Source of the DNA: Olivibacter jilunii
Lineage (GTDB): Bacteria; Bacteroidota; Bacteroidia; Sphingobacteriales; Sphingobacteriaceae
Direction: 5' to 3'
Length of the DNA: 64,000 nt
Assembly: GCF_900607235.1 (NCBI RefSeq)
Contig: NZ_LR027850.1
Location: 248,001 to 312,000 of the forward strand
Every line of letters starts with the position of its first letter. Positions within the stretch are counted from its first letter, which is position 1. Positions 1 to 64,000 of the stretch are shown in pieces. The notes below the pieces were generated by a model. That model saw nothing but the letters and a program-made list of their open reading frames with translations, was not told the origin of the DNA and did no database searches. Made by a program: the position numbers and the translations under genes.

Positions 1-398
1 AAAGTAAAATGCGCTTTGACATAATAATAGATGTTTTTAATAATTTAATTACTCTCCAAATTTCGCAAGTATATCCTAAGAAAATGGGCGTAAAAGCGGA
101 TTGTATAAGGAAATAGGAAATTTTGGGTATGAAAATATGGGAATTAATAAAGTACTTGTTGGGCACTGTGTTGCACTTGTGCTTAAAATGGGAAAATAGA
201 GCCATACATTTGAAGTATTTTTCCTATTATAGTGATAGTTTATTTTTTGTGTTATATCTTTAAAGAAAAAAATCAAAGGTATTTGAAAGATTGGTCGAGA
301 CGGGCAAAAACCACATTTGTTAATCTTTAGAAATCTTCAATAGATGGAACGAGATTTGTTAGTTAAGCAACGTATTTTATTTAAAAGGTGGTAAACAT
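1..398. other. AT-rich intergenic left edge, no gene seen
   Basis: This stretch is strongly AT-rich and holds only a short minus-strand open frame (76-276) whose composition, rich in Phe, Pro, Ser and Tyr with no domain-like pattern, does not look like a real protein. A plausible Shine-Dalgarno-like stretch (AAAAGGTGG, 383-391) precedes the regulator gene at 399. No confident -7 box was found. Confidence 0.5.
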
Positions 399-1031
399 AT
401 GATGAAAGGAACTATCGGTATAGTTGACGATCAACAATTGTTCTTGAAAACTGTAGGTATGTTTGTCAATACCTTCCCGGATTTTGAAGTGATATTATAT
501 GCATCTAATGGACCCGACTTATTACAGAAGCTAAAATCTCAGAACCCCTTACCTGACATTCTGTTGATTGACGTTAACATGCCTGAAATGGAAGGAGCTG
601 AGATTGTTTCAACGATTAGGAAGACATATCCAAGTATTAAGATGGCAGCACTCTCCATGATGGAGGATTCGCAAAACGTAATTAGGATGATTAAGGCAGG
701 GTGTTGTGCTTATCTTTTGAAAAATATGAATCCCAATGAACTGGAATTGGCATTAAAGGAAATTTTACTACGGGGATTTTATAATACCTATGTGACAAAT
801 ATGTGTTATCAGGAGATGTTTAATAAGGACTCTATAGATTTGAAAGATAGAGAGCGTGAGTTTTTAGAACTAGCATGTAGTGACTTAACCTATCAACAAA
901 TAGCGTCGAAAATGTTTTTGTCAATCAAGACGATCGACGGCTATCGAGCAGCTCTTTTTGAAAAGTTCCAGGTTAAAAGTAGAGTAGGTCTCGTATTGGA
1001 AGCTATCCGGCAGAACGTTATATCTGTATAA
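399..1031 (+). CDS. NarL/LuxR-family response regulator
   Basis: Two-domain transcriptional regulator of 210 residues. The N-terminal receiver has the acidic pair Asp10/Asp11, the phospho-acceptor Asp58 in a LLIDVNMPEMEG context, and Lys108 in YLLKN. The C-terminal part (about 148-208) is a LuxR-type helix-turn-helix: a DREREFLELA start, a TYQQIASKMFLSIKTIDGY recognition region, then RVGLVLEAIR. By family it is phosphorylated by a histidine kinase and binds DNA as a dimer. The ATG at 399 has an unusually good Shine-Dalgarno-like AAAAGGTGG at 383-391. No kinase gene is directly adjacent. The nearest, the REC-kinase at 2509, is separated by two unrelated small genes, so partnership is only a guess. 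A probable terminator follows. Confidence 0.93.
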   Translation: MMKGTIGIVDDQQLFLKTVGMFVNTFPDFEVILYASNGPDLLQKLKSQNPLPDILLIDVNMPEMEGAEIVSTIRKTYPSIKMAALSMMEDSQNVIRMIKAGCCAYLLKNMNPNELELALKEILLRGFYNTYVTNMCYQEMFNKDSIDLKDREREFLELACSDLTYQQIASKMFLSIKTIDGYRAALFEKFQVKSRVGLVLEAIRQNVISV

Positions 1032-1037
1032 TTAGCC

Positions 1038-1080
1038 AGCCGTACGTATAGGATTTTTCCTGTTTGATTTTACGGCTTTT
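1038..1080 (+). terminator. Probable rho-independent terminator after the NarL regulator
   Basis: AGCCGTA (1038-1044) pairs with TACGGCT (1071-1077) and is followed by a short T run. An inner AGGA/TCCT pair can extend the structure. It begins 7 bases after the stop codon of the regulator. Confidence 0.6.
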
Positions 1081-1204
1081 CCCTTAATATAACTAAAATA
1101 ATAATTGTTAATTTGTGCGGCAAATTAACGCGTTAATGAAGATGAAACCAACGTGTTTCAGTGTGTGGAACGTGTTTTTTTAAGTTTGGTGCCATTTAAG
1201 GTCA

Positions 1205-1630
1205 TTATCGCGGAGTTGATTGTTCTTTGATTTGCAGATTGGTCGTTAATTTCTCGAGGGAATGGAGGATGTCTTGCATTGTTAAAACTTCCGAACGGAT
1301 ACTTCGGATTTCAGCTGCTGTATTTAGCATGGTTTCCTTCCGGTATGAAGATGTCGTTGATAATGTCGAAATGGTTGATAGATCTATATCAGACAATTTA
1401 GTGCCGTCTTGCGGAGATGAAACTTTGATGTCGCTCCCGAGATCAGTAAAGGGTTGGTGTTCCAGATTGTTTTCTACTCGTGCTATGTAACCGTTGGCAA
1501 ACACTTCTAAGGACACGGATATGTTATTATAAATACCATCATAAATGCCTTCGATAGAGTTTTGTTTATTCTCTGCGTACATCGTCCTGCAGAATCCCAA
1601 TCCAATTAAACCATTTCTAATACTGATCAT
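1205..1630 (-). CDS. Hypothetical protein, 141 aa
   Basis: I do not recognise this protein. It is 141 residues, has no signal peptide or membrane segment, a middle rich in Ser/Thr, and a helical, coiled-coil-like C-terminal third (about 100-135) with spaced Leu/Ile/Met. The ATG at 1630 lies just downstream of a good minus-strand -7 box (TATATTTG, 1648-1655), which favours this reading over the 87-residue plus-strand frame inside it (1227-1490). It stands alone, facing away from the gene at 1887. Function unknown; moderate confidence that it is expressed. Confidence 0.5.
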   Translation of the reverse strand: MISIRNGLIGLGFCRTMYAENKQNSIEGIYDGIYNNISVSLEVFANGYIARVENNLEHQPFTDLGSDIKVSSPQDGTKLSDIDLSTISTLSTTSSYRKETMLNTAAEIRSIRSEVLTMQDILHSLEKLTTNLQIKEQSTPR

Positions 1631-1647
1631 AAAAAAAATACCTATTG

Positions 1648-1655
1648 CAAATATA
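1648..1655 (-). promoter_or_regulatory. Bacteroidota -7 box for the gene ending at 1205
   Basis: Read on the minus strand this is TATATTTG, matching TAnnTTTG, placed 17 bases before the ATG at 1630. No convincing -33 TTG was found upstream. Confidence 0.4.
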
Positions 1656-1886
1656 AAATATCTTTATTCGCATTAATCGATATGAAGAATATTTTAATAT
1701 TTTGTGTATCGATAACTGTGCCAATTGCCAATGAAGAAATAAAGGAAGATTGTATTTTGTATAAGATCGATCTGTATATTGATAAATGGCATGATTCTTT
1801 GTGATTTAAATTGCTTAAGTTTGACATTAAAAAGAACTTTTACGTCCAACCGTTATGAAGATTTACGTTTTTTTAGAATATTTTTA

Positions 1887-2384
1887 ATGAAGGATTTGAG
1901 GATAAAACAAACACCAGGGAAATCTTTTATCGATCTGAAGCCTACAAAGGACGATCATATAAGGCAGAACAATTTGTTACTGTCGGTAAATGAATGGTCT
2001 GGTGAAGGAAGTAAAGTATGCAGTATATATTTGAATATCGAGCAAACGAGCGTGCTTTATGAATATTTGAAATCTTTTTTAGAAGAAAAGGGCGAGGTAC
2101 TTGCTTACCACCATCAAGAAATAAAAGAAAAAAAGCGTATGTTGAATGATGTTTACGAAGAATCTAAAGACAGCGGCTTGATAACAAGCGGGCAGATCAA
2201 TAACTTGAGTAAAATAGGAGTTCCGATTGTGTCGCTACTGGCAAAAGATCTTCAAGTCCCCGCGCACGAGATTATAGCAATAGCAGAAAGCAATCCGTTG
2301 CCCTTTGCTCTTTTGAACAAACATTTCCGAACTTGTTGGGAATCGGTTCTAACAGAACCTCTTCCTTCCAATTATTTGTTCTAA
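1887..2384 (+). CDS. Small protein with tape-measure-like motif
   Basis: Predicted protein of 165 residues from the ATG at 1887. The open frame extends upstream to an ATG at 1779, but those 36 extra residues look unlike a protein start and precede no better signal. The middle (about 75-105) is a charged helix. The C-terminal part, roughly 111-145, reads SGLITSGQINNLSKIGVPIV then LAKDLQVPAHEI. This follows the pattern (G-I-x-x-x-x-L-x-x-x-GIPII-x-x-LA-K-x-LGV-x-x-x-E-I) of the small helical domain in phage tail tape measure proteins. Here it is an isolated domain in a protein far too short for a tape measure, with no other phage genes nearby. It may be a phage remnant or a reused domain. Function unknown. 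Confidence 0.55.
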   Translation: MKDLRIKQTPGKSFIDLKPTKDDHIRQNNLLLSVNEWSGEGSKVCSIYLNIEQTSVLYEYLKSFLEEKGEVLAYHHQEIKEKKRMLNDVYEESKDSGLITSGQINNLSKIGVPIVSLLAKDLQVPAHEIIAIAESNPLPFALLNKHFRTCWESVLTEPLPSNYLF

Positions 2385-2508
2385 AAAATGAGTATAGAAA
2401 AAATGTCAACAAGCGAAGTGTTAAAATAAAAATTATAGTTGTTACATCTTTACTTGTGCAAATAACATTTCATAAAAATGGACAAAGAAATAAACCGAGT
2501 TGATCAGT

Positions 2509-3597
2509 ATGAATGAAGAGATAAAAATTTTATACTTGGATGATGAAGTGAACAACTTGGTTGCATTTAAAGCATATTTTCGACTGGATTATCAGATTTT
2601 TGTTGCTGAAAATACAAACGAGGCACTTAAAATATTGGAAGAGCACCCTGATCTGCGAATTATATTTACAGATCAACGGATGCCGGACAAATTGGGTACA
2701 GATTTTCTGGATGAGATTCGAGTAATTTATCCGTTACCGGTTAGAATTCTGCTAACAGCTTATACGGACGATTTAAATACCGCAATAGATGCGATAAACA
2801 AAGGTAATGTTTATCGTTATGTGAAAAAGCCGTGGTCGGTTGAAGCAATTTCAGCTGTTATAACCGATGCCAATAGGTATTATTTAACGAACTCATTGCT
2901 ATCTGTAAAGAACAGAGAATTAGAACAAGCTTATAACGAACTGGATAAATTTGCTCATAGTGTAAGCCATGATATCCGTGGGCCGTTAGCAGGCATAATG
3001 GCCGCTGCTCAGCTGGCACAAGATATAAGTGATCTTAGTGAAATTGGTGAACTTTTGCAAATAATAGTCAATTCTGCCGAAAAGCTTGATCGCTATATTT
3101 TGACAATACACGACTATTACAGTGTCCGGCGAGGTGAGTTTAATATCATGGATATCGACCTTAACACCTTAGCTGACGATCTGCGGGTAATGTATGAAGC
3201 TATTGCGAACGCGAAAGGCATCCGATTTACAATAACGATCAATAACTCGGATGTTTTTAGGTCGGATGAGGTTTCTGTAAAGTTAGTGTTGAATAACTTA
3301 TTATCTAACGCCTTTAAATATCAAAAGAAGGATTACAATTACAAGTATGTGCACTTGGAAATGGGAGTAGAGCGAGGTGTTGCTACTTTTGTTGTAAAGG
3401 ACTCCGGAATAGGTATTCCGGAAAAATATCTAGGCGAGATTTTTAAGTTGTTTTTTAGGGCTACTTTGCTCGAGGCTGGTAGCGGGCTCGGACTTTATAA
3501 CGTTAAGAATATTTTAACGAAGTTAGGAGGGCAGATAATAGTGAACTCTGTTGAAAACGTTGGTACTGAGTTCGTTGTGGCCATTCCGACAAAGTGA
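2509..3597 (+). CDS. REC-histidine kinase (receiver at the N-terminus)
   Basis: Cytoplasmic protein of 362 residues with no membrane segment. Residues 1-120 form a receiver domain (Asp11/Asp12, phospho-acceptor Asp55 in IIFTDQRMP, Lys106/107 in YVKKPW). A short coil follows, then a HisKA dimerisation helix with His154 in SHDIRGP, and an ATPase domain (N box NNLLSNAFKY, DSGIGIP, GSGLGLYNVK). This order, receiver first, suits an intermediate in a phosphorelay that takes phosphate from another kinase. The start is set at the ATG (2509); the open frame begins with a TTG nine bases earlier. It is first in a compact run with the REC gene (51-bp gap), the ThiF-like gene, the GNAT gene and the 7TM kinase. 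Its receiver closely resembles the convergent REC protein at 8170-8634. Confidence 0.93.
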   Translation: MNEEIKILYLDDEVNNLVAFKAYFRLDYQIFVAENTNEALKILEEHPDLRIIFTDQRMPDKLGTDFLDEIRVIYPLPVRILLTAYTDDLNTAIDAINKGNVYRYVKKPWSVEAISAVITDANRYYLTNSLLSVKNRELEQAYNELDKFAHSVSHDIRGPLAGIMAAAQLAQDISDLSEIGELLQIIVNSAEKLDRYILTIHDYYSVRRGEFNIMDIDLNTLADDLRVMYEAIANAKGIRFTITINNSDVFRSDEVSVKLVLNNLLSNAFKYQKKDYNYKYVHLEMGVERGVATFVVKDSGIGIPEKYLGEIFKLFFRATLLEAGSGLGLYNVKNILTKLGGQIIVNSVENVGTEFVVAIPTK

Positions 3598-3648
3598 TTT
3601 AATGTTAGATGGAAAATTTGAATTGAATATTAATGTATTGTTAGATAA

Positions 3649-4047
3649 ATGAAATATCCTTTTATAGTTATTGATGATAGTCCGATCGATTGTCTCATTG
3701 TAAAGAAAGTGATTGGTTTTAGTGGAAAGAGCTCGGACGTAAAGGTTTTTAATGACGCTACACTTGCCCTTCAATACATAGAAAGTAACGAAGAAAGCCT
3801 AAGCGCGTCTATTTCTTTTATAACATTGGATATTATGATGCCGATCATGAATGGTTTTGAGTTTTTAGATAAATTTATAGATCTGCCAAAATCAATTCAA
3901 GAGCGCTATAAAATCATTATTCTCTCCTTGTCTAATAATGAACATACAATAAAAAGATTGCAGAAATACAAGGTAATAGAGGCCATTGTAGAAAAGCCTA
4001 TTACCATGGATAAATTCGCTGCGGTCATCGGGAAATTTCAAGAGTAA
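3649..4047 (+). CDS. Single-domain response regulator (CheY-like)
   Basis: Receiver domain only, 132 residues: Asp9/Asp10 (VIDDSP), phospho-acceptor Asp61 in FITLDIMMPIMNGFEF, a Ser/Leu switch region (IILSLS) and Lys in VEKPIT. There is no output domain, so it probably passes phosphate on or acts by protein contact. It matches the Bacteroidota Rcp-like class that commonly sits beside hybrid kinases. It lies 51 bp after the REC-kinase and 60 bp before the ThiF-like gene on the same strand, consistent with co-transcription. Confidence 0.92.
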   Translation: MKYPFIVIDDSPIDCLIVKKVIGFSGKSSDVKVFNDATLALQYIESNEESLSASISFITLDIMMPIMNGFEFLDKFIDLPKSIQERYKIIILSLSNNEHTIKRLQKYKVIEAIVEKPITMDKFAAVIGKFQE

Positions 4048-4107
4048 CGAAGATCGTTCATCAGATCTTGCATTATCTATATAATATAGGTGCTATAAAA
4101 TCATCAA

Positions 4108-5232
4108 ATGGGAGAAACACGACAAGAGGCCGTCGGGAATAATTTTCGGCCTATTATTTTTAGAAGAAGGCATCTTGAGGATAGCAAAGAAATGGATAAG
4201 TTATTGGCAATTGAAGGAGCCGTACAAATAATCGATACCATTGATATGCAGTTAGCTGAATTGATCAAGATCGAAAATCCGTCAGAGGGTTTCGATGAAA
4301 AGAAGCTCAGAACATATATAGATGCTTATATATATCCATCTTCATCTTTTGATTTTGGCGCATGGGTTTATTATCCCTGGTTAAATAAAATTATACATTT
4401 ATTGGATGAGCCTGAATTTGTAAAGGTTAGGACCAGCAGAAATATATATAAGATTAAGCCTGAAGAGATCAATGTGCTAAAGGAAAAGAAAGTAGGAATA
4501 GTTGGATTATCCGTTGGGCAAAGTATAGCATTGACTTTAGCAATGGAGCGGAGTTGCGGAGAGCTACGCTTGGCCGACTTCGATTCAATTGAATTAAGTA
4601 ATATGAATCGTATCCGTGTTGGTGTACAGGATTTAGGACAGAGTAAGGTTATTACTGCTGCAAGACAAATCGCCGAGTTAGATCCGTATATCAAAGTGCT
4701 TTGTTTTACGGACGGTTTAGATACCGGCAATATGGACCAATTCTTACTCGAAGGAGGAAAACTAGACATGCTGGTTGAAGAATGCGATGGTATTGACATT
4801 AAAATTATTAGTCGACTGAAAGCAAGAGCATATGGTATACCGGTAATCATGGATACAAACGACAAGGGTATGTTGGATATAGAGCGGTTTGATTTAGAAA
4901 GAGACCGCCCCATTCTTCATGGACGACTTCAAAAAATAGAAGGTTATACCATTCAAGACATGGAAGTACAACTAAAAGAACTGGACCTTGAGCAAAAGAT
5001 AGCGTATTTAGTGGATATAATAGGTTTTGAAAATGTTTCTGAAGCAATGAAACTATCACTCCATTATATGAAAAAAACCATCATTGGATGGCCACAGTTG
5101 GCCTCAGCTGTCACGTTGGGCGGCGCAATGGTTACTGATGTGGTAAGACGGGTGTTTCTTGATCAATTTAATGATTCAGGGCGGTATTTTGTTGATTTCG
5201 AAGAGTTAATTCATAACACTAAAGTTGATTAA
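4108..5232 (+). CDS. E1/ThiF/MoeB-like adenylyltransferase
   Basis: 374 residues. About 120 N-terminal residues have no recognised domain. A Rossmann-like E1 (ThiF/MoeB/HesA) fold follows: nucleotide loop GIVGLSVGQ at 130-138 in place of the usual GxGGxG, strand-end DFDSIELSNMNRI at 157-169 (Asp157/159, Asn165, Arg168), Lys180 in LGQSK, and Asp227 in EECDG. These are the ATP-binding residues of the family, which activates a carboxylate, classically the C-terminus of a ubiquitin-like protein, by adenylation. I see no CxxC zinc pairs and no obvious transfer Cys. No ubiquitin-like, E2 or JAB-protease gene is nearby, so the substrate is unknown. The stop is 2 bases before the GNAT gene, which implies tight coupling. 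Confidence 0.82.
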   Translation: MGETRQEAVGNNFRPIIFRRRHLEDSKEMDKLLAIEGAVQIIDTIDMQLAELIKIENPSEGFDEKKLRTYIDAYIYPSSSFDFGAWVYYPWLNKIIHLLDEPEFVKVRTSRNIYKIKPEEINVLKEKKVGIVGLSVGQSIALTLAMERSCGELRLADFDSIELSNMNRIRVGVQDLGQSKVITAARQIAELDPYIKVLCFTDGLDTGNMDQFLLEGGKLDMLVEECDGIDIKIISRLKARAYGIPVIMDTNDKGMLDIERFDLERDRPILHGRLQKIEGYTIQDMEVQLKELDLEQKIAYLVDIIGFENVSEAMKLSLHYMKKTIIGWPQLASAVTLGGAMVTDVVRRVFLDQFNDSGRYFVDFEELIHNTKVD

Positions 5233-5234
5233 CT

Positions 5235-5933
5235 ATGATCCATATACGAACTTTTAGAGCACCAGATGATCCGGAAGCATGCGAAAAGTTCATAATTGGA
5301 CATAGAAAATTATTGGAAATTTTTGGCATTAGCCAGATTACTTCTAATCGGCAAGATTGGGTGGACGATAGGGATACTATTGTTATCTTAGTAGAAAATA
5401 CGGAAACAAAAACGGTATATGGCGGTGCTCGCGTCCAAATGGCCAATAGTAAATATGCGCTGCCTATAGAAACTGCAATTGGAAGATATGATGCTAAAAT
5501 ATACGACCTAATACAACATGACCAAGCTCGTGGAGGAACTTGCGAAATTTGCGGATTGTGGAATTCAAGGGAAGTAGCTGGTATGGGAATCGGTAGTTAT
5601 ATTCTGTCGCGAGTTGGGGTCGCAATCACAAAGCAGCTGCCAGTTGTTAGTCTTTTTGTACTATGTGCACCTATTACAGTTAAAATGGGAATCCGATTGG
5701 GTTGTAAGGTAGAAAAGACGTTGGGGAACAATGGATTGTTCTACTATCCAAAAGATGATTTAATTGCGACCGTAATGCGTATGGAGGACATAAATGACCT
5801 GTCGTTAGCAACAGATCTGGAAAGGGAAAAAATTTTGTCTTTGCGAGACAGGCCCCACCAAGAAGTACTGGAGCGAGGCCCGAAAGGTGAGTATCCTGTC
5901 ACTTATGATCTCGTTATTCCAAATTTTCCTTAG
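5235..5933 (+). CDS. GNAT-superfamily acyltransferase, LuxI/FeeM-like layout
   Basis: 232 residues. A GNAT-type core is indicated by the V-A-G-M-G-I-G loop (114-120), which fits the acyl-CoA pyrophosphate-binding motif, followed by a helix. The order of conserved features also resembles acyl-homoserine-lactone and N-acyl-amino-acid synthases: Trp42, acidic cluster Asp44/45/47, Arg66 in YGGARVQ, and a strand LWNSRE with Arg112. The LuxI Glu before that Arg is not in register (Asn110), so the substrate class is not secure. It is cytoplasmic. It begins 2 bases after the ThiF-like gene and ends 28 bases before the 7TM kinase, so enzyme pair and receptor probably share a transcript. A role in making or modifying a small signal is inference. 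Confidence 0.72.
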   Translation: MIHIRTFRAPDDPEACEKFIIGHRKLLEIFGISQITSNRQDWVDDRDTIVILVENTETKTVYGGARVQMANSKYALPIETAIGRYDAKIYDLIQHDQARGGTCEICGLWNSREVAGMGIGSYILSRVGVAITKQLPVVSLFVLCAPITVKMGIRLGCKVEKTLGNNGLFYYPKDDLIATVMRMEDINDLSLATDLEREKILSLRDRPHQEVLERGPKGEYPVTYDLVIPNFP

Positions 5934-5961
5934 TCATGTAACATAAAAAAGACTGAAAGCA

Positions 5962-8196
5962 ATGAAAAACGTTAGTATCTTTTCGAAATTCAGAACTTTT
6001 TTAATACCTCTTGTCGTGCTGTTATGCCTTTGCAAAATAGGTCATACCTTCCAGCACGACCGTATAGTCAGATTTAGTGATGCGAGTAGCGAACTTTTAT
6101 TAAATCGTCATATTTCTATTTTTAAAGACGCTTCAAAGAAGCTGCCTATTAATTCCGTTAAGCAACAAAACTTTGCAGGTTATCCAAAAGACGGTATTAT
6201 CAATTTAGGAGCAACAAAAGACAGGGTGTGGCTAAAATTTACCGTTCAAAATGATACCGACGATGAAGATTTATATTTATTATTGCAGCAAGCAACAATT
6301 GATGAAGCCATTTTATTCCTTGAACATTCGAATGGTGACGTTTTAATCGATACTTTAGGAAAATATAAACCATTTGAGGAAAGAGCGGTTTATGCGCCCG
6401 ATTACATCTTTCCAATCAATGTGAAAAAGGCAAGTAACGCAACCATTTACCTCGGCGTTTCTTCAAACGATCAGATGCAGTTGCCTCTCTATATCGGCAG
6501 CAAGGAAGTCATCTCGACAAAAATGTCAACGAAAAACCTTTTGTTCGGATTGTATGCAGGGGCAGTGTTGATCATGATGCTGTATAATCTATTTATTGGC
6601 CTTTCTACACGCAACGGCAGTTATATCTATTATATTGTTTATATATTCACTGTAGGACTTACGCAGGCAATGTTTCAAGGATATGCTTATATGTATCTTT
6701 GGTCCAATAGCCCTTGGATGGCAAGTCGAAGTTCTATTATTATTCCCTTCCTTTCCGGTTTAGCCACGATCGCATTCATCAAGACTTTTCTACATACGAA
6801 AACAAATACCCCTAAACTCGATAAAGGAATTAACGTAATCGTTATTTGCTATTTCGTAGGTTTATTCATTGGCCTATTCGATGTTTTTCAGGGGGCCATC
6901 GTTTTGCAAACAATGGCCTCTTTGGGCATTATATATGTGATGTATGTCGTTAATCAGATCCGTAAAAAAGGATATAGACCGGCAGTTTTTTTTCTAATTG
7001 CTTTTACCTTGTTTTTTTCCTGTGTTATAGCGTTTGTTCTCCGTAATTTTAACCTAATTCCTTACAATGGATTCACCGCTTATATTCTAGAGATTGGTTC
7101 GATTGTAGAGATTTCATTACTTTCTTTTGCATTGGCTGATCGGATAAATTTCTATAGAAAAGAGAAGGAGGCATCGCAAGCGCAGGCGTTGCGAATATCA
7201 CAAGAGAATGCGAGAATTATAAGGGAGCAAAATCTATTATTGGAAACGGAAGTTGATAAACGAACCAAAGATCTGAAAAGAACTAATGAGAGTTTAAATG
7301 AGGCCATGTACAATTTAAAGCAAGCTCAGGCTCATTTGGTTGAATCCGAAAAACTAGCTTCATTAGGTATGTTAACTGCAGGCATTGCTCACGAGATTAA
7401 CAACCCAATAAACTTTGTAACCGGCAGTATAAAGCCTTTAAGTAGAGATGTGGATCAATTAATTGAGGCGCTGAAGGTTGTTGAGGAAATAGCATTCAAG
7501 GATATTCCCGAGGAGTCAAAGATTGCCGAGCTGGAGAGTTATAAAGAAGATATTGATTTAGCGTTCTTAAAAGAGGAGATTCAGTTATTATTAAAAGGGA
7601 TACAAGAAGGGGCTTTTAGAACAGCGGAGATCGTAAAAAGCTTACGGGTTTTTTCAAGGGTGGACGAAGACGACTTAAAACTGGCAGATATTAATTTGGG
7701 ACTTGAATCCACTTTAGTCATCTTAAACAGCATGTTTAAAGATAGGATCAACGTTAAAAGACATTACGATGAAATTCCATATGTGGAGTGTTTCCCGGGA
7801 AAGCTAAATCAGGTTTTCTTAAATTTGCTAACCAATGCCTTCCATGCCATTGACCAAAAATTCAAAGGAAAGCAAGGAGGGAAAATCACTATCAAAACGT
7901 ACTATAAGGACGATTTGGTATATATTTCTATAAAAGATAATGGGGTAGGGATAAAAGAAGAGTTGAAAGATAAAATATTTGACCCCTTCTTTACAACCAA
8001 AGATGTAGGAGAGGGAACGGGATTAGGTCTTGCAATCGTTTCACAAACGGTGGCGAAGCACCATGGTAGTATCTCCCTGGTTACTGAAGAAGGTAAGGGA
8101 TGTGAATTCATTATTAAGATACCCACAGTTCAACCAAATGATAATCAACTAAACAACGAAAATGTCCAATCAGGAGAGGAGTTTCTGTCGAAGTAA
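5962..8196 (+). CDS. 7TMR-DISM sensor histidine kinase
   Basis: 744 residues. A signal peptide (1-30) is followed by a periplasmic 7TMR-DISMED2-like beta-sandwich (about 40-185), where carbohydrate-like ligands are thought to bind in this family. Seven membrane segments span about 192-395. A long coiled coil (about 400-465) leads to a kinase core with His477 in AGIAHEINNPINF, N box NQVFLNLLTNAFHAID, DNGVGI, and a TGLGLAIV G box. The HEINNP class and the DPFFTTK motif are typical of the large sensor-kinase family HPK4. It has no attached receiver; likely partners are the REC protein at 3649, the REC-kinase at 2509, or the convergent REC at 8170. It is the last gene of the run; its 3' end overlaps the convergent gene by 27 bp. 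Confidence 0.93.
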   Translation: MKNVSIFSKFRTFLIPLVVLLCLCKIGHTFQHDRIVRFSDASSELLLNRHISIFKDASKKLPINSVKQQNFAGYPKDGIINLGATKDRVWLKFTVQNDTDDEDLYLLLQQATIDEAILFLEHSNGDVLIDTLGKYKPFEERAVYAPDYIFPINVKKASNATIYLGVSSNDQMQLPLYIGSKEVISTKMSTKNLLFGLYAGAVLIMMLYNLFIGLSTRNGSYIYYIVYIFTVGLTQAMFQGYAYMYLWSNSPWMASRSSIIIPFLSGLATIAFIKTFLHTKTNTPKLDKGINVIVICYFVGLFIGLFDVFQGAIVLQTMASLGIIYVMYVVNQIRKKGYRPAVFFLIAFTLFFSCVIAFVLRNFNLIPYNGFTAYILEIGSIVEISLLSFALADRINFYRKEKEASQAQALRISQENARIIREQNLLLETEVDKRTKDLKRTNESLNEAMYNLKQAQAHLVESEKLASLGMLTAGIAHEINNPINFVTGSIKPLSRDVDQLIEALKVVEEIAFKDIPEESKIAELESYKEDIDLAFLKEEIQLLLKGIQEGAFRTAEIVKSLRVFSRVDEDDLKLADINLGLESTLVILNSMFKDRINVKRHYDEIPYVECFPGKLNQVFLNLLTNAFHAIDQKFKGKQGGKITIKTYYKDDLVYISIKDNGVGIKEELKDKIFDPFFTTKDVGEGTGLGLAIVSQTVAKHHGSISLVTEEGKGCEFIIKIPTVQPNDNQLNNENVQSGEEFLSK

Positions 8197-8634
8197 AAAT
8201 TCCAATTGTTCATTGGTAATGGACAATAACTGATTCTCATCTTTCATCTTTTTCTTTTCCAAATATAACTGATAGGCTTTTTGAATTGTACTATCCAACT
8301 CTTCTTCATTCCAAGGTTTGGTGAGATAATGAAAAATCTTTCCCTTATTAATAGCATCAATAACAGCAGCCATATCCGTATAGCCGGTTAAAAGGATGCG
8401 AACGGGGTCGGGGTGTGTCTGTATGATCTGCTCGAGGAATTCAACACCGGTCATCCTAGGCATTCGCTGATCGGTTATGATAATATCAAACTCTAGATTC
8501 TTAAGTTTTTCAATCGCCTCTAAACCACCAATGGCTGTTTCAATTTTATATCTGGTTCTAAAAGTAGCTTTGAAAGAGATCAAATTGTGTTCCTCGTCGT
8601 CGACAAAAAGGATTCGAATTTTCTGCGGTTCCAT
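8170..8634 (-). CDS. REC-domain response regulator with coiled-coil tail
   Basis: 154 residues. The receiver has Asp12/Asp13, phospho-acceptor Asp55 in IIITDQRMP, Thr in LLTGYTD and Lys in YLTKPWNEEE. The sequence resembles receivers found in front of HD-GYP or kinase domains, and particularly the receiver of the REC-kinase at 2509. The last 30 residues form a charged coil rather than an output domain. It is convergent with the 7TM kinase, and the two coding ends share 8170-8196. It probably serves the same phosphorelay, but that is inferred from proximity. Confidence 0.88.
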   Translation of the reverse strand: MEPQKIRILFVDDEEHNLISFKATFRTRYKIETAIGGLEAIEKLKNLEFDIIITDQRMPRMTGVEFLEQIIQTHPDPVRILLTGYTDMAAVIDAINKGKIFHYLTKPWNEEELDSTIQKAYQLYLEKKKMKDENQLLSITNEQLEFLLRQKLLS

Positions 8635-8870
8635 AACAATCCATTTAATAAGTGTACCTTAACAATTCTTCTGCCAAGACGGCTCTAAAAAGAAAAAAAT
8701 GCTGCAATTTCGAGTCGATTATATTTTATGTATCGATCAAGTGCTATGCATCACCGTTAACTTCGTTAAATGTAGAAAAATATAGTGTATTAACTCATGT
8801 TTTCCGAAAACGAGCAAAATAATTTTGAAAGAGCTATCTTGCAAGATTAAAAAGCAAATGTTGACAAATT

Positions 8871-9941
8871 ATGGAGAAAATCAAAATTTTAGTGGTGGGT
8901 TGCGGTAATATGGGGGCTTCACATGCCAAAGCCTATCATTCGATGGATAAATTCGAGATTTGCGGATTGGTTTCCACCGGTAAAAGTAAAGAAGTGCTAA
9001 ACCGGGAACTAGGTGGTTTGTATGAGCTATATGACAAATATGAAGAGGCCTTGCGTTTAGCAAAACCGGATGCTGTTTGCATAGCTACTTACCCCGATAC
9101 GCACGAAGACTTTGCGATTAAGGCTTTTCAAGCAGGATGTCACGTTTTTATCGAGAAACCTTTAGCAGATACCATTGATGGAGCAGAAAGGGTAGTGGCT
9201 ACAGCCAATAGATATAATAAAAAACTAGTTGTCGGTTATATTTTGCGCTATCATCCTTCTTGGGAGATGTTTATTGAGCAAGGGAGGAAGCTTGGTAAAC
9301 CCTTGGTAATGCGCATGAATTTAAACCAGCAAAGCCACGGTTACATGTGGAAAGTACACCAAAATTTAATGAAAAGTTTAAGTCCTATTGTCGATTGCGG
9401 TGTGCATTATATTGATGTTATGTGCCAAATGACAGATGCGAGGCCTGTTCAAGTAAGTGCGATTGGCGCAAGGCTAACTCAGGACATTCCTCCGGATAAT
9501 TACAATTATGGCCAGCTGCAAATTAAATTCGAAGACGGATCAGTAGGTTGGTATGAGGCGGGTTGGGGACCGATGATAAGCGAGACGGCCTTTTTCGTAA
9601 AAGATGTAATTGGGCCGAAAGGCTCTGTATCGATCGTTGCGAAGGAAGCATCAAAAACCGGAAAATCCGATGCCGTAGAGTCGCATACAAAGACCGAGTC
9701 TCTTAAAATACATAACGCTCAATTAGATACAGATTACAACTTTGTTCACAGAGATACTTTGGTTAATTTGGAAGATGAACCTGATCACCAAGAGTTGTGT
9801 AATAGGGAACAGCGATTTTTCTTGCAGGCTATACTTGAGGATTTAGATTTAACAAAAGCTAATATCGACGCCATCAATAGCTTACGGATTGCTTTGGCAT
9901 GTGATGAATCCGTAAAAACAGGAAATATTGTCCGTATGTAA
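8871..9941 (+). CDS. Gfo/Idh/MocA-family oxidoreductase
   Basis: 356 residues. An N-terminal Rossmann fold carries VVGCGNMGASH (GxGxxG-type dinucleotide loop near residues 8-15). The family signature FIEKPLA holds the catalytic Lys of the EKP motif, and GYILRYHPSW follows. The C-terminal domain is the usual alpha/beta sheet domain with DCGVHYIDV containing the expected Asp and His. Family members oxidise or reduce sugars and sugar acids with NAD(P). The substrate cannot be told from the sequence. It sits alone upstream of the MBOAT/SGNH pair and may act on a sugar of the same polymer, but a 197-bp gap separates them. Confidence 0.88.
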   Translation: MEKIKILVVGCGNMGASHAKAYHSMDKFEICGLVSTGKSKEVLNRELGGLYELYDKYEEALRLAKPDAVCIATYPDTHEDFAIKAFQAGCHVFIEKPLADTIDGAERVVATANRYNKKLVVGYILRYHPSWEMFIEQGRKLGKPLVMRMNLNQQSHGYMWKVHQNLMKSLSPIVDCGVHYIDVMCQMTDARPVQVSAIGARLTQDIPPDNYNYGQLQIKFEDGSVGWYEAGWGPMISETAFFVKDVIGPKGSVSIVAKEASKTGKSDAVESHTKTESLKIHNAQLDTDYNFVHRDTLVNLEDEPDHQELCNREQRFFLQAILEDLDLTKANIDAINSLRIALACDESVKTGNIVRM

Positions 9942-10138
9942 GGTGTATTCACGTACAAAGTTATTCCTTCATTTTATTATAATAAATGGTTTAGAGGTTT
10001 CCATAGATAATTTGAGAATAAATGTGATGTAAGGCAACATAAAATGTACGTTCGGGGAAGAATGGTTGGTAGGCGTCCTAAATAACTTTAATATTGTTCT
10101 CGCTGAAATAAGATTTTATTAACTAAAGCGGTGACAAT

Positions 10139-11596
10139 ATGTTGTTTAACTCCATCAGCTTTGCTGTTTTTCTACCAATTGTTTTCATTCTCTATTGGTT
10201 TGTTGTAAACAGGTCTCTTAAGCAACAAAATATACTTTTGTTGATCGCAAGTTATTATTTTTATAGTTGTTGGGACTGGCGCTTTTTGTTTTTACTTGCT
10301 TTTTCTACTTTTCTCGACTACTTCTCCGGCTTGGCAATTCATCGTGCCGAAAGTCAGAAAAGTAGAAAATTTTGGCTTATTTTAAGTATAGGAATCAATC
10401 TAGGCTTTCTCGCATTCTTCAAATATTATAATTTTTTTGTAGAGTCGTTCGCTGATCTCGTTGGCCAGTTTGGGTTTAATCCGAATATATCGACGTTGAA
10501 CATTATTCTGCCTGTTGGCATCTCTTTTTACACCTTCCATGGATTATCTTACGTACTGGATATTTATAACAGAAAGATCGAACCTAGCACGAATTGGGTG
10601 CATTACTCGTTGTTTGTCAGTTTTTTTCCGCTCCTGGTAGCGGGGCCAATCGAAAGGGCCACGCATTTGTTGCCTCAAGTAGAGAGAAAGCGGAACTTTG
10701 ATTATACGCGAGCTGTTGACGGATTGAGGCAAATTCTTTGGGGCTTTATTAAAAAAATCGTTATTGCGGATAATTGTGCGGAATATGCAAATATGATTTT
10801 CAACAATTCATCCGCTTACTCCAGTGGCGTGCTAATCATAGGCGCTGTTTTATTCGCATTTCAAATCTATGGCGATTTCTCTGGTTATTCTGATATTGCC
10901 TTAGGGGTGGCACGGCTGTTTGGTTTTGAACTTTTAAAGAACTTCAACTTCCCTTACTTTTCGAGAGATATTGCCGAATTTTGGCGCAGATGGCATATTT
11001 CCTTATCGTCATGGTTTAAGGATTATCTATATATACCCTTAGGAGGCAGTAGAGGAGGTCTATGGATGAGCATACGCAATACATTTATCATATTTTTAGT
11101 AAGTGGATTCTGGCACGGCGCGAATTGGACGTTTATAGTTTGGGGCGGATTGAATGCGCTCTTCATTATGCCGTCTATAATTTTCAGGACGAACCGGTCG
11201 AATCTCGATATTGTTGCTAAGGGACGTTTGTTCCCTAATTGGCGAGAATTGCTCCAGATAGCAACTACGTTTATTTTAACGGTGCTGGCGTGGATCTTTT
11301 TTCGAGCCGCAAGCCTCGATCATGCCTTTAGTTATATTGGCGGGATATTTTCACATGTTGGAGATGGATATATTCCTTTACAATCGAACGAGTTAAGAGG
11401 TACCTTCATTTGCTTCCTGCTCATTATACCATTTGTCATGATAGAATGGCTTGGGCGAGAACAGAATTATGCAATCGAAAAAATCGGCTTTATTTGGCCG
11501 AGAATCATAAGATGGTCTTTCTATTCTATCATGCTCTTTGTCATCTTGATGTATATGCAAACAGGAGGAACAGAGTTTATATATTTTCAATTTTAA
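10139..11596 (+). CDS. MBOAT-family O-acyltransferase (AlgI/DltB-like)
   Basis: Integral membrane protein of 485 residues with about ten to eleven hydrophobic segments. It carries the MBOAT hallmarks: WRRWHISLSSWFKDYLYIPLGG in the conserved cytoplasmic region (with the first His) and SGFWHGANWTF with the catalytic His326. Family members move acyl, usually acetyl, groups across the inner membrane to O-acylate polysaccharides. The next gene starts one base after the stop and encodes an SGNH-like membrane-anchored protein, the usual partner that completes transfer outside the membrane. The target polymer is not known; the exopolysaccharide cluster at 31-43 kb is one candidate. Confidence 0.93.
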   Translation: MLFNSISFAVFLPIVFILYWFVVNRSLKQQNILLLIASYYFYSCWDWRFLFLLAFSTFLDYFSGLAIHRAESQKSRKFWLILSIGINLGFLAFFKYYNFFVESFADLVGQFGFNPNISTLNIILPVGISFYTFHGLSYVLDIYNRKIEPSTNWVHYSLFVSFFPLLVAGPIERATHLLPQVERKRNFDYTRAVDGLRQILWGFIKKIVIADNCAEYANMIFNNSSAYSSGVLIIGAVLFAFQIYGDFSGYSDIALGVARLFGFELLKNFNFPYFSRDIAEFWRRWHISLSSWFKDYLYIPLGGSRGGLWMSIRNTFIIFLVSGFWHGANWTFIVWGGLNALFIMPSIIFRTNRSNLDIVAKGRLFPNWRELLQIATTFILTVLAWIFFRAASLDHAFSYIGGIFSHVGDGYIPLQSNELRGTFICFLLIIPFVMIEWLGREQNYAIEKIGFIWPRIIRWSFYSIMLFVILMYMQTGGTEFIYFQF

Positions 11597-11597
11597 C

Positions 11598-12572
11598 ATG
11601 AAAAAGTTCTTCATATCCTTAATTGCTTTTGCTGGAGTCGCATGCATTATTTGTTGCTTGGGAATCATCGCTTTTGGACGCTTTGTTCCCTTTTCCGTTC
11701 GATCAAACTTACCTTATGTTTTGGGCGGCGTGGGGTATTCTTACACAAGATTTAACGAAGCGAAAGAAATTGATAGAAATGTAGATGTGCTTGTTGTGGG
11801 ATCCTCTCATGCTTATCGTGGTTATGATCCTCGAATTTTCGAGCAATATGATTGGAAACTCTTTAATTTAGGCTCTTCCGCACAAACACCTGTTCAAACT
11901 GCATACCTATTCGATAAGTATATTGCTAAATTCAGACCTAAATTGGTTGTTATTGACGTTTACCCCGTTCTGTTCAAATCCGATGGGATAGAGTCGGTTA
12001 TAGATTTGGTTTCAAATGGCGAGCTTGATGAAGAGCTCGTACGTTTAAGCGTTGCTCAAAATAATATCAGTGTGTATAATACGCTGTTTTATAGAGCTTT
12101 TGCAGATGCTTTTGGATTCAATAAAGGTTTTGTTGAGAAGAATCCAAGCAGCACCGGCGACTTGTATGTTTCAGGTGGATATGTAGAATCAAAGGGCCGT
12201 TTCAAAGGAAAGAAAGAATTTAAAGCAACGAGTTATTCTTTTCTGCCAAATCAGGTCGATGCGTTTGAACACATCATTGCGAAAATGCGGCAACGGAATA
12301 TTCCCTATATCATTCTACAATCGCCTATTCCGCAGGCGAAATATGCACGTGTTACCAATAATGCCTATGCTGATGCATTTTTTTCTAAATATGGCTTTTA
12401 TAGGAATGCGAATGAAGTATTAAAGTTGCCTGATAGTTGCTTTTTGGATGAAAGCCATTTAAATCAATGGGGTGTTAATCGATATAATGAATATGTGGTT
12501 AATTTGATAGAGGAAAAGGGGTATTTGAACGTGAAGAAGAGGGAATATCGATTCGCTTCTAAATACGAATGA
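11598..12572 (+). CDS. SGNH-hydrolase-like membrane-anchored protein
   Basis: 324 residues with one N-terminal membrane anchor (about 5-28) and an extracytoplasmic domain. VLVVGSSHAYRGYDP supplies the SGNH block-I Ser, and the late LDESHLNQWG gives the Asp-x-x-His pair, so a catalytic triad is plausible. By family and by its one-base spacing from the MBOAT gene, it is likely the periplasmic acetyl-transfer partner (AlgX/AlgJ- or PatB-like role). Similarity to named members is too weak for a gene symbol. Confidence 0.75.
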   Translation: MKKFFISLIAFAGVACIICCLGIIAFGRFVPFSVRSNLPYVLGGVGYSYTRFNEAKEIDRNVDVLVVGSSHAYRGYDPRIFEQYDWKLFNLGSSAQTPVQTAYLFDKYIAKFRPKLVVIDVYPVLFKSDGIESVIDLVSNGELDEELVRLSVAQNNISVYNTLFYRAFADAFGFNKGFVEKNPSSTGDLYVSGGYVESKGRFKGKKEFKATSYSFLPNQVDAFEHIIAKMRQRNIPYIILQSPIPQAKYARVTNNAYADAFFSKYGFYRNANEVLKLPDSCFLDESHLNQWGVNRYNEYVVNLIEEKGYLNVKKREYRFASKYE

Positions 12573-12884
12573 TAAAAAGTCCCTCAGTTCTTGTCGAGAA
12601 GACTGGCGGATTGCTTATTCCTGGCTTCTTTATAAAAAGTAAGAAGAAATATAACAGAATCAATAAAGATTATAGGAAAATCTTCAAAATGATCGTTTTC
12701 TTATCATAAACTCATCGTAAATACTGCGTAAAATTTACGATCAATTTACGATAGATTTACGATGAATTTACGACAACATTGAATATTAATCAGGTTTCTT
12801 TATTTTTTCTAACGATGTTTTAAGTAGCTTTTATTGTGAAAAAAGGAAAAAAGAAGGGTATAACGAACCTCAATTGATCTACGA
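12573..12884. other. Intergenic region between convergent genes, with repeat array
   Basis: 312 bases between the stop codons of the SGNH-like protein and the OmpR-family regulator. No open frame worth calling. Its main content is the 11-bp repeat array annotated at 12714-12774. Otherwise it is AT-rich with no clear U-tract hairpin. Confidence 0.5.
12714..12774. repeat. Four 11-bp-spaced direct repeats plus one inverted copy
   Basis: The 9-mer ATTTACGAT occurs at 12733, 12744 and 12755, and a one-base variant at 12766, at a constant 11-bp spacing (one helical turn). An inverted copy (ATCGTAAAT) lies at 12714-12722 and could form a 9-bp stem with the first direct copy. The spacing is that of tandem sites for OmpR/PhoB-type regulators, and an OmpR-type regulator gene ends 110 bp away. 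No gene start is nearby, so a structural or 3'-end role is equally possible. Confidence 0.75.
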
Positions 12885-13580
12885 TTAGGAAACACTGAAA
12901 ATAAATCCAACGCCATACACGTTTTCAATATTGACGCGAGTGGAATGTGTCAAGGCCTTCCGAAGTCTGGAGATAAAGACATCTAGGCTTCGTCCCAAGA
13001 AATAATCATTTTCACCCCATAGATGCAATAAGATTTCTTCTCTTTTTAAAATACGATTGCTGTTGAGGTGTAAATACTCCAGTAGCTCCGCTTCCCTTAG
13101 GGTAAGTGATACTGCTTTTTTATTTGGCAACGATAACTTCAATAACTCCTTTTGAAAAATGAGATCACCGATTTGCAACTCACCGGGAAGTATTTCAGGG
13201 CGTATTTCTTTATTATTTCTCTTAATGATGTTTTTTATTCTTAATACCAGCTCGTCAATGTCAAATGGTTTGTTGATATAATCGTCTGCTCCAATATGGA
13301 GTCCGTGTATGCGATCTTTTTTTTCATTTCTTGCTGTTAGAAAAAGAAACGCTTGGGTTTTATTCTCTTTGATTATCTTTTCCGCCAGTTCAAAACCATT
13401 GTAATCAGGTAACTGTACATCAATGATGAGCAGGTCATAACTGTGACTTTGTTGATAATGTAGAAGCGCTTCATGAGCACTCATGCACCAGATAACATTA
13501 AAGTTCATGAACTCTAAATACTGTTTGACAACATTTCCAAGATCTTGTTCATCTTCCACGAAAAGTAAACTATGTTTCAT
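12885..13580 (-). CDS. OmpR-family response regulator
   Basis: 231 residues. The receiver has Glu9/Asp10, phospho-acceptor Asp54 in LLIIDVQLPDYNGFEL, Thr in FLTARN and Lys in YINKPFDIDEL. The C-terminal winged helix (about 135-230) shows the LTLREAELLEYL start and the GENDYFLGRSLDVFISRLRKAL recognition helix of the PhoB/OmpR type. Its start overlaps the kinase stop by 4 bases, so the pair is translationally coupled. It most probably controls the divergent SusC/SusD locus and its own operon: direct repeats with an 11-bp period, the usual arrangement for this class, lie in the shared upstream region (15050-15105). Confidence 0.95.
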   Translation of the reverse strand: MKHSLLFVEDEQDLGNVVKQYLEFMNFNVIWCMSAHEALLHYQQSHSYDLLIIDVQLPDYNGFELAEKIIKENKTQAFLFLTARNEKKDRIHGLHIGADDYINKPFDIDELVLRIKNIIKRNNKEIRPEILPGELQIGDLIFQKELLKLSLPNKKAVSLTLREAELLEYLHLNSNRILKREEILLHLWGENDYFLGRSLDVFISRLRKALTHSTRVNIENVYGVGFIFSVS

Positions 13581-15040
13581 AAGCCTGTATTATTGGTATG
13601 ATAGGGGATAAAGATACAAAATTCACTTCCTACACCAATTTGACTTTGTAAGTGTAGTCGCCATCCGTGCGCTTCTAACGATTGTTTCACATAAAAGAGA
13701 CCTAAACCTAAACCACCGGTTTGTAAATTATGCTTTCCACGGTAGAATTTTTCAAAAATATGTGAAATCGTACTCTCTGCCATTCCAATGCCATTATCTT
13801 TGATTGAAACAGTTAAGTGTCTTTCCTTCCAATCCGTTATTACGGTAATATTTTTGATAGCAGCGTTATTGTACTTTAACGCATTGTCGAAAATATTGTA
13901 GAGCATTGTGGTAAAGAGAAATCTATTTAGCAGGACGATCGAGCCAGATGTAAAAGCAGTGTATCGAATTTGAACTTTCTCCGGGGTTTTCAATTCATAA
14001 TCGTTTATAATTTCTTCTAACAATTTTTCCAAGTCATGTGATTCTTTTTCAATATTTTCTTTACTCATCGAAGTGATATCCAATGCTTGATTGACTAAGG
14101 TTTGAAGGCGGTCTGTCTGCCTTTTTATAATGCCTGTTAAGGTGTTGACTCGTGTATAATTCGTTATGATGTCCGGGTTTTGCAGGCTTTTGTTCGCTAC
14201 AAGAATAGCTGAAATGGGTGTGTTGAACTCGTGTGTAATACTGTTCAGAAAATCAGACTTCATATCCGCCAATTTTTTTTGTTTCAGCCAATTCCTATAC
14301 GTAAAGTAATAAATGAGCAACACAAAGGCTATGGACATCAAAGACAAGCTTAGGGTAGGGACCATCTGTTTTAAAATCGCTATTTGCCTATTATATTGGT
14401 CAACGTATAAACTGAAGCTAACTTGTAGGGTATTGGGCGAGGGGTCTGAAATGCTGATGCTTGTGACCAAATTTTCCCGATTAGCGAAGGACAAATCACC
14501 ATCAATCAGCATCCCTTGGCTTACCTCACGAATATTAACCGGAGCATCGCCAAAAACACCTTTATGGTATATCGGTATATAGCTAATACCATCGAAAGTA
14601 ATGGCGATATTGTTTAAAATAAGAAGGAATTGTAGATCGTTTGTCAGTGCAAGTTGCGTATGGATTGCCCGAAATAAACTATCCATTGTGCTATAGCGGG
14701 TAAGATCTTTGTATAGCTCTTCACTGACCTGCTTTTGAAAGGCTTCAAATTCTTTTGGCCCGTTGGTGTAAAGTTCTTGGAATTTCACCAGGTTATTGTC
14801 TATATGTTGCTTCAGGATTTTCGCACCACCGGGAAATAAGACTTCATTCCGAATCGCCTGTTTGTAAGCGTCGTTGATAAGTTCTTTTTCATCTAGATTA
14901 TATTGGCGATTCTTCAGCTCATAGGTGTTGTATATGAGTTTTGCCTGAACAACAATGAGAATGGCCATACAGCAGATAGCAATCGATCGATATAAAATGA
15001 TCGACGGTAACAACAATCGATTAATCTTTTCTTTAACCAT
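13577..15040 (-). CDS. Membrane sensor histidine kinase paired with the OmpR regulator
   Basis: 487 residues. One membrane segment at about 14-34, a periplasmic sensor domain of roughly 200 residues with no named fold that I recognise, and a second membrane segment at about 232-252. The kinase core has a HisKA helix containing SITHEFNTPISAI (His near residue 270), then an ATPase domain with NIFDNALKYNN, DNGIGMAES and GGLGLGLFYVKQ. It is a classic kinase rather than the one-piece hybrid sensor that many Bacteroidota utilisation loci use. It lies upstream of and overlaps the regulator gene, and is divergent from susC. It probably senses a glycan product in the periplasm, but no ligand can be named. 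Confidence 0.93.
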   Translation of the reverse strand: MVKEKINRLLLPSIILYRSIAICCMAILIVVQAKLIYNTYELKNRQYNLDEKELINDAYKQAIRNEVLFPGGAKILKQHIDNNLVKFQELYTNGPKEFEAFQKQVSEELYKDLTRYSTMDSLFRAIHTQLALTNDLQFLLILNNIAITFDGISYIPIYHKGVFGDAPVNIREVSQGMLIDGDLSFANRENLVTSISISDPSPNTLQVSFSLYVDQYNRQIAILKQMVPTLSLSLMSIAFVLLIYYFTYRNWLKQKKLADMKSDFLNSITHEFNTPISAILVANKSLQNPDIITNYTRVNTLTGIIKRQTDRLQTLVNQALDITSMSKENIEKESHDLEKLLEEIINDYELKTPEKVQIRYTAFTSGSIVLLNRFLFTTMLYNIFDNALKYNNAAIKNITVITDWKERHLTVSIKDNGIGMAESTISHIFEKFYRGKHNLQTGGLGLGLFYVKQSLEAHGWRLHLQSQIGVGSEFCIFIPYHTNNTGL

Positions 15041-15049
15041 TTGATTTTC

Positions 15050-15130
15050 GTTGATTGTCTTGTTAAGATTCTGTTAACAATCTGTTATGATTTGGTTGAC
15101 AACTTTTTCTTTCGTCTAGACTTACCTTTA
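15050..15130 (+). promoter_or_regulatory. 11-bp direct-repeat operator and -7 box of the SusC operon
   Basis: GTTA/GTTG half-sites start at 15062, 15073, 15084 and 15095, exactly 11 bp apart, with a further GTTG at 15050 (12 bp away). Individual units are GTTAAGATTCT, GTTAACAATCT and GTTATGATTTG. The series ends about 18 bp before TACCTTTA (15123-15130), a one-mismatch Bacteroidota -7 box, so a bound OmpR-type regulator would cover the -33 region as an activator. The start of the divergent kinase gene is at 15040, so the same site could serve autoregulation. From here to the SusC ATG (15349) is a leader of about 210 bases with no gene; I see no recognisable riboswitch in it. Confidence 0.6.
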
Positions 15131-15348
15131 CGCGAGTAATCAGACTAATACTTTAAGCCTGTTAAACTTTCGGGATAGAAATAATGATCTCTTTGCTATA
15201 GCTAGTGTTTAGGCAAAGCTAAAACGTTTTTATTAACAAAACAAGATACAATGATAAGATAGTTTACGAATTACTTTCTAATTATGACAGGTCAACAGTC
15301 GCTTGACTAGCTTACAATTAAACAAATACCAACCAATCATTTAACAAT

Positions 15349-18300
15349 ATGTATCATTTTTTACCAATCAAAAAAAGTAAAAGGACAATATTTCCGAAAT
15401 GGCAGTTTCTTTTTACGATGTTTATTTTATTCAATACTACGCTTTGGGCGCAAAATCGAACAATTACGGGTATTGTTACAAGTGGGGTGGATCAAGCACC
15501 TTTACCTGGGGTTTCTGTTTTAGTAAAAGGTACTAGTACCGGTACTACCACGGATGAAAAAGGAAGATTCACTTTGTCTGTACCGGAAAAGGCTGTTCTA
15601 TCGGTTTCGTATATTGGGTTTTTGTCAGAGAACGTGGATGTCGGTAAGCAAACAAACTTGTCAATCATACTTCAATCAGATACTAAAAGTATGGACGAAG
15701 TAGTCGTAGTAGGATATGGCAGCATCAAGCGAGGAGATTTGACATCTGCAACAGCGCATGTAGGCCCAAAAGATTTTAGACAAAGTGGCGCCAGAAATGC
15801 GATGGATTTATTGCAAGGAAAGGTTGCTGGTTTGCAGGTCACTAGATCTGGCAGTAATCCGAACAGCGGTGTTTCAATCCAATTGAGAGGAGCTACTTCG
15901 ATCATGGGAGGAAACTCGCCACTGATTGTTGTCGATGGGATACCTGGTGGTAACATGGACTTACTTCAACAAGAAGATATCGAGTCAATCGATGTGCTTA
16001 AAGACGGCTCCGCTGCTGCAATTTATGGTACGCAGGCAAATGGCGGAGTTATCTTGATAACGACAAAAAAAGGGAAGCCAGGGCAAACGCGTTTTGATTA
16101 TGCGAATTATTTCCGAAAAGAATTTGTTCAACGTCAACCGAAGTTTCTTTCAGCTGACGAATATCGAAAAAAAATGGAGGATGGAGTTTTTACGGGTACA
16201 GATGGCGGAGCTAATGTAAACGCTTTCGACGAATTAATCAATAAAGACAATATCAGTCAATATCATACCTTGGCTATCTCTGGTGGCGGAGAGAATAACA
16301 GCTTTCGTGCGAGCACTTACTATCGGAATTTAGAGGGGATTGCCAAAGAAAACGGGCGACAAGAGTATGGCATTAGAGCCAATTTCAATGGGAAAGGGCT
16401 CAATGATCGCTTAAATACCTCCGTTAATTTAGTTACCAATTACAACAATGCAAATTTATTAGGTGGTGGCGGATGGGAATGGGCTTATACCAGAAATCCA
16501 ACACAACCATTAAAAAATGCTGATGGTTCTTGGTATTACGAGCAAACAACGACGAACGAAGTAGCTCGTTTGTATGAAGAAAAATATAGGCGACAGCAAC
16601 AGACATCTTCGCTCGACGGAAAAGTGAGCTATATGTTCTTAGATGGATTAAACGGATCTGTTTTTGGATCTATACAGCGAAATTCCTATACAGATAGTTA
16701 TTACGCAAGCTTGAATTCAGAACCGTCATTTAAGAATGGTAACGGTTATAAGGGTGAAGCGGAACAAACTTCTTTTTTGCGTACGGATTATGCGTTTGAG
16801 CCTACAATCGATTATAAAACGATTGTTAACGAGGATCACTCAATTACAGCAGTAGCGGGTTACAGTTATCGCCGTTCGGTAGAACAAGGATTTGATGCTA
16901 AAAATTTCGGTTTTTCAAGTGATGTACTTGAAGACAATAAGTTGCAAACAGGAAACGCCTTAATTGACGGGAAAGCCGAGATGAACAGCAATAAATGGGA
17001 TAGCAAATTGATTGCCTTCTTCGGTCGAGCAAATTATTCTTATAAGGGGAAGTATATGTTCCAAGGAATTTATAGAAGAGAGGGATCTTCCCGTTTCGGG
17101 GCGAATAACAAATGGGGAAATTTTGGATCAGTGTCTGCTGGTTGGAATATTTCTGCAGAAGAGTTTATGAAAGAGGTCTCTTTTGTGGATGACTTGAAAC
17201 TAAGGGCAGGCTACGGAGTTACAGGAAATCAGGATATCGGAAACTATAACTCTCTTGTAACGTTGGGCACAGGGAATTTTTATATTTTTCCGGAAGGAGA
17301 GAATGGAATTTGGAGACAGACCTACGGCCCTAATAGAAATCCTAATCCAAATTTAAAATGGGAAACGAAAAAGGAATTCAATATAGGTTTAGATTTCTCT
17401 CTGTTTAATGGGAAATTAGGTGGGTCAATTGACGCATATAAACGAGTTACGGACGATTTATTGGGCGAATATAAATCGCAGCAACCTCCTTTTATAAGGG
17501 ATTTTTTAGTTACAAATGTAGGCCAATTATCCTCGAAAGGTATCGAATTGACTTTAACGGCATCGGTAATTCAGACGGATAAAGTTACATGGCGAACAGA
17601 TTTTATAGCTAGCAGCAATAGTGCCCGAATGGATAGCTTTTCAAATGATGTTTATAAGGTTAGCTATCGTGACTTCGGCTCAATTGGAGGTGCTGGCGCA
17701 CTTGGTGACGCTTTCAGAGTAATGGAAGGTGGAAAGCTCGGAAATTTCTATGGAAAACGTTTTGCTGGATTTTCTGAGGATGGCAAATGGCTTTTTTATA
17801 AAAAGGATGGTTCAGCGGTGCCGTTTGATCAAATAAACGACTCGAGAACGGATTTAGAAAATACCGATTTGGCGGTTATTGGCAATGCCATTCCGAAATT
17901 TTATGCTAGCTGGAATAATACCATAACCTATAAGAATTTTGACCTAAGAGTGTTTTTTAGGGGACGTTTTGGATATGATGTTTTAAATACAACAGAGCTT
18001 TCCTACGGCAATCGCGTGGCGTTACCTAATAATGTGTTGGAATCAGCCTTTACTAAACATGAAGCCTTGAGTGACACTTATATGTATTCCGACTACTATA
18101 TAGAGAGTGGTTCTTTTGTGAAGCTTGACGAAGTGACTTTGGGCTATACATTTAAGCTTAACACAGCGAAGTTGCGTAATTTTAGAATATACGTAACCGG
18201 ACAAAATTTAGCAACCTTTACAAGTTACTCGGGTGCCGACCCGGATTTTATCCTAGATAATGGCTTCGGAAATGAAATTAATGGTAGAAGGCTAGGTTTG

Positions 18301-18363
18301 GATCCAAGAGACCCTTACCCAAGTACGCGCTCCTTTTTAGTTGGGCTGAATATCGGATTCTAG
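15349..18363 (+). CDS. SusC-family TonB-dependent outer-membrane transporter
   Basis: 1004 residues. Signal sequence to about residue 35 (cleavage near LWAQ), then a carboxypeptidase-regulatory-like beta-sandwich (about 39-118, starting TITGIVTSGVD), the SusC-type linker DEVVVVGYGSIKRGDLTSA, a plug domain (about 125-235, with LQGKVAGLQV, LIVVDGIPGG and GVILITTKKG) and a 22-strand barrel ending in LVGLNIGF. It imports oligosaccharides across the outer membrane together with the SusD lipoprotein 30 bases downstream. There is no N-terminal signalling (STN) domain, in keeping with regulation by the adjacent two-component system rather than an anti-sigma factor. Confidence 0.97.
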   Translation: MYHFLPIKKSKRTIFPKWQFLFTMFILFNTTLWAQNRTITGIVTSGVDQAPLPGVSVLVKGTSTGTTTDEKGRFTLSVPEKAVLSVSYIGFLSENVDVGKQTNLSIILQSDTKSMDEVVVVGYGSIKRGDLTSATAHVGPKDFRQSGARNAMDLLQGKVAGLQVTRSGSNPNSGVSIQLRGATSIMGGNSPLIVVDGIPGGNMDLLQQEDIESIDVLKDGSAAAIYGTQANGGVILITTKKGKPGQTRFDYANYFRKEFVQRQPKFLSADEYRKKMEDGVFTGTDGGANVNAFDELINKDNISQYHTLAISGGGENNSFRASTYYRNLEGIAKENGRQEYGIRANFNGKGLNDRLNTSVNLVTNYNNANLLGGGGWEWAYTRNPTQPLKNADGSWYYEQTTTNEVARLYEEKYRRQQQTSSLDGKVSYMFLDGLNGSVFGSIQRNSYTDSYYASLNSEPSFKNGNGYKGEAEQTSFLRTDYAFEPTIDYKTIVNEDHSITAVAGYSYRRSVEQGFDAKNFGFSSDVLEDNKLQTGNALIDGKAEMNSNKWDSKLIAFFGRANYSYKGKYMFQGIYRREGSSRFGANNKWGNFGSVSAGWNISAEEFMKEVSFVDDLKLRAGYGVTGNQDIGNYNSLVTLGTGNFYIFPEGENGIWRQTYGPNRNPNPNLKWETKKEFNIGLDFSLFNGKLGGSIDAYKRVTDDLLGEYKSQQPPFIRDFLVTNVGQLSSKGIELTLTASVIQTDKVTWRTDFIASSNSARMDSFSNDVYKVSYRDFGSIGGAGALGDAFRVMEGGKLGNFYGKRFAGFSEDGKWLFYKKDGSAVPFDQINDSRTDLENTDLAVIGNAIPKFYASWNNTITYKNFDLRVFFRGRFGYDVLNTTELSYGNRVALPNNVLESAFTKHEALSDTYMYSDYYIESGSFVKLDEVTLGYTFKLNTAKLRNFRIYVTGQNLATFTSYSGADPDFILDNGFGNEINGRRLGLDPRDPYPSTRSFLVGLNIGF

Positions 18364-18393
18364 TTTAGTTGATTCACTGAAAATATTTTTGAA

Positions 18394-20040
18394 ATGAAAT
18401 ACTTAAAAAATATCGGTCGTGCTGTATGTTTCTTGGCACTGTCGTTACATATAAACGCATGTACTAATTTGGATGAGAAAGTTTATGATGAATTGGTAAC
18501 AGATAATTATTATAATAATAGAGAGCAGGTTTTATCAGCTGTTTTACGACCGTATACCCATGCAAATGCTTGGGCTACGCCTGGACAGGATGGTTGGTGG
18601 AGACTCAGTGAGTATGCAGCTGACCAGTTGGCGTGGCCAGTTAAAGGACGTCATGGACAGGATGGAGGAAAGTGGATGCGCTTGCACTATCATACTTGGA
18701 TTCCCGACGATACCTTTATTTCAGGTGCCTGGAATTTAATGTGGTGGGGTATGGGTTTATGTACTGATCCTATCGAAAACTTAGAGAAACGTGATATTGC
18801 TGCAATGGGAATAACAGAGGAAGAAAAGGCGGCATTTATTGGAGAGCTAAAATTATTTAGAGCCTTCCACTATCTAAAAATTATGGATCTTTGGGGCAAT
18901 GTTCCAATTGTGACCAAGGTTGGTGAACCCCTAAGCCCGGAAACTGCTTCGAGACAGGACGTATTTAATTTTATTGAAAAAGAGATTCTGGAGAATATGA
19001 ATAATGTGCCTGTTCTTTCTAGGCAAATGTTGGGAAGAATGTCGCGTGCGGGAGCTTACGCGATGTTGGTAGAATTATACTTAAACGCAGAAACATGGAC
19101 TGGCACACCTAGATGGGACGATTGCATAAAGGCTGCGGACGCCTTAATCAATGGGGAGGCTGGCGGACAAAACGGCGCTTTGGTATTGGAGCCCAATATT
19201 TTTGACGCATTTAAACCCCAAAATGATATTTCAAAAGAGGTGGTGTTTTCCATTGCGTATGATTTTCAACGAGCTAACACCCAGCCGCAGTGGACAGGTG
19301 ATATGTTTTATTTTAATCAACGTGGTATCACGGGAGGCGGAAGAAATGGCAACGATGGTTGTGTCGTGATTCCCGGTGTATATAGTACATTTAATGAAAA
19401 AGATAAAAGGAGAAATGAATGGCTGCTAATTGGCCCGCAATATCGTTTTGATGATCCAACAAAGCCTGTTTTAGGAGCCAATGATGAATATCAAGATCAG
19501 CCTCTAGTGTTCGTAGATAATATCCGTAAAAATCTCGAAGCAATCAACAACGGGACGGATCCGGAAAAATTACCTTCCAATATGAATACAGGGGAAGGCA
19601 ATAGTGGAGTACGTTTCAATAAGTACCAATTAGGCGATTTAGCTCATCCATATTATAATAGCACAGATTGGAACGTGTATCGTTTAACTTGGATTTACTT
19701 TGCCAAGGCGGAAGCACTGATGCGAAAGAATGGCGGTGTAGCGACACAAGAAGCTGTAGATCTCATAAATGCAAGTAAAAGACGCGCTTTCGAAGCCGAA
19801 GATTGGGATGCGATTGCTTATACTACAGGATCATTAACTCTGGATGAATTACTCGCTGAAAGAGGACGTGAATTTATTTTTGAAGGTTTTAGAAGAACGG
19901 ACTTAATCCGCTTTGGTAAATTTCATACGGAAACTTGGTGGGATCATCAACCAACCGATGCCACAAAGGCTTTGTTTCCAATTCCCAATCAACAGCGTAT
20001 ATTAAACCCTAACCTTCAACAAAATCCAGGTTACAATTAA
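18394..20040 (+). CDS. SusD-family glycan-binding lipoprotein
   Basis: 548 residues. Lipoprotein signal peptide with the acceptor Cys at about residue 23 (HINACTNLDEK). The SusD fold is supported by the N-terminal YNNREQVLSAVLRPY region, the TPR-like AFIGELKLFRAFHYLKIMDLWGNVPI stretch and the family C-terminal LDELLAERGREFIFEGFRRTDLIRFGKF. It captures glycans at the surface and forms the lid of the SusC barrel. It is followed by a strong hairpin (20050-20088) that separates it from the glycosidase genes. Confidence 0.97.
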   Translation: MKYLKNIGRAVCFLALSLHINACTNLDEKVYDELVTDNYYNNREQVLSAVLRPYTHANAWATPGQDGWWRLSEYAADQLAWPVKGRHGQDGGKWMRLHYHTWIPDDTFISGAWNLMWWGMGLCTDPIENLEKRDIAAMGITEEEKAAFIGELKLFRAFHYLKIMDLWGNVPIVTKVGEPLSPETASRQDVFNFIEKEILENMNNVPVLSRQMLGRMSRAGAYAMLVELYLNAETWTGTPRWDDCIKAADALINGEAGGQNGALVLEPNIFDAFKPQNDISKEVVFSIAYDFQRANTQPQWTGDMFYFNQRGITGGGRNGNDGCVVIPGVYSTFNEKDKRRNEWLLIGPQYRFDDPTKPVLGANDEYQDQPLVFVDNIRKNLEAINNGTDPEKLPSNMNTGEGNSGVRFNKYQLGDLAHPYYNSTDWNVYRLTWIYFAKAEALMRKNGGVATQEAVDLINASKRRAFEAEDWDAIAYTTGSLTLDELLAERGREFIFEGFRRTDLIRFGKFHTETWWDHQPTDATKALFPIPNQQRILNPNLQQNPGYN

Positions 20041-20049
20041 GTACATTTG

Positions 20050-20088
20050 ATCCATGGATGCAAAGAAACCTCATTTGCATCCATGGAT
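20050..20088 (+). promoter_or_regulatory. Perfect 15-bp inverted repeat between SusD and GH29 genes
   Basis: Arms 20050-20064 (ATCCATGGATGCAAA) and 20074-20088 are exact reverse complements with a 9-base loop. There is no T run after it, so it is less like a simple terminator and more like an mRNA-processing or stability hairpin that gives SusC/SusD more transcript than the enzymes. Its position also argues that the next gene starts after it, at 20116. Confidence 0.75.
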
Positions 20089-20115
20089 ACCAATACAAGC
20101 CATTATGAAAAGCAT

Positions 20116-21525
20116 ATGATACGATACCTAAAGCAAACAAAATCTATTCTAGCTGTAGTCATTGCCATTAGTTTAAGCTGGTCTGTTGCCTATGGACAGC
20201 AGAATTCTTCCGTACTCAAGGATAGGCAACAAGCCTTTATTGATTTGGCATTCGGTATGTTCATCCATTATAATATACCTACGTATATGGAAGATGACTG
20301 GGCTGATCCTGATGCATCACCGGCCATTTTTAACCCCAAGCGGCTAAATACTGATCAATGGGCAGAGGCTGCGAAAAGCGCGCACATGAGTTACGGATGC
20401 CTTACAACCAAGCACCATAGCGGTTTTGCTATTTGGGATACGAAGACAACCGATTATAACGTAATGAATAGTCCCTTGAAACAAGATGTTGTAAAAGCTT
20501 ACGTCACCTCCTTTCGTAAAGCAGGACTGAAGGTCATGTTGTATTATTCCATTTTGGATATCCATCACCAGCTTAGACCGGGCCATATAACAACCGAGCA
20601 TATTAAGATGGTAAAAGACCAATTAACTGAACTACTTACTAATTACGGAGAAATTGAGGCACTAATTATCGATGGATGGGACGCACCTTGGTCACGTATT
20701 TCTTACGACGATGTACCCTTTGAGGAGATATATAGACTTATAAAGACCCTACAACCAAATTGTCTGGTAATGGATTTAAACGCTGCGAAATATCCCACAG
20801 AAGCACTTTTCTATACAGATATAAAATCTTACGAACAAGGAGCAGGGCAGCATATATCGAAAGAACAAAATAAATTGCCGGCACTTTCTTGTTTGCCTTT
20901 ACAGGCGAATTGGTTTTGGAAGTCGTCTTTTCCAACTTCTTCCTTAAAAGATGTAGAAAGTTTAGTGAACGACAACCTTATACCTTTTAATCAGGTTTAT
21001 TGTAATTTTATTCTGAATGTAGCTCCAAATCGTGATGGTATAATCGATGACAATGCTCTCGAATCATTAAAGAAAATAGGGCAGCTTTACCAAAGACCAA
21101 AGAATCTACCAACATTACCACCCAACGATGGGCCAATTATTTCATCCAATTTGGCTAAAATGAAGTCAGCTAATAGTAGTTGGAGCTATGACATGAATAT
21201 TATGGACTTTGCCAACGACGATAAATTTAGCACCTTCTGGCGTGCTCATCCAAGTGTAAAAGAACCTTGGCTAGAGATCGATTTGGGAAGAGAACAGCCG
21301 TTCAATAGCGTGGTAATAACAGAAGAGAAATCCAATGTGTCGGCTTATACATTAGAGTATTATGCAGAAGGAAAATGGACACCCTTAGCAAATGGACGCG
21401 ATGAAAAACGCGTGAAGATTATTCGTTTTGATACTGTTTGGGCACAAAAATTAAGAGCCCGCTTTGGTAGTTTCAAAGAAGCACCTGCCATAGCGGAATT
21501 TGGCATTTATAATGAAAGACGATAA
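20116..21525 (+). CDS. GH29 alpha-L-fucosidase with C-terminal F5/8C-like domain
   Basis: 469 residues from the ATG at 20116, which directly opens a signal peptide (IRYLKQTKSILAVVIAISLS...AYGQ). The longer frame starts with a TTG at 20047 inside the upstream hairpin. The catalytic barrel shows GMFIHYN, the KHHSGFAIWDT block (His-His typical of GH29) and EALIIDGWDAPW, whose Asp fits the nucleophile of the family LxFDG motif. Residues about 350-469 look like a discoidin/F5-8C carbohydrate-binding module (FSTFWRAHPSVKEPWLEIDLG, AEFGIYNERR). It would remove alpha-linked fucose in the periplasm or at the surface. It lies 3 bases before the GH92 gene. Confidence 0.88.
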   Translation: MIRYLKQTKSILAVVIAISLSWSVAYGQQNSSVLKDRQQAFIDLAFGMFIHYNIPTYMEDDWADPDASPAIFNPKRLNTDQWAEAAKSAHMSYGCLTTKHHSGFAIWDTKTTDYNVMNSPLKQDVVKAYVTSFRKAGLKVMLYYSILDIHHQLRPGHITTEHIKMVKDQLTELLTNYGEIEALIIDGWDAPWSRISYDDVPFEEIYRLIKTLQPNCLVMDLNAAKYPTEALFYTDIKSYEQGAGQHISKEQNKLPALSCLPLQANWFWKSSFPTSSLKDVESLVNDNLIPFNQVYCNFILNVAPNRDGIIDDNALESLKKIGQLYQRPKNLPTLPPNDGPIISSNLAKMKSANSSWSYDMNIMDFANDDKFSTFWRAHPSVKEPWLEIDLGREQPFNSVVITEEKSNVSAYTLEYYAEGKWTPLANGRDEKRVKIIRFDTVWAQKLRARFGSFKEAPAIAEFGIYNERR

Positions 21526-21528
21526 GAT

Positions 21529-23841
21529 ATGATGATAAATAAAATAAAGGCGTATGCTTTTGCTGTCTTCATGATCAGCGGCTTAGGGGCCCTGCAGCCT
21601 GCATGCGCGCAAAGTAATGAAGTAATGGTCGACCCGGTCGACTACGTAAACCCCTTAATGGGCACCGACTCAAAAGTTTCCTTGTCTAACGGAAATACAT
21701 ATCCTGCAATTGGATTGCCTTGGGGAATGAACTTTTGGACACCGCAAACGGGTAAGAATGGCAATGGCTGGCAGTATACATATGCGGCTGATAAAATTCG
21801 AGGTTTGAAGCAAACGCATCAACCATCCCCTTGGATGAACGACTACGGACAATTCTCTCTTATGCCGGTAAGTGGTAAAGCGGTATTTGATGAAGAGGAC
21901 CGAGCCAGCTGGTTTTCGCATAAAGCGGAAGTATCTAAACCTTATTACTACAGCGTGTATTTGGCAGACCATGACGTAACCGCCGAGGTAACGCCTACCG
22001 AAAGAGCAGCCATGTTTCGTTTCTCTTTTTCCAAAACCGATAGTGCGTTTGTAGTATTGGATGCTTTTGACCGTGGTTCGAAGGTAAAAATAATCCCGGA
22101 AAAGAATATGATCGTTGGATATTCTTCCCGTTACAGCAGAGGAAAGCTAAAGAATTTCAAAAATTATTTCGTAATCGTCTTTGATAAACCGTTCAGCAAT
22201 TTCGCAACTTGGGCCGATTCAACGAAATATCCCAATCGAACGGAATTGGCTGCTGATCACGTAGGTGCCGTTGTAGGGTTTTCAGTGCGTGGAAAGACAG
22301 ATCAGGTACATGCAAAAGTGGCCTCTTCTTTCATTAGCGAAGAACAAGCATTGCTTAATTTGAAAGAACTCGCCAATGATTCATTCGATCAAATTGCCGG
22401 CAAAGGACGTGCAGTATGGAATGAGAAGCTGGGCAGACTGCAGGTAGAGGGTGCCAGTGTTGATCAGTTGCAAACTTTTTATTCCTGCTTATACCGTACG
22501 CTATTTTTCCCCAATAAGCTTTATGAAGTAGATGCAAAGGGCAAAATTGTCCATTATAGTCCTTATAATGGTGAAGTTCTTCCAGGATACATGTTTGCCG
22601 GGACAGGTTTTTGGGATACATTTAGAGCTCTTTATCCATTTTTAAACCTGATGTACCCTTCCATCAATAAAGAAATGCAAGAAGGGCTTATTAATGATTA
22701 CAAAGAAGGGGGATTTTTACCTGAATGGAGTAGTCCTGGTTTTGCTGATATTATGGTCGGTAATAACTCAGCTTCAGTTGTAGCTGATGCGTATATAAAA
22801 GGCCTAAGGGGATATGACATTGAGAAATTATATGAAGCCTTGATTCATGGCGCCAATAATGAGGGGCCGATGTCTGCCGTTGGAAGAAAGGGCGTTGAAT
22901 ACTACAACAGTTTAGGCTATGTTCCCTACGATGTAAAGATTAATGAGAATGCGGCGAGAACATTGGAATATGCCTATGATGATTTTGCCATTTATCAACT
23001 GGCAAAAGCACTTAAAAAGCCAAAGAAGGAAATCGAATTGTATGCAAAACGCAGTCAAAATTATCGTAATCTGTTCGATAAAGAATCGAATTTAATGCGG
23101 GGAAAAAATAAAGACGGCTCTTTTCAGTCGCCTTTTAATCCGCTTAAGTGGGGAGATGCGTTTACCGAAGGTAACAGCTGGCATTATTCCTGGAGTGTTT
23201 TTCATGATGTGCAGGGACTTATCGACTTAATGGGTGGTGAAAAGATTTTTGTAACCATGCTCGATTCTGTATTTAACCAGTCGCCCACCTTTGACGATAG
23301 CTATTACGGAGGTGTTATTCATGAGATTAGGGAAATGCAGATCGCTAATATGGGGCAATATGCTCATGGAAACCAGCCTATTCAACATATGATCTATCTT
23401 TATAACTATGCGGGGCAACCCTGGAAAACCCAATATTGGGTACGAGAGGTTATGAACCGGTTATACTTAGCTACTCCTGACGGCTACTGTGGAGATGAAG
23501 ATAACGGCCAAACATCGGCATGGTATGTATTTTCCGCGTTAGGCTTCTATCCGGTATGTCCTGCCACTGATCAATATGTTTTGGGTGCCCCTTTGTTCAA
23601 AAAAGTAATATTACGCCTCGAGAACGGTAAAAGATTCGAAATTGCGGCGCCGCAAAATAATAATGAAAATCGTTACATCAAAGACGCCTTGTTAGACGGT
23701 AAGGCTCTTGATCAAAATTGGATAAGCCACCAACGTATTTTAGATGGTGGTCAGTTGTTATTTCAAATGGATAAAACACCCAATAAAACGAGGGGGACCA
23801 ACGCAAAAGCATATCCTTTTTCGTTTTCATCAAGCAATTAG
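21529..23841 (+). CDS. GH92 alpha-mannosidase
   Basis: 770 residues with a signal peptide (to about residue 27, CAQS). Start of the mature protein VDYVNPLMGTDSK is the usual GH92 opening. The family's catalytic regions are present: TEGNSWHYSW (general-acid Glu) and DEDNGQTSAWYVFSALGFYPV (general-base Asp and the calcium-site region). GH92 enzymes are calcium-dependent exo-alpha-mannosidases acting on N-glycan mannose branches. Linkage preference cannot be told from the sequence. Its N-terminal region (NGNTYPAIGLPWGMNFW) differs from the second GH92 at 24856, suggesting different specificity. Confidence 0.96.
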   Translation: MMINKIKAYAFAVFMISGLGALQPACAQSNEVMVDPVDYVNPLMGTDSKVSLSNGNTYPAIGLPWGMNFWTPQTGKNGNGWQYTYAADKIRGLKQTHQPSPWMNDYGQFSLMPVSGKAVFDEEDRASWFSHKAEVSKPYYYSVYLADHDVTAEVTPTERAAMFRFSFSKTDSAFVVLDAFDRGSKVKIIPEKNMIVGYSSRYSRGKLKNFKNYFVIVFDKPFSNFATWADSTKYPNRTELAADHVGAVVGFSVRGKTDQVHAKVASSFISEEQALLNLKELANDSFDQIAGKGRAVWNEKLGRLQVEGASVDQLQTFYSCLYRTLFFPNKLYEVDAKGKIVHYSPYNGEVLPGYMFAGTGFWDTFRALYPFLNLMYPSINKEMQEGLINDYKEGGFLPEWSSPGFADIMVGNNSASVVADAYIKGLRGYDIEKLYEALIHGANNEGPMSAVGRKGVEYYNSLGYVPYDVKINENAARTLEYAYDDFAIYQLAKALKKPKKEIELYAKRSQNYRNLFDKESNLMRGKNKDGSFQSPFNPLKWGDAFTEGNSWHYSWSVFHDVQGLIDLMGGEKIFVTMLDSVFNQSPTFDDSYYGGVIHEIREMQIANMGQYAHGNQPIQHMIYLYNYAGQPWKTQYWVREVMNRLYLATPDGYCGDEDNGQTSAWYVFSALGFYPVCPATDQYVLGAPLFKKVILRLENGKRFEIAAPQNNNENRYIKDALLDGKALDQNWISHQRILDGGQLLFQMDKTPNKTRGTNAKAYPFSFSSSN

Positions 23842-23912
23842 TAACGAAACCAAAAAACGCAGCAAGACACGTTGCTTAAAAGGCTTCTGGTCATGCATTA
23901 AAATTTTCAATA

Positions 23913-24638
23913 ATGTTTATTTCAAAATTCAAAGTACTTTCACTAATCGGGTTCATTTATATACAGTGTCAGGTCGCTCATGCTCAAAATCGCTGGGATG
24001 CAGTAGATGAAGATATAAAAATAGCTACGTCTGTCGATACAATGAAGCAGGGAAAATATAGTTTGATATTTATTAACAAATCGGTGGACTTCGATACGGT
24101 GGTTAAAAAGAGGCTTGTTGAAGTCTTTTTTATAAATTATCCCAAAGAGGCTAAAATATATAATAAGAAAACGACAAGGAAGGTTGTTTTTGTAATTGAT
24201 CCCGATTATAAAGGTGTTGCTGCTGCGGCTGGAGGTGTCGTACGTTTTAATCCCCTATGGTTTAAGAAGAATCCAGGTGATGTAGATGTCGTTACGCATG
24301 AAGTGATGCACCTTGTCCAATCTTATCCGGACGGTGCGGGGCCAGGCTGGATAACAGAGGGGATTGCGGATTACGTGAGGTTTACTTTGGGTGTCGACAA
24401 CGAAGGGGCAAACTGGAAACTACCGGAATTTGACGAAAAACAATCTTATGAAAACGCATATCGGATAACTGCCCGCTTCTTCTACTGGATTGAAAAAAAC
24501 ATAAAAAGGGGCACGATTAAAAAACTAGATGCAGCAATGCGCACTAAAACGTATTCGGATATTTTTTGGGAAAAGAATACCGGTAAAACCGTAGACGAAC
24601 TATGGGCTGAGTATGCAAAAAAACCAACAATTAGCTAA
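23913..24638 (+). CDS. Secreted basic secretory protein-like metallopeptidase
   Basis: 241 residues with a signal peptide (to about residue 25, AHAQ). The zinc-peptidase motif THEVMHLVQ has His129, Glu130 and His133, and GWITEGIADYVR supplies the third ligand region, as in plant and bacterial basic secretory proteins (PF04450). It sits 71 bases after the first GH92 gene, on the same strand. A peptidase in this locus fits glycoprotein as the natural substrate. A hairpin terminator follows. Confidence 0.88.
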   Translation: MFISKFKVLSLIGFIYIQCQVAHAQNRWDAVDEDIKIATSVDTMKQGKYSLIFINKSVDFDTVVKKRLVEVFFINYPKEAKIYNKKTTRKVVFVIDPDYKGVAAAAGGVVRFNPLWFKKNPGDVDVVTHEVMHLVQSYPDGAGPGWITEGIADYVRFTLGVDNEGANWKLPEFDEKQSYENAYRITARFFYWIEKNIKRGTIKKLDAAMRTKTYSDIFWEKNTGKTVDELWAEYAKKPTIS

Positions 24639-24652
24639 TATATTTACACGTA

Positions 24653-24706
24653 GACGGCCGTTCAATCCTCATTTTGGTTTGTTGATAAGGATTGCGGCTG
24701 TCTTTA
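24653..24706 (+). terminator. Probable terminator after the metallopeptidase gene
   Basis: Arm 24653-24669 pairs with 24688-24702 apart from a two-base bulge and one G-T pair, followed by TTTATT. It would separate the susC-to-peptidase unit from the second GH92 gene. Confidence 0.6.
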
Positions 24707-24855
24707 TTATAAGAGCAATAACGTATTCCTCTTAACGTTTTATAAAAATATTTCGCTTTTAACACTAAAATGGCTTATTTTAAGAAGTAGGTGTAGTGAA
24801 GCGAACCCTTGGGTACTCTTTAAGATAGCAGTGGATAATAAATAAGTAACTATAT

Positions 24856-27141
24856 ATGAATAAATGGAAGAAAATCTTGATTTTTCTTATGCTCCCGATA
24901 GGGGCATATGCGCAAGATTTATCGTTGGTGCAGTATGTTAAACCAATTATCGGAACAGCAAAAATGGGACATACCTTTCCCGGAGCGACGGTACCGTTCG
25001 GTTCGGTACAGCTTAGTCCGGATACCGATACCATTCCGTATGCCGTGGATGGGAAATATAATGGGGAAGTATACAAATATTGTGCGGGTTACCAGTATGC
25101 GGATCCTACAATCGTAGGTTTCAGTCATACGCATTTTAGTGGAACAGGCCACTCCGATTTAGGCGATTTTTTAATTATGCCTACCACAGGAGACGTGCAG
25201 ATGAATCCGGGAACGAGTGATCAACCTGAAAATGGTTATCGTTCAGCCTACAGCCATGATAATGAGGTTGCAGAGCCTAATTACTATCGGGTAAAACTAG
25301 ATGATCATCAGATTTTGGCAGAATTGACTACCTCTGCTCGGGTTGGATTTCACCAATATACGTTTCCAAAATCAAGTAATGGTCATATTATTCTCGATTT
25401 GATGGCTGGAATTTACAACTATGATGATAAGAACGTATGGACTGTTGTACGGGTAGTCAATGATAGTTTAGTGACCGGTTATAGACAAACTAATGGTTGG
25501 GGGCGAACGCGAACGGTTTACTTTGCGATGAGTTTTTCGAAGCCTTTTAAAGAATATGGTACCCAAAATAATGACCCTGTACAGGTATACAAAGGCTTTT
25601 GGCGAAAATTCAATCAAGAGAAAAATTTTCCGGATCTTGCTGGAAAAAAACTCAGAATGCACTTCGATTTTAGTACTGAAGAGGGAGAAAAGGTCAAAAT
25701 AAAATTTGCCATAAGTCCTGTAAGTATGCAAAATGCGCTGGCTAATATGCAAGCTGAAATTCCGCATTGGGACTTTGACCGAGTTAAACACCATGGACAG
25801 CAATTATGGGAAAAAGAGTTGCAAAAGATCGTTGTTGATGTTCCAACTAATGAGGATCGTATTAACTTCTATACGGCAATGTATCATGCGGCCCTTATGC
25901 CGACAATGTACATGGATAACAACGGTCAGTATAAAGGCTTGGATCAAGAAGTGCATCAGGCGGATGGATTCACGAATTATACATCTTTTTCGTTGTGGGA
26001 CACGTTTAGGGCTTTTCATCCCTATCTTAATCTCGTCAATCCGAAACGAAACGCCGATATGGTAGCTTCTATGATGGCACATTATCAACAAAGTGTTTTG
26101 CATATGCTTCCTATTTGGTCGCATTATGCAAACGATAACTGGTGTATGAGCGGTTATCACAGCGTATCGGTTATTGCAGATGCTATCATAAAGGGTGTTT
26201 ATAAAGGGGATGCATTGGCCGCATTAGAGGCTTGCATCCAAACTGCAAATGCCAGAAACTATGATGGTATTGGTGCCTATATCGACAAAGGATATGTTCC
26301 TGCCGATATTTCCGGAACCGCTGTATCCAATACACTCGAATATGCCTATGACGATTGGTGTATCGCTCAGTTAGCTAAAAAATTGGGAAGAATGGATGTG
26401 TATCAGGATTTTATTAAACGGTCATCCAATTGGAAAAACGTATATGATCCTTCCGTTGGATTTATGCGTCCGCGGATGACTGATGGCACCTTTAAAAGAG
26501 ATTTTGATGTACTTAAGACCGATGGACAAGGATTTATTGAAGGGAATGCATGGAACTTTAGTTTATATGTGCCTCACGACCCTGAAGGAATGATGGTCAA
26601 TATGGGCGGTAAGAAGCGTTTGTCCCGCTATTTAGACTCGCTATTTAGTATGCATTTGCCAGATGAGTTCTTCGCACATACGGAAGATATTACAAGAGAT
26701 GGCATTATCGGGAATTATGTGCATGGAAATGAGCCTTCGCACCACGTAGCTTACTTGTATAATATAACAGGTGAGCCTTGGAAGGCTCAGCAAAAGATCC
26801 GAATGATTCTTAAGCATCAATATCACAATGGGGCAGACGGTTTAGGTGGAAATGATGACTGCGGCCAAATGAGTGCTTGGTTCATCTTTAGTTCGCTAGG
26901 CTTTTACCCGGTGGCTCCGGCATCTGACGAATATTGGTTGGGAAGCCCCGCCGTTCGAAATGCAAAATTACAGTTCGACAATGGGAACACCCTCATAGTA
27001 AAAGCGATTAATCAGTCAGATAAAAATGTTTTTGTTAAGAAAGTAACGCTAAACGGTGAAGAAGTTAAGAGCTATAAGCTAAAACACGCTGATTTAATGA
27101 ACGGAGGAGAGCTCATCTTTTATATGAGTGAAAAAAAGTAA
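24856..27141 (+). CDS. GH92 alpha-mannosidase (second)
   Basis: 761 residues with a signal peptide (to about residue 19, AYAQ). Mature start LVQYVKPIIGTAKMGHTFPGATVPFG is the classic GH92 form, with FSHTHFSGTGHSDLGDFL close behind. Catalytic regions: IEGNAWNFSLYVPHDPEG (Glu) and GNDDCGQMSAWFIFSSLGFYPV (Asp). It is closer to the well-known GH92 pattern than the gene at 21529. It is 217 bp downstream of the peptidase gene and behind a terminator, so it probably has its own promoter, which I could not place. Confidence 0.96.
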   Translation: MNKWKKILIFLMLPIGAYAQDLSLVQYVKPIIGTAKMGHTFPGATVPFGSVQLSPDTDTIPYAVDGKYNGEVYKYCAGYQYADPTIVGFSHTHFSGTGHSDLGDFLIMPTTGDVQMNPGTSDQPENGYRSAYSHDNEVAEPNYYRVKLDDHQILAELTTSARVGFHQYTFPKSSNGHIILDLMAGIYNYDDKNVWTVVRVVNDSLVTGYRQTNGWGRTRTVYFAMSFSKPFKEYGTQNNDPVQVYKGFWRKFNQEKNFPDLAGKKLRMHFDFSTEEGEKVKIKFAISPVSMQNALANMQAEIPHWDFDRVKHHGQQLWEKELQKIVVDVPTNEDRINFYTAMYHAALMPTMYMDNNGQYKGLDQEVHQADGFTNYTSFSLWDTFRAFHPYLNLVNPKRNADMVASMMAHYQQSVLHMLPIWSHYANDNWCMSGYHSVSVIADAIIKGVYKGDALAALEACIQTANARNYDGIGAYIDKGYVPADISGTAVSNTLEYAYDDWCIAQLAKKLGRMDVYQDFIKRSSNWKNVYDPSVGFMRPRMTDGTFKRDFDVLKTDGQGFIEGNAWNFSLYVPHDPEGMMVNMGGKKRLSRYLDSLFSMHLPDEFFAHTEDITRDGIIGNYVHGNEPSHHVAYLYNITGEPWKAQQKIRMILKHQYHNGADGLGGNDDCGQMSAWFIFSSLGFYPVAPASDEYWLGSPAVRNAKLQFDNGNTLIVKAINQSDKNVFVKKVTLNGEEVKSYKLKHADLMNGGELIFYMSEKK

Positions 27142-27144
27142 ATA

Positions 27145-27185
27145 AAAAGCCGATGACTGCCGCGTAACGGCAATCATCGGCTTTT
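27145..27185. terminator. Bidirectional terminator between GH92 and the small minus-strand gene
   Basis: Arms 27145-27162 and 27168-27185 pair over 18 bp with one C-A mismatch around a 5-base loop. The outer AAAA/TTTT gives a U tract on either strand. It begins 4 bases after the GH92 stop. Confidence 0.85.
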
Positions 27186-27214
27186 ATGACGCCTTAAACG
27201 CTTAACTGATTTCT

Positions 27215-27469
27215 CTATTCTCCTGCATCAATTTCGATTTCAATACCTTTCTCTTGATAATAAGAAAAGTTATTAAGTACTTCGTCTATACCCAATAACT
27301 CCTTTTCACTTAACGCTGTAACGGACGCATCGTCCATAAGTTCCCCTCTTTCAGGCTCTTTGCTCGGAATGTATACTAAGTCGTCGCCGTCCCGGGCACT
27401 TGCTATTAATGTAGTAAATCCGTTTTCCTTCAATTTTTTTAATAAAGGAACAGTTATTGGCTCGTTCAT
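27215..27469 (-). CDS. Small acidic hypothetical protein, 84 aa
   Basis: Not recognised. 84 residues, soluble and acidic, with a predicted N-terminal helix (PLLKKLKENGF), a short strand region (TTLIASARDGDDLVYIPS) and an acidic end (IEIEIDAGE). Its composition and the upstream gap look like those of a real small gene. It is isolated between the utilisation locus and a kinase, with a shared terminator behind it. Confidence 0.6.
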   Translation of the reverse strand: MNEPITVPLLKKLKENGFTTLIASARDGDDLVYIPSKEPERGELMDDASVTALSEKELLGIDEVLNNFSYYQEKGIEIEIDAGE

Positions 27470-27582
27470 AAAAATTTGTGTTGATAACTACTTAACAAAT
27501 AGAGGCATTTGGGTGTTTTATTATTTTATATAAATATGCGCAGAAAAAATATTAGCTTTAACGATAAACATCAAAAAGACAA

Positions 27583-27590
27583 TATTTTTG
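27583..27590 (+). promoter_or_regulatory. Bacteroidota -7 box for the soluble kinase
   Basis: TATTTTTG matches TAnnTTTG, 38 bases before the ATG at 27629. No clear -33 element. Confidence 0.4.
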
Positions 27591-27628
27591 AACAATGGGT
27601 TTGGTGTTTTCTAATCGATTTGTTATAA

Positions 27629-28393
27629 ATGCTATCAAAAAGTAAAGAGGAACTATTAGCAGTCATCGCAGAGCAAGAGAGAACTATCTTGAAGTTGGAG
27701 GAGAGTAATCAATTGAAAATAAAGTGGATTAGTTTGCTTGTGCATGACCTGAGAGGTTTTCTGGGAAATACAATTTGGTTTGTAGATAACTATTTAAAGC
27801 GCGGAATTGGCGACGAGGTGTTTTTGGAGCTATTACCGGAATTAAAAAAAACAGCCGAGCTGCAGTTGGAGGGGTTTAACAAAACCGTTGTTTGGGCAAG
27901 AGAGCAATCGGTGGTGTTAGATGAGGACCCCGTAGCACTTAATTTGAAAGCCATTATAGCTTCCGTATTGGAACAGCATAATGCTGCTATCCAAGCAAAG
28001 CAAATAACAGTCTCCGTCTCTTATTATGAAGAAGTAATGCGCGCTAGTGGCTATCCAATGCTGACTCAGTTTGTTATTAAGCATGTGCTGGATAATGCTA
28101 TTAAATTTACTGATAAGGGAGGAAGTATCTCTATTAGATTGGAACAAGTGGATAATAGCAGAATATATGTTGACATTGTAGATGCCGGAATAGGAATGAA
28201 TGAAGAAACACTCAAAAATATTTATAATCCAGGTAAGATCAAGTACCTTGGGACTGCAGGGGAAACAGGAATTGGGATTACGTTAATGATTTGCCGAGAT
28301 TTTATGGATATGCAAAAGGGAAGACTTTCTGTACAGTCGTCCCTTGGAAGCGGAACAACAGTAAGACTTGAATTTATAAAAGCTACTAATTGA
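27629..28393 (+). CDS. Soluble histidine kinase
   Basis: 254 residues without membrane segment or sensor domain: a short coil (5-30), a HisKA-like helix with His39 in SLLVHDLRGFLGN, and a C-terminal ATPase domain with KHVLDNAIKFTD, DAGIGMNEE and GIGITLMICRDF. Similar small kinases in Bacteroidota work with an adjacent NarL-type regulator. Here the neighbouring regulator gene (28401) is frameshifted and lacks its DNA-binding domain, so this kinase may be an orphan or act on another regulator. Confidence 0.88.
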   Translation: MLSKSKEELLAVIAEQERTILKLEESNQLKIKWISLLVHDLRGFLGNTIWFVDNYLKRGIGDEVFLELLPELKKTAELQLEGFNKTVVWAREQSVVLDEDPVALNLKAIIASVLEQHNAAIQAKQITVSVSYYEEVMRASGYPMLTQFVIKHVLDNAIKFTDKGGSISIRLEQVDNSRIYVDIVDAGIGMNEETLKNIYNPGKIKYLGTAGETGIGITLMICRDFMDMQKGRLSVQSSLGSGTTVRLEFIKATN

Positions 28394-28400
28394 TGAATTT

Positions 28401-28789
28401 ATGGCCACGCCCCACATATTAATAGCCGACGATCATTCTATTGTTAGGTTGGGTATTTCCCTTATTATTCAAAAGCAATATCCCAAAGCCATTATTAGAC
28501 AAACGGATAACTACCAGGGGGTATTGGACATGGTAGCAAAAGAAGACTTTCATTAATCGTATTAGATATCAAAATGCCAAATGGAAGTTTTCAAAAGACC
28601 TTGAATTTTATCAAAAAGAAACGATGCGAAACAAAGGTATTGGTTTTTTCTACACTTGAGGAAGAACTTTACGCCGCTAAATATTTGAAGGCAGGAGCTG
28701 ACGGCTTTCTTCAAAAACAAGTAAGTGAAGAAAGTGTGAGGACTGAATTGGAGAAAATGATACGGAAAACAGGGTACACCAACAGCTGA
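28401..28789 (+). pseudogene. Frameshifted, truncated response regulator
   Basis: From the ATG at 28401, seven bases after the kinase stop, the frame encodes a receiver start (HILIADDHSIVRLGI, with the acidic pair) and stops at TAA 28554-28556 after 51 codons. The rest of the receiver continues in another frame (LIVLDIKMPNGSF with the phospho-acceptor Asp, then VFSTLEEE and a Lys in FLQKQVS) to 28789. Restoring one base near 28550/28551 joins the halves exactly. No LuxR-type helix-turn-helix follows, so the output domain is missing too. The remnant is therefore probably inactive, unless the base loss is a sequencing error and the gene is a single-domain regulator. Confidence 0.8.
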
Positions 28790-28977
28790 TAGCTAGGATA
28801 GCAGCTTGTAAAACCAAAATTGTTTGTGTACCAACTGTTCCTTTTTGTAAATAAGTAACACTTTGAAAAAATATTTGAATTTTTTTTATTAAAATAAAAA
28901 ATAAATTGTATTTTTATCAAAGAATATAAACTTATATCATATCGACGTTTTTCATGTGTGAATAGTCTAAGCACAAT

Positions 28978-29007
28978 AAGTACCCGTTGGTGGTTCTACG
29001 GGTACTT
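28978..29007 (-). terminator. Probable terminator of glmS
   Basis: AAGTACCCGT (28978-28987) and ACGGGTACTT (28998-29007) form a 10-bp stem with a 10-base loop, 27 bases past the glmS stop. The following bases on the minus strand are only moderately T-rich. Confidence 0.55.
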
Positions 29008-29034
29008 GTGCTGGACGCTTTAAAATCTTAACCA

Positions 29035-30870
29035 TTATTCTACCGTTACTGATTTTGCCAAGTTTCTAGGCTGGTCGACATTGCAACCCCTCATAACGGC
29101 AATGTGATAGGATAGCAGTTGCAGCGGGATTGTGGCTAAAATAGGTGTTAATGCTTCTTCACAAAACGGAATTTCGATGATATAATCTGCTATGTCTCGG
29201 ATGACCGTATCTCCCTCGGTTACAATAGCGATGATCTTACCTTTACGTGCTTTCACTTCCTGTATATTACTGATAATTTTTTCGTACGAAGAATCTTTAG
29301 TAGCAATAACTACAACAGGCATTTGCTCATCTATTAAAGCAATCGGACCATGCTTCATTTCTGCGGCAGGATAGCCTTCGGCATGAATGTAAGAAATTTC
29401 TTTTAGTTTAAGTGCCCCTTCAAGTGCTACAGGAAAGTTGATACCGCGGCCAAGGAATAAGCAATTCGTACTGTCCTTAATTTCGCTTGCAATTAATTGT
29501 ACAAGTGGCTCGCTTTTTAAGCAGCTTGTGATGAGATCCGGTGTTTTTTGCAATTCGGCTAGTAAGGTCGCAATTCTGGAGGAAGGCAAACTGCCTTTAT
29601 GCTTTGCTATATAAAGGGCTAAAAGTGAAAGCGCGGTCACCTGCGCCGTAAAGGCCTTGGTAGAAGCGACGCCGATTTCCGGGCCTGCATGGGTATACAT
29701 CCCGGCATGCGATAGTCGTGGAATAGAAGATCCGACAACATTGCATATTCCAAAGATCGTTGCTCCGGCTTTTTTTGCTAACTCTACCGCTGCCATCGTA
29801 TCTGCTGTTTCGCCTGACTGCGAAATGGCAATGACTATATCGTCTTTACCGATAATAGGATTCCTATACCTAAATTCGGAAGCATATTCTACCTCCACGG
29901 GTATCCGTGCATATTCCTCAATTAGGTACTCACCTACCAATCCAGCGTGCCATGAAGTTCCGCAAGACACAATAATAATCCGTTGTGCCTGCAAAAATTT
30001 ATTGGCGTATTCGCTTATTCCTCCAAGGTTGATTCGTGCTTCCTCTGCATGGATTCGTCCGCGCATACAGTTGGCAATGGAACGCGGCTGCTCATGAATT
30101 TCTTTAAGCATAAAATGTTCGTATCCACCTTTCTCTAACGCTTCCAGTTCTAATTCAAGCTCTTGAATATATGGAGTAATTTTCAGATTTGCGAGGTCTC
30201 TTATCTCCATATTTTCTCTGTTAAGAAATACAAGCACATTATCATCAGGATAATATACCTGCTTCGTATACTCAACAATCGGCGATGCATCAGAGGCAAC
30301 AAAGTATTCATGTTCTCCTATTCCAATTACCATAGGGCTCCCTTTCCTGGCAGCAATTAATAAATCCGGTTCTTCTTTACTTAAGATTACGATGGCGAAA
30401 GCACCTGTAACATGTGTCAATGCAACTCGAACGGCTTCTCGCAAATCAGATTCACCCTCCATTTGAATCTGTTCTATTAATTTAATAAGAACTTCCGTGT
30501 CGGTGTCGCTTAAAAATGTATGTCCTTTTTGAACAAGCATTTCCTTGATTGCAGCGTAATTTTCTATAATTCCGTTGTGAACGATAGCTAATTTTTGGCT
30601 CCCGGAAAGATGGGGGTGTGCATTTCTGTCACTCGGTGCTCCATGAGTAGCCCATCGTGTATGCCCCATTCCTAAACTACCGGACAGTTCTTCATTTTCT
30701 GCAAAGCGCTCGAGGTCATTCACTTTACCGGCTTTTTTGTAAATGTTCATTTCTCCATTTACAAGTGCGACACCCGCACTGTCGTATCCTCTGTATTCTA
30801 ATCTTTTTAACCCTTTGATTATTATTTCCCAGGCATCCCTATGCCCAATATAGCCTACAATTCCACACAT
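29035..30870 (-). CDS. glmS: Glutamine-fructose-6-phosphate aminotransferase (isomerizing)
   Basis: 611 residues, normal length. MCGIVGYIG gives the N-terminal Cys nucleophile of the glutaminase domain (exposed after Met removal), with HTRWATHG and the HNGIIENY region. Two SIS sugar-isomerase domains follow (SCGTSWHAG, ISQSGETADT, and the C-terminal AEMKHGPIALI and NVDQPRNLAKSVTVE end). It makes glucosamine-6-phosphate, the first step to UDP-GlcNAc. It lies directly downstream of the exopolysaccharide genes on the same strand, so it may supply amino-sugar precursor for them as well as for cell-wall synthesis. Its own promoter was not resolved in the 174-bp gap. Confidence 0.98.
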   Translation of the reverse strand: MCGIVGYIGHRDAWEIIIKGLKRLEYRGYDSAGVALVNGEMNIYKKAGKVNDLERFAENEELSGSLGMGHTRWATHGAPSDRNAHPHLSGSQKLAIVHNGIIENYAAIKEMLVQKGHTFLSDTDTEVLIKLIEQIQMEGESDLREAVRVALTHVTGAFAIVILSKEEPDLLIAARKGSPMVIGIGEHEYFVASDASPIVEYTKQVYYPDDNVLVFLNRENMEIRDLANLKITPYIQELELELEALEKGGYEHFMLKEIHEQPRSIANCMRGRIHAEEARINLGGISEYANKFLQAQRIIIVSCGTSWHAGLVGEYLIEEYARIPVEVEYASEFRYRNPIIGKDDIVIAISQSGETADTMAAVELAKKAGATIFGICNVVGSSIPRLSHAGMYTHAGPEIGVASTKAFTAQVTALSLLALYIAKHKGSLPSSRIATLLAELQKTPDLITSCLKSEPLVQLIASEIKDSTNCLFLGRGINFPVALEGALKLKEISYIHAEGYPAAEMKHGPIALIDEQMPVVVIATKDSSYEKIISNIQEVKARKGKIIAIVTEGDTVIRDIADYIIEIPFCEEALTPILATIPLQLLSYHIAVMRGCNVDQPRNLAKSVTVE

Positions 30871-31044
30871 AAATAAAGCGTTTTTTTGAACGTGATTGTT
30901 TATAATATTTGTAAGGAGCTAAAATAGAACAAAAAGATAATCAACGCAACCGATTGCGTAACTATTTTATGGAGGCAATAGAGAAAGGTCAGTGCACAAA
31001 CTTTATATTACATGTGAAGTATATTCAGCTAAAATATACCTGGC

Positions 31045-31587
31045 CTATAGTTTGGATTTTCGCCGCAAAGAATAGGCTTTGTAATCCAAATCAGGCTTAA
31101 CTGAAACCCAAGAGCCATCATAAAGCCCCTGAACGTCAAAAAGTGCTGTAAATTCCTTCCACAAACTTTTTAAAAGGACTTGAAAAAGCCCCGTATCTTT
31201 CTCAATAATCAATAACGCATCGGGTTGGCTGATCATAAAATCTACTAAAATTTGTGCAAGCGTATCATGGAGATTATCTGAAGGAATGTAAGTGTAATTA
31301 ATAAAGTTGTTGATCTCGTCATCGTTCAGATTGCTTTGTTGTTTGATGTTAAGGTAATAGCTGTTCTCAATGACTAATTTCCGAAATTGAATGACTGCAT
31401 AGTTTTGTTGCGACGGTTGGTCACAATAAAATACATAATTCAATATACCCTCTTTTGGAGAGGTTGGCTTGCCGCTTTGTGTATGCAAAAAAGAAGAGAA
31501 AGGCCTTAAGCTTCTCTTCTTATCTAGTATGGTGTGGTTTATGTAAGGTGGTTTGGAATTGCTGTCTCCAATAGTTTGTTTTTTCAT
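31045..31587 (-). CDS. Hypothetical protein resembling DUF6934
   Basis: 180 residues, soluble. The C-terminal 130 residues have the layout of a small Bacteroidota family of unknown function (as I recall it, DUF6934): YVFYC...AVIQFRKL, a central helix DTLAQILVDFMISQPDALLII, TGLFQVLLKSLWKEF and a YKAYSLRRK end. The first 45 residues are basic and unstructured-looking. It is 51 bases after the sugar transferase gene, at the end of the exopolysaccharide run. I assign no function. Confidence 0.6.
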   Translation of the reverse strand: MKKQTIGDSNSKPPYINHTILDKKRSLRPFSSFLHTQSGKPTSPKEGILNYVFYCDQPSQQNYAVIQFRKLVIENSYYLNIKQQSNLNDDEINNFINYTYIPSDNLHDTLAQILVDFMISQPDALLIIEKDTGLFQVLLKSLWKEFTALFDVQGLYDGSWVSVKPDLDYKAYSLRRKSKL

Positions 31588-31638
31588 TATATAAATAGAT
31601 AGATGCTATAACATTTTTACAAAAATGATGCCTAATAT

Positions 31639-32394
31639 CTATTTACCTTTTCCTTGAAACATGACCTTTACCGTCTTAAAAATTATTTGGAGGTCGGCAA
31701 AGAAGTTAATTCCTTGTAAATATTGCAAGTCTAATAACATCCGCTCACACATTTCATCAACCGTTTGCGCATATCCAAAATTAACCTGTCCAATAGAAGT
31801 AATACCTGGTTTGATAGTCAATAATTTTTTATAGCTCGGGGCTTTATCTACAATTTGCTTAATAAAATGTGCTCTTTCCGGACGAGGACCAACAATTGAC
31901 ATATCACCTTTTAACACATTCCAAAATTGCGGAATTTCGTCAAGGCGCGTTTTACGCATCAGCCTTCCCCATGGTGTGATACGTGGATCTACATCCTGAG
32001 CTAACTGCGGACCAAACTTCTCCGCATCAATATACATGCTTCTAAACTTATAGATGAAAAATGGTTTCTCATGTAAGCCGATACGTTCTTGTTTGTAAAA
32101 AACGGGCCCTTTTGAGCTTAGCTTGGTAATAATGGCAACTAATAAAAATAGGGGAAAGCCAAGAATCAAAGCCACTAGAGAAAATACGATATCAAAGCTT
32201 CTTTTGAAAAATTTAGACGTTATATCGAGCGCTTCACCTTTATTAATAAGAATGATAGGGAAGTCTGCATAGTGCAAAAAATTGTTTTCAATTAAACTGG
32301 TAAACGATGTTCTTAGCATCACATTAGGCACAACAATGCTTTGATCTACACTGGTAGCCTGCTTCATTTCTTGTATTTGCGAATCTCTTAACAT
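31639..32394 (-). CDS. Priming undecaprenyl-phosphate sugar phosphotransferase
   Basis: 251 residues. Bacterial sugar transferase domain (PF02397): one hydrophobic segment (about 70-92), then VFYKQERIGLHEKPFFIYKFRSM, DPRITPWGRLMRKTRLDEIPQFWNVLKGDMSIVGPRPE with the catalytic Asp-Glu, and TIKPGITSIGQVN. The N-terminal 60 residues are not the full multi-helix region of WcaJ-type enzymes, so this is a short ExoY/PglC-like form. It loads the first sugar phosphate onto undecaprenyl phosphate. It lies at the downstream end of the exopolysaccharide run, an uncommon place for the priming enzyme. Confidence 0.93.
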   Translation of the reverse strand: MLRDSQIQEMKQATSVDQSIVVPNVMLRTSFTSLIENNFLHYADFPIILINKGEALDITSKFFKRSFDIVFSLVALILGFPLFLLVAIITKLSSKGPVFYKQERIGLHEKPFFIYKFRSMYIDAEKFGPQLAQDVDPRITPWGRLMRKTRLDEIPQFWNVLKGDMSIVGPRPERAHFIKQIVDKAPSYKKLLTIKPGITSIGQVNFGYAQTVDEMCERMLLDLQYLQGINFFADLQIIFKTVKVMFQGKGK

Positions 32395-32569
32395 GTCTCT
32401 TCTAATTATATGTTAAGCAAAAGCCAAGAAATATGCCAAATCCCCGAATGCCTGTTTATAGGTATTTAAACCCACTTTTTAGATTCAATTTCAATTTGTT
32501 AGCGATAATAAGTGGGGATTTTTTTCCACAAAATGGAGGGTTCGATTAGCGATCTATATTGCTTTGAGA

Positions 32570-33481
32570 TCATTTCCAATACGCTTTATGCATGGAAAAG
32601 CATTTATTCCAAAGGGTGGGTAAATATCTATGGGCCAGTCCAAGCTTGTAACCGAACCATTTGGCGGCGGTAGAGAAAAAAGCTTTTGGAAGTTCAGTAA
32701 CATGATGTTTAACGATATAAGAAAATTCAGACTTTACATATTTAAAACCTTCCGATTCTGCATGTCCAAAGTTTTGAAATATCCACGCATTGGTGGCGTG
32801 GAAAACGCCGATATCGAAATATCGTTTGAACTCTTCTTTTACCGAATAACTATGGGAATGATGGGCTTGCGCATCTGCGAGGTAGGCAAGTTGCCAACCA
32901 TTTAAGATAATACGCCCGGCTGCTATAACATCTTCTCCCAAAATAGTGCCGCTCGGAAAGCCACCGGCTTCTTCAAATGCTGTTCTCCGATAGGCAGCAA
33001 AAGAGTTTGAGCAGGAGGCCGTTTTAATACCATACTTACTTCTATTATCCAGCCCGCGCAATTGCGAGTGTGCGGGGTAGTTAAATAGCCGGGCATGAGC
33101 TTCTAATCCTTTCGCTCCAATATGTGGAAGTTGGCGTCCGTAAGCTACTCCAATTTGAGGATTTTTGTCAAATACCTTTATTAGATTGCCTAGGGAATGC
33201 GCATTGGCAAGGACTGCATCTTGTGTCAGAAAAACGTATATGTCAGCATCGGGGAAGCGATTAACCGCCATCTGCCTCGTCCCTCCATGGTCAAAATCTT
33301 TTTTATCAATGTGGATAATCTCGAAATCTTTCATGGAAGGGTGCGACAGTGTACCATCGGTTGAGCCGGAGTCAATAATTACAACCTTATCGGGTTGAAC
33401 AAGCTGTGTCTTAATGCTTTGAATTACGTCTGCCCATAACTTTCCGGCATTTAGGGTGGGAATATATAATATCGTTTTCAT
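32570..33481 (-). CDS. GT2 glycosyltransferase, rhamnosyltransferase-like
   Basis: 303 residues. GT-A fold: IYIPTLNAG, VVIIDSGSTDGT, an acidic pair in FLTQDAVLA, KTASCSNSFAAYRRTAFEEAGGF and ILGEDVIAAGRI. The DHGGTRQMAV stretch and the last region (AHHSHSYSVKEEFKRYFDIGVFH) are typical of the rhamnosyltransferase subgroup. It adds one sugar to the lipid-linked repeat unit in the cytoplasm. The start is 6 bases after the beta-helix gene stop. An RfbD homologue for dTDP-rhamnose is encoded at 50328 in this window. Confidence 0.9.
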   Translation of the reverse strand: MKTILYIPTLNAGKLWADVIQSIKTQLVQPDKVVIIDSGSTDGTLSHPSMKDFEIIHIDKKDFDHGGTRQMAVNRFPDADIYVFLTQDAVLANAHSLGNLIKVFDKNPQIGVAYGRQLPHIGAKGLEAHARLFNYPAHSQLRGLDNRSKYGIKTASCSNSFAAYRRTAFEEAGGFPSGTILGEDVIAAGRIILNGWQLAYLADAQAHHSHSYSVKEEFKRYFDIGVFHATNAWIFQNFGHAESEGFKYVKSEFSYIVKHHVTELPKAFFSTAAKWFGYKLGLAHRYLPTLWNKCFSMHKAYWK

Positions 33482-33487
33482 TTCTAA

Positions 33488-35236
33488 CTACAACTTCTTA
33501 ACAACAACCTTACCATAATCAGGATATCCGCTAACAATTTCCTCGTCGGCAATATAGGCGTGTCCGGTACCTTCTAAACGGATTGAGTTGTCCGTTTTGC
33601 CACCTTTATGCGTATTGCCTCTCAGTATAAGGTTGTTAGGGTTTTGGCTTATTAATGTTCTATTTAATTTTCCACCCTGAAGAGAAATAAGTTCGTTAAA
33701 CTCTACTACTAAGTTCTTGGAGCCTTCATCTATAATACAAGCGTTAACCGATTCGATAATATTGTGTTCCAGACGAACTGCATCGGCTGTCTTTCTAACA
33801 GTAATAGCATAACCGGAAGTACTCTTTATACTATTATTTGCAAGTGAAGCACTCTTTGATTTGACAAGTAGGACGGCGCCGGTTGGTTGGTTGCTGAAAA
33901 TCTTATTTTCGTTCAGTATTACACGACCTTGCAGGTTAATATTCAAGCTCGCATTGGTAAGCAAGTTACGGGTTAAAATGAGCGAATCTATCGTAATACC
34001 ATTTGGTAGCAATAAAGTTCGGAGCTTATTCCCTGCTAATTGTAAAGTAGTACCTTTCGTGTTTGCAAGTGCAGTTAAGGCATCGAACGTGTTATTCTTT
34101 AAAAAAATCGTATTAAACGACTTTACAATTTCTACTTTATTATCAGTGATATTGTTTTCGGCCTGGATAATACCGCAGCGTTCTAAGTAAAGTGCCGGGC
34201 GATTCGATCGCTGCGATCTATTATTGAAGAGTTGAACTTCGCTTACATTAACTAAAGTAGCCAATCCCGATCCGTCCACTGTTGATTTGCCTGCAACAAA
34301 TCCGTTATTCAAGCTCCTGTTGCTTTTTATAATACAGTGAATGGGAAAAGGGTCGGAAGTTATTTTATTGTTGATATCAATAGCATCGGCCGCGTTATGA
34401 TTCAATGTATTGTTGGAAATGTCAAAGTACTGCTCTTTTTTTGCTTTCCCGAAGCCAATCTGAATAGCACTCATTCCATTGTACGCGATGTGGTTATTTT
34501 TTATAGTTGCTCTGCCGCTTCCGTGCATAAAAATACCATTCTCGCCATTTTTTATTATCTGATTGTTTTCGATCTTAATGTTACTGCAAGATAGTAATCG
34601 AATCCCGGTTCCTGCTTGGTAGGTCGAGGCTGACTGGCGCGCGGAACCGTAGGAGGTGATGTTGCTGTTCCTAATAGCGATGGTATCACACTCATAAAAC
34701 AGCATGCCGGGAAAGGCATATATTTTTTTGTCATTTCCTTTGATGTGGGTATCTGTAATGCGAATATTGGTGCTTTTTGAGACATACAATGCTTCGTTTA
34801 CGGTAAATGCGCGAAAACGCAGGTTTACGTTCCTTAAATTTCTTCCAAAGAATAGAGGAGCGGAGGAATTTTGGACAACACGGGTGAAGTTCTGTGTGTC
34901 GCTCGGAAGAACTTGTTTTAATAACCCTAAACATTTTATATTAATATCCGACTTCAAAACCAGTGTTTTTACTAAGTAGGTCCCTTCCGGGATCAAAATA
35001 GTATCTCCTCTTTGTGCCGCCTTGATGGTTCGTTGTATATTTTCCGTATCATCTGCCTTACCGTCTCCTTTCGCTTGAAAGGCTTGTACATTCAACACCT
35101 GATAAACTTGTGTGTTTTCGGTTTTCTTGGTATCGGCGCCCTTGTTGGATTTCGGCTTTGTTTGGCAGCATGAACAGCACCAAAGAATGAGGCTCATAGA
35201 AATAAACCAGAATTTTGTAAGTAGCACTTTTTTCAT
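33488..35236 (-). CDS. Right-handed beta-helix lipoprotein of the exopolysaccharide cluster
   Basis: 582 residues. A lipoprotein-like signal (LILWCCSCCQT, acceptor Cys near residues 20-24) and a disordered linker are followed by FQAKGDGKADDTENIQRTIK, the start motif of pectate-lyase-superfamily beta-helices, and many 20-25-residue coils rich in Asn (N-N-x-I, I-x-N-N). The fold is shared by polysaccharide lyases, epimerases (AlgG/AlgE type) and phage tailspikes. No catalytic residues can be assigned by eye. It sits between two glycosyltransferase genes with small gaps, so it probably acts on the nascent or exported polymer in the periplasm or at the outer membrane. Confidence 0.85.
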   Translation of the reverse strand: MKKVLLTKFWFISMSLILWCCSCCQTKPKSNKGADTKKTENTQVYQVLNVQAFQAKGDGKADDTENIQRTIKAAQRGDTILIPEGTYLVKTLVLKSDINIKCLGLLKQVLPSDTQNFTRVVQNSSAPLFFGRNLRNVNLRFRAFTVNEALYVSKSTNIRITDTHIKGNDKKIYAFPGMLFYECDTIAIRNSNITSYGSARQSASTYQAGTGIRLLSCSNIKIENNQIIKNGENGIFMHGSGRATIKNNHIAYNGMSAIQIGFGKAKKEQYFDISNNTLNHNAADAIDINNKITSDPFPIHCIIKSNRSLNNGFVAGKSTVDGSGLATLVNVSEVQLFNNRSQRSNRPALYLERCGIIQAENNITDNKVEIVKSFNTIFLKNNTFDALTALANTKGTTLQLAGNKLRTLLLPNGITIDSLILTRNLLTNASLNINLQGRVILNENKIFSNQPTGAVLLVKSKSASLANNSIKSTSGYAITVRKTADAVRLEHNIIESVNACIIDEGSKNLVVEFNELISLQGGKLNRTLISQNPNNLILRGNTHKGGKTDNSIRLEGTGHAYIADEEIVSGYPDYGKVVVKKL

Positions 35237-35254
35237 CTTGACATGCTCTACGAG

Positions 35255-36241
35255 TTATGAAAGTATTGCTTTCCAGGTCTGAATTGCGGTATGTTCCCAC
35301 TGAAAAGCGTTTATTCGTTTCCTTCCTTCTTCGATATAATAATTCCTAAGTTCGTTATTGTTAACCAATTGCTCGATTCCATTTGCCATTTCGTTAATAT
35401 TGAAAGGGTCAACGCATAAAGCACCGGGGCCGGCTATTTCCGGAAGTGAGCTGACGTTTGACGTCAAAACAGGCGTGCCGGATGCCATCGCTTCCAATAT
35501 AGGTAATCCAAATCCTTCCATTAAGGATGCGTAAAGAGTGACCAAAGCACCCTTATAAAGTTGTGGCAAAGTCTCTTCTTGTATGAAACCTAAAAATTTT
35601 ATTCTTTCGCGGACGCCCGAACGTTCTGCCTCTTGAAGCAAGAAAGTATCAGGCTCACCCGAAAGCGCGAAAATTATCTCTTTATCTATTGCAGCACGCG
35701 CAAAAGCGCGAATCATTGCAGGAATGTTTTTATTCTTGCGCCGGTTACCAATATACAATAGGTAAGGACGGTCAAGCTTTATACGCTCCTCATTCTGAAT
35801 AAACCGTTCGTCTACACCGTTGTAAATGACTGTAATGAGGTGTTCATCAATACCAAGAAGTTGGACCAGTTGCTGTTTGCTGTGGTGTGAAACGGTGATT
35901 ATTTTTTTTGCTTTCTTTGCTAATCGCGCAATGACTTGTTGATAGTATATTTTATGTAGAGGAGAGTAATAAAATAAGTGCATCAAGTCGTGTATCGTAA
36001 TGACAAAAGGTATGCTAGAGAAAGCGGGTGGCATAAAGGATGGACTGTAGAAAATGTCTGCAGTAGAAGAACGGATTGCTTTTCCCAACATGAAGGGGGA
36101 ATAAAGGCTCCCCAATCGCATATTGCTTTTAACATGCTCACCCACTACATGTGGTGGTTTTCTGTCCATTACCTCTCGGTACAGCCTGCCAATTCCTGTA
36201 TTTCCTGCCCACCTGCTGTCAATAAGCACCTTTGTGTTCAT
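35255..36241 (-). CDS. GT4 glycosyltransferase
   Basis: 328 residues. GT-B fold with KKIITVSHHSKQQLV and YNGVDERF, the nucleotide-sugar core YLLYIGNRRKNKNIPAMIRAFA, and the family signature MEGFGLPILEAMASGTPVLTSNVSSLPEI (EX7E-type). The N-terminal domain is short, as in mannosyltransferase-like members. Its ATG follows the polymerase stop with no gap (TAAATG), implying coupled translation. Confidence 0.92.
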   Translation of the reverse strand: MNTKVLIDSRWAGNTGIGRLYREVMDRKPPHVVGEHVKSNMRLGSLYSPFMLGKAIRSSTADIFYSPSFMPPAFSSIPFVITIHDLMHLFYYSPLHKIYYQQVIARLAKKAKKIITVSHHSKQQLVQLLGIDEHLITVIYNGVDERFIQNEERIKLDRPYLLYIGNRRKNKNIPAMIRAFARAAIDKEIIFALSGEPDTFLLQEAERSGVRERIKFLGFIQEETLPQLYKGALVTLYASLMEGFGLPILEAMASGTPVLTSNVSSLPEIAGPGALCVDPFNINEMANGIEQLVNNNELRNYYIEEGRKRINAFQWEHTAIQTWKAILS

Positions 36242-37450
36242 TTAAAATCCGATTTTTATTTTTTCCTTAACTATTGTTTGAAAAGTTCCCAATACAAATG
36301 CCAACTGTAAATAAAGTATGATGTCGTTATCATATCCTGAATAGAGAATCATCATAATGGCTAGTAGAGGCAAAAATACTGCCAGCCAGAAACTACGGAG
36401 ATTATTCATATGTATACAGTAGCGATAAAAAAACCAAAGGAAGAGGCAATAAGAGATGAATCCTACGATACCAAGTTCCAGGTAATTGGACAAAAAAGTG
36501 TTGTGAATATGAGGCTCACCATGGTAGTAAGCTGCGTGTCGCCGTAAAAAATCCCCTCCCTTCAAGAAACCATTGCCCCACGGACGGATTTCATCAAAAT
36601 GTTGAAAAAAGGCCTTCCAATAAGTTATTCGTACCCCCATACCATCATTGGAAGCCGTGAGTGTGTCTACACGTAAAACTTTTACAAATAGGTAAGGCGT
36701 CAATGCGCATAGACCAACAAGCAAAGCAGCTCTGATTGGCTTTTTTGCAAAAAACCAAAAAACAAGAAACACGCCAATGAGTAATGCTACGATAGGCGTT
36801 CTCGATAGTGAAAGAAAGGCGAGCAAAAAAACAAGTAAGATCCGCAGACAACTTATACGGGAATCCCTTATCAGCGGAATTAAGAGGTAGATGAAGCCTA
36901 ATAAGGCCAGTCTGGCTCCAAACATATTTTTATCACTTAATCCCCAAAAAAATAATTCTTTATTATATAGAGCGCTGCCCTTAGCGGAAGAAGAGGCACC
37001 TGTTAACAAATGAAAATGGAACGCTTGATGGTATACAAGTAATTGTATAAAACACAGTAAAAAGATAATATGCATCGTCCAGTCGATTATACGGACAAGA
37101 CTTGCTTTGTCAAGCTGATTTAACCGGTAAATGCCGGTTATAAAAAAACAGATATTGATAAGCATTTTTATCAGGCTGTCCCGTATTTGCGGTTGTCCAT
37201 TTGTTGTAAGGAAGAAGCTTCCGCAGGCGTAGAGAACGAACGCACTGATAGCTAAAAACCAGGGTTGCCGCAGGAACTTTTTCAGGCTTTTTGGATCCAA
37301 TTGATATGCGCTGATAAAAAATATAACCGATGCAAGAAGAAACACAATGGGGTATACTTTCCACGGTAGAAACACACTCAGTATGGCTAAACAGAATAAT
37401 AGCTCTGTTAAAAAATAACGTTTATGCCCTGCTTCCACGGATCGTTTCAT
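36242..37450 (-). CDS. Wzy-type O-antigen/exopolysaccharide polymerase
   Basis: 402 residues with about ten to twelve membrane segments and low similarity overall, as usual for Wzy. The O-antigen-ligase/polymerase domain is supported by the large periplasmic loop region and GEPHIHNTFLSNYLELGIVGF, the His-Asn motif common in this family. It would polymerise repeat units on the periplasmic side. Its start lies 29 bases inside the upstream glycosyltransferase gene, and its stop abuts the next gene, so it is firmly part of this operon. Confidence 0.88.
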   Translation of the reverse strand: MKRSVEAGHKRYFLTELLFCLAILSVFLPWKVYPIVFLLASVIFFISAYQLDPKSLKKFLRQPWFLAISAFVLYACGSFFLTTNGQPQIRDSLIKMLINICFFITGIYRLNQLDKASLVRIIDWTMHIIFLLCFIQLLVYHQAFHFHLLTGASSSAKGSALYNKELFFWGLSDKNMFGARLALLGFIYLLIPLIRDSRISCLRILLVFLLAFLSLSRTPIVALLIGVFLVFWFFAKKPIRAALLVGLCALTPYLFVKVLRVDTLTASNDGMGVRITYWKAFFQHFDEIRPWGNGFLKGGDFLRRHAAYYHGEPHIHNTFLSNYLELGIVGFISYCLFLWFFYRYCIHMNNLRSFWLAVFLPLLAIMMILYSGYDNDIILYLQLAFVLGTFQTIVKEKIKIGF

Positions 37451-38621
37451 TTAATACAGTTGAATACTCATTTATCATCCTTTGTTTGCTGAGAATAGCT
37501 TCTACCGATTTGCGCGCATTTTTTACCAAGGTATCGTACAATAAGGGCTCGTCATACAAACGCTGTATCGCATCGCCCAACGAGTTCATCTCTTCTGATG
37601 TACACAATAACCCATTAAAGCCCTCTATAACGGTCTCTTGTAAACCTCCCACGGCATTCGCAATAACCGGCAGATGGTAAGCAAGCGCTTCTATTGCCAC
37701 CATGCCTAAGGGTTCCTGCCAAAGTGATGGAACCACTAACACATCAATAGTTTTATAAAATGCCGCCGGATCTGTATAGCCGATAAACGAAATATTCGCA
37801 CCCTCGGCTTTGGCTTTTAAGAAGCGCTCATAGTCTTCTTTTCCACCACCGGCAATTTGTAGTTGAGCATTGATCGAAAGGCGTTTAAATTGGTCTAATA
37901 ACCATTCAATCCCCTTCTTTTCTGCTAAGGTGCCTATATAGCCAATGGTGAAATTAGTATCATGCGCTCTTGGCTGTGGTAATGGCGTTTCAGGTATTTC
38001 CCTGGTATTGTATATGACGTATTTTTTGGCTTTATCAAAGTATTGATACTGTTCAAAGCGTCTCAGAATAAACTTACTAATACCAATCACCGCGTCTACT
38101 TTACCCGACAATTTTTTATGCTTTTGCCTTAATAAAGCACAACTAAAACACTGCGTGTCGCACGAAGCATCATCTTTAAACATATCACTGTTTGGACATA
38201 GCAAATACAAATCGTGGAGTACCTGAACAATTGGGATATTCGCAGCTTTTATTTCATCCCAAACCGCAACACTCCAGCCAACTAAATTATGACATGAAAC
38301 AATATCAGGCTTTTCTTTCTCGATAACCTTTTTAACGACTTGCCTCATGGCTGCATTGTATCGATCCCGTGCATGCCAAAACATTCGATCTAGTTTTCCT
38401 GCTCGTATTTTTTCAAAAGGCCAGTATAAATTTTTTAATGCCGTTCTATAAACTTTTATATGGTCAATCTCTTCTGTGCTCAAATCACCTGTGGGCTTTA
38501 AACTCAGTACAGCAACTTCATGCCCGGCGGCTTGCATCCCCTCCGCAATAGCTTTTAGGGAGATTTCTGCTCCCCCCTGTATAAGGGGGCTATATAAGGC
38601 ATTTATATAGAGTATTTTCAT
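37422..38621 (-). CDS. GT4 glycosyltransferase
   Basis: 399 residues. N-terminal YSPLIQGGAEISLKAIAEGM is the GGAE acceptor-side motif of GT4 enzymes. A Cys-rich insert CDTQCFSCALLRQKH (four Cys within about 12 residues, perhaps a metal site) lies near residues 153-165. The C-terminal donor domain shows IGYIGTLAEKKGIEWLLDQF and QEPLGMVAIEALAYHLPVIANAVGGLQE. It overlaps the polymerase start by 29 bases. Confidence 0.93.
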   Translation of the reverse strand: MKILYINALYSPLIQGGAEISLKAIAEGMQAAGHEVAVLSLKPTGDLSTEEIDHIKVYRTALKNLYWPFEKIRAGKLDRMFWHARDRYNAAMRQVVKKVIEKEKPDIVSCHNLVGWSVAVWDEIKAANIPIVQVLHDLYLLCPNSDMFKDDASCDTQCFSCALLRQKHKKLSGKVDAVIGISKFILRRFEQYQYFDKAKKYVIYNTREIPETPLPQPRAHDTNFTIGYIGTLAEKKGIEWLLDQFKRLSINAQLQIAGGGKEDYERFLKAKAEGANISFIGYTDPAAFYKTIDVLVVPSLWQEPLGMVAIEALAYHLPVIANAVGGLQETVIEGFNGLLCTSEEMNSLGDAIQRLYDEPLLYDTLVKNARKSVEAILSKQRMINEYSTVLNETIRGSRA

Positions 38622-38691
38622 GATAATAAATTATCTTAGCGCGATGATACTTCATCTATCAGAGGTACAGTTTATGTTTTCTTTCATCAAA

Positions 38692-39768
38692 TTAGGTATT
38701 CTTATTGAATTTATCCGTTAAAAGTTCCCTATACGTACGGATTAAATCCACTCCGATTTGATGGTTATTATTTCGATATTGCACGTACCTAAGTAATCGA
38801 TCCCCTTTTTCCTTAAAAATATGATTGCTATGCTTCTTTAACGCAACGGCCTTGGCGATGGTTTTTCTCAATATAGGTTCGTGCTCATGCTTGTCGTCAT
38901 AGTTATAGATAAGCATATCAGCATGCATTTCATCCATATCTGCTATTGTACCAATAAGGGGGCAAATCACAGTTTTTCCGTAAGAAAATGCTAGAATAGC
39001 AGTGCCCGAATTTAAACTGCTTTCTAAATCATAGGGTAATATTAATAAATCGGCTTCGCGAAAGAGGCTGGGTATTTCGGCGTCGTCAATAAAACGTAAC
39101 TGAAGATTTAAGTTATCCGTACCTGTAGCCATCTTTTCCAGTTCTTGTCTGTATTTATCTGTCGAAGGCTTTCCAGCTATGGTCAATTGTAATTCCTTGT
39201 TAAATTCCCTTGCTAATTTAATCAACAATTCAATGTTTTTATAAGGCTTAACGACTCCCATAAAAAGCAACTTTAATAAGTTGGAATCTTCCGGGCCCGG
39301 TTGAATAGGTCCATATACGTTAATAAAGTTTGGATGGGGTATGTATATGATTTTGGCAGTGGTTTGTCTATCGCGTTGTGCTAATATACTGGCTGAGGCA
39401 TGGCTATGAATAATGATGCGGTCGGCCCATTTGACAAGCAGGGCAGTAAGGGTGCGACTAAAGAAACGAAGGCCTTTTTCATGCGAACTTCGATTATGCA
39501 TGGTCCATATGAGCGGCTTTCTAAATAATTTAATCGCTAGAAGTACAATCATTTTTCGGAAAAAACTCCGAAAAGCGACAAAAAAACTGCTGTCATCAAC
39601 ATTTTCGAACCAGTTAAGATGCACTAGATCAATTGATTTGAAATGCTTATATGACGAAAAGAAACTGTCCAACGGGTAGATCTCAAAACCCGATTCACGT
39701 AATGGGGCGACCATTAAGCTGATATATTGATTTTCTTTATTATCCGGCGGGTTGAATACAATCTTCAC
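38692..39768 (-). CDS. Glycosyltransferase (GT4-like)
   Basis: 358 residues. The start codon is GTG (39768), overlapping the previous stop by one base (TAGTG), with no better ATG nearby. GT-B features: IDLVHLNWFENVDD, a WADRIIIHSHAS segment, LLFMGVVKPYKNIELLIKLA for the donor domain, and ADLLILPYDLESSLNSGTAILAFSYGKTVICPLIG in the place of the EX7E region, with a weaker acidic signature than the neighbours. Likely an exopolysaccharide sugar transferase. Confidence 0.82.
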   Translation of the reverse strand: MKIVFNPPDNKENQYISLMVAPLRESGFEIYPLDSFFSSYKHFKSIDLVHLNWFENVDDSSFFVAFRSFFRKMIVLLAIKLFRKPLIWTMHNRSSHEKGLRFFSRTLTALLVKWADRIIIHSHASASILAQRDRQTTAKIIYIPHPNFINVYGPIQPGPEDSNLLKLLFMGVVKPYKNIELLIKLAREFNKELQLTIAGKPSTDKYRQELEKMATGTDNLNLQLRFIDDAEIPSLFREADLLILPYDLESSLNSGTAILAFSYGKTVICPLIGTIADMDEMHADMLIYNYDDKHEHEPILRKTIAKAVALKKHSNHIFKEKGDRLLRYVQYRNNNHQIGVDLIRTYRELLTDKFNKNT

Positions 39769-40709
39769 TATTTCGTTTCTCTTAAATTTATACTCTTTAC
39801 TGCGGCAATAAAAATATCCTTTATTTGTATGTCAAACACGCGACGGTGTTTGAGCCACAGCCAAAAATTGCCAAATAGGGAATAGCGCATGGATAGCGCC
39901 ATCGTGAAAATTTTTCTTTTGCTCATGAGATAATCTTGCTTCTTCACAAGATACCTGTGAATAACAAGAGCCTCTTCATTAGCTGGTTTTTCACTAAGAA
40001 ATGCTCTTAACCAGTTCGCATAGCCGATGTTTGCCTCCATTTTATGTAAGTTATTTCCCGTTGAGGTGATGGACAAAGCGTTACTTCTGTATCGGAAAAC
40101 AGCCTTATTAGTATGTGCAATACCGAGTTGTCCCGTAGCCATAAAAGCTGTTATATCGTCCGAACCCCAGGCAAGGGGGAGCTTATAAAATCCATCTTGC
40201 TTTCTAAGTGGTTCAACGCGATATACAAAGTCAGAAATGTAGTTTGAACGATACTGAGCCAAGCGGTGCCAAATGCTATCATATACGTTTTCAAACGACG
40301 GATGTGCCGGTGTTAGCATCATGGTTTCACCTTCGTCGTTGATTATTTTGCTTCGACAATGATATACATTTAATGTTGGATATTGTTGAATAAGTTTCGA
40401 GAACTCCTGCAAATAATCCGGCTCTAATTCATCATCATCGCCCATAATCATCAGATACTTTCCCTTGGCTAGCGATAAACACTTATTCCAATTGTCAACG
40501 AGATTAATGGCTCCGACATTTTTGTCATTGCGGTAATAATGTATCCGATTGTCCTCAAATTGTTGCACGATAAGATCTACAGGTTCGGGGGAACAGTCGT
40601 TCAATATAATCAACTCAAAGTTATCGATGGTTTGTTGCAAAATACTTTCTATACACGATTGTAGGTATCGGCTTTTATAAGCAGGTATGCAAATGGAAAA
40701 TTCAACCAT
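39768..40709 (-). CDS. GT2 glycosyltransferase
   Basis: 313 residues from the ATG at 40709 (MVEFSICIPAYKSRYL), where the GT-A fold begins; another ATG ten codons earlier (40739) is possible. Motifs: FELIILNDCSPEP, HYYRNDKNVGAINLVDNWNKCL, and the metal-binding MIMGDDDELEPDYL. WGSDDITAFMATG fits the later acidic ED-like region. It is the first gene of the minus-strand exopolysaccharide run and is divergent from the flippase gene. Confidence 0.92.
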   Translation of the reverse strand: MVEFSICIPAYKSRYLQSCIESILQQTIDNFELIILNDCSPEPVDLIVQQFEDNRIHYYRNDKNVGAINLVDNWNKCLSLAKGKYLMIMGDDDELEPDYLQEFSKLIQQYPTLNVYHCRSKIINDEGETMMLTPAHPSFENVYDSIWHRLAQYRSNYISDFVYRVEPLRKQDGFYKLPLAWGSDDITAFMATGQLGIAHTNKAVFRYRSNALSITSTGNNLHKMEANIGYANWLRAFLSEKPANEEALVIHRYLVKKQDYLMSKRKIFTMALSMRYSLFGNFWLWLKHRRVFDIQIKDIFIAAVKSINLRETK

Positions 40710-40866
40710 GGATGTATAACGTTTTCCCTTAACTAACAATTTTCAGTCCAATAGTTCAATTTTTAAAGAGGAACGGCACGATTTTTATATAGGTATGGCC
40801 GTGTTATTAATTTCGTAGCTTGAAAAGGAGACGAAGGGTTTGACTATATATCTTCTAAGGCCAACA

Positions 40867-40874
40867 CAAAGGTA
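40867..40874 (-). promoter_or_regulatory. -7 box of the minus-strand exopolysaccharide operon
   Basis: Read on the minus strand this is TACCTTTG, a full match to TAnnTTTG, 128-158 bases before the possible starts at 40739/40709 and 15 bases before the divergent flippase ATG. The -33 element is not clear. Confidence 0.45.
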
Positions 40875-40888
40875 ACTAAAACTAACAA

Positions 40889-42418
40889 ATGCGTGCAGCG
40901 AATAGAGTAGCTCTTAATACATCCATACTTTACCTACGAATGTTGGTTACTACCGGCATAACGCTCTATACGACAAGAATAGTACTAAATATACTTGGAA
41001 GTACTGATTACGGCTTGTTTAACTTGGTTGCGGGTATTGTATTGATGCTGTCCTTCCTCAATACCACCATGGCCTCATCTACACAGCGTTTTTTGTCATT
41101 TTACCAAGGGGCGGGCGACTTAGCGATGCAAAAACGTGTGTTTAGTAATAGTATGCTATTACATATTGTAATTGCTATTATTATCGTAGCCGCTCTGGAA
41201 ATCGCGGGTTTGTTCTTGTTTAACGGAACATTGAATATTCCGGCGAATAGACTGGAAGCAACACGCTTTGTCTATCATTTTATGGCGGCCACCGTTTTTT
41301 TTAATGTAGTGGTTGTTCCTTTTAATGGGGCTTTAATTGCTCATGAGAACATGATCTGGGTGGCTGTCGTGAATGTAATAGAAACATTATTGAAGTTGGG
41401 GATTGCCTTATTATTAACAGTGCTTTCTTATGACAGACTAATGGTTTACGGGGCACTTACCGCTCTCGTTAGTGTTGTCAGTTTCTTACTTTATGCTTTT
41501 TATTGTTTACGAAAGTATGCTGATTGTTCTTTAAGTGGAATTACAGTACAAGCTGATAAGCCATTATTAAAGGAGTTGTCCACTTTCGCCGGATGGAATC
41601 TATTGGGTACACTATGTGGGCTAGGAAGAACACAGGGTCTAGCCATCCTCTTGAATATATTTTTAGGGGCCGTTATCAATGCAGCGTATGGGATCGCTAA
41701 TCAAGTAGCGGCCCAACTTAACTTTTTTTCCGCAACCTTACTGCGAGCACTCAATCCTCAAATTATGAAAAGCGAAGGGGCCAATGATCGGCCGAGAATG
41801 TTACGTCTGGCTATGATGGCCAGCAAATTCGGCTTTTTCTTGCTCGCGGTTATTGCCGTTCCGGCTTGTTTTGAAATGGAAGCGATCCTGAAACTTTGGT
41901 TGAAAAATGTACCACCACATACGGTCGTTTTCTGTCAGCTTATTCTCATAGCTACCCTGATCAATCAATTAACAATCGGTTTGCAATCGGCAGCACAAGC
42001 TATTGGCAATATTAAATATTATCAGATAGTGGTAGGTACTACGTTGCTATTAAATTTGCCAATTGCTTATATTTTACTCTCACTTCATTACCCGGTATAT
42101 GCTGTCATCATAAGTTATGCCGTTGTTGAATTCATAGCCTGTGTGCTACGAATGTTCTTTTTAAGACATTTAGGAGGCTTATCCATTCGCACTTACTTGT
42201 CAAGAGTAGTCTATCGGGAAGTTATTCCGTTAATAATAGTTTTACTCGTAGGCGTATTGGCAACAAAATATATCCATTATCATTATCGATTTTTAATTAC
42301 GATCCCGCTCACGGGATTTGTTTTTGGATTGAGCATCTATTTTTTCGGTTTATGTGCAGATGAAAAAATATTGATGCGTAATTTTATGGACAAGATAAAA
42401 CAGAAAATAACCGGCTAA
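40889..42418 (+). CDS. Wzx-type polysaccharide flippase
   Basis: 509 residues with about 12-14 membrane segments. The start NRVALNTSILYLRMLVTTGITLYTTRIVLNILGSTDYGLFNLV is characteristic of the Bacteroidota lipopolysaccharide biosynthesis transporter group (MOP superfamily). It would move undecaprenyl-linked repeat units to the periplasm for the Wzy polymerase encoded on the other strand. It is followed 11 bases later by the pyruvyltransferase gene. Confidence 0.93.
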   Translation: MRAANRVALNTSILYLRMLVTTGITLYTTRIVLNILGSTDYGLFNLVAGIVLMLSFLNTTMASSTQRFLSFYQGAGDLAMQKRVFSNSMLLHIVIAIIIVAALEIAGLFLFNGTLNIPANRLEATRFVYHFMAATVFFNVVVVPFNGALIAHENMIWVAVVNVIETLLKLGIALLLTVLSYDRLMVYGALTALVSVVSFLLYAFYCLRKYADCSLSGITVQADKPLLKELSTFAGWNLLGTLCGLGRTQGLAILLNIFLGAVINAAYGIANQVAAQLNFFSATLLRALNPQIMKSEGANDRPRMLRLAMMASKFGFFLLAVIAVPACFEMEAILKLWLKNVPPHTVVFCQLILIATLINQLTIGLQSAAQAIGNIKYYQIVVGTTLLLNLPIAYILLSLHYPVYAVIISYAVVEFIACVLRMFFLRHLGGLSIRTYLSRVVYREVIPLIIVLLVGVLATKYIHYHYRFLITIPLTGFVFGLSIYFFGLCADEKILMRNFMDKIKQKITG

Positions 42419-42429
42419 ATTGCTAACAA

Positions 42430-43623
42430 ATGAATAAAATATTAATTATAGGGGCTTTTGACCGATTTAACTACGGCGATTTATTATTCCCGATTATCAT
42501 CGAGCAACAATTAAAAACATATGGACACCCGCTAGATATCGGATATTTTGGAATGATAGAAAGCGATTTAAGCGATTTGGGAGGAAAACCGACTCAAGAT
42601 ATACAGGCATTTTATCGTGCGTGTAATGCGAACAATGAAAGAGCCAATATCATCGTTGCGGGAGGCGAGGCTATCGCAGTCACTTGGAATTCTTTGTTGG
42701 TGGCTTTGAATGAAAGGTATCGGTTAATAAGGCGTTACCAGCATCATTTAGAGAAGTTTATTGACCTTAATAAATGGGCGAAACGCAAATTGAAAGGACA
42801 AACGGTGCTTCCTTTTGTGTTCAATAAAACAGATTTTAAGAGCGTTGATCACGTCTTGTTCAATTCACTGGGTGGCTCGGAAATACCAGAGCAAATTTTC
42901 ACTAAAATAGAGGGCTTACAGCAGAAACTAAAGAATGTCGACTATTTTTCCGTGCGAGACACCATTACCCGGAAAAATCTGAAAAATAAGGGAGTCGAGA
43001 CGAAATTATACCCTGATTCGGCTATCCTTATGTCTAAATTTTACGCTATTGAACACCTGGACGAATTGGTAAATATTGATGTGCGGCATTTTGTGGCGTT
43101 AAAAAAAGGGAAATATGTGTTTTTTCAGATTAATCGAAATCACGCAAAACAAAAAGAGGAAAAAATAGCTGCACTTCTAAATGCTATTCACCATGAAACC
43201 GGGGCAGACATCTGTTTATGCCCGATAGGAAAAGCATCAAATCATAATGATGACGAAGCTTTGCAATTGATTTTCCCTCATTTGGACGGCGATGCTCAAT
43301 TTTTTAACGACGTTACTATTTGGGACATTATGTATTTAATTGCCAATGCGCAATGTTACATCGGTACCAGTTTACACGGCGCCATAACAGCCATGAGTTA
43401 TGCGGTTCCTTACGTCGGAATAAATGTTAAAAAGCTAAATAGCTATCTCGGTACTTGGGGGGTGGAGAATCTGCAAAATGTTGTAGCCATTGAAAGTCTC
43501 TATGATCAATATCTAAAAGCGATCAAAGTTCCGAAACAAGACTTGATAGAATCAAAGAACAAGCAGTTTGCTGCGATAGAAGAGTCGTTCAATCTCATGG
43601 CTACACTTTTATTTAGAAGCTGA
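42430..43623 (+). CDS. Polysaccharide pyruvyltransferase
   Basis: 397 residues. PF04230-like: start ILIIGAFDRFNYGDLLFPII, the VDYFSVRDTITRKNL segment, LYPDSAILM, and the C-terminal IGTSLHGAITAMSYAVPYVGI with the conserved His and Gly. Family enzymes add ketal-linked pyruvate from PEP to sugars of secreted polymers, giving negative charge. It is in one unit with the flippase. Its last 15 bases overlap the convergent TatA-like gene. Confidence 0.9.
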   Translation: MNKILIIGAFDRFNYGDLLFPIIIEQQLKTYGHPLDIGYFGMIESDLSDLGGKPTQDIQAFYRACNANNERANIIVAGGEAIAVTWNSLLVALNERYRLIRRYQHHLEKFIDLNKWAKRKLKGQTVLPFVFNKTDFKSVDHVLFNSLGGSEIPEQIFTKIEGLQQKLKNVDYFSVRDTITRKNLKNKGVETKLYPDSAILMSKFYAIEHLDELVNIDVRHFVALKKGKYVFFQINRNHAKQKEEKIAALLNAIHHETGADICLCPIGKASNHNDDEALQLIFPHLDGDAQFFNDVTIWDIMYLIANAQCYIGTSLHGAITAMSYAVPYVGINVKKLNSYLGTWGVENLQNVVAIESLYDQYLKAIKVPKQDLIESKNKQFAAIEESFNLMATLLFRS

Positions 43624-43812
43624 TTCCTCCTTATTTGCAGGCTCGGGTGTTGGCTTTTCATCATATTGTCCTTCTTTAAAGGCACGTACGCCTTGCCCCA
43701 ATCCACGCATCAGTTCGGGGATTTTCTTGCCGCCGAAGAGCAATAACAATGCAATAACAATGACACCCAATTCAGGCCCGCCAATGACACCTAGTAATAT
43801 TGAATAAAGCAT
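43609..43812 (-). CDS. tatA: Sec-independent translocase protein TatA/E-like
   Basis: 67 residues. A short N-terminal periplasmic end, one membrane helix (about 10-26), the Gly hinge FGGKKIPELMRGLGQGVRAFKEG and a charged tail. Features fit TatA, the pore-forming part of the twin-arginine system for folded proteins. No tatC is in the window. The promoter appears to be the palindromic -7 element at 43828-43845, 16 bases upstream. Confidence 0.93.
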   Translation of the reverse strand: MLYSILLGVIGGPELGVIVIALLLLFGGKKIPELMRGLGQGVRAFKEGQYDEKPTPEPANKEESASK

Positions 43813-43827
43813 AATATATTTTTTAGT

Positions 43828-43845
43828 TTAACTTTGCAAAGTTAA
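43828..43845. promoter_or_regulatory. Perfect 18-bp palindrome containing back-to-back -7 boxes
   Basis: TTAACTTTGCAAAGTTAA is its own reverse complement and holds TAACTTTG (TAnnTTTG) on each strand. The minus-strand copy (43837-43844) is well placed for tatA. It could also be an operator for a dimeric regulator. Confidence 0.5.
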
Positions 43846-44006
43846 CCTGTCTAATATTAGATACAGATTAAAATAAGATTAGGATTGGTAAACAGGAGAC
43901 CCGTTAACGATTTGGATCATATGGGGAGTAGTATGTTGTAGGTTGGTATACGGGAATGCGTCATTATAGGTGGCAGAAAAGAAGGGGATAAATAGAATGA
44001 TGATCT

Positions 44007-45746
44007 ATGAAGTTTAAGGTGCAAAGAAAACGAGAGAAGACTTCCGGTATTCTACAAAGACTACTATTTGTCTTCTTAATATTTGTGTTTTTACTCACGG
44101 CCGGTTCGCTTCTTTTAAGACACTCCATTGCAGAGAAGCTGGCTTATTTAAGCGTAAAACTTAAAGCACCTCCCGAAACAGGCGAAATAAGTAATGTCTT
44201 ACTGGAGCTAAGTAGCGCCGAAAATGACTTTCAGCAAGCTAGTCTTTACGGCTATGGTGATAAACTCGATGAGTATCAACGAAAAGTATTGAGCGTCTTT
44301 GCTAAAATCGATACTATTTTGCACGAATATCCAATATTGGCGGACAGTCTAGGCAATTCATTGGACGAAAGAGAATTTAAAAAATATGTGGATGGAAAGC
44401 TGGATCTTTCGCTCAAAGTTTTCGCGCTAAAGAAAAGTTTCGACTCTTTACTGATAAAAAGTACGGATGAAAATATTTTTGGGAACAGCAAAGTTAGGAT
44501 AGCTAAGGAAAGAAGACAAATACGCCGAAATGCAGAGCAAGATACCATCATAAGGGAAGTGGCGTCAGCGGTCAAGAAAAAAGGGTTCTTAAAACGTTTA
44601 AGGCAAGTTTTCTCCCCTGGTTCAGATACACTTCGTACAAAGTTACTACTCGTTGCGCGGGAAAATGCTGTGCGGGATTCGATTGCAAGAGAGTTGCAGA
44701 TTCAGAATGAAAAAGGGCAGCAACAGCTCTTGGAAAGGTTAAGCAAAGAACATACATTACTTGCTCAATCTCAACAACAGCTCATATCTTCGAATTTATC
44801 ACTCATCATACAATTACGGCAGCTTATCGATCAAATCAAAGATAATTACTTATTGACTTGGGAAAGAAATCAACGGGAAACCTTAGCTCAATATGAAGAA
44901 GCTGTTGATGATTTAGACAGTTTTACGATTACTGCCACTATCATGGTGCTGATTTTTGTTGCGCTTCTTTTGTTCTATATCAAAAAAGCTGCTAAAGCAG
45001 AAGATCAGTATAAAGTTGAAAACGCTCGTGCTATTGCGCTTGCGGAACAGAAATCGGAAATGCTTGCTACAATGAGCCATGAAATTCGAAATCCGTTGAC
45101 AGCGATAACCGGGTTCGTTTATTTGATGAAAAATACACCGCTGACCGCTGAGCAGAACCGTATGGTAAGCTCAATAAAAGCTTCTTCAGATATGTTAATG
45201 GATACCGTGAATGATATTTTGGATATGACTAAAGTTGAAAGCCAACAGTCAGAAGTACTTAAAGTTGTTTCTTTTACTCCATTTCATGAAATTAAGGAAA
45301 CGGTAGAAACCATGCGCTTCATAGCCATTAAGAAAAATATATCCTTAAATTTTAGTTTTGACGGTTCTCAGGACGAGATGGTTTATGGCGACCCTTTTCG
45401 ACTGAAGCAGGTGGTCATCAATTTACTTGGGAATGCCATTAAATATACGGACATTGGAGGGGTGGAGGTGTATTGCACAATGAAAAAAGGTGAGCAAGAC
45501 GGTATGCAGGAACTTACGGTACGTATTAAAGATTCCGGTATTGGCATTCCGCAAGAACAACAGACCAAATTATTTACTAAATATTATCAAGCGGGAAAGG
45601 AAAATGCAAGGCCTGGCACCGGTTTGGGCCTGTATATCTGCTACCAGCTGATTAAATTGCAACATGGGGACATCTACGTAGAGAGTGAAGAGGGAAAAGG
45701 TTCTACGTTTAGTTTTCGTATTCCCTTTAAATCAGCTAACGTTTGA
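44007..45746 (+). CDS. Membrane sensor histidine kinase
   Basis: 579 residues. A first membrane segment at about 16-36, a long helical periplasmic or linker region (about 37-305, charged, coiled-coil-like, no named sensor fold), and a second membrane segment at about 308-330. The kinase core has His358 in MLATMSHEIRNPLTAITGF, N box QVVINLLGNAIKYTD, DSGIGIPQEQ and GTGLGLYICYQLI. The class is that of hybrid kinases, but there is no attached receiver. No response regulator is adjacent, so its partner is unknown. Confidence 0.92.
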   Translation: MKFKVQRKREKTSGILQRLLFVFLIFVFLLTAGSLLLRHSIAEKLAYLSVKLKAPPETGEISNVLLELSSAENDFQQASLYGYGDKLDEYQRKVLSVFAKIDTILHEYPILADSLGNSLDEREFKKYVDGKLDLSLKVFALKKSFDSLLIKSTDENIFGNSKVRIAKERRQIRRNAEQDTIIREVASAVKKKGFLKRLRQVFSPGSDTLRTKLLLVARENAVRDSIARELQIQNEKGQQQLLERLSKEHTLLAQSQQQLISSNLSLIIQLRQLIDQIKDNYLLTWERNQRETLAQYEEAVDDLDSFTITATIMVLIFVALLLFYIKKAAKAEDQYKVENARAIALAEQKSEMLATMSHEIRNPLTAITGFVYLMKNTPLTAEQNRMVSSIKASSDMLMDTVNDILDMTKVESQQSEVLKVVSFTPFHEIKETVETMRFIAIKKNISLNFSFDGSQDEMVYGDPFRLKQVVINLLGNAIKYTDIGGVEVYCTMKKGEQDGMQELTVRIKDSGIGIPQEQQTKLFTKYYQAGKENARPGTGLGLYICYQLIKLQHGDIYVESEEGKGSTFSFRIPFKSANV

Positions 45747-45944
45747 TCAATTGAATAGTAAAAATACAAAAGACTCTCTTATTTATTAAATAAACAACGT
45801 CATCCGTTGTAAATATCTTGTTTGATGTGTTTAGTTGATTTTTTGAACCAAATACCGTTTCAGGGTTTGATTTAAAGCCATTTTTCTCCGCCACTTTTAT
45901 GTAATTTTCTTTGTCGGTTGTGTGGAAAATACCCTGAAAAGGAG

Positions 45945-45952
45945 TAGGTTTG
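45945..45952 (+). promoter_or_regulatory. -7 box for the FabH-like gene
   Basis: TAGGTTTG matches TAnnTTTG, 37 bases before the ATG at 45990. A TTG at 45918-45920 could be a loosely spaced -33 element. Confidence 0.5.
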
Positions 45953-45989
45953 CACTCTTTATTGAAATTTTGTTAATATAAAACCTTTT

Positions 45990-47000
45990 ATGGGTGCTAG
46001 AATACAAGCGATAGAATACTATTTTCCAGAACAAAAAATTACCAACCAAGATCTTAGTGAGGAATTTCCGGATTATGATTTTTCTAAGTTTGAATATAAG
46101 ATAGGTATAAGTAGTCGGTATGTTGCCGGAACAAATGAAACCGCTTTGGACTTAGCCGAAAAAGCTTGCCTAAAACTTTTTAAACGCATTAATAAGGCTA
46201 AAATCGATTATATTTTGTATTGTACCCAAAGCCCCGAATATATTATGCCGTCAACGGCTTGTATATTGCAGGATCGCCTGGCTCTTAATAAGACAGTGGG
46301 CGCTTTTGATTTCAATTTGGGATGCTCGGGTTATACCTATGGCTTGAGTATGGCGAAAGCTTTCATAGAAAGCGGCCAAGCCAATCACGTGTTATTGGTA
46401 ACAACAGATACCTATTCAAAATATATCAATAGGAAAGACCGGTCTAATCGAGCGATCTTTGGCGATGCGGCAAGCGCAACCGTTATTTCGTCAAATGATG
46501 ACAACGGAATCCATAAATTCAAATTTGGTACCGACGGAAAGGGGTATAATAAATTAATCGTTAAGAACGGTGGTACTCGATTTCCTGTTGATGGCCAAGC
46601 TGTGGAGCACCTTTATGGTAGAGGCAATGTTTATACGGAAAATAATCTTTATATGAACGGGCCCGAAATATTCCGTTTCACCAGTACTGTGGTGCCTCCT
46701 TTTATTGAGGAAGTTCTTACGCTCAACGCTGTAAAGAAGGAGGACGTTGGGCAGTTTATTTTTCATCAAGCAAATGCCCACATGTTAAAAGTGATGCGAG
46801 AACGCTTAACAATATCTCCTCAAAAGTTCTACATCAATTTACGTGATGGGGGAAACACCGTTTCTTCTACCATACCCATTGCATTGAAAAACTATTGCAA
46901 GGAGGATCTAACAGAAGAAAAGGCCTCCATTATTGTTGCCGGTTTCGGCGTTGGCTTGTCCTGGTCTGCCGGATTAATCGAAGTTTCAAAAAATCTATAA
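45990..47000 (+). CDS. 3-oxoacyl-ACP synthase III family protein (FabH-like)
   Basis: 336 residues, thiolase fold. The Cys-His-Asn triad is complete: Cys112 in NLGCSGYTYGL, His259 in FIFHQANAHML and Asn289 in DGGNTVSSTIPIAL. FabH condenses acyl-CoA with malonyl-ACP. This protein is diverged from housekeeping FabH (for example GISSRYVAGTNETALDLAEKA near the start), and no fatty-acid genes are adjacent, so it may serve a special acyl product or prime an uncommon fatty acid. It is end-to-end with the convergent corA (stop codons abut). Confidence 0.88.
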   Translation: MGARIQAIEYYFPEQKITNQDLSEEFPDYDFSKFEYKIGISSRYVAGTNETALDLAEKACLKLFKRINKAKIDYILYCTQSPEYIMPSTACILQDRLALNKTVGAFDFNLGCSGYTYGLSMAKAFIESGQANHVLLVTTDTYSKYINRKDRSNRAIFGDAASATVISSNDDNGIHKFKFGTDGKGYNKLIVKNGGTRFPVDGQAVEHLYGRGNVYTENNLYMNGPEIFRFTSTVVPPFIEEVLTLNAVKKEDVGQFIFHQANAHMLKVMRERLTISPQKFYINLRDGGNTVSSTIPIALKNYCKEDLTEEKASIIVAGFGVGLSWSAGLIEVSKNL

Positions 47001-47930
47001 TTATAGCCACCCTTTTTTTCTGAACCAAAAATAAATGGCTAAGGTGATAATCGCCATGACAAGCATTACTATTGGGTACCCTAAGTGCCAGTTAAGTTCC
47101 GGCATATAATGGAAGTTCATGCCGTATATCCCTACTATAAACGTTAATGGCATAAAAAAAACAGAGAAGATCGTTAATATGCGCATGATTTCATTTGTTC
47201 TATGGGAAGCGATGGAAAAGTAAGCCGATAGAAGCTGTGCGGTATTCTCTGAAAGATTGTCGTATATATTTTGCATTCGCACATATTGATCCCGTAAATC
47301 CCGGGTATAGATATTTCGTTGTTTGGGAGTATCTATTTTATCGATAATCTCATAAGACAAGATCAAGAGACGTTTGATCACATCGACTTTTCGTTTTACA
47401 TAATAAAGCCCTCTTAAAACGGGTGCCTTGCGCTGCTTCAGGAAAACATTCTCTTCAAAATAATCTAACGACTGTGCCAACTTCACACTAGGCTCTTCAA
47501 AAGTAAGCAAGGACGCCCGTACAATACGGTTTACTATGCATATGGTGTCCTTACAGCCTCCTGCATCTATCGCTTTGGCTTTAACGTCGGCGATAAGAGG
47601 TTGTTCAGTTCTATGAACAGTGATGACATAGTCGGAAGTATAAAAAATGGCAATTTTATTTGTTAATTCCTGTATGGTATCCGCGTCATTCATGGGGTCC
47701 TGTGTGTATACTCGGACGATTATAAAGGTATAGCCGTCTACGATTTCATGCTTCGGTAAGTGGTCGGGCTGCATACAATCTTTAATAGATGTTTCATGTA
47801 ATGCAAATCGTTTGCTTATGTCCAGGATTTCTTCCATAGAAGGATCTGTTAAATCGATCCAATCGAAACCGTGCGTATCCCTTGATGCGAATATTTTTTT
47901 CATTAGAATAAATTGTCTTTTAATGGCCAT
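47001..47930 (-). CDS. corA: CorA-type magnesium/divalent metal transporter
   Basis: 309 residues. A large N-terminal cytoplasmic alpha/beta funnel domain and two C-terminal membrane helices, joined by the signature YGMNFHYMPEL. The short C-terminal tail (FWFRKKGWL) is basic as expected. It forms a pentameric channel. The first ATG (47930) is used; a second Met ten codons in (47903) would also retain the domain. Confidence 0.95.
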   Translation of the reverse strand: MAIKRQFILMKKIFASRDTHGFDWIDLTDPSMEEILDISKRFALHETSIKDCMQPDHLPKHEIVDGYTFIIVRVYTQDPMNDADTIQELTNKIAIFYTSDYVITVHRTEQPLIADVKAKAIDAGGCKDTICIVNRIVRASLLTFEEPSVKLAQSLDYFEENVFLKQRKAPVLRGLYYVKRKVDVIKRLLILSYEIIDKIDTPKQRNIYTRDLRDQYVRMQNIYDNLSENTAQLLSAYFSIASHRTNEIMRILTIFSVFFMPLTFIVGIYGMNFHYMPELNWHLGYPIVMLVMAIITLAIYFWFRKKGWL

Positions 47931-48067
47931 GAAACCCGCTTGCCTACTGCAAGTAACTATAAGCTTGGTTTATTCATGTCGTTCTCTACATGCTGTAGCA
48001 TATAGTGTTTTCTTAACATCATTCCTTACCTCATCGTTTTTTGATAAACCAACTAAACTCGCTCGTT

Positions 48068-49123
48068 TTAAATTTCTGTCGGCTCTTGCTTTTTCTCTGT
48101 TGCTTCCTGTATGTCTTCGGCATCGGGTATCAAAGCCTCTTGTTGCTCTGAAGCCTTTGCTTCATATTGTATTTTTATAAAGATAGGGAAATGATCAGAA
48201 TTAAAATTCGATAGTCGTTTCAACTCCCTAAGTTTGAAATCTGTCGAGAAAAAGGCATGATCAAGTGGAAAACGCAAAAAGGGATAATGTGCATGAAACG
48301 TGTTGTAAAATCCCCTGCCGCGGCGTGGATCGAGTAATCCACTCATTTTTAAAAATAATTCCGTTGTATAGCTCCATGCTACATCATTTAGATCGCCGAT
48401 GACAATAACCGGTCTACTGCTTCGTTTAGCTAAATCTGCTATTAGCAACAGTTCTTTGTCTCGTTCCGTAGATCGTGGGTTTTCATTCGGCACAGGGGGA
48501 GTAGGATGCACAGCATATAATTGCACCTCAAGTCCACTCCGGAGCGTTAATACGCAATGAATCGAAGGAATGTCCTTTTCAACCAAATAGCCGATCTTGG
48601 TAGCTGACAATGGTAATTTGGAATATAGCAGCATGCCATACGTATTCTCTAAGGGCACGCGTACATGATAAGGATATTCTTGGGATAAACTGCGTGTCTC
48701 AAGGTCCCATCGCTTGTTGGTTTCAAGCAATAAAACAACATCGGGATCAGCCCGGGTTATTTCTCCTAAGCACCCCGCAGTGTTTTTATTGTCTTGATAA
48801 ACGTTAGATACCATTAAACTCACCGATTGCTCTTGTATATTGCCTTTGGCATATAATACCTGCTTTTTTGCAAGCGGCGTAAAGGGCATAATTTGTGACG
48901 ATAGGTAAATGCCATTGATCATGATCACGGTAAGTGCAATCCAGTCAAAGATTACCGAACGGTCAAAATAACCAAGTAATAGTGCAAAACAAATGGCTGT
49001 CAATACTAGTTTTTGCAATCGCGGATAATCGAAAACCCTAAAAATCCAATATTCGTGTTTAATAAGGGGAATGAGGGTAAAACAAATAGTTAATAAAGAG
49101 AGACTATATATAAAAACGTTCAT
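48068..49123 (-). CDS. Membrane-anchored endonuclease/exonuclease/phosphatase-family protein
   Basis: 351 residues. Three N-terminal hydrophobic segments (about 1-85), then an extracytoplasmic EEP domain: VSNVYQDNKN, PDVVLLLETNKRW (metal-binding Glu), the HPTPP region, VIVIGDLNDVAWS (Asp-Asn) and NSDHFPIFI (terminal Asp-His). The tail is polar and Glu/Gln-rich. Such proteins hydrolyse phosphodiesters; the substrate at the membrane is unknown. A full -7 box lies 24 bases upstream. Confidence 0.9.
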   Translation of the reverse strand: MNVFIYSLSLLTICFTLIPLIKHEYWIFRVFDYPRLQKLVLTAICFALLLGYFDRSVIFDWIALTVIMINGIYLSSQIMPFTPLAKKQVLYAKGNIQEQSVSLMVSNVYQDNKNTAGCLGEITRADPDVVLLLETNKRWDLETRSLSQEYPYHVRVPLENTYGMLLYSKLPLSATKIGYLVEKDIPSIHCVLTLRSGLEVQLYAVHPTPPVPNENPRSTERDKELLLIADLAKRSSRPVIVIGDLNDVAWSYTTELFLKMSGLLDPRRGRGFYNTFHAHYPFLRFPLDHAFFSTDFKLRELKRLSNFNSDHFPIFIKIQYEAKASEQQEALIPDAEDIQEATEKKQEPTEI

Positions 49124-49146
49124 AGGTAGTATATGCTGTTAATAGT

Positions 49147-49154
49147 CAAACATA
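49147..49154 (-). promoter_or_regulatory. -7 box for the EEP-family gene
   Basis: On the minus strand this reads TATGTTTG, matching TAnnTTTG, 24 bases before the ATG at 49123. No well-spaced -33 element. Confidence 0.45.
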
Positions 49155-49319
49155 AGAACAAAAACAAATGAATAAAAATTTTTCTTTTTCAGCTGCTTAA
49201 ACTCTTTGCCGCCCGATTTAAATTAGAAAATCGATTTAGCATATAAAGGATAGTCGCATTAATTTGTTACTTTTAGGCACATTATTTATTGAAATCTTAA
49301 ACAGATAATATTGATTGAA

Positions 49320-50267
49320 ATGATTCGAGTTTATCGCTATTACGCAGCACTTCTTTTACTAAGCTTTTTCTTAGCCGCTTCAGTTGGTAAAGCGCAAACA
49401 AATCCGATTTTCGATGGTTGGTATGCCGATCCCGAAGGTATTAGATATGGCAATGAATATTGGATTTTTCCAACTTATTCAGCGCCTTACGAAGAACAGG
49501 TGTTTATGGACGCGTTCTCATCCAAAGATTTGAAAAATTGGAAAAAACACGCCGGAATAATTGACACTGCTGCGGTAAAGTGGGCAAAAAAGGCAATGTG
49601 GGCGCCAGCTGTTTTAATGAAGGATAAAAAATATTACCTGTTTTTTGGCGCAAATGATGTTCATGAAGGCGAAGTTGGTGGAATTGGTGTGGCGGAGGCT
49701 GAAAAACCACAGGGCCCTTATCGCGATTTACTCGGCAAACCCCTAATCAATGAAATCGTGAATGGCGCTCAACCAATCGATCAATTCGTCTTTAAAGATA
49801 CTGATGGAACTTATTATATGTACTATGGGGGATGGGGGCATTGCAATGTGGTAAAATTAAAAGATGATTTTACCGGGATTGCTCCTTTTGAAGATGGCAC
49901 TACCTATAGGGAAGTAACACCGGAAGGCTATGTCGAAGGGCCCTTTATGTTCGTCAGAAATGGAAAATACTATTTTATGTGGTCGGAAGGTGGATGGACC
50001 GGGCCCGACTATAAAGTAGCATACGCGATAGCCGATTCGCCTTTCGGCCCTTTCAGACGAATCGGAACAATTTTACAGCAGGACCCCGCTATTGCTACAG
50101 GCGCAGGACATCATTCCATCATACAAGGAAAAGGAAAAGACGAGTGGTACATCGTTTACCACCGTCGTCCTTTAGGAGAAACGAGTGCCCACCATCGCGT
50201 TACCTGTATAGATAGAATGTATTTTGACGAAAATGGTTTTATAAAACCCGTAGTAATGACTAAATAG
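49320..50267 (+). CDS. GH43-family-like glycoside hydrolase
   Basis: 315 residues from the ATG at 49320; the open frame starts with a TTG three codons earlier. Signal peptide to about residue 26 (GKAQ). Five-bladed propeller features: GWYADPEGIRYGNEYWIFPT (catalytic-base Asp in ADPE), APAVLMKDKKYYLFFGA, a central Asp in QPIDQFVFKDTDGTYYMYYGGWG, and GYVEGPFMFVRNGKYYFMWSEGG (general-acid Glu). The ending TGAGHHSIIQGKGKDEWYIVYHRR is typical. Members cleave arabinosides, xylosides or galactosides. It is outside the utilisation locus and heads a group with rfbD and the NUDIX gene. Confidence 0.9.
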   Translation: MIRVYRYYAALLLLSFFLAASVGKAQTNPIFDGWYADPEGIRYGNEYWIFPTYSAPYEEQVFMDAFSSKDLKNWKKHAGIIDTAAVKWAKKAMWAPAVLMKDKKYYLFFGANDVHEGEVGGIGVAEAEKPQGPYRDLLGKPLINEIVNGAQPIDQFVFKDTDGTYYMYYGGWGHCNVVKLKDDFTGIAPFEDGTTYREVTPEGYVEGPFMFVRNGKYYFMWSEGGWTGPDYKVAYAIADSPFGPFRRIGTILQQDPAIATGAGHHSIIQGKGKDEWYIVYHRRPLGETSAHHRVTCIDRMYFDENGFIKPVVMTK

Positions 50268-50327
50268 TTATCTCTTTATACGTATAATGATCGAAGAAGA
50301 GATACAGGTTTAATTGTCAATAAAAAA

Positions 50328-51191
50328 ATGAGTAAAATTATAGTACTAGGAGGCCAGGGGCAACTGGGGCAGTGCTTGCAATCCGTTTGCGAAGATAAGG
50401 CCATGGTTTTTTTATCATCGAAAGAGGCCGATATTAGTAATGAAGCTCAATTGGAGCAATGGTTCATTCAGTATAACCCCAGTCATATTATCAACTGTGC
50501 GGCCTATACCGCCGTTGATAAAGCGGAAGATGAAAAAGAGGAAGCAAGTAAAATCAATACGATAGCACCGGGTATCCTGGCCGGGTTATGCAAACGCTTC
50601 GATGCAATTTTAATTCATATTTCTACTGATTTCGTGTTTGAAGGTAATCAAACGGGTCTGTTAGAGGAAACGAGTATTGCCAATCCGACCGGTGTTTATG
50701 GACAAACTAAGTTAGATGGCGAAACGACCATTCAGCAAATATGGAATAAGCATATTATTATCCGTACAAGCTGGTTATATTCTGAGTATGCCAATAACTT
50801 TGTTAAAACGATGCTGCGACTCGCTCAAGATCGCGAGGAACTCAAGGTAGTGGCAGATCAGGTCGGAACTCCTACTTATGCACGCGACTTGGCCGAAGTC
50901 TTATGCAAAATTATTGATAACAATATTACAGAAGATGAATACGGTCTTTATCATTATAGCAATGAGGGAGTTGCAAGTTGGTACGATTTCGCCTATGCCG
51001 TTTTTGAATTGAGCAATACCAATATCCGCCTGTTTCCGATTAAAACTGCTGATTTTCCTACAAAAGCGAAGCGTCCGGCGTATTCTGTAATGGATAAATC
51101 AAAAATAAAAAAGCAATTCAATTTGGTTATACCGAATTGGCGGGATAGCCTAAAAAACTGCTTACAACGGTTAAAAGAAATTCAAAACTAA
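50328..51191 (+). CDS. rfbD: dTDP-4-dehydrorhamnose reductase
   Basis: 287 residues. Extended SDR: VLGGQGQLGQCL nucleotide loop, HIINCAAYTAVDKAEDE, THISTDFVFEG-like segment (HISTDFVFEG), VYGQTKLDGE with the catalytic Tyr-x-x-x-Lys, and KRPAYSVMDKSKI at the end. It makes dTDP-L-rhamnose, the last step of that pathway. RfbA, B and C are not in this window. It probably supplies the rhamnosyltransferase-like enzyme encoded at 32570. Confidence 0.95.
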   Translation: MSKIIVLGGQGQLGQCLQSVCEDKAMVFLSSKEADISNEAQLEQWFIQYNPSHIINCAAYTAVDKAEDEKEEASKINTIAPGILAGLCKRFDAILIHISTDFVFEGNQTGLLEETSIANPTGVYGQTKLDGETTIQQIWNKHIIIRTSWLYSEYANNFVKTMLRLAQDREELKVVADQVGTPTYARDLAEVLCKIIDNNITEDEYGLYHYSNEGVASWYDFAYAVFELSNTNIRLFPIKTADFPTKAKRPAYSVMDKSKIKKQFNLVIPNWRDSLKNCLQRLKEIQN

Positions 51192-51216
51192 TACGCCTCC
51201 CATCTATCTTAAACAC

Positions 51217-51747
51217 ATGAAGTGGAAAACCCTAACATCCGAATATTTAGTAAAGGCCCCTTGGGCCGTCTTAAGAAAAGATTCGTGCGAAATGCCTAAT
51301 GGCCATATCGTGCCGGAATATTATGTATTGGAATATCCGAATTGGGTAAATGTGGTAGCATTTACTGAAAGAAACGAAATAATCTTAGTAAGGCAATATC
51401 GCCATGGCGCTGGTAAAGAGTTTTTGGAAATACCGGGAGGAGTCATTGATGAAGGTGAAGATGCACTGACTGCTGCTAAACGCGAAATGCTGGAAGAAAC
51501 CGGCTACGCTTTCACGACAATGGAAAAACTCGTGGATTTGTATCCTAACCCTGCAACGAGCACTAATATTACGACAACTTATGTGGCTAAGGGTGGTGTG
51601 AAGGTGAAAGAACAGGCTTTGGATGATCAGGAAGAAATTGAGATTTTGCTTTATTCAGTTGATGACGTCAAAAGGTTGCTAAAAGAAAATAAGATTGGCC
51701 AAGCGCTTCATACGGCAGCACTCTTTTATGCGCTTTATGAGTTGTAA
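51217..51747 (+). CDS. NUDIX hydrolase (ADP-ribose pyrophosphatase-like)
   Basis: 176 residues with a complete Nudix box, GGVIDEGEDALTAAKREMLEETGY (residues about 74-97, GX5EX7REUXEEXGU), preceded by ILVRQYRHGAGKEFLEIPGG as in ADP-ribose/ADP-sugar pyrophosphatases. It lies 25 bases after rfbD on the same strand. Confidence 0.93.
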   Translation: MKWKTLTSEYLVKAPWAVLRKDSCEMPNGHIVPEYYVLEYPNWVNVVAFTERNEIILVRQYRHGAGKEFLEIPGGVIDEGEDALTAAKREMLEETGYAFTTMEKLVDLYPNPATSTNITTTYVAKGGVKVKEQALDDQEEIEILLYSVDDVKRLLKENKIGQALHTAALFYALYEL

Positions 51748-51765
51748 AAAACTCCTCATTCATCG

Positions 51766-51796
51766 TTTAGAACTCTTAACTAAATCTTTACCTTTG
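51766..51796 (+). promoter_or_regulatory. Promoter directly abutting the ATG at 51801
   Basis: A full -7 box TACCTTTG at 51789-51796 with a weak -33-like TTTAG at 51766-51770 (18-bp spacer). The ATG begins five bases after the -7 box, where transcription would start, suggesting a leaderless mRNA. Confidence 0.55.
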
Positions 51797-51800
51797 CCCC

Positions 51801-53111
51801 ATGGCAAGAGAGATTTTGGAAAATAAGCGTAAAGCGCTAAAAATTAATTTAAGTGAACAGATCTACGGCACTTTTGCGGAAATAGGTGCCGGACAGGAAG
51901 TAGCACGAAATTTTTTCACCGCTGGAGCGGCGTCGGGAACCATCGCTAAAACTATGAGTGCATACGATATGGCTTTTAGCGATGCCATTTATGGCGCTGA
52001 GGCAAACGGACGCTATGTGAGTAGTTCGCGTTTGGAGAAGATGCTCGATCATGAATACCAGCTGCTTACCGATCGACTGAAAGGGCCTAAATATCAGAAC
52101 CGTAAGTTCTTTGCCTTTGCCGATACGGTAACTACCTTGAATTTTAGTAAAACGAACGATCCACATGGGTGGATTGGACTTCGCTTTCAATCGGAAGTAG
52201 GAGGGGAGCCAAATGATATTATTTTTCATGTACGCCTCTTAGATAGCGACGCTTCATTGCAACAAAAAGTTTTAGGGGTATTAGGTGTTAATCTTGTATT
52301 CGCGGCTTATTTTTATATTCATGATGTACAAACGATGATTGAAAGCCTGGTGGACAATTTAGCTGCGGGATCGGTTGAAATCGACTTAGTTAAGCTGAAT
52401 GGATCTGCATTTAAAAATGTGAGTGAACGGCTGGTTAATTTGTACCTCATCGCTAAAGGCTTCTCACGGGCTGCAATCTTCGATGAAGAGGGGCATGCAC
52501 ATCAGGCAAAAGACTTTCTTTACAAAAAGGATGTTATTATTCTGAGAACAAAATATAAACAGAAATCCAATCCAAATTTTGATTTATTCAATTTGGCTGT
52601 TGATCAGTTTAAGCGCAACCTGGGAATCAAGGATAAAAATCTTCTTGTTATGATTGAGGTGCTGATGTCAAACGCGTTGGAGGATCATCCCGTCCTGAGT
52701 AACGAAGATTTGGAATATTTCGCTAAGCGAGCTGAAGAACTATGTGCTACGGGGAATCATATTCTGGTGTCTAATTTCACGAGAAATCATAAATTGGCTG
52801 AATTCCTTGCCCAGTTTAAACCAAACAATGTCGGTATTTCTACCAATATTTCCAATCTCCGTAATATCTTCAACTCCAAAAACTACGGTGAAAGTTATGC
52901 TGATGAGTTGTTAGCCTACGTGAGTGGCATGTTCAGTAAAAACGTAAAGCTGTATGTTTATCCTTATCTAGATAGAAAAAACAATGAAATCATAACTACT
53001 CAAAATATGCCGGTATCTCCTGAAGCCAAACCACTCTTTGATTTCCTCATTCAAAACCATTATATTATTGATATAGAAAATTACGACGAACGTTTTGTGA
53101 AAACGGTTTAA
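51801..53111 (+). CDS. Conserved protein of unknown function, 436 aa
   Basis: Soluble, 436 residues, no signal peptide. The early stretch SEQIYGTFAEIGAGQEVARNFF and later FAFADTVTTLNFSKTNDPHGWIGLRFQ look highly conserved, as I recall for a widespread Bacteroidota family that databases have given unreliable names (including nicotinate-nucleotide adenylyltransferase). I see no HxGH-type adenylyltransferase motif or other catalytic signature, so I assign no activity. The start is set by the conserved N-terminus; the next Met is more than 50 residues in. It may be translated from a leaderless mRNA (see the promoter at 51766-51796). Confidence 0.85.
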   Translation: MAREILENKRKALKINLSEQIYGTFAEIGAGQEVARNFFTAGAASGTIAKTMSAYDMAFSDAIYGAEANGRYVSSSRLEKMLDHEYQLLTDRLKGPKYQNRKFFAFADTVTTLNFSKTNDPHGWIGLRFQSEVGGEPNDIIFHVRLLDSDASLQQKVLGVLGVNLVFAAYFYIHDVQTMIESLVDNLAAGSVEIDLVKLNGSAFKNVSERLVNLYLIAKGFSRAAIFDEEGHAHQAKDFLYKKDVIILRTKYKQKSNPNFDLFNLAVDQFKRNLGIKDKNLLVMIEVLMSNALEDHPVLSNEDLEYFAKRAEELCATGNHILVSNFTRNHKLAEFLAQFKPNNVGISTNISNLRNIFNSKNYGESYADELLAYVSGMFSKNVKLYVYPYLDRKNNEIITTQNMPVSPEAKPLFDFLIQNHYIIDIENYDERFVKTV

Positions 53112-53125
53112 TTAGCTGTTAGCAT

Positions 53126-53168
53126 TTAGGTATTAGCCATTAGCGAACAACTAATAGCTAATACCTAA
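53126..53168. terminator. Bidirectional hairpin terminator / dispersed repeat between 51801 and gcvP genes
   Basis: Arms 53126-53143 and 53151-53168 pair over 18 bp with one mismatch and a 7-base loop, between two convergent stop codons. The right part (53147-53168) matches 62113-62134 at 19 of 22 positions, so it may belong to a dispersed repeat family. Confidence 0.7.
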
Positions 53169-53179
53169 CCGCTTACCTC

Positions 53180-56062
53180 CTAATAGCTCGCGGCTGCCTC
53201 CTCATATTCACTTAAAGGCGGGCAAGAACATACTAAAGAGCGGTCACCGTAAGAATCATTCACTCTTCCTACTGCGGGCCAAAATTTATGTGCAGCAACA
53301 TATGGGAGAGGATATGCGGCTTCTTCCCTTGTATAAGGTCTATTCCATTCATTGGCACTAACTACTGCCAAAGTATGTGGCGCATGCTTTAATACATTTT
53401 CGTTTTTATCCACCGCTCCCGACTCAATGGCAGCAATCTCCCTTCTGATAGCCAAAAGCGCATCGCAAAAACGATCTAATTCTGCTTTTGGCTCCGATTC
53501 TGTCGGTTCTACCATAAGCGTACCGGCAACAGGGAAAGACACCGTTGGTGCATGGAAGCCGTAGTCCATTAAGCGTTTAGCAATATCGCCTACTTCAACA
53601 CCATAACTCTTGAAGCTTCGACAGTCGAGAATCATTTCATGGGCACATCGGCCACTAGCGCCTGCATACAATATTTTATAATCGTGTTCAAGCCTAGCCT
53701 TAATATAATTGGCATTAAGAATAGCAAATTTAGTAGCATTGGTTAGGCCGTCGGCACCCATCATCGCGATATAAGCATGCGAGATAAGTAAAATAGAAGC
53801 TGATCCAAACGGTGCTGCTGCAACGGCAGAGATAGACTTGCCTTCATTAATATTAACCACTTCATGGCCAGGTAAGAAGGGTACTAAATGCTCGGCAACA
53901 CCAATAGGTCCCATCCCGGGGCCACCACCACCGTGCGGAATACAAAAAGTCTTATGAAGATTGAGGTGGCAAACATCTGCGCCGATACTTGCAGGACTTG
54001 TTAAACCAACCTGCGCGTTCATGTTGGCACCATCCATATATACCTGACCGCCATTTGCATGGATAACCTGGCAAATATCGATAATCGATTCTTCAAATAC
54101 CCCATGGGTAGATGGGTAGGTAACCATCAAACAACTTAAATTATCCTTATGCAGTTCAGCCTTGGATTGCAAATCGGCCACATCAATATTACCACGCTCA
54201 TCACAGTTTACAACAACGATTTTCATGCCGGCCATCGAAGCAGAGGCCGGGTTGGTACCATGTGCAGACGATGGAATGAGCACGACGTTGCGGTGATGGT
54301 CGCCTCGGTCTTCATGGTATGCTCTAATAACCATGAGACCTGCATACTCACCTTGTGCACCGGAATTGGGCTGAAAACTCATTTTAGCAAAGCCGGTGAT
54401 GGCAGAAAGCCACCGGTTTAGCTCGTCAAGCATTTGCATATAACCACCAACCTGATCGATGGGGGCAAAAGGATGTACTCTATTGAACGACTCCCAAGAT
54501 ACAGGTATCATTTCGGTTGTAGCGTTTAACTTCATCGTACAAGATCCCAGTGGAATCATCGAATGGCAGAGCGATAAATCTCTAGCTTCGAGCGATTTGA
54601 TGTAGCGTAGCATTTCGTGCTCAGCATGGTGCGTGTTAAACACTTCATGCGTTAAATAGGCCGAGGTACGTTGCAGCGCGGTTGGGATTACGCTTTCCAG
54701 TGCTGATGTTTTGAATTCAACATCCGCCAAATTTTTTGCTTTTACCTTCGCAAAAACACGAACAATTTCTTTGATATCCTCCAAGCTGGTGGTCTCATCT
54801 AATGAAATATGGACGGTTTCGCCTTGGTAGTGAAAGTTCATTTCATGGTTCAGCGCTTCTGCATGTAACGGATTACATAAATCACCAAGATGGAAGGTTA
54901 GGGTGTCAAAATAGGCCTCATTCTCTTGTCTATAGCCAAGCGATGTAAGCGTATTAGACAAAAGCACGGCTAGTCCATGAATTCTTTCTGCAATAGCGCG
55001 TAAGCCTTGTGGTCCGTGATAGGTGGCGTAAAACCCCGCCATAATAGCAAGAAGCGCCTGCGCCGTACAAATATTAGAGGAAGCTTTGTCCCTTCGAATA
55101 TGCTGTTCACGTGTTTGTAAAGCCATTCGCAGCGCGTAATTCCCCGATGAGTCGATGGTGACCCCAATAATCCTGCCCGGAATATTACGTTTATAAGCGT
55201 CCTTTGTTGCAAAGAAAGCTGCATGAGGACCGCCAAAACCCATAGGGACACCAAAGCGTTGCGAGGAACCAACCACAATGTCTGCTCCCCATTCTCCCGG
55301 TGGCGTTAGCAAGGTAAGGCTCATCAGGTCGGCCGCAACACTCAAAGTTGCTTGATGTGCATGAACCTTTTCAGCAAAGCTGCGGTAATCAAATACCTTA
55401 CCGTCGCCGGCCGGATATTGGACTAAAGCTCCAAAGATATTTTCATTAAATTCGATCGAAGTATGATCACCAACTAAAAGTTTGATGCCGTAAGAAACGG
55501 AACGTGTCCTTAATACATCTAAGGTTTGTGGAAAAACATTCTCTGATACAAAAAAAGTATCGGCATCTTTATTTTTACGTAGGCTATACTGCATAAACAT
55601 CGCTTCTGCAGCAGCAGTTGCCTCGTCTAATAAGGATGCGTTCGCTATTTCCATACCGGTAAGGTCAATGATAACCGTTTGGAAATTTAATAAAGCCTGT
55701 AATCGGCCTTGTGCTATTTCAGCTTGGTAAGGTGTGTATTGTGTATACCAGCCTGGATTTTCAAATACATTTCGCAAAATAACACTGGGTGTAATCACAT
55801 CGTAATATCCTTGGCCGATGTAAGATTTGAACACTTTGTTTTTAGAAGCAATTTGCTTCAATCGTTGTAAATATCCCGTTTCAGTTAAAGCCGGTGGTAA
55901 GCTTAAGGGACTTTTTAAACGAATTTTAGTTGGAACGGTTTCATCAATCAACTGATCGATGCTATTAACGCCAATAGTTTTAAGCATCTCAGGAACATCT
56001 TGCTTATTCGGCGCAATATGGCGTTCCTCAAATTTCTCTTGAAAATTTATGTTTAAGTTCAT
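53180..56062 (-). CDS. gcvP: Glycine dehydrogenase (decarboxylating), P-protein
   Basis: 960 residues, the usual length of the single-chain P-protein. N-terminal and C-terminal PLP-enzyme halves; the PLP Lys is near residue 704 in [18 protein letters not shown]. Other hallmarks are [32 protein letters not shown] and [15 protein letters not shown]. It decarboxylates glycine and passes the aminomethyl group to the H protein. gcvH and gcvT are not in this window. A good promoter lies at 56172-56202; I see no glycine riboswitch in the leader. Confidence 0.98.
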
Positions 56063-56171
56063 TCATGTATGAATTATAGACGCAGTTTCAATCTAAGTAA
56101 CAGAGCATAAAGCTGTTTAAGAGGGATTTAGCTGGTTGTTACCCATTTTAAGATCTCTTCATTTAAGGGCA

Positions 56172-56202
56172 CAAACATAGATAAAATGCCCTTCATTTGC
56201 AA
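56172..56202 (-). promoter_or_regulatory. gcvP promoter (-33 and -7)
   Basis: On the minus strand: TTG at 56202-56200, a 20-base spacer, and TATGTTTG at 56179-56172, a full -7 match. Predicted leader of about 105 bases to the gcvP ATG. Confidence 0.6.
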
Positions 56203-56263
56203 GTCATTAACACAGCTTATCTATACACACTTTGTCATTTTTATGTGGCGATAAAATTAAAGA

Positions 56264-56494
56264 ATGGACGCTGTTAAAAAGATTTTACCTAGCTTTGAAT
56301 ATCGAAGACTACTAAGTATGAAAAAATCGTTACCACTGATCGCGATGGTTTCCGGGTTTATATCTTTTATTGGAATTATTTACATGATGCTGCATCCCGA
56401 ATTACCCAGTATATTGGTTTTTCTAATCTACGGGCTAGCTACCTGTGCAGGTGTATGTGGTTTACTTTTAATCGGAAAAAAAAGAGAACGTTAG
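56264..56494 (+). CDS. Small membrane protein, 76 aa
   Basis: Not recognised. 76 residues: a basic N-terminal segment, two hydrophobic helices (about 24-43 and 48-68) separated by a short HPELPS loop, and a basic end KKRER. Basic ends suggest both termini lie in the cytoplasm. It stands alone, with a hairpin terminator overlapping its stop codon. Confidence 0.65.
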   Translation: MDAVKKILPSFEYRRLLSMKKSLPLIAMVSGFISFIGIIYMMLHPELPSILVFLIYGLATCAGVCGLLLIGKKRER

Positions 56495-56522
56495 CCAATA
56501 CAACATTTGCATATTGGCTAAC
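56490..56522 (+). terminator. Hairpin overlapping the stop of the 76-aa gene
   Basis: GTTAGCCAATA (56490-56500) pairs perfectly with 56512-56522 around an 11-base loop. There is no strong T run, but it lies between two convergent genes. Confidence 0.55.
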
Positions 56523-56588
56523 TACTCGCTAATTGTAATCGCAAGGTTATGAACCCACTTTGTGCGGTTATCACATTGACGATTGTTT

Positions 56589-59306
56589 TTATTCCACCTT
56601 GTAACGATAAACAGCCCGCCCGATATTGCCGTTCTCATCGATTCCTTCTACCACAGCTTTATAAGTGCCTAGGCCGCTAGCATTATAGAATTGGAAACTC
56701 GCTTTCCCTTGACTATCGGTAATAACATCCGGATTCCAATAAACGGTGGTACGCCAATCGATTCCGGGAGTACTGGTTGCCGTATATTTCGGTAGGTAAA
56801 AGCTGCGTTCAGCTTGGTAGCCTAAAGGTGTAATCGTTACGATGTTAGATTTTGGCAAAAGATTTTCCAATTCAGCCTTGCTGATGCGCGTACCTTGTGG
56901 TTTCTTTTTCGTGTTGATCACCAATACGCCATTGCTTTGGTAGGTTCTGTTTACGGTGCCCAGATCATCACGTAAAAATATCTCCACTGACTCCACCTCT
57001 GCCGGACTAACGGTATTGATGCCATTCACATCAATGGCCATTCCATTTAAAAACACCTGTACCGGTGTCCGATTTCCTTGGTTATAATCTCGTGTGATGT
57101 AAAAGTTGTTGTCCATAAAGGTTAAACCCATTGCGGCTGTCTGTAAGCAATTAATAAGCAGATTACAACCGGTGAATCGAGCGCCGTCAATCAGGTGGTC
57201 GGGGATCGGGCTTAAGCCTGATAAAGCCGGGTACTGCGTATGGCGAGGTTTTGGTGCTACTCTTTCCGTAATAACGACTTCTTCTAAAAGCCGCTCAGTT
57301 CGATACTGCCTTGCACTATTTTTAAGATAGGGCGTTAATGTACTATCTATATTAAGTATTTCGTCCGGTGCGGTGAAACCTGGTGTGATAGCAGGAAATG
57401 CGTCTCCATTCAATGTGATCTTTAAATTTTTATAGTTCTCATTGTTCCTTGCGCTGATAGTGACCTGTGCCGAGTCAGTAAACATAACATTGCTAAACTT
57501 GAAGTTACCCTGTTCATCGGAGTAAGTTTCAACTGTCTTCTTATCATTGCCTATGCTCAATTCGAGTTTGCCGTTAGGTACTGCTATTCCGTTTAATAGG
57601 CGGAGTGTGCCGGTGATATCAATGCCCTGTTCCGGTAAGAAAGAAACAGGAGGTATTTTATCACCGATAATATCTTTATAATCAAAACGGCGATACCCTT
57701 GCGTCAACATAAGTATGTCTAAATGGCTGCGAGTTTCAGGTGTTACTTTTTTGAAGTAATAGTTCGGTTGCTCCACATAACCCTTGATATCTGAGGTTAA
57801 CAACAGGCTGCTAAGAATTGTTGTCTCTGCATTTTCGTTGAAAGGAACCTTCGACTCGTCAATAACCGAAACAGAAAAAGTTCCAACGGATTGTGAGCTA
57901 TCCGTGGATGCATTTAAATGTAATTGAACGGCCTGCTTCGCTGCATAACTTTTTTTATCGGAGCTTAATGTAAGTTTAAGTTCGTTCGCACGTTGAATAA
58001 AGACCAGTCGCTCACTCAAAGGGATACCGGAAGGGGAAAGTAGGGTGAATTGTACAATGCCTGACGGAAATTTATTCTTTGGTACGGAGGCATTGATGCT
58101 CGCACTGTTCAAAGGGGTTTGCGCTGCATAATAGATTACACCATCGCTTTGCGCGACTAATGAGAAAACTTTATTCTGATTTTGTTGTAGATAAAGATCA
58201 TTCGAAATAATTTTCACAGCTATGTTTAAACTGTCTGAGGGATCAACGGCCAGACTCGTTCCGAAAGGTCGTACCTTCGGAAGTTGATAACTGTACGTAG
58301 CACCGTTTTCGGTTGTAACTTTTGCAGTGTATACAGCATCCGCTTTAGGCGTTAAACTAAATTTGCCCATGCCTAGATGTTGGGTCTCAATGCTTGCAAC
58401 TTCCTGGTCCTGTTGATCTACCACTTTGCCTTTGATAGCCACTCCCAATCCATCACCTCCTACCGCCTTGAAGGCAACTTCACTTGGTAAATCGGCAATT
58501 AAATATCCGCCTTCCGGAAAAAATTGGACATCCGGTGTCTGAAATGCCCCACGTAGTTGATAACTTGTGTTAACGGAGCGGTTATTGTCCAAACTAATGG
58601 ACGTATTTAATATCCCGTCTTTTAAAGCCTGTTGTTGCTCATTCGATAGACTTACTTGCAAATAGCCATTTTTGTCAGTATTACCTCTTCCTTTGCTTAA
58701 GCTGCTTGTGCCGCGTATAAGTTCCCAGGAAACCCGTTTATCTATTAATGGCTTCCCTTCTTCGTCTGTATAGCGGATTCGGCCGTTAACAGTTGTTGCT
58801 TTTCCTCCGGGGGCAGCAACAAAACTAGCGTGAGTTTTTACCCTTTTATTGAAAACGTCTCCAATAATGATATTTTTATTAAAAAAATAATTCGGGTCAA
58901 AATTCATCATGTATTTTGTATATGCTCTAATGCGATAATTCCCCTGTTTATAGATAAGCGGGTCTAAAACGAGACTTCCATTGCCCGTGCCGTTATTGCT
59001 GGGAATCATGGAGGTTTTCATTAAGGAATCTCGGCTATTGAGCACCTCTATGTAGACAACCTTACTAAGATTCGAAAGTTGATGATGACTGGTCAAATAA
59101 GATTTAAACCATATGGTGTCGCCCACAGCATAATAGGGTTTGTCAAAATGGAGATAAACTTTTTCAATAGGTTGCTGCGTAGCTAAGGTATTGGTTTTTT
59201 CAACAATGGTATTTAAATTAATTCCCTTTTGTCGGGATTGACTCCAGACTTGTAGGCTGTAAAACGATAAAATAGCAAAAAGTAAATATCGGTTGAGCTG
59301 TCTCAT
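56589..59306 (-). CDS. Surface protein with MG2-like and TonB-plug-like domains
   Basis: 905 residues with a signal peptide (to about residue 22, VWSQ). The N-terminal EKVYLHFDKPYYAVGDTIWFKSYL is the macroglobulin MG2-type start found in a large Bacteroidota family. A series of beta-sandwich repeats follows, including a carboxypeptidase-regulatory-like segment near 555-640 (DITGTLRLLNGIAVPNGKLEL). A plug-like stretch near 710-810 includes VQVFLNGMAIDVNGINTVSPAEVESVEIFLRD. There is no transmembrane barrel, so it is not itself a transporter. Function is unknown; cell-envelope location is likely. Confidence 0.85.
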   Translation of the reverse strand: MRQLNRYLLFAILSFYSLQVWSQSRQKGINLNTIVEKTNTLATQQPIEKVYLHFDKPYYAVGDTIWFKSYLTSHHQLSNLSKVVYIEVLNSRDSLMKTSMIPSNNGTGNGSLVLDPLIYKQGNYRIRAYTKYMMNFDPNYFFNKNIIIGDVFNKRVKTHASFVAAPGGKATTVNGRIRYTDEEGKPLIDKRVSWELIRGTSSLSKGRGNTDKNGYLQVSLSNEQQQALKDGILNTSISLDNNRSVNTSYQLRGAFQTPDVQFFPEGGYLIADLPSEVAFKAVGGDGLGVAIKGKVVDQQDQEVASIETQHLGMGKFSLTPKADAVYTAKVTTENGATYSYQLPKVRPFGTSLAVDPSDSLNIAVKIISNDLYLQQNQNKVFSLVAQSDGVIYYAAQTPLNSASINASVPKNKFPSGIVQFTLLSPSGIPLSERLVFIQRANELKLTLSSDKKSYAAKQAVQLHLNASTDSSQSVGTFSVSVIDESKVPFNENAETTILSSLLLTSDIKGYVEQPNYYFKKVTPETRSHLDILMLTQGYRRFDYKDIIGDKIPPVSFLPEQGIDITGTLRLLNGIAVPNGKLELSIGNDKKTVETYSDEQGNFKFSNVMFTDSAQVTISARNNENYKNLKITLNGDAFPAITPGFTAPDEILNIDSTLTPYLKNSARQYRTERLLEEVVITERVAPKPRHTQYPALSGLSPIPDHLIDGARFTGCNLLINCLQTAAMGLTFMDNNFYITRDYNQGNRTPVQVFLNGMAIDVNGINTVSPAEVESVEIFLRDDLGTVNRTYQSNGVLVINTKKKPQGTRISKAELENLLPKSNIVTITPLGYQAERSFYLPKYTATSTPGIDWRTTVYWNPDVITDSQGKASFQFYNASGLGTYKAVVEGIDENGNIGRAVYRYKVE

Positions 59307-59764
59307 ATAGTGATTGTCGAATTTTTTATAAATCGCTAATTTATCGATTTATTCATTTACTTCTGTTTTTTAACAGATTTTTAACAAAACTTATACTATA
59401 TCATAGGCCCTCGTTAATCATCATGTACTGCTGCATCCTTAACCTCCTCATCTGCTCATAGCTAGGGTTTAAATAGACATGAAGTAAATGTACGAGCCAA
59501 AAATATGTATTTACAGAGAAGGTACTTTAAGGTTACACGAAAGATACTTCATAGGTGCTTTAAGCTGGCATTGCTGTTAAGTGATACCGATTAGGGCATA
59601 TATTCGCGTTTCCTTCCATGATCTTAACACTTGCTCAAATCAATAGGTGAAATGCTAGGTAGTACTCACAAAACTTCCTACCTTTGGTGCTTCATCAGAT
59701 TTGCCATACAAATACGATTGTTGGTAAAAATGAGAAAGAATATAGAATAAAAGAAATAATTAAA
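59307..59764. other. Intergenic region between divergent genes
   Basis: 458 bases between the MG2-domain gene and the malic enzyme ATG. The only clear element is the malic enzyme -7 box (59679-59686). Two related segments, AGGTACTTTAAGG near 59520-59532 and AGGTGCTTTAAGC near 59552-59564, may be a weak direct repeat. No coding frame that I would support. Confidence 0.4.
59679..59686 (+). promoter_or_regulatory. -7 box for malic enzyme
   Basis: TACCTTTG, a full match to TAnnTTTG, 79 bases before the ATG at 59765. It supports the downstream start over the TTG at 59684, which lies inside this box. Confidence 0.55.
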
Positions 59765-62062
59765 ATGAGCAAAATTAATCGTAAGCAAGATGCGCTAGAC
59801 TATCATGCTAACGGCCGTCCGGGTAAAATTGCCGTAATACCTACCAAACCAACGAATTCGCAACGAGATTTATCATTGGCCTACTCACCGGGCGTTGCTG
59901 ATCCCTGTTTGGAAATTGCCGCCAATAAAGAGGATGTCTATAAATATACAGCCAAAGGAAATTTGGTGGCTGTTATCAGCAATGGAACTGCCGTGTTAGG
60001 ACTGGGTGATATCGGACCTGAGGGGGGGAAACCTGTTATGGAAGGAAAGGGTCTTTTGTTTAAAATATTTGCCGATATTGACGTCTTCGACTTAGAACTT
60101 GATACCAAGAATGTAGATGATTTTGTCCGCACGGTTAAAATATTGGAACCTACGTTTGGAGGAATCAATTTAGAGGATATCAAGGCGCCGGAATGTTTTG
60201 AGATTGAGCGTCGATTAAAAGAGGAAATGTCTATTCCGGTTATGCATGACGATCAGCACGGTACCGCCATTATCTCCGGTGCTGCCTTAATCAATGCCTG
60301 TGAGTTACAAAAGAAAAAGCTGGAAAAAGTTAAAATCGTTGTTAATGGAGCTGGGGCTGCTGCTATTTCTTGTTCACGTATTTATGTTTCGCTAGGTGCA
60401 AAGCCGGAAAATATTGTGATGATTGATCGGGCGGGTGTAATAAGAAAAGATAGGGAAAACCTAGACGCATTAAAGGGTGAATTTGCGACTGATCGGAACA
60501 TTCATACTTTAGAAGAGGCTATTAAAGACGCCGATGTATTCATCGGCCTTTCTGCGGCCGATGTACTAACAGCCGATATGCTAAAAACCATGAGCAAAAA
60601 TCCCATTGTTTTTGCCATGGCAAACCCAAATCCTGAAATCGCGTACGACTTGGCCGTAAAAACGCGTAAGGATGTTATCATGGCGACAGGCCGTTCTGAT
60701 TATCCAAATCAGGTGAATAATGTATTAGGTTTCCCTTATATATTCAGAGGTGCCCTTGATGTACGAGCTACAGGTATTAACGAAGAAATGAAATTAGCGG
60801 CGGTATATGCTATTGCGAAGTTGGCGAAAGAACCGGTGCCGGAATCTGTAAATCTCGCCTATAATATAAACAACCTCAAATTTGGTAAAGACTACATCAT
60901 ACCTAAACCAACTGATCCGCGTTTGATTACGGAAGTTGCCCCTGCTGTTGCGAAGGCAGCTATCGAATCTGGTATTGCAAGGGCAGAAATTAAAGATTGG
61001 GAAGCATATAAAGAAAATCTTAGAAAGCGTTTAGGTTTAGATGACGTCTTAATGCGCGACTTAAGTGCTGCAGCGCGGCAAAGCCCTAAACGTGTTGTTT
61101 TTGCGGAGGCAGATAACTATAAAATCCTAAAAGCAGCCCAAATCGTTAAAGATGAAGGTATTGCTCACCCCATTCTGCTGGGTAGAAAGGAGAAGATCCA
61201 GCGTATCATCTCCGAGCATGCTTTAGACCTACCAAATGTTACAATCATTGATCCGTTGGAGGAGATCGATACGCCAAAATTTAAACAATATGTAGAGGCA
61301 CTTTATAGAAAAAGGCAACGTCGCGGTATTACCTTGTTAGAAGCTAATAAATTTATGTTAGATCGTAACTACTATGGCGCAAGTATGGTCGAGTTCGGTG
61401 AAGCAGATTGCCTGATTTCCGGTTTGACAAAAAATTATGCGACAACTATTCGTCCGGCACTGCATGTCATTGGTACTCGTTCAGGTAGCCGCGTTGCAGG
61501 TATGTATATGATGCTAACAAAGAAAGGGCCTGTTTTCTTTGGAGATACAACTGTAAACAAAAATCCAACTGAAGAAGAATTGGTAGACATCACGGTACTC
61601 CTGCATGATGCGGTCAAGAAAATGAATATTGACCCGCGAATTGCCATGTTGTCCTACTCAAATTTTGGTTCAAACGAAGGGGAGATCCCTACAAAGATGC
61701 GTAATGCAGTTAAAACGCTGCATGAGAAATATCCTCATATTGTAGTGGACGGAGAAATGCAGGCCAATTTTGCCACTAATAGTCAAATGTTGGCAGAGAA
61801 TTTCCCGTTTACCAATTTGAGTGGCGGCCCCGCCAATGTATTGGTTTTCCCTACTTTAGAATCAGGTAATATTGCTTATAAATTATTGCAAGAGTTAGGA
61901 GAAGCAGAGGCAGTAGGACCAATTTTGTTGGGACTTAATAAACCGGTGCACGTTTTACAGCTAGGCAGTTCTGTCCGAGAAATTGTGAACATGGTCACTA
62001 TTGCGGTCGTCGACGTGCAAGCCAAAGAGAAAGAAGCGGTAGGGAAAGAGAAAAAGAAGTAG
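59765..62062 (+). CDS. maeB: NADP-dependent malic enzyme with phosphotransacetylase-like domain
   Basis: 765 residues from the ATG at 59765 (MSKINRKQDALDYH), the normal start of this family. Malic domain: AYSPGVADPC, NLEDIKAPECFEIE, MHDDQHGTAI and the NAD-binding VNGAGAAAISC. From about residue 430 a phosphate acetyl/butyryl-transferase-like domain (PKRVVFAEADNYKILKA, DGEMQANFAT, SGGPANVLVFPTLESGNIAYKLLQ), which in MaeB is regulatory. It converts malate to pyruvate and CO2 with NADPH formation. Confidence 0.97.
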   Translation: MSKINRKQDALDYHANGRPGKIAVIPTKPTNSQRDLSLAYSPGVADPCLEIAANKEDVYKYTAKGNLVAVISNGTAVLGLGDIGPEGGKPVMEGKGLLFKIFADIDVFDLELDTKNVDDFVRTVKILEPTFGGINLEDIKAPECFEIERRLKEEMSIPVMHDDQHGTAIISGAALINACELQKKKLEKVKIVVNGAGAAAISCSRIYVSLGAKPENIVMIDRAGVIRKDRENLDALKGEFATDRNIHTLEEAIKDADVFIGLSAADVLTADMLKTMSKNPIVFAMANPNPEIAYDLAVKTRKDVIMATGRSDYPNQVNNVLGFPYIFRGALDVRATGINEEMKLAAVYAIAKLAKEPVPESVNLAYNINNLKFGKDYIIPKPTDPRLITEVAPAVAKAAIESGIARAEIKDWEAYKENLRKRLGLDDVLMRDLSAAARQSPKRVVFAEADNYKILKAAQIVKDEGIAHPILLGRKEKIQRIISEHALDLPNVTIIDPLEEIDTPKFKQYVEALYRKRQRRGITLLEANKFMLDRNYYGASMVEFGEADCLISGLTKNYATTIRPALHVIGTRSGSRVAGMYMMLTKKGPVFFGDTTVNKNPTEEELVDITVLLHDAVKKMNIDPRIAMLSYSNFGSNEGEIPTKMRNAVKTLHEKYPHIVVDGEMQANFATNSQMLAENFPFTNLSGGPANVLVFPTLESGNIAYKLLQELGEAEAVGPILLGLNKPVHVLQLGSSVREIVNMVTIAVVDVQAKEKEAVGKEKKK

Positions 62063-62070
62063 ATTTTTTA

Positions 62071-62102
62071 ACTAGCTAGTCGGTGATAACCAACTAGCTA
62101 GT
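62071..62102 (+). terminator. Hairpin after malic enzyme
   Basis: Arms 62071-62084 and 62089-62102 pair over 14 bp with one mismatch around a GATA loop. The T-rich stretch lies before it rather than after, so termination strength is uncertain. Confidence 0.5.
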
Positions 62103-62138
62103 AATTATACTAACAACTAAAGGTTAATACCTAAAGAA

Positions 62139-62723
62139 ATGTACGAATATTTAAATGGAAAACTGGCATACAAATGTCCCACGTATGTGGTACTGGATGT
62201 GAATGGCGTCGGCTATCATGTTAACATTTCTTTGTATACATTCGGTAAGATCAAGGATTGTGAGCAATGTAAGCTCTATGTTAGTTTTCAGGTTAAAGAG
62301 GACGCTCATTCACTATATGGATTTGCAGAAGAAGGAGAACGTAAATTATTCAATCACTTACTGTCTGTTTCGGGTATTGGAGCGAGTACAGGACGAATGA
62401 TTCTGTCATCGATTACGCCAACTGAAATCCAAACCGCTATTGTCCAAGGCGATGTAAAGCAAATACAACGCATTAAAGGAATCGGACCTAAGTCTGCGCA
62501 ACGCATTATATTAGAGCTGCAAGACAAGTTAAAGAAAGAGGGTGCCGACACCCTGATATCGGTTCCACAACATCAGTCTGTACCTGAGGAGGCTCTTACA
62601 GCCTTAGTAATGCTTGGTTTCAATAAAGCGCAAGCTGAAAAAGTACTAACCGAAATTCAAAAAAACAATGCCGCTCAATTTACCGTCGAGGAATTGATTA
62701 AAGAGGCCTTACGGAGGTTATAA
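62139..62723 (+). CDS. ruvA: Holliday junction DNA helicase subunit RuvA
   Basis: 194 residues, normal length. Domain I is an OB fold (MYEYLNGKLAYKCPTYVVLDVNGVGYHV). Two helix-hairpin-helix motifs follow: LLSVSGIGASTGRMIL and IKGIGPKSAQRIILEL. The C-terminal RuvB-binding three-helix domain is EEALTALVMLGFNKAQAEKVL to EALRRL. It binds four-way junctions and recruits RuvB. Its last 49 bases overlap the convergent gene. Confidence 0.98.
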   Translation: MYEYLNGKLAYKCPTYVVLDVNGVGYHVNISLYTFGKIKDCEQCKLYVSFQVKEDAHSLYGFAEEGERKLFNHLLSVSGIGASTGRMILSSITPTEIQTAIVQGDVKQIQRIKGIGPKSAQRIILELQDKLKKEGADTLISVPQHQSVPEEALTALVMLGFNKAQAEKVLTEIQKNNAAQFTVEELIKEALRRL

Positions 62724-64000
62724 AAACTTTCCGGTTTATATCGACTGTGCTCGAACAAGGCTTGCAAAGCAGTTTGATGTTCTGCTATTAAACTCTTTTG
62801 ATCTTCTTGTAATGAGGAAAGAACATAAACTCTGACTTTTGCCTCGTAAAACTTCAGATTAAACTGTTTTGAAATCAATATTAATTGGCGGGCAAGGTGC
62901 AAGAAATCTCTATGCTGGTTTCTTAACAAGTCCAGATCCAATAAGCCTAATTGTAGTCGATTGATCGTGTGGGAGCTATTTGTCTGTACAGCCTCTTCCT
63001 TTGCTTGTAAAGCAAGGTCTGTTTGATCCATCGCTAGATATCGTTCGGCGAATGCCAGCTGAATACAGGCTTTAAAGTCGCTGGTCACTTTCCTATTCAT
63101 ATCCAAGCCATACTGATTTACAATCTGAAGATATTGCAAGGTGATTTCCTCGGAAGTTTTAATCTTTAACAAAATGTAGCCCAAGACATAAATAAGTTGT
63201 TTATGTACAAGATTTGTGCTCCGCTCAGGATAACGGCAAAATAAACGTATTTCGTCAATGGCATCTTCTTTTAAAACGTTATGCCGATAATAATGGTGGA
63301 TATTTTCGATAATGAGCAAGGGATTCAATGAAAAGTCTGCAAAATGCTCTCGAGGCATTGAACGTAATATTTCAATATGTTTCAAGGTCTCTTCATCACG
63401 CAGATATAGCAATTCAAAAAAGGCTAGTGAAGTGTGAAGTAAAATTTTTTGTTGTGGAGAAATATGATATTGAAGCAATTTTTTAAGTGCTAGCTCATAT
63501 TCTGTTTCCAATAGTATATGGTCCAGGGCGATATCAATAAAGGCTGAGTTGGCAAAAGCCCGATTAAGGGTGCTACCGATCGCTGGATTAGCATTTATTA
63601 CGTAATCGAGGTTGCTACAGGTAAATAAAATGAGCGAAGCTTGATAGGGTTCAATGAACTCAACGTCTTGCATGTGGTTGAAAATATCCAAATCACCTGT
63701 TTCAAGTGAAAAAATGATAAACCACTTTAATAATGTAAGTTTTATGCTATCCGTATAAGGGCTGCTTTGAACCCAATCGATCAAGGCTTTATCGACCTGC
63801 CCATGTTGTTTGTCGAGAACATCCTGAGTGATAAAATAGGAAGCAAGAACTAACGACTTGAACCTTATCTGGTAAGCGGCTCTCGTACCTTTTTCTTCTT
63901 GATGTTCATAAAGGATGCCTGCATGCAAAAGTTCGCTATAAATGCTGTTATTTTCTTTAATAATGGCATATGCTTCTTTTTTGTTGATGTATGCGTGATC
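62675..64000 (-). CDS. Helical hypothetical protein, partial (start beyond the window)
   Basis: The frame is open from its stop at 62675 to the last base of the window, so the N-terminus is missing; the apparent start at 63928 is only an internal TTG. At least 441 residues are present. They are almost wholly alpha-helical with many Leu/Ile pairs and repeating helical pairs (for example the ALKKLLQYHISPQQKILLHTSLAFFELL region, about 60% along), like TPR or solenoid repeats, with no clear catalytic motif. The 3' end overlaps ruvA by 49 bases. I do not recognise the family. Confidence 0.75.
   Translation of the reverse strand, partial: DHAYINKKEAYAIIKENNSIYSELLHAGILYEHQEEKGTRAAYQIRFKSLVLASYFITQDVLDKQHGQVDKALIDWVQSSPYTDSIKLTLLKWFIIFSLETGDLDIFNHMQDVEFIEPYQASLILFTCSNLDYVINANPAIGSTLNRAFANSAFIDIALDHILLETEYELALKKLLQYHISPQQKILLHTSLAFFELLYLRDEETLKHIEILRSMPREHFADFSLNPLLIIENIHHYYRHNVLKEDAIDEIRLFCRYPERSTNLVHKQLIYVLGYILLKIKTSEEITLQYLQIVNQYGLDMNRKVTSDFKACIQLAFAERYLAMDQTDLALQAKEEAVQTNSSHTINRLQLGLLDLDLLRNQHRDFLHLARQLILISKQFNLKFYEAKVRVYVLSSLQEDQKSLIAEHQTALQALFEHSRYKPESFYNLRKASLINSSTVN

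Follow-up and report, generated by a model that had tools for sequence, protein, structure and literature searches.

The chemistry by which bacteria make acyl-oxazolones is already known, as far as the available parts of two papers describe it (PMC10404671, PMC12856293), and the physiological role of these compounds is called a major unresolved question in the second of them. In OxzAB of Pseudoalteromonas rubra and in TyzACB and TrzAS of mycobacteria, an N-acyltransferase of the FeeM/LuxI fold stands beside a ThiF cyclase, and the TrzAS paper suggests a signalling role, noting c-di-GMP neighbours (PMC12856293). An acyltransferase and a ThiF protein also adjoin in stieleriacine-type clusters, in the company of a nitroreductase; there the products are dehydrotyrosines, the role of the ThiF protein is called enigmatic, acyl-oxazolones have not been observed, and the main text mentions no kinase (PMC12479983). 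N-acyl alanine methyl esters are described from a different phylum, in a paper whose abstract names no receptor (PMC11580390). Finally, the signal of the Ralstonia phcBSRQ system is, by the excerpts available, a fatty compound whose carboxyl is capped as a methyl ester (PMC8578825, PMC6989110), and its operon, phcB-phcS-phcR-phcQ, joins a signal enzyme, a sensor kinase, a protein with REC and kinase domains and no DNA-binding domain, and a single REC protein.

The window considered here, a 64,000-nucleotide stretch of Olivibacter jilunii DNA, contains an operon (Table 1) that can be compared with each of these. Like OxzAB, TyzACB and TrzAS, it sets a predicted FeeM/LuxI-fold N-acyltransferase beside a ThiF cyclase of the same subfamily; unlike them, it lacks an oxidase, it includes a 7TMR-DISM kinase and REC proteins, and its tailoring enzyme is exchangeable in Bacteroidota. 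The gene set and domains of a Phc-type operon are all present, with the REC-kinase and REC genes coming first. A PhcB-type methyltransferase as signal enzyme is not present: the window has the ThiF protein instead, and 21 relatives have a class I methyltransferase. The window further differs from Phc in its acyltransferase and its 7TMR-DISM input. The likeness is one of layout and not of shown homology. Relatives of PhcR and PhcB sought among plasmids gave general REC, kinase and methyltransferase matches only, with no Phc operon among the matches listed. The best model I can offer is a self-contained signal-and-receptor operon with a phcBSRQ-like layout and a different chemistry, in which the product, the binding of ligand and the dependence on density are all inferred. 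The preliminary description of this DNA knew of no described system with this set of genes. That holds insofar as no paper was found that describes the operon or joins 7TMR-DISM with ThiF (subscription journals and preprints lay outside the search, and absence from print is not shown), and it fails insofar as the chemistry itself was known.

Table 1. Genes of the proposed signal operon and the convergent gene that follows it (positions within the window)
Feature	Position	Strand	Basis and remarks
REC-HisKA-HATPase protein P0004, 362 aa	2509..3597	+	Pfam REC+HisKA+HATPase; PhcR-like layout
Single REC domain protein P0005, 132 aa	3649..4047	+	Pfam REC
ThiF/E1-like adenylating cyclase (putative) P0001, 374 aa	4108..5232	+	Pfam ThiF; NF005901
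N-acyltransferase, FeeM/LuxI fold (predicted), P0002, 232 aa	5235..5933	+	Model and fold searches; predicted N-acyl amino acid synthase
7TMR-DISM sensor histidine kinase P0003, 744 aa	5962..8196	+	Pfam
Single REC protein P0006, 154 aa	8170..8634	-	Convergent; C-terminal RQKLLS

The five same-strand genes and the gaps of 51, 60, 2 and 28 bases claimed for them are confirmed by the coordinates of the open reading frames, and Pfam matches agree with the REC-kinase, REC, ThiF-like and 7TM-receptor kinase assignments. (The program-made list starts the first reading frame at an earlier TTG, at 2500; the coordinate used here is 2509.) A domain search found no DNA-binding domain in P0004, and no conserved transcriptional output gene is evident in the operon neighbourhoods. 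Scans of the region gave 18 promoters against 22.3 (sd 4.8) in shuffled sequence and 8 terminators against 4.3 (sd 2.1).

P0001 matches Pfam ThiF at 64.7 bits (cut-off 28.1), and it matches the NCBIfam model of the Rv1355c family, NF005901, at 436.6 bits over model positions 5-342 of 722. The second half of the model is absent, and the score lies below the curated cut-off of 476 bits. Together with 38% identity to an Rv1355c-family protein of Mycolicibacterium and a conserved D227 that aligns with residue 130 of MoeB, this places P0001 among the ThiF-like cyclases of the OxzB/TrzS subfamily: judged by sequence, it corresponds to an Rv1355c/TrzS/OxzB oxazolone synthetase reduced to its cyclase half, the flavin oxidase half being absent. 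No flavin-dependent oxidase, fused or adjacent, accompanies the P0001 reading frame, and the oxidase query, P0011, found no match elsewhere in the genome, though a distant flavoenzyme could still perform the step. The same query gave a strong match in none of the 29 ThiF-only genomes searched (two had weak ones, at 20% identity and 23 and 29 bits) and matched all six fusion genomes used as positive controls, one of them its own source. A classical ubiquitin-like or MoCo/thiamin role for P0001 was considered and set aside, as those models reach at most 58 bits against 437 for the Rv1355c family.

P0002 has no Pfam or NCBIfam match at E 0.1, and by sequence it does not belong to the LuxI-type synthases; its likeness to them is at the level of fold. 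Its AlphaFold2 model (pLDDT 93.1, pTM 0.90) found FeeM as first structural match in both fold searches. In VIA-align, FeeM leads with Z 17.2 (rmsd 2.5 over 172 residues), tied by the program's own rule with the small GNAT 1xeb (Z 16.5, 145 residues), and is followed by ElaA (Z 15.8) and the AHL synthases RpaI, LasI and BjaI (Z 15.0-15.6); identity to LuxI-type synthases and FeeM is 8-14% in the alignments listed. The model thus assigns P0002 to the acyltransferases with the N-acyl amino acid/AHL synthase fold, and the label "GNAT/LuxI-like" given to it earlier can be kept for the fold, without support from Pfam. Its best matches include both structures named for TyzA, FeeM and BjaI. The sequence links to the known systems, mycobacterial TrzA included, are weak: E 1.1e-6, in a small set, to a protein beside a Rhodococcus Rv1355c-family gene, and an hhalign probability of only 41%. 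In one Mycolicibacterium locus, Pfam finds no acyltransferase in the gene that follows the Rv1355c-family gene. P0002 shares its fold with LuxI-type synthases and FeeM, but the present proposal has a membrane kinase as receptor, and an AHL product is not expected.

That kinase, P0003, combines an extracellular 7TMR-DISMED2 domain (residues 49-178; 89.6 bits, cut-off 22), a 7TM domain (192-394; 7TMR-DISM_7TM, 164.3 bits, cut-off 29) and a histidine kinase with H477 in the motif AHEINNPINF (HATPase_c, 87.8 bits, cut-off 26.4), and so has the three parts of a 7TMR-DISM receptor kinase. A fold search with the full kinase model returned kinase-type matches only among the best 50 listed.

The linkage of this kinase to the enzymes is no accident. 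Within a 250-genome draw from the window's family, 130 genomes carry the acyltransferase, and 129 of these have a 7TMR-DISM kinase in the same neighbourhood. (In one locus, L085, the acyltransferase was found by a profile search of the genome and is not among the region's filtered reading frames.) The preliminary description took confinement of the neighbourhood to this genome as a refutation, and it is not so confined: the kinase is near the pair in 107 of the 109 ThiF loci of the draw, in all 9 loci of other Bacteroidota families (7 of 7 with ThiF) and in 74 of 80 named loci, a set that overlaps the family draw in genomes. Four of the six misses among the named loci are contig ends. One of the two misses among the 109, L080, is cut by a contig end inside the DISM gene; the other, L096, is real, with the enzymes present and no kinase nearby. 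Viewed from the kinase side, 17 of 20 DISM kinase loci lie with a methyltransferase operon and three (L257, L260, L261) do not; in L257 and L260 the gene is the second DISM gene of an operon-bearing genome, and L260 is cut by a contig end. Chance adjacency is ruled out by the recurrence across several families and by the presence of only two 7TMR-DISM genes in the window's 6.7-Mb genome. It had been held that regular occurrence of the enzyme pair without any kinase would refute the idea. The idea survives within Bacteroidota, with exceptions on the enzyme side, for a ThiF gene occurs without such a kinase in Actinomycetota (three annotated plasmids), alone in one record titled Brevibacillus (L217), and with only the acyltransferase in Dyadobacter flavalbus (L164). 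Because of these cases, the kinase link must be taken as a feature of the Bacteroidota operon and not of the enzyme family. The conserved neighbourhood lends support to the earlier suggestion of a diffusible product sensed by the linked kinase, a signal function that itself remains an inference.

What was not described before is that the partner of the acyltransferase is interchangeable. A P0002 homologue adjoins the ThiF gene or its substitute in the relatives, and that partner, in the 130 family loci, is ThiF in 39 (the window and 38 others, without oxidase), a ThiF-oxidase fusion in 70 (of the 109 with ThiF) and a SAM methyltransferase in 21. Outside the family, an ICMT-type methyltransferase (PF04140, 66 and 71 bits, cut-off 24) takes the place in two loci. 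The SAM methyltransferase of the 21 loci is near none of 196 ThiF loci, drawn from overlapping sets. All of these partner types can act on a carboxylate, and the methyltransferase-type relatives would be expected to make products like N-acyl alanine methyl esters (PMC11580390, seen in part).

The strongest evidence, which could not be seen from one sequence, is that the tailoring enzyme and the sensor half of the kinase are swapped together. Trees were made of 123 loci labelled by tailoring enzyme, and the changes of label were counted for each gene part. The sensor half required 4, the kinase half of the same protein 18, the REC-kinase 17 and the acyltransferase 11. The methyltransferase loci form one clade in the sensor tree (support 100); in the kinase tree such a clade is rejected (AU p 3.3e-6). 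The sensor half follows the tailoring enzyme, then, and its own kinase half does not. The same is found in 18 ThiF and 18 methyltransferase loci of a single genus, with 1 change in the sensor half against 7 in the kinase half. There the ratio of cross-label to same-label identity stays at 0.27-0.69 as far as residue 405 and is 0.88-0.99 beyond it, a break just after the 7TM domain; sensor domain identity is 0.23-0.32 across labels against 0.46-0.64 within. Inside label groups, the similarities of sensor and acyltransferase still go together once those of kinase and REC-kinase are controlled for (partial r 0.50-0.68). The REC-kinase, too, is correlated among the methyltransferase loci (0.56), and over all 123 loci the sensor (0.34) and the kinase half (0.29) differ little in their partial correlation with the acyltransferase. 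It is between methyltransferase and ThiF loci that the tracking is seen most clearly; for the fusion group, pair identity gives little sign of it: at a kinase identity of 0.7-0.8, DISMED2 identity is 0.23 for same-label fusion pairs and 0.24 for ThiF-fusion pairs, and 7TM identity 0.43 and 0.38.

I propose, as the probable reading of the operon, that it both produces and detects a lipophilic amino-acid signal; the product, the binding of ligand, the sensing of density and the order of phosphotransfer are all inferred. P0002 would move an acyl group onto the amino group of an amino acid, to judge by its fold and family. P0001 would then adenylate this N-acyl amino acid at its free carboxylate, with ATP, and ring closure by the amide oxygen would give the oxazolone, a step inferred from homology to OxzB, TyzB and TrzS, whose cyclase step others showed. 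No product data exist, and this is the most likely activity of the pair. The ring is expected to stay saturated because the oxidase half is absent. The saturated-oxazolone step is not secure: in the accessible text on the mycobacterial systems, a cyclised intermediate could not be detected in strains that had only TyzA and the TyzB cyclase, TrzAS strains showed no cyclised saturated species, and such species built up only in vitro, when O2 was limiting or an oxidase-site variant was used (PMC12856293). The lack of observed acyl-oxazolones in stieleriacine-type clusters with ThiF and a nitroreductase also speaks against this step (PMC12479983). The product would leave the cell or move in the envelope and bind the DISMED2/7TM half of P0003, for which there are no binding data, and P0003 would pass phosphate by way of the REC-kinase P0004 and the single RECs P0005 and P0006. 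It counts against a signal that tryptazolones were enriched in cells and not in the supernatant, according to the part of that paper available (PMC12856293).

In the relatives, a methyltransferase would cap the carboxylate in place of the cyclase, the sensor half changing along with it. I lean, by a little, towards the broader view that this is a modular chemical language of Bacteroidota: a single operon frame (N-acyl amino acid synthase, kinase, REC-kinase and REC proteins) with exchangeable carboxylate caps (oxazolone cyclase with or without desaturase, class I methyltransferase, ICMT-type methyltransferase) that are swapped together with the DISMED2/7TM half, the window representing the saturated acyl-oxazolone version and its receptors being 7TMR-DISM kinases. 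If true, Bacteroidota would have a linked synthase-and-receptor system, and 7TMR-DISM receptors would have candidate ligands. Enzymes of the acyl-oxazolone kind are tied to one candidate receptor in more than 100 genomes, and the role is therefore directly testable; the natural swaps of cap enzyme and sensor half are ready-made pairs for tests of specificity.

DISMED2 domains are thought to bind glycans too, and they resemble carbohydrate-binding domains. It may be that the product, an oxazolone or N-acyl amino acid, serves as an antimicrobial, a surfactant or an envelope lipid, and that the kinase regulates its production in answer to some unrelated cue, for example a glycan or envelope stress. 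Stress-associated roles are discussed and antimicrobial N-acyl tyrosines mentioned in the available text of one paper (PMC12856293), and N-acyl alanine methyl esters reach inhibitory concentrations in another (PMC11580390). I think this unlikely, though it cannot be waved away, since an unrelated cue gives no reason to expect a sensor half that changes with the tailoring enzyme beside a kinase half that does not. A match of sensor and product would be expected also if the kinase detected the reactive acyl-oxazolone or capped lipid as a mark of damage or kin lysis and triggered defence rather than group behaviour, and oxazolones do readily hydrolyse and react with alcohols, as that text has it (PMC12856293). 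The methyltransferase type is predicted to yield methyl esters, which by general chemistry are not reactive acylating agents, and yet the operon is otherwise the same; self-protection or competition sensing seems very improbable.

Membership of P0001 in the E1 superfamily, and the fact that many GNATs acylate proteins (a small one ties with FeeM in the alignment), might suggest activation of a protein or peptide C-terminus and acylation of proteins, with the kinases as regulatory bystanders. I find this barely conceivable: the family nearest to P0001 is the Rv1355c/oxazolone synthetase group and not E1 or MoeB, the first structural match of P0002 is an amino-acid acylase, and substitution by methyltransferases suits a small carboxylate substrate. 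A further concern, compatible with any of the others, is that the association of sensor and enzyme is merely a by-product of recombination tracts spanning neighbours. Sensor half and tailoring gene adjoin in methyltransferase loci and in many ThiF loci (the tailoring gene lies directly upstream of the sensor-coding end in methyltransferase loci and in the listed ThiF loci of the same genus), so one tract could link them without any match to a ligand, and the acyltransferase's own cross/same ratio drops to 0.66 at the end facing the tailoring gene. But the acyltransferase lies equally close on the other side and is far less linked (in the single genus, identity 0.70 across labels against 0.78 for the same label), and the break on the kinase side coincides with a domain border. 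Neutral linkage as the explanation is, in my judgment, rather improbable.

Returning to the proposed signal operon, its phosphorelay parts recur in the relatives too. A gene with REC and histidine kinase domains is present in 104 of the 109 ThiF loci, mostly downstream of the DISM kinase; among the loci listed, only the window and Olivibacter sp. XZL3 have it upstream. A REC-only gene is near 107 of the 109, a count that does not separate the P0005 type from the P0006 type. The P0006 gene, missed in the preliminary description, shares 27 bases with the 3' end of the kinase gene. It is part of the conserved neighbourhood: in 117 of 130 loci, a REC protein ending in [RK]QxLLS is encoded no more than six genes away from the DISM gene.

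The operon is as the preliminary description had it. Its five same-strand ORFs, with gaps of 51, 60, 2 and 28 bases, stand at the positions it gave in the ORF list of the window, and a domain scan of the five proteins agrees with its domain assignments. The operon is best read as an autoinducer-type module. I propose that the acyltransferase would acylate, that the tailoring enzyme beside it would cap the product's carboxylate, that a matched DISMED2/7TM half of the DISM kinase would sense the product, and that relay would go through the REC-kinase and the REC proteins.

Coordinates of the operon genes and of neighbouring or related features
Feature	Sequence	Position	Strand	Remark
Upstream REC protein	window	399-1031		210 aa
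REC-kinase (P0004)	window	2509-3597	+	
Single REC (P0005)	window	3649-4047	+	
ThiF/E1-like cyclase (P0001)	window	4108-5232	+	
N-acyltransferase (P0002)	window	5235-5933	+	
7TMR-DISM sensor kinase (P0003)	window	5962-8196	+	744 aa
Convergent REC (P0006)	window	8170-8634	-	sixth conserved gene; overlaps kinase gene end by 27 bases
MBOAT acyltransferase and DUF1574 genes	window	10139-12572		DUF1574 gene 1 base later
Orphan ThiF gene	L217, record titled Brevibacillus borstelensis	8914-10098		50% identity to P0001
ThiF and GNAT genes	L238, Streptomyces sp. NBC_01471 plasmid	5926-7724		388-aa ThiF; genes overlap

Conservation was judged in a draw of 250 genomes, of which every listed one belongs to the window's own family (f1); the closest relative there (G016) is of the same genus as the window's 6.7-Mb genome (G000). 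A ThiF match at E 1e-20 is found in 109 of them, by ORF labels 39 with ThiF alone and 70 with ThiF-oxidase fusions (L053 is counted as a fusion with its oxidase split). Counting the window and all 108 other family ThiF loci, ORF labels give the acyltransferase in 108 of 109, the DISM kinase in 107 and the REC-kinase in 104, and the operon gaps have medians that are short or negative. The sole acyltransferase miss, L085, is seemingly an artefact of the ORF filter; a profile search detects the acyltransferase in that genome. One kinase miss, L080, is explained by a contig end that truncates the DISM gene. The other, L096 (G049), truly has no DISM kinase near its acyltransferase and ThiF-oxidase, which is unique in the family draw, and a 621-aa unknown ORF comes after them.

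Outside the window's family, the kinase is present in 7 of 7 ThiF loci. A scan of named genomes, confined to the best 80 of 542 relatives, finds it in 74 of 80 loci. Four of the six misses are contig ends (L176, L205, L211, L228); the true ones are Dyadobacter flavalbus (L164) and the record titled Brevibacillus. This set shares genomes with the family draw, and the counts are not additive. Among the named hosts are Pedobacter, Mucilaginibacter, Chitinophaga, Niabella and Sporocytophaga. Three annotated actinomycete plasmids carry the ThiF gene without an adjacent kinase of this kind; on the Streptomyces plasmid, where the GNAT gene is of another subfamily (PF13302), both oxidase and kinase are absent beside this minimal cyclase/acyltransferase pair in Actinomycetota. 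The orphan ThiF gene of the Brevibacillus record is on a Firmicutes-labelled contig with neither acyltransferase nor kinase near it, possibly by transfer or contamination. In Niabella ginsengisoli (L186), the operon's acyltransferase is unlabelled and the DISM gene is fragmented, which points to decay or to frameshifts from sequencing.

The ThiF gene can be replaced. Probing with the DISM sensor half turned up close matches in genomes that have no ThiF. An acyltransferase profile search shows the operon to be patchy: the acyltransferase is present in 130 of 250 family genomes, 109 with ThiF and 21 without (lists compared by eye), and in 13 of 395 genomes of a phylum draw. All 21 ThiF-less loci have a SAM-dependent methyltransferase of 254-273 aa in the slot between acyltransferase and kinase, together with the DISM kinase (21/21) and the REC-kinase (20/21). 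Pfam Methyltransf_25/11/31 were found in the four slot methyltransferases scanned, and in none of 196 loci (overlapping sets) does one lie within five genes of ThiF. In the phylum draw, 11 of the 13 have ThiF and two have a 213-aa ICMT-family membrane protein in the slot; the kinase is there in 9 of 9 loci outside the window's family, the two ICMT loci included. Each of these tailoring types is able to use a free carboxylate, through cyclisation by adenylation or through formation of a methyl ester. That the class I methyltransferase does so is inferred, and the named proteins most similar to it are general methyltransferases. Extra DISM kinases with no acyltransferase seen beside them occur in two operon-bearing genomes, at L260 (G145, contig end) and L257 (G081), and are possibly additional receptors.

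The sensor half follows the exchange. Loci were labelled by tailoring type, and the minimum number of label changes was counted on the tree of each part. L085 and L096, with no labelled acyltransferase or DISM gene, were dropped from the 130 family loci; 123 of the remaining 128 have all four parts (20 methyltransferase, 37 ThiF, 66 fusion). On FastTree trees of these 123, the label changes 4 times for the sensor half, 18 for the kinase half of the same protein, 17 for the REC-kinase and 11 for the acyltransferase. In the IQ-TREE analysis, the sensor tree needs a single change of the methyltransferase label (support 100*) and the kinase tree 8, of which strong branches force at least 3. Methyltransferase loci as one group are rejected on the kinase tree (AU p 3.3e-6); the group was set by gene content before the trees were made, the test itself picked after the change counts. 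When other-family loci are added (137 loci, long branches), the label changes 7 times on the sensor tree and 16 times on that of the acyltransferase.

Genus g2 holds 18 ThiF and 18 methyltransferase loci, with 1 change for the sensor, 7 for the kinase and 3 for the acyltransferase. Mean identities there, same label/cross label, are 0.46/0.23 for DISMED2 and 0.64/0.32 for 7TM, as against 0.73/0.66 for the coil and 0.74/0.70 for the kinase in the rest of the protein, 0.78/0.70 for the acyltransferase and 0.70/0.66 for the REC-kinase. Along the kinase, taken 25 residues at a time, the cross/same ratio stays at 0.27-0.69 through residue 405 and is 0.88-0.99 from 406; the Pfam match to the 7TM domain stops at 394. 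One pair, L135 (ThiF) and L259 (methyltransferase), is 82% identical in acyltransferase and kinase half, and 21% and 26% in the two sensor domains. Within label groups, sensor similarity follows acyltransferase similarity when kinase and REC-kinase are controlled (partial r 0.50, 0.67, 0.68; not reached in any of 300 permutations).

The tracking stands out most when methyltransferase and ThiF loci are compared. By pair identity, fusion loci reveal little of it: among pairs with kinase identity 0.7-0.8, DISMED2 identity is 0.23 between fusion loci and 0.24 between ThiF and fusion loci, and 7TM identity 0.43 and 0.38; at 0.5-0.6 the ThiF and fusion groups hardly differ. Several chemotypes may be present in the fusion group. 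Across the 123 loci as a whole, the partial correlation with the acyltransferase is much the same for the sensor (0.34) and for the kinase half (0.29); in the methyltransferase group it is also seen for the REC-kinase (0.56). Where the tailoring gene touches the sensor-coding end, part of the linkage could stem from proximity. The best control at hand is the acyltransferase, on the tailoring gene's other side, and its cross/same ratio also drops, to 0.66, at the end facing that gene.

What would the product of the window's own enzymes be? Judged by its sequence, P0001 is the ThiF half of the Rv1355c family without the second half, because its match to NCBIfam NF005901 ('Rv1355c family protein'; 436.6 bits, cut-off 476) covers only model positions 5-342 of 722. 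It is 38% identical to a Mycolicibacterium Rv1355c-family protein, and its invariant D227 aligns with MoeB residue 130, which I take to be MoeB's catalytic aspartate. Rv1355c is TrzS, an ATP-dependent cyclase of N-acyl tryptophan whose flavin domain then carries out the desaturation; the cyclised, non-oxidised intermediate built up in vitro under O2 limitation (PMC12856293). In the same study, no cyclised intermediate was detectable in strains that had TyzA with only the TyzB cyclase, nor in TrzAS strains (PMC12856293), and therefore it is not assured that a saturated oxazolone would be stable in the cell. Used as a query for the oxidase, P0011 (Pfam nitroreductase, 30.6 bits) has no match anywhere in the window's genome, and no strong one in 29 of the 39 ThiF-only genomes, the window's among them (two weak, 23 and 29 bits); 6 of 6 fusion genomes taken as controls, including the query's own, match at about 154 bits or more. 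Since an oxidase of this type was not found, the window's pathway should not go beyond the saturated stage, except with help from an unrelated oxidase. The window differs in this from full oxazolone synthetase systems, and with the oxidase missing it is not counted as one.

The acyltransferase P0002 has no match in Pfam or NCBIfam. Its structure model (46 sequences, pLDDT 93.1, pTM 0.90) gives FeeM first in a VIA-align fold search (Z 17.2, 172 residues), tied under VIA-align's own rule with the small GNAT 1xeb (Z 16.5, 145 residues); ElaA (15.8) and the AHL synthases RpaI, LasI and BjaI (15.0-15.6) come after. FeeM and BjaI are also reported as structural homologues of TyzA (PMC10404671), and the direct sequence link of P0002 to actinobacterial acyltransferases is weak.

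The operon layout is like that of Ralstonia phcBSRQ, described as a methyltransferase, a sensor kinase, a REC+kinase protein without DNA-binding domain and a single REC (PMC8578825, PMC6989110). By analogy the operon may work like Phc, yet it is not classed as a member, because the window has no methyltransferase and part-by-part homology is unestablished. A possible signalling role for oxazolones was suggested earlier on the basis of their shape and of c-di-GMP neighbours (PMC12856293); the present analysis adds a candidate receptor that is linked to the enzyme and co-varies with it. No paper joining 7TMR-DISM with ThiF came up in the searchable literature, combined-term searches included. 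Neither the enzymes nor the receptor fold is new; the combination, the cap exchange and the matched exchange of the sensor half were not found there.

Some neighbours deserve mention. The convergent REC and its relatives share a C-terminal [RK]QxLLS motif in 117 of 130 loci, possibly a docking tail. The upstream REC protein, found also in Olivibacter sp. XZL3 (L032) and absent from the other loci listed, reads like a NarL-type regulator (no domain scan) and is possibly a local output gene. Downstream, the order of the MBOAT and DUF1574 genes resembles that of polysaccharide O-acetylation pairs.
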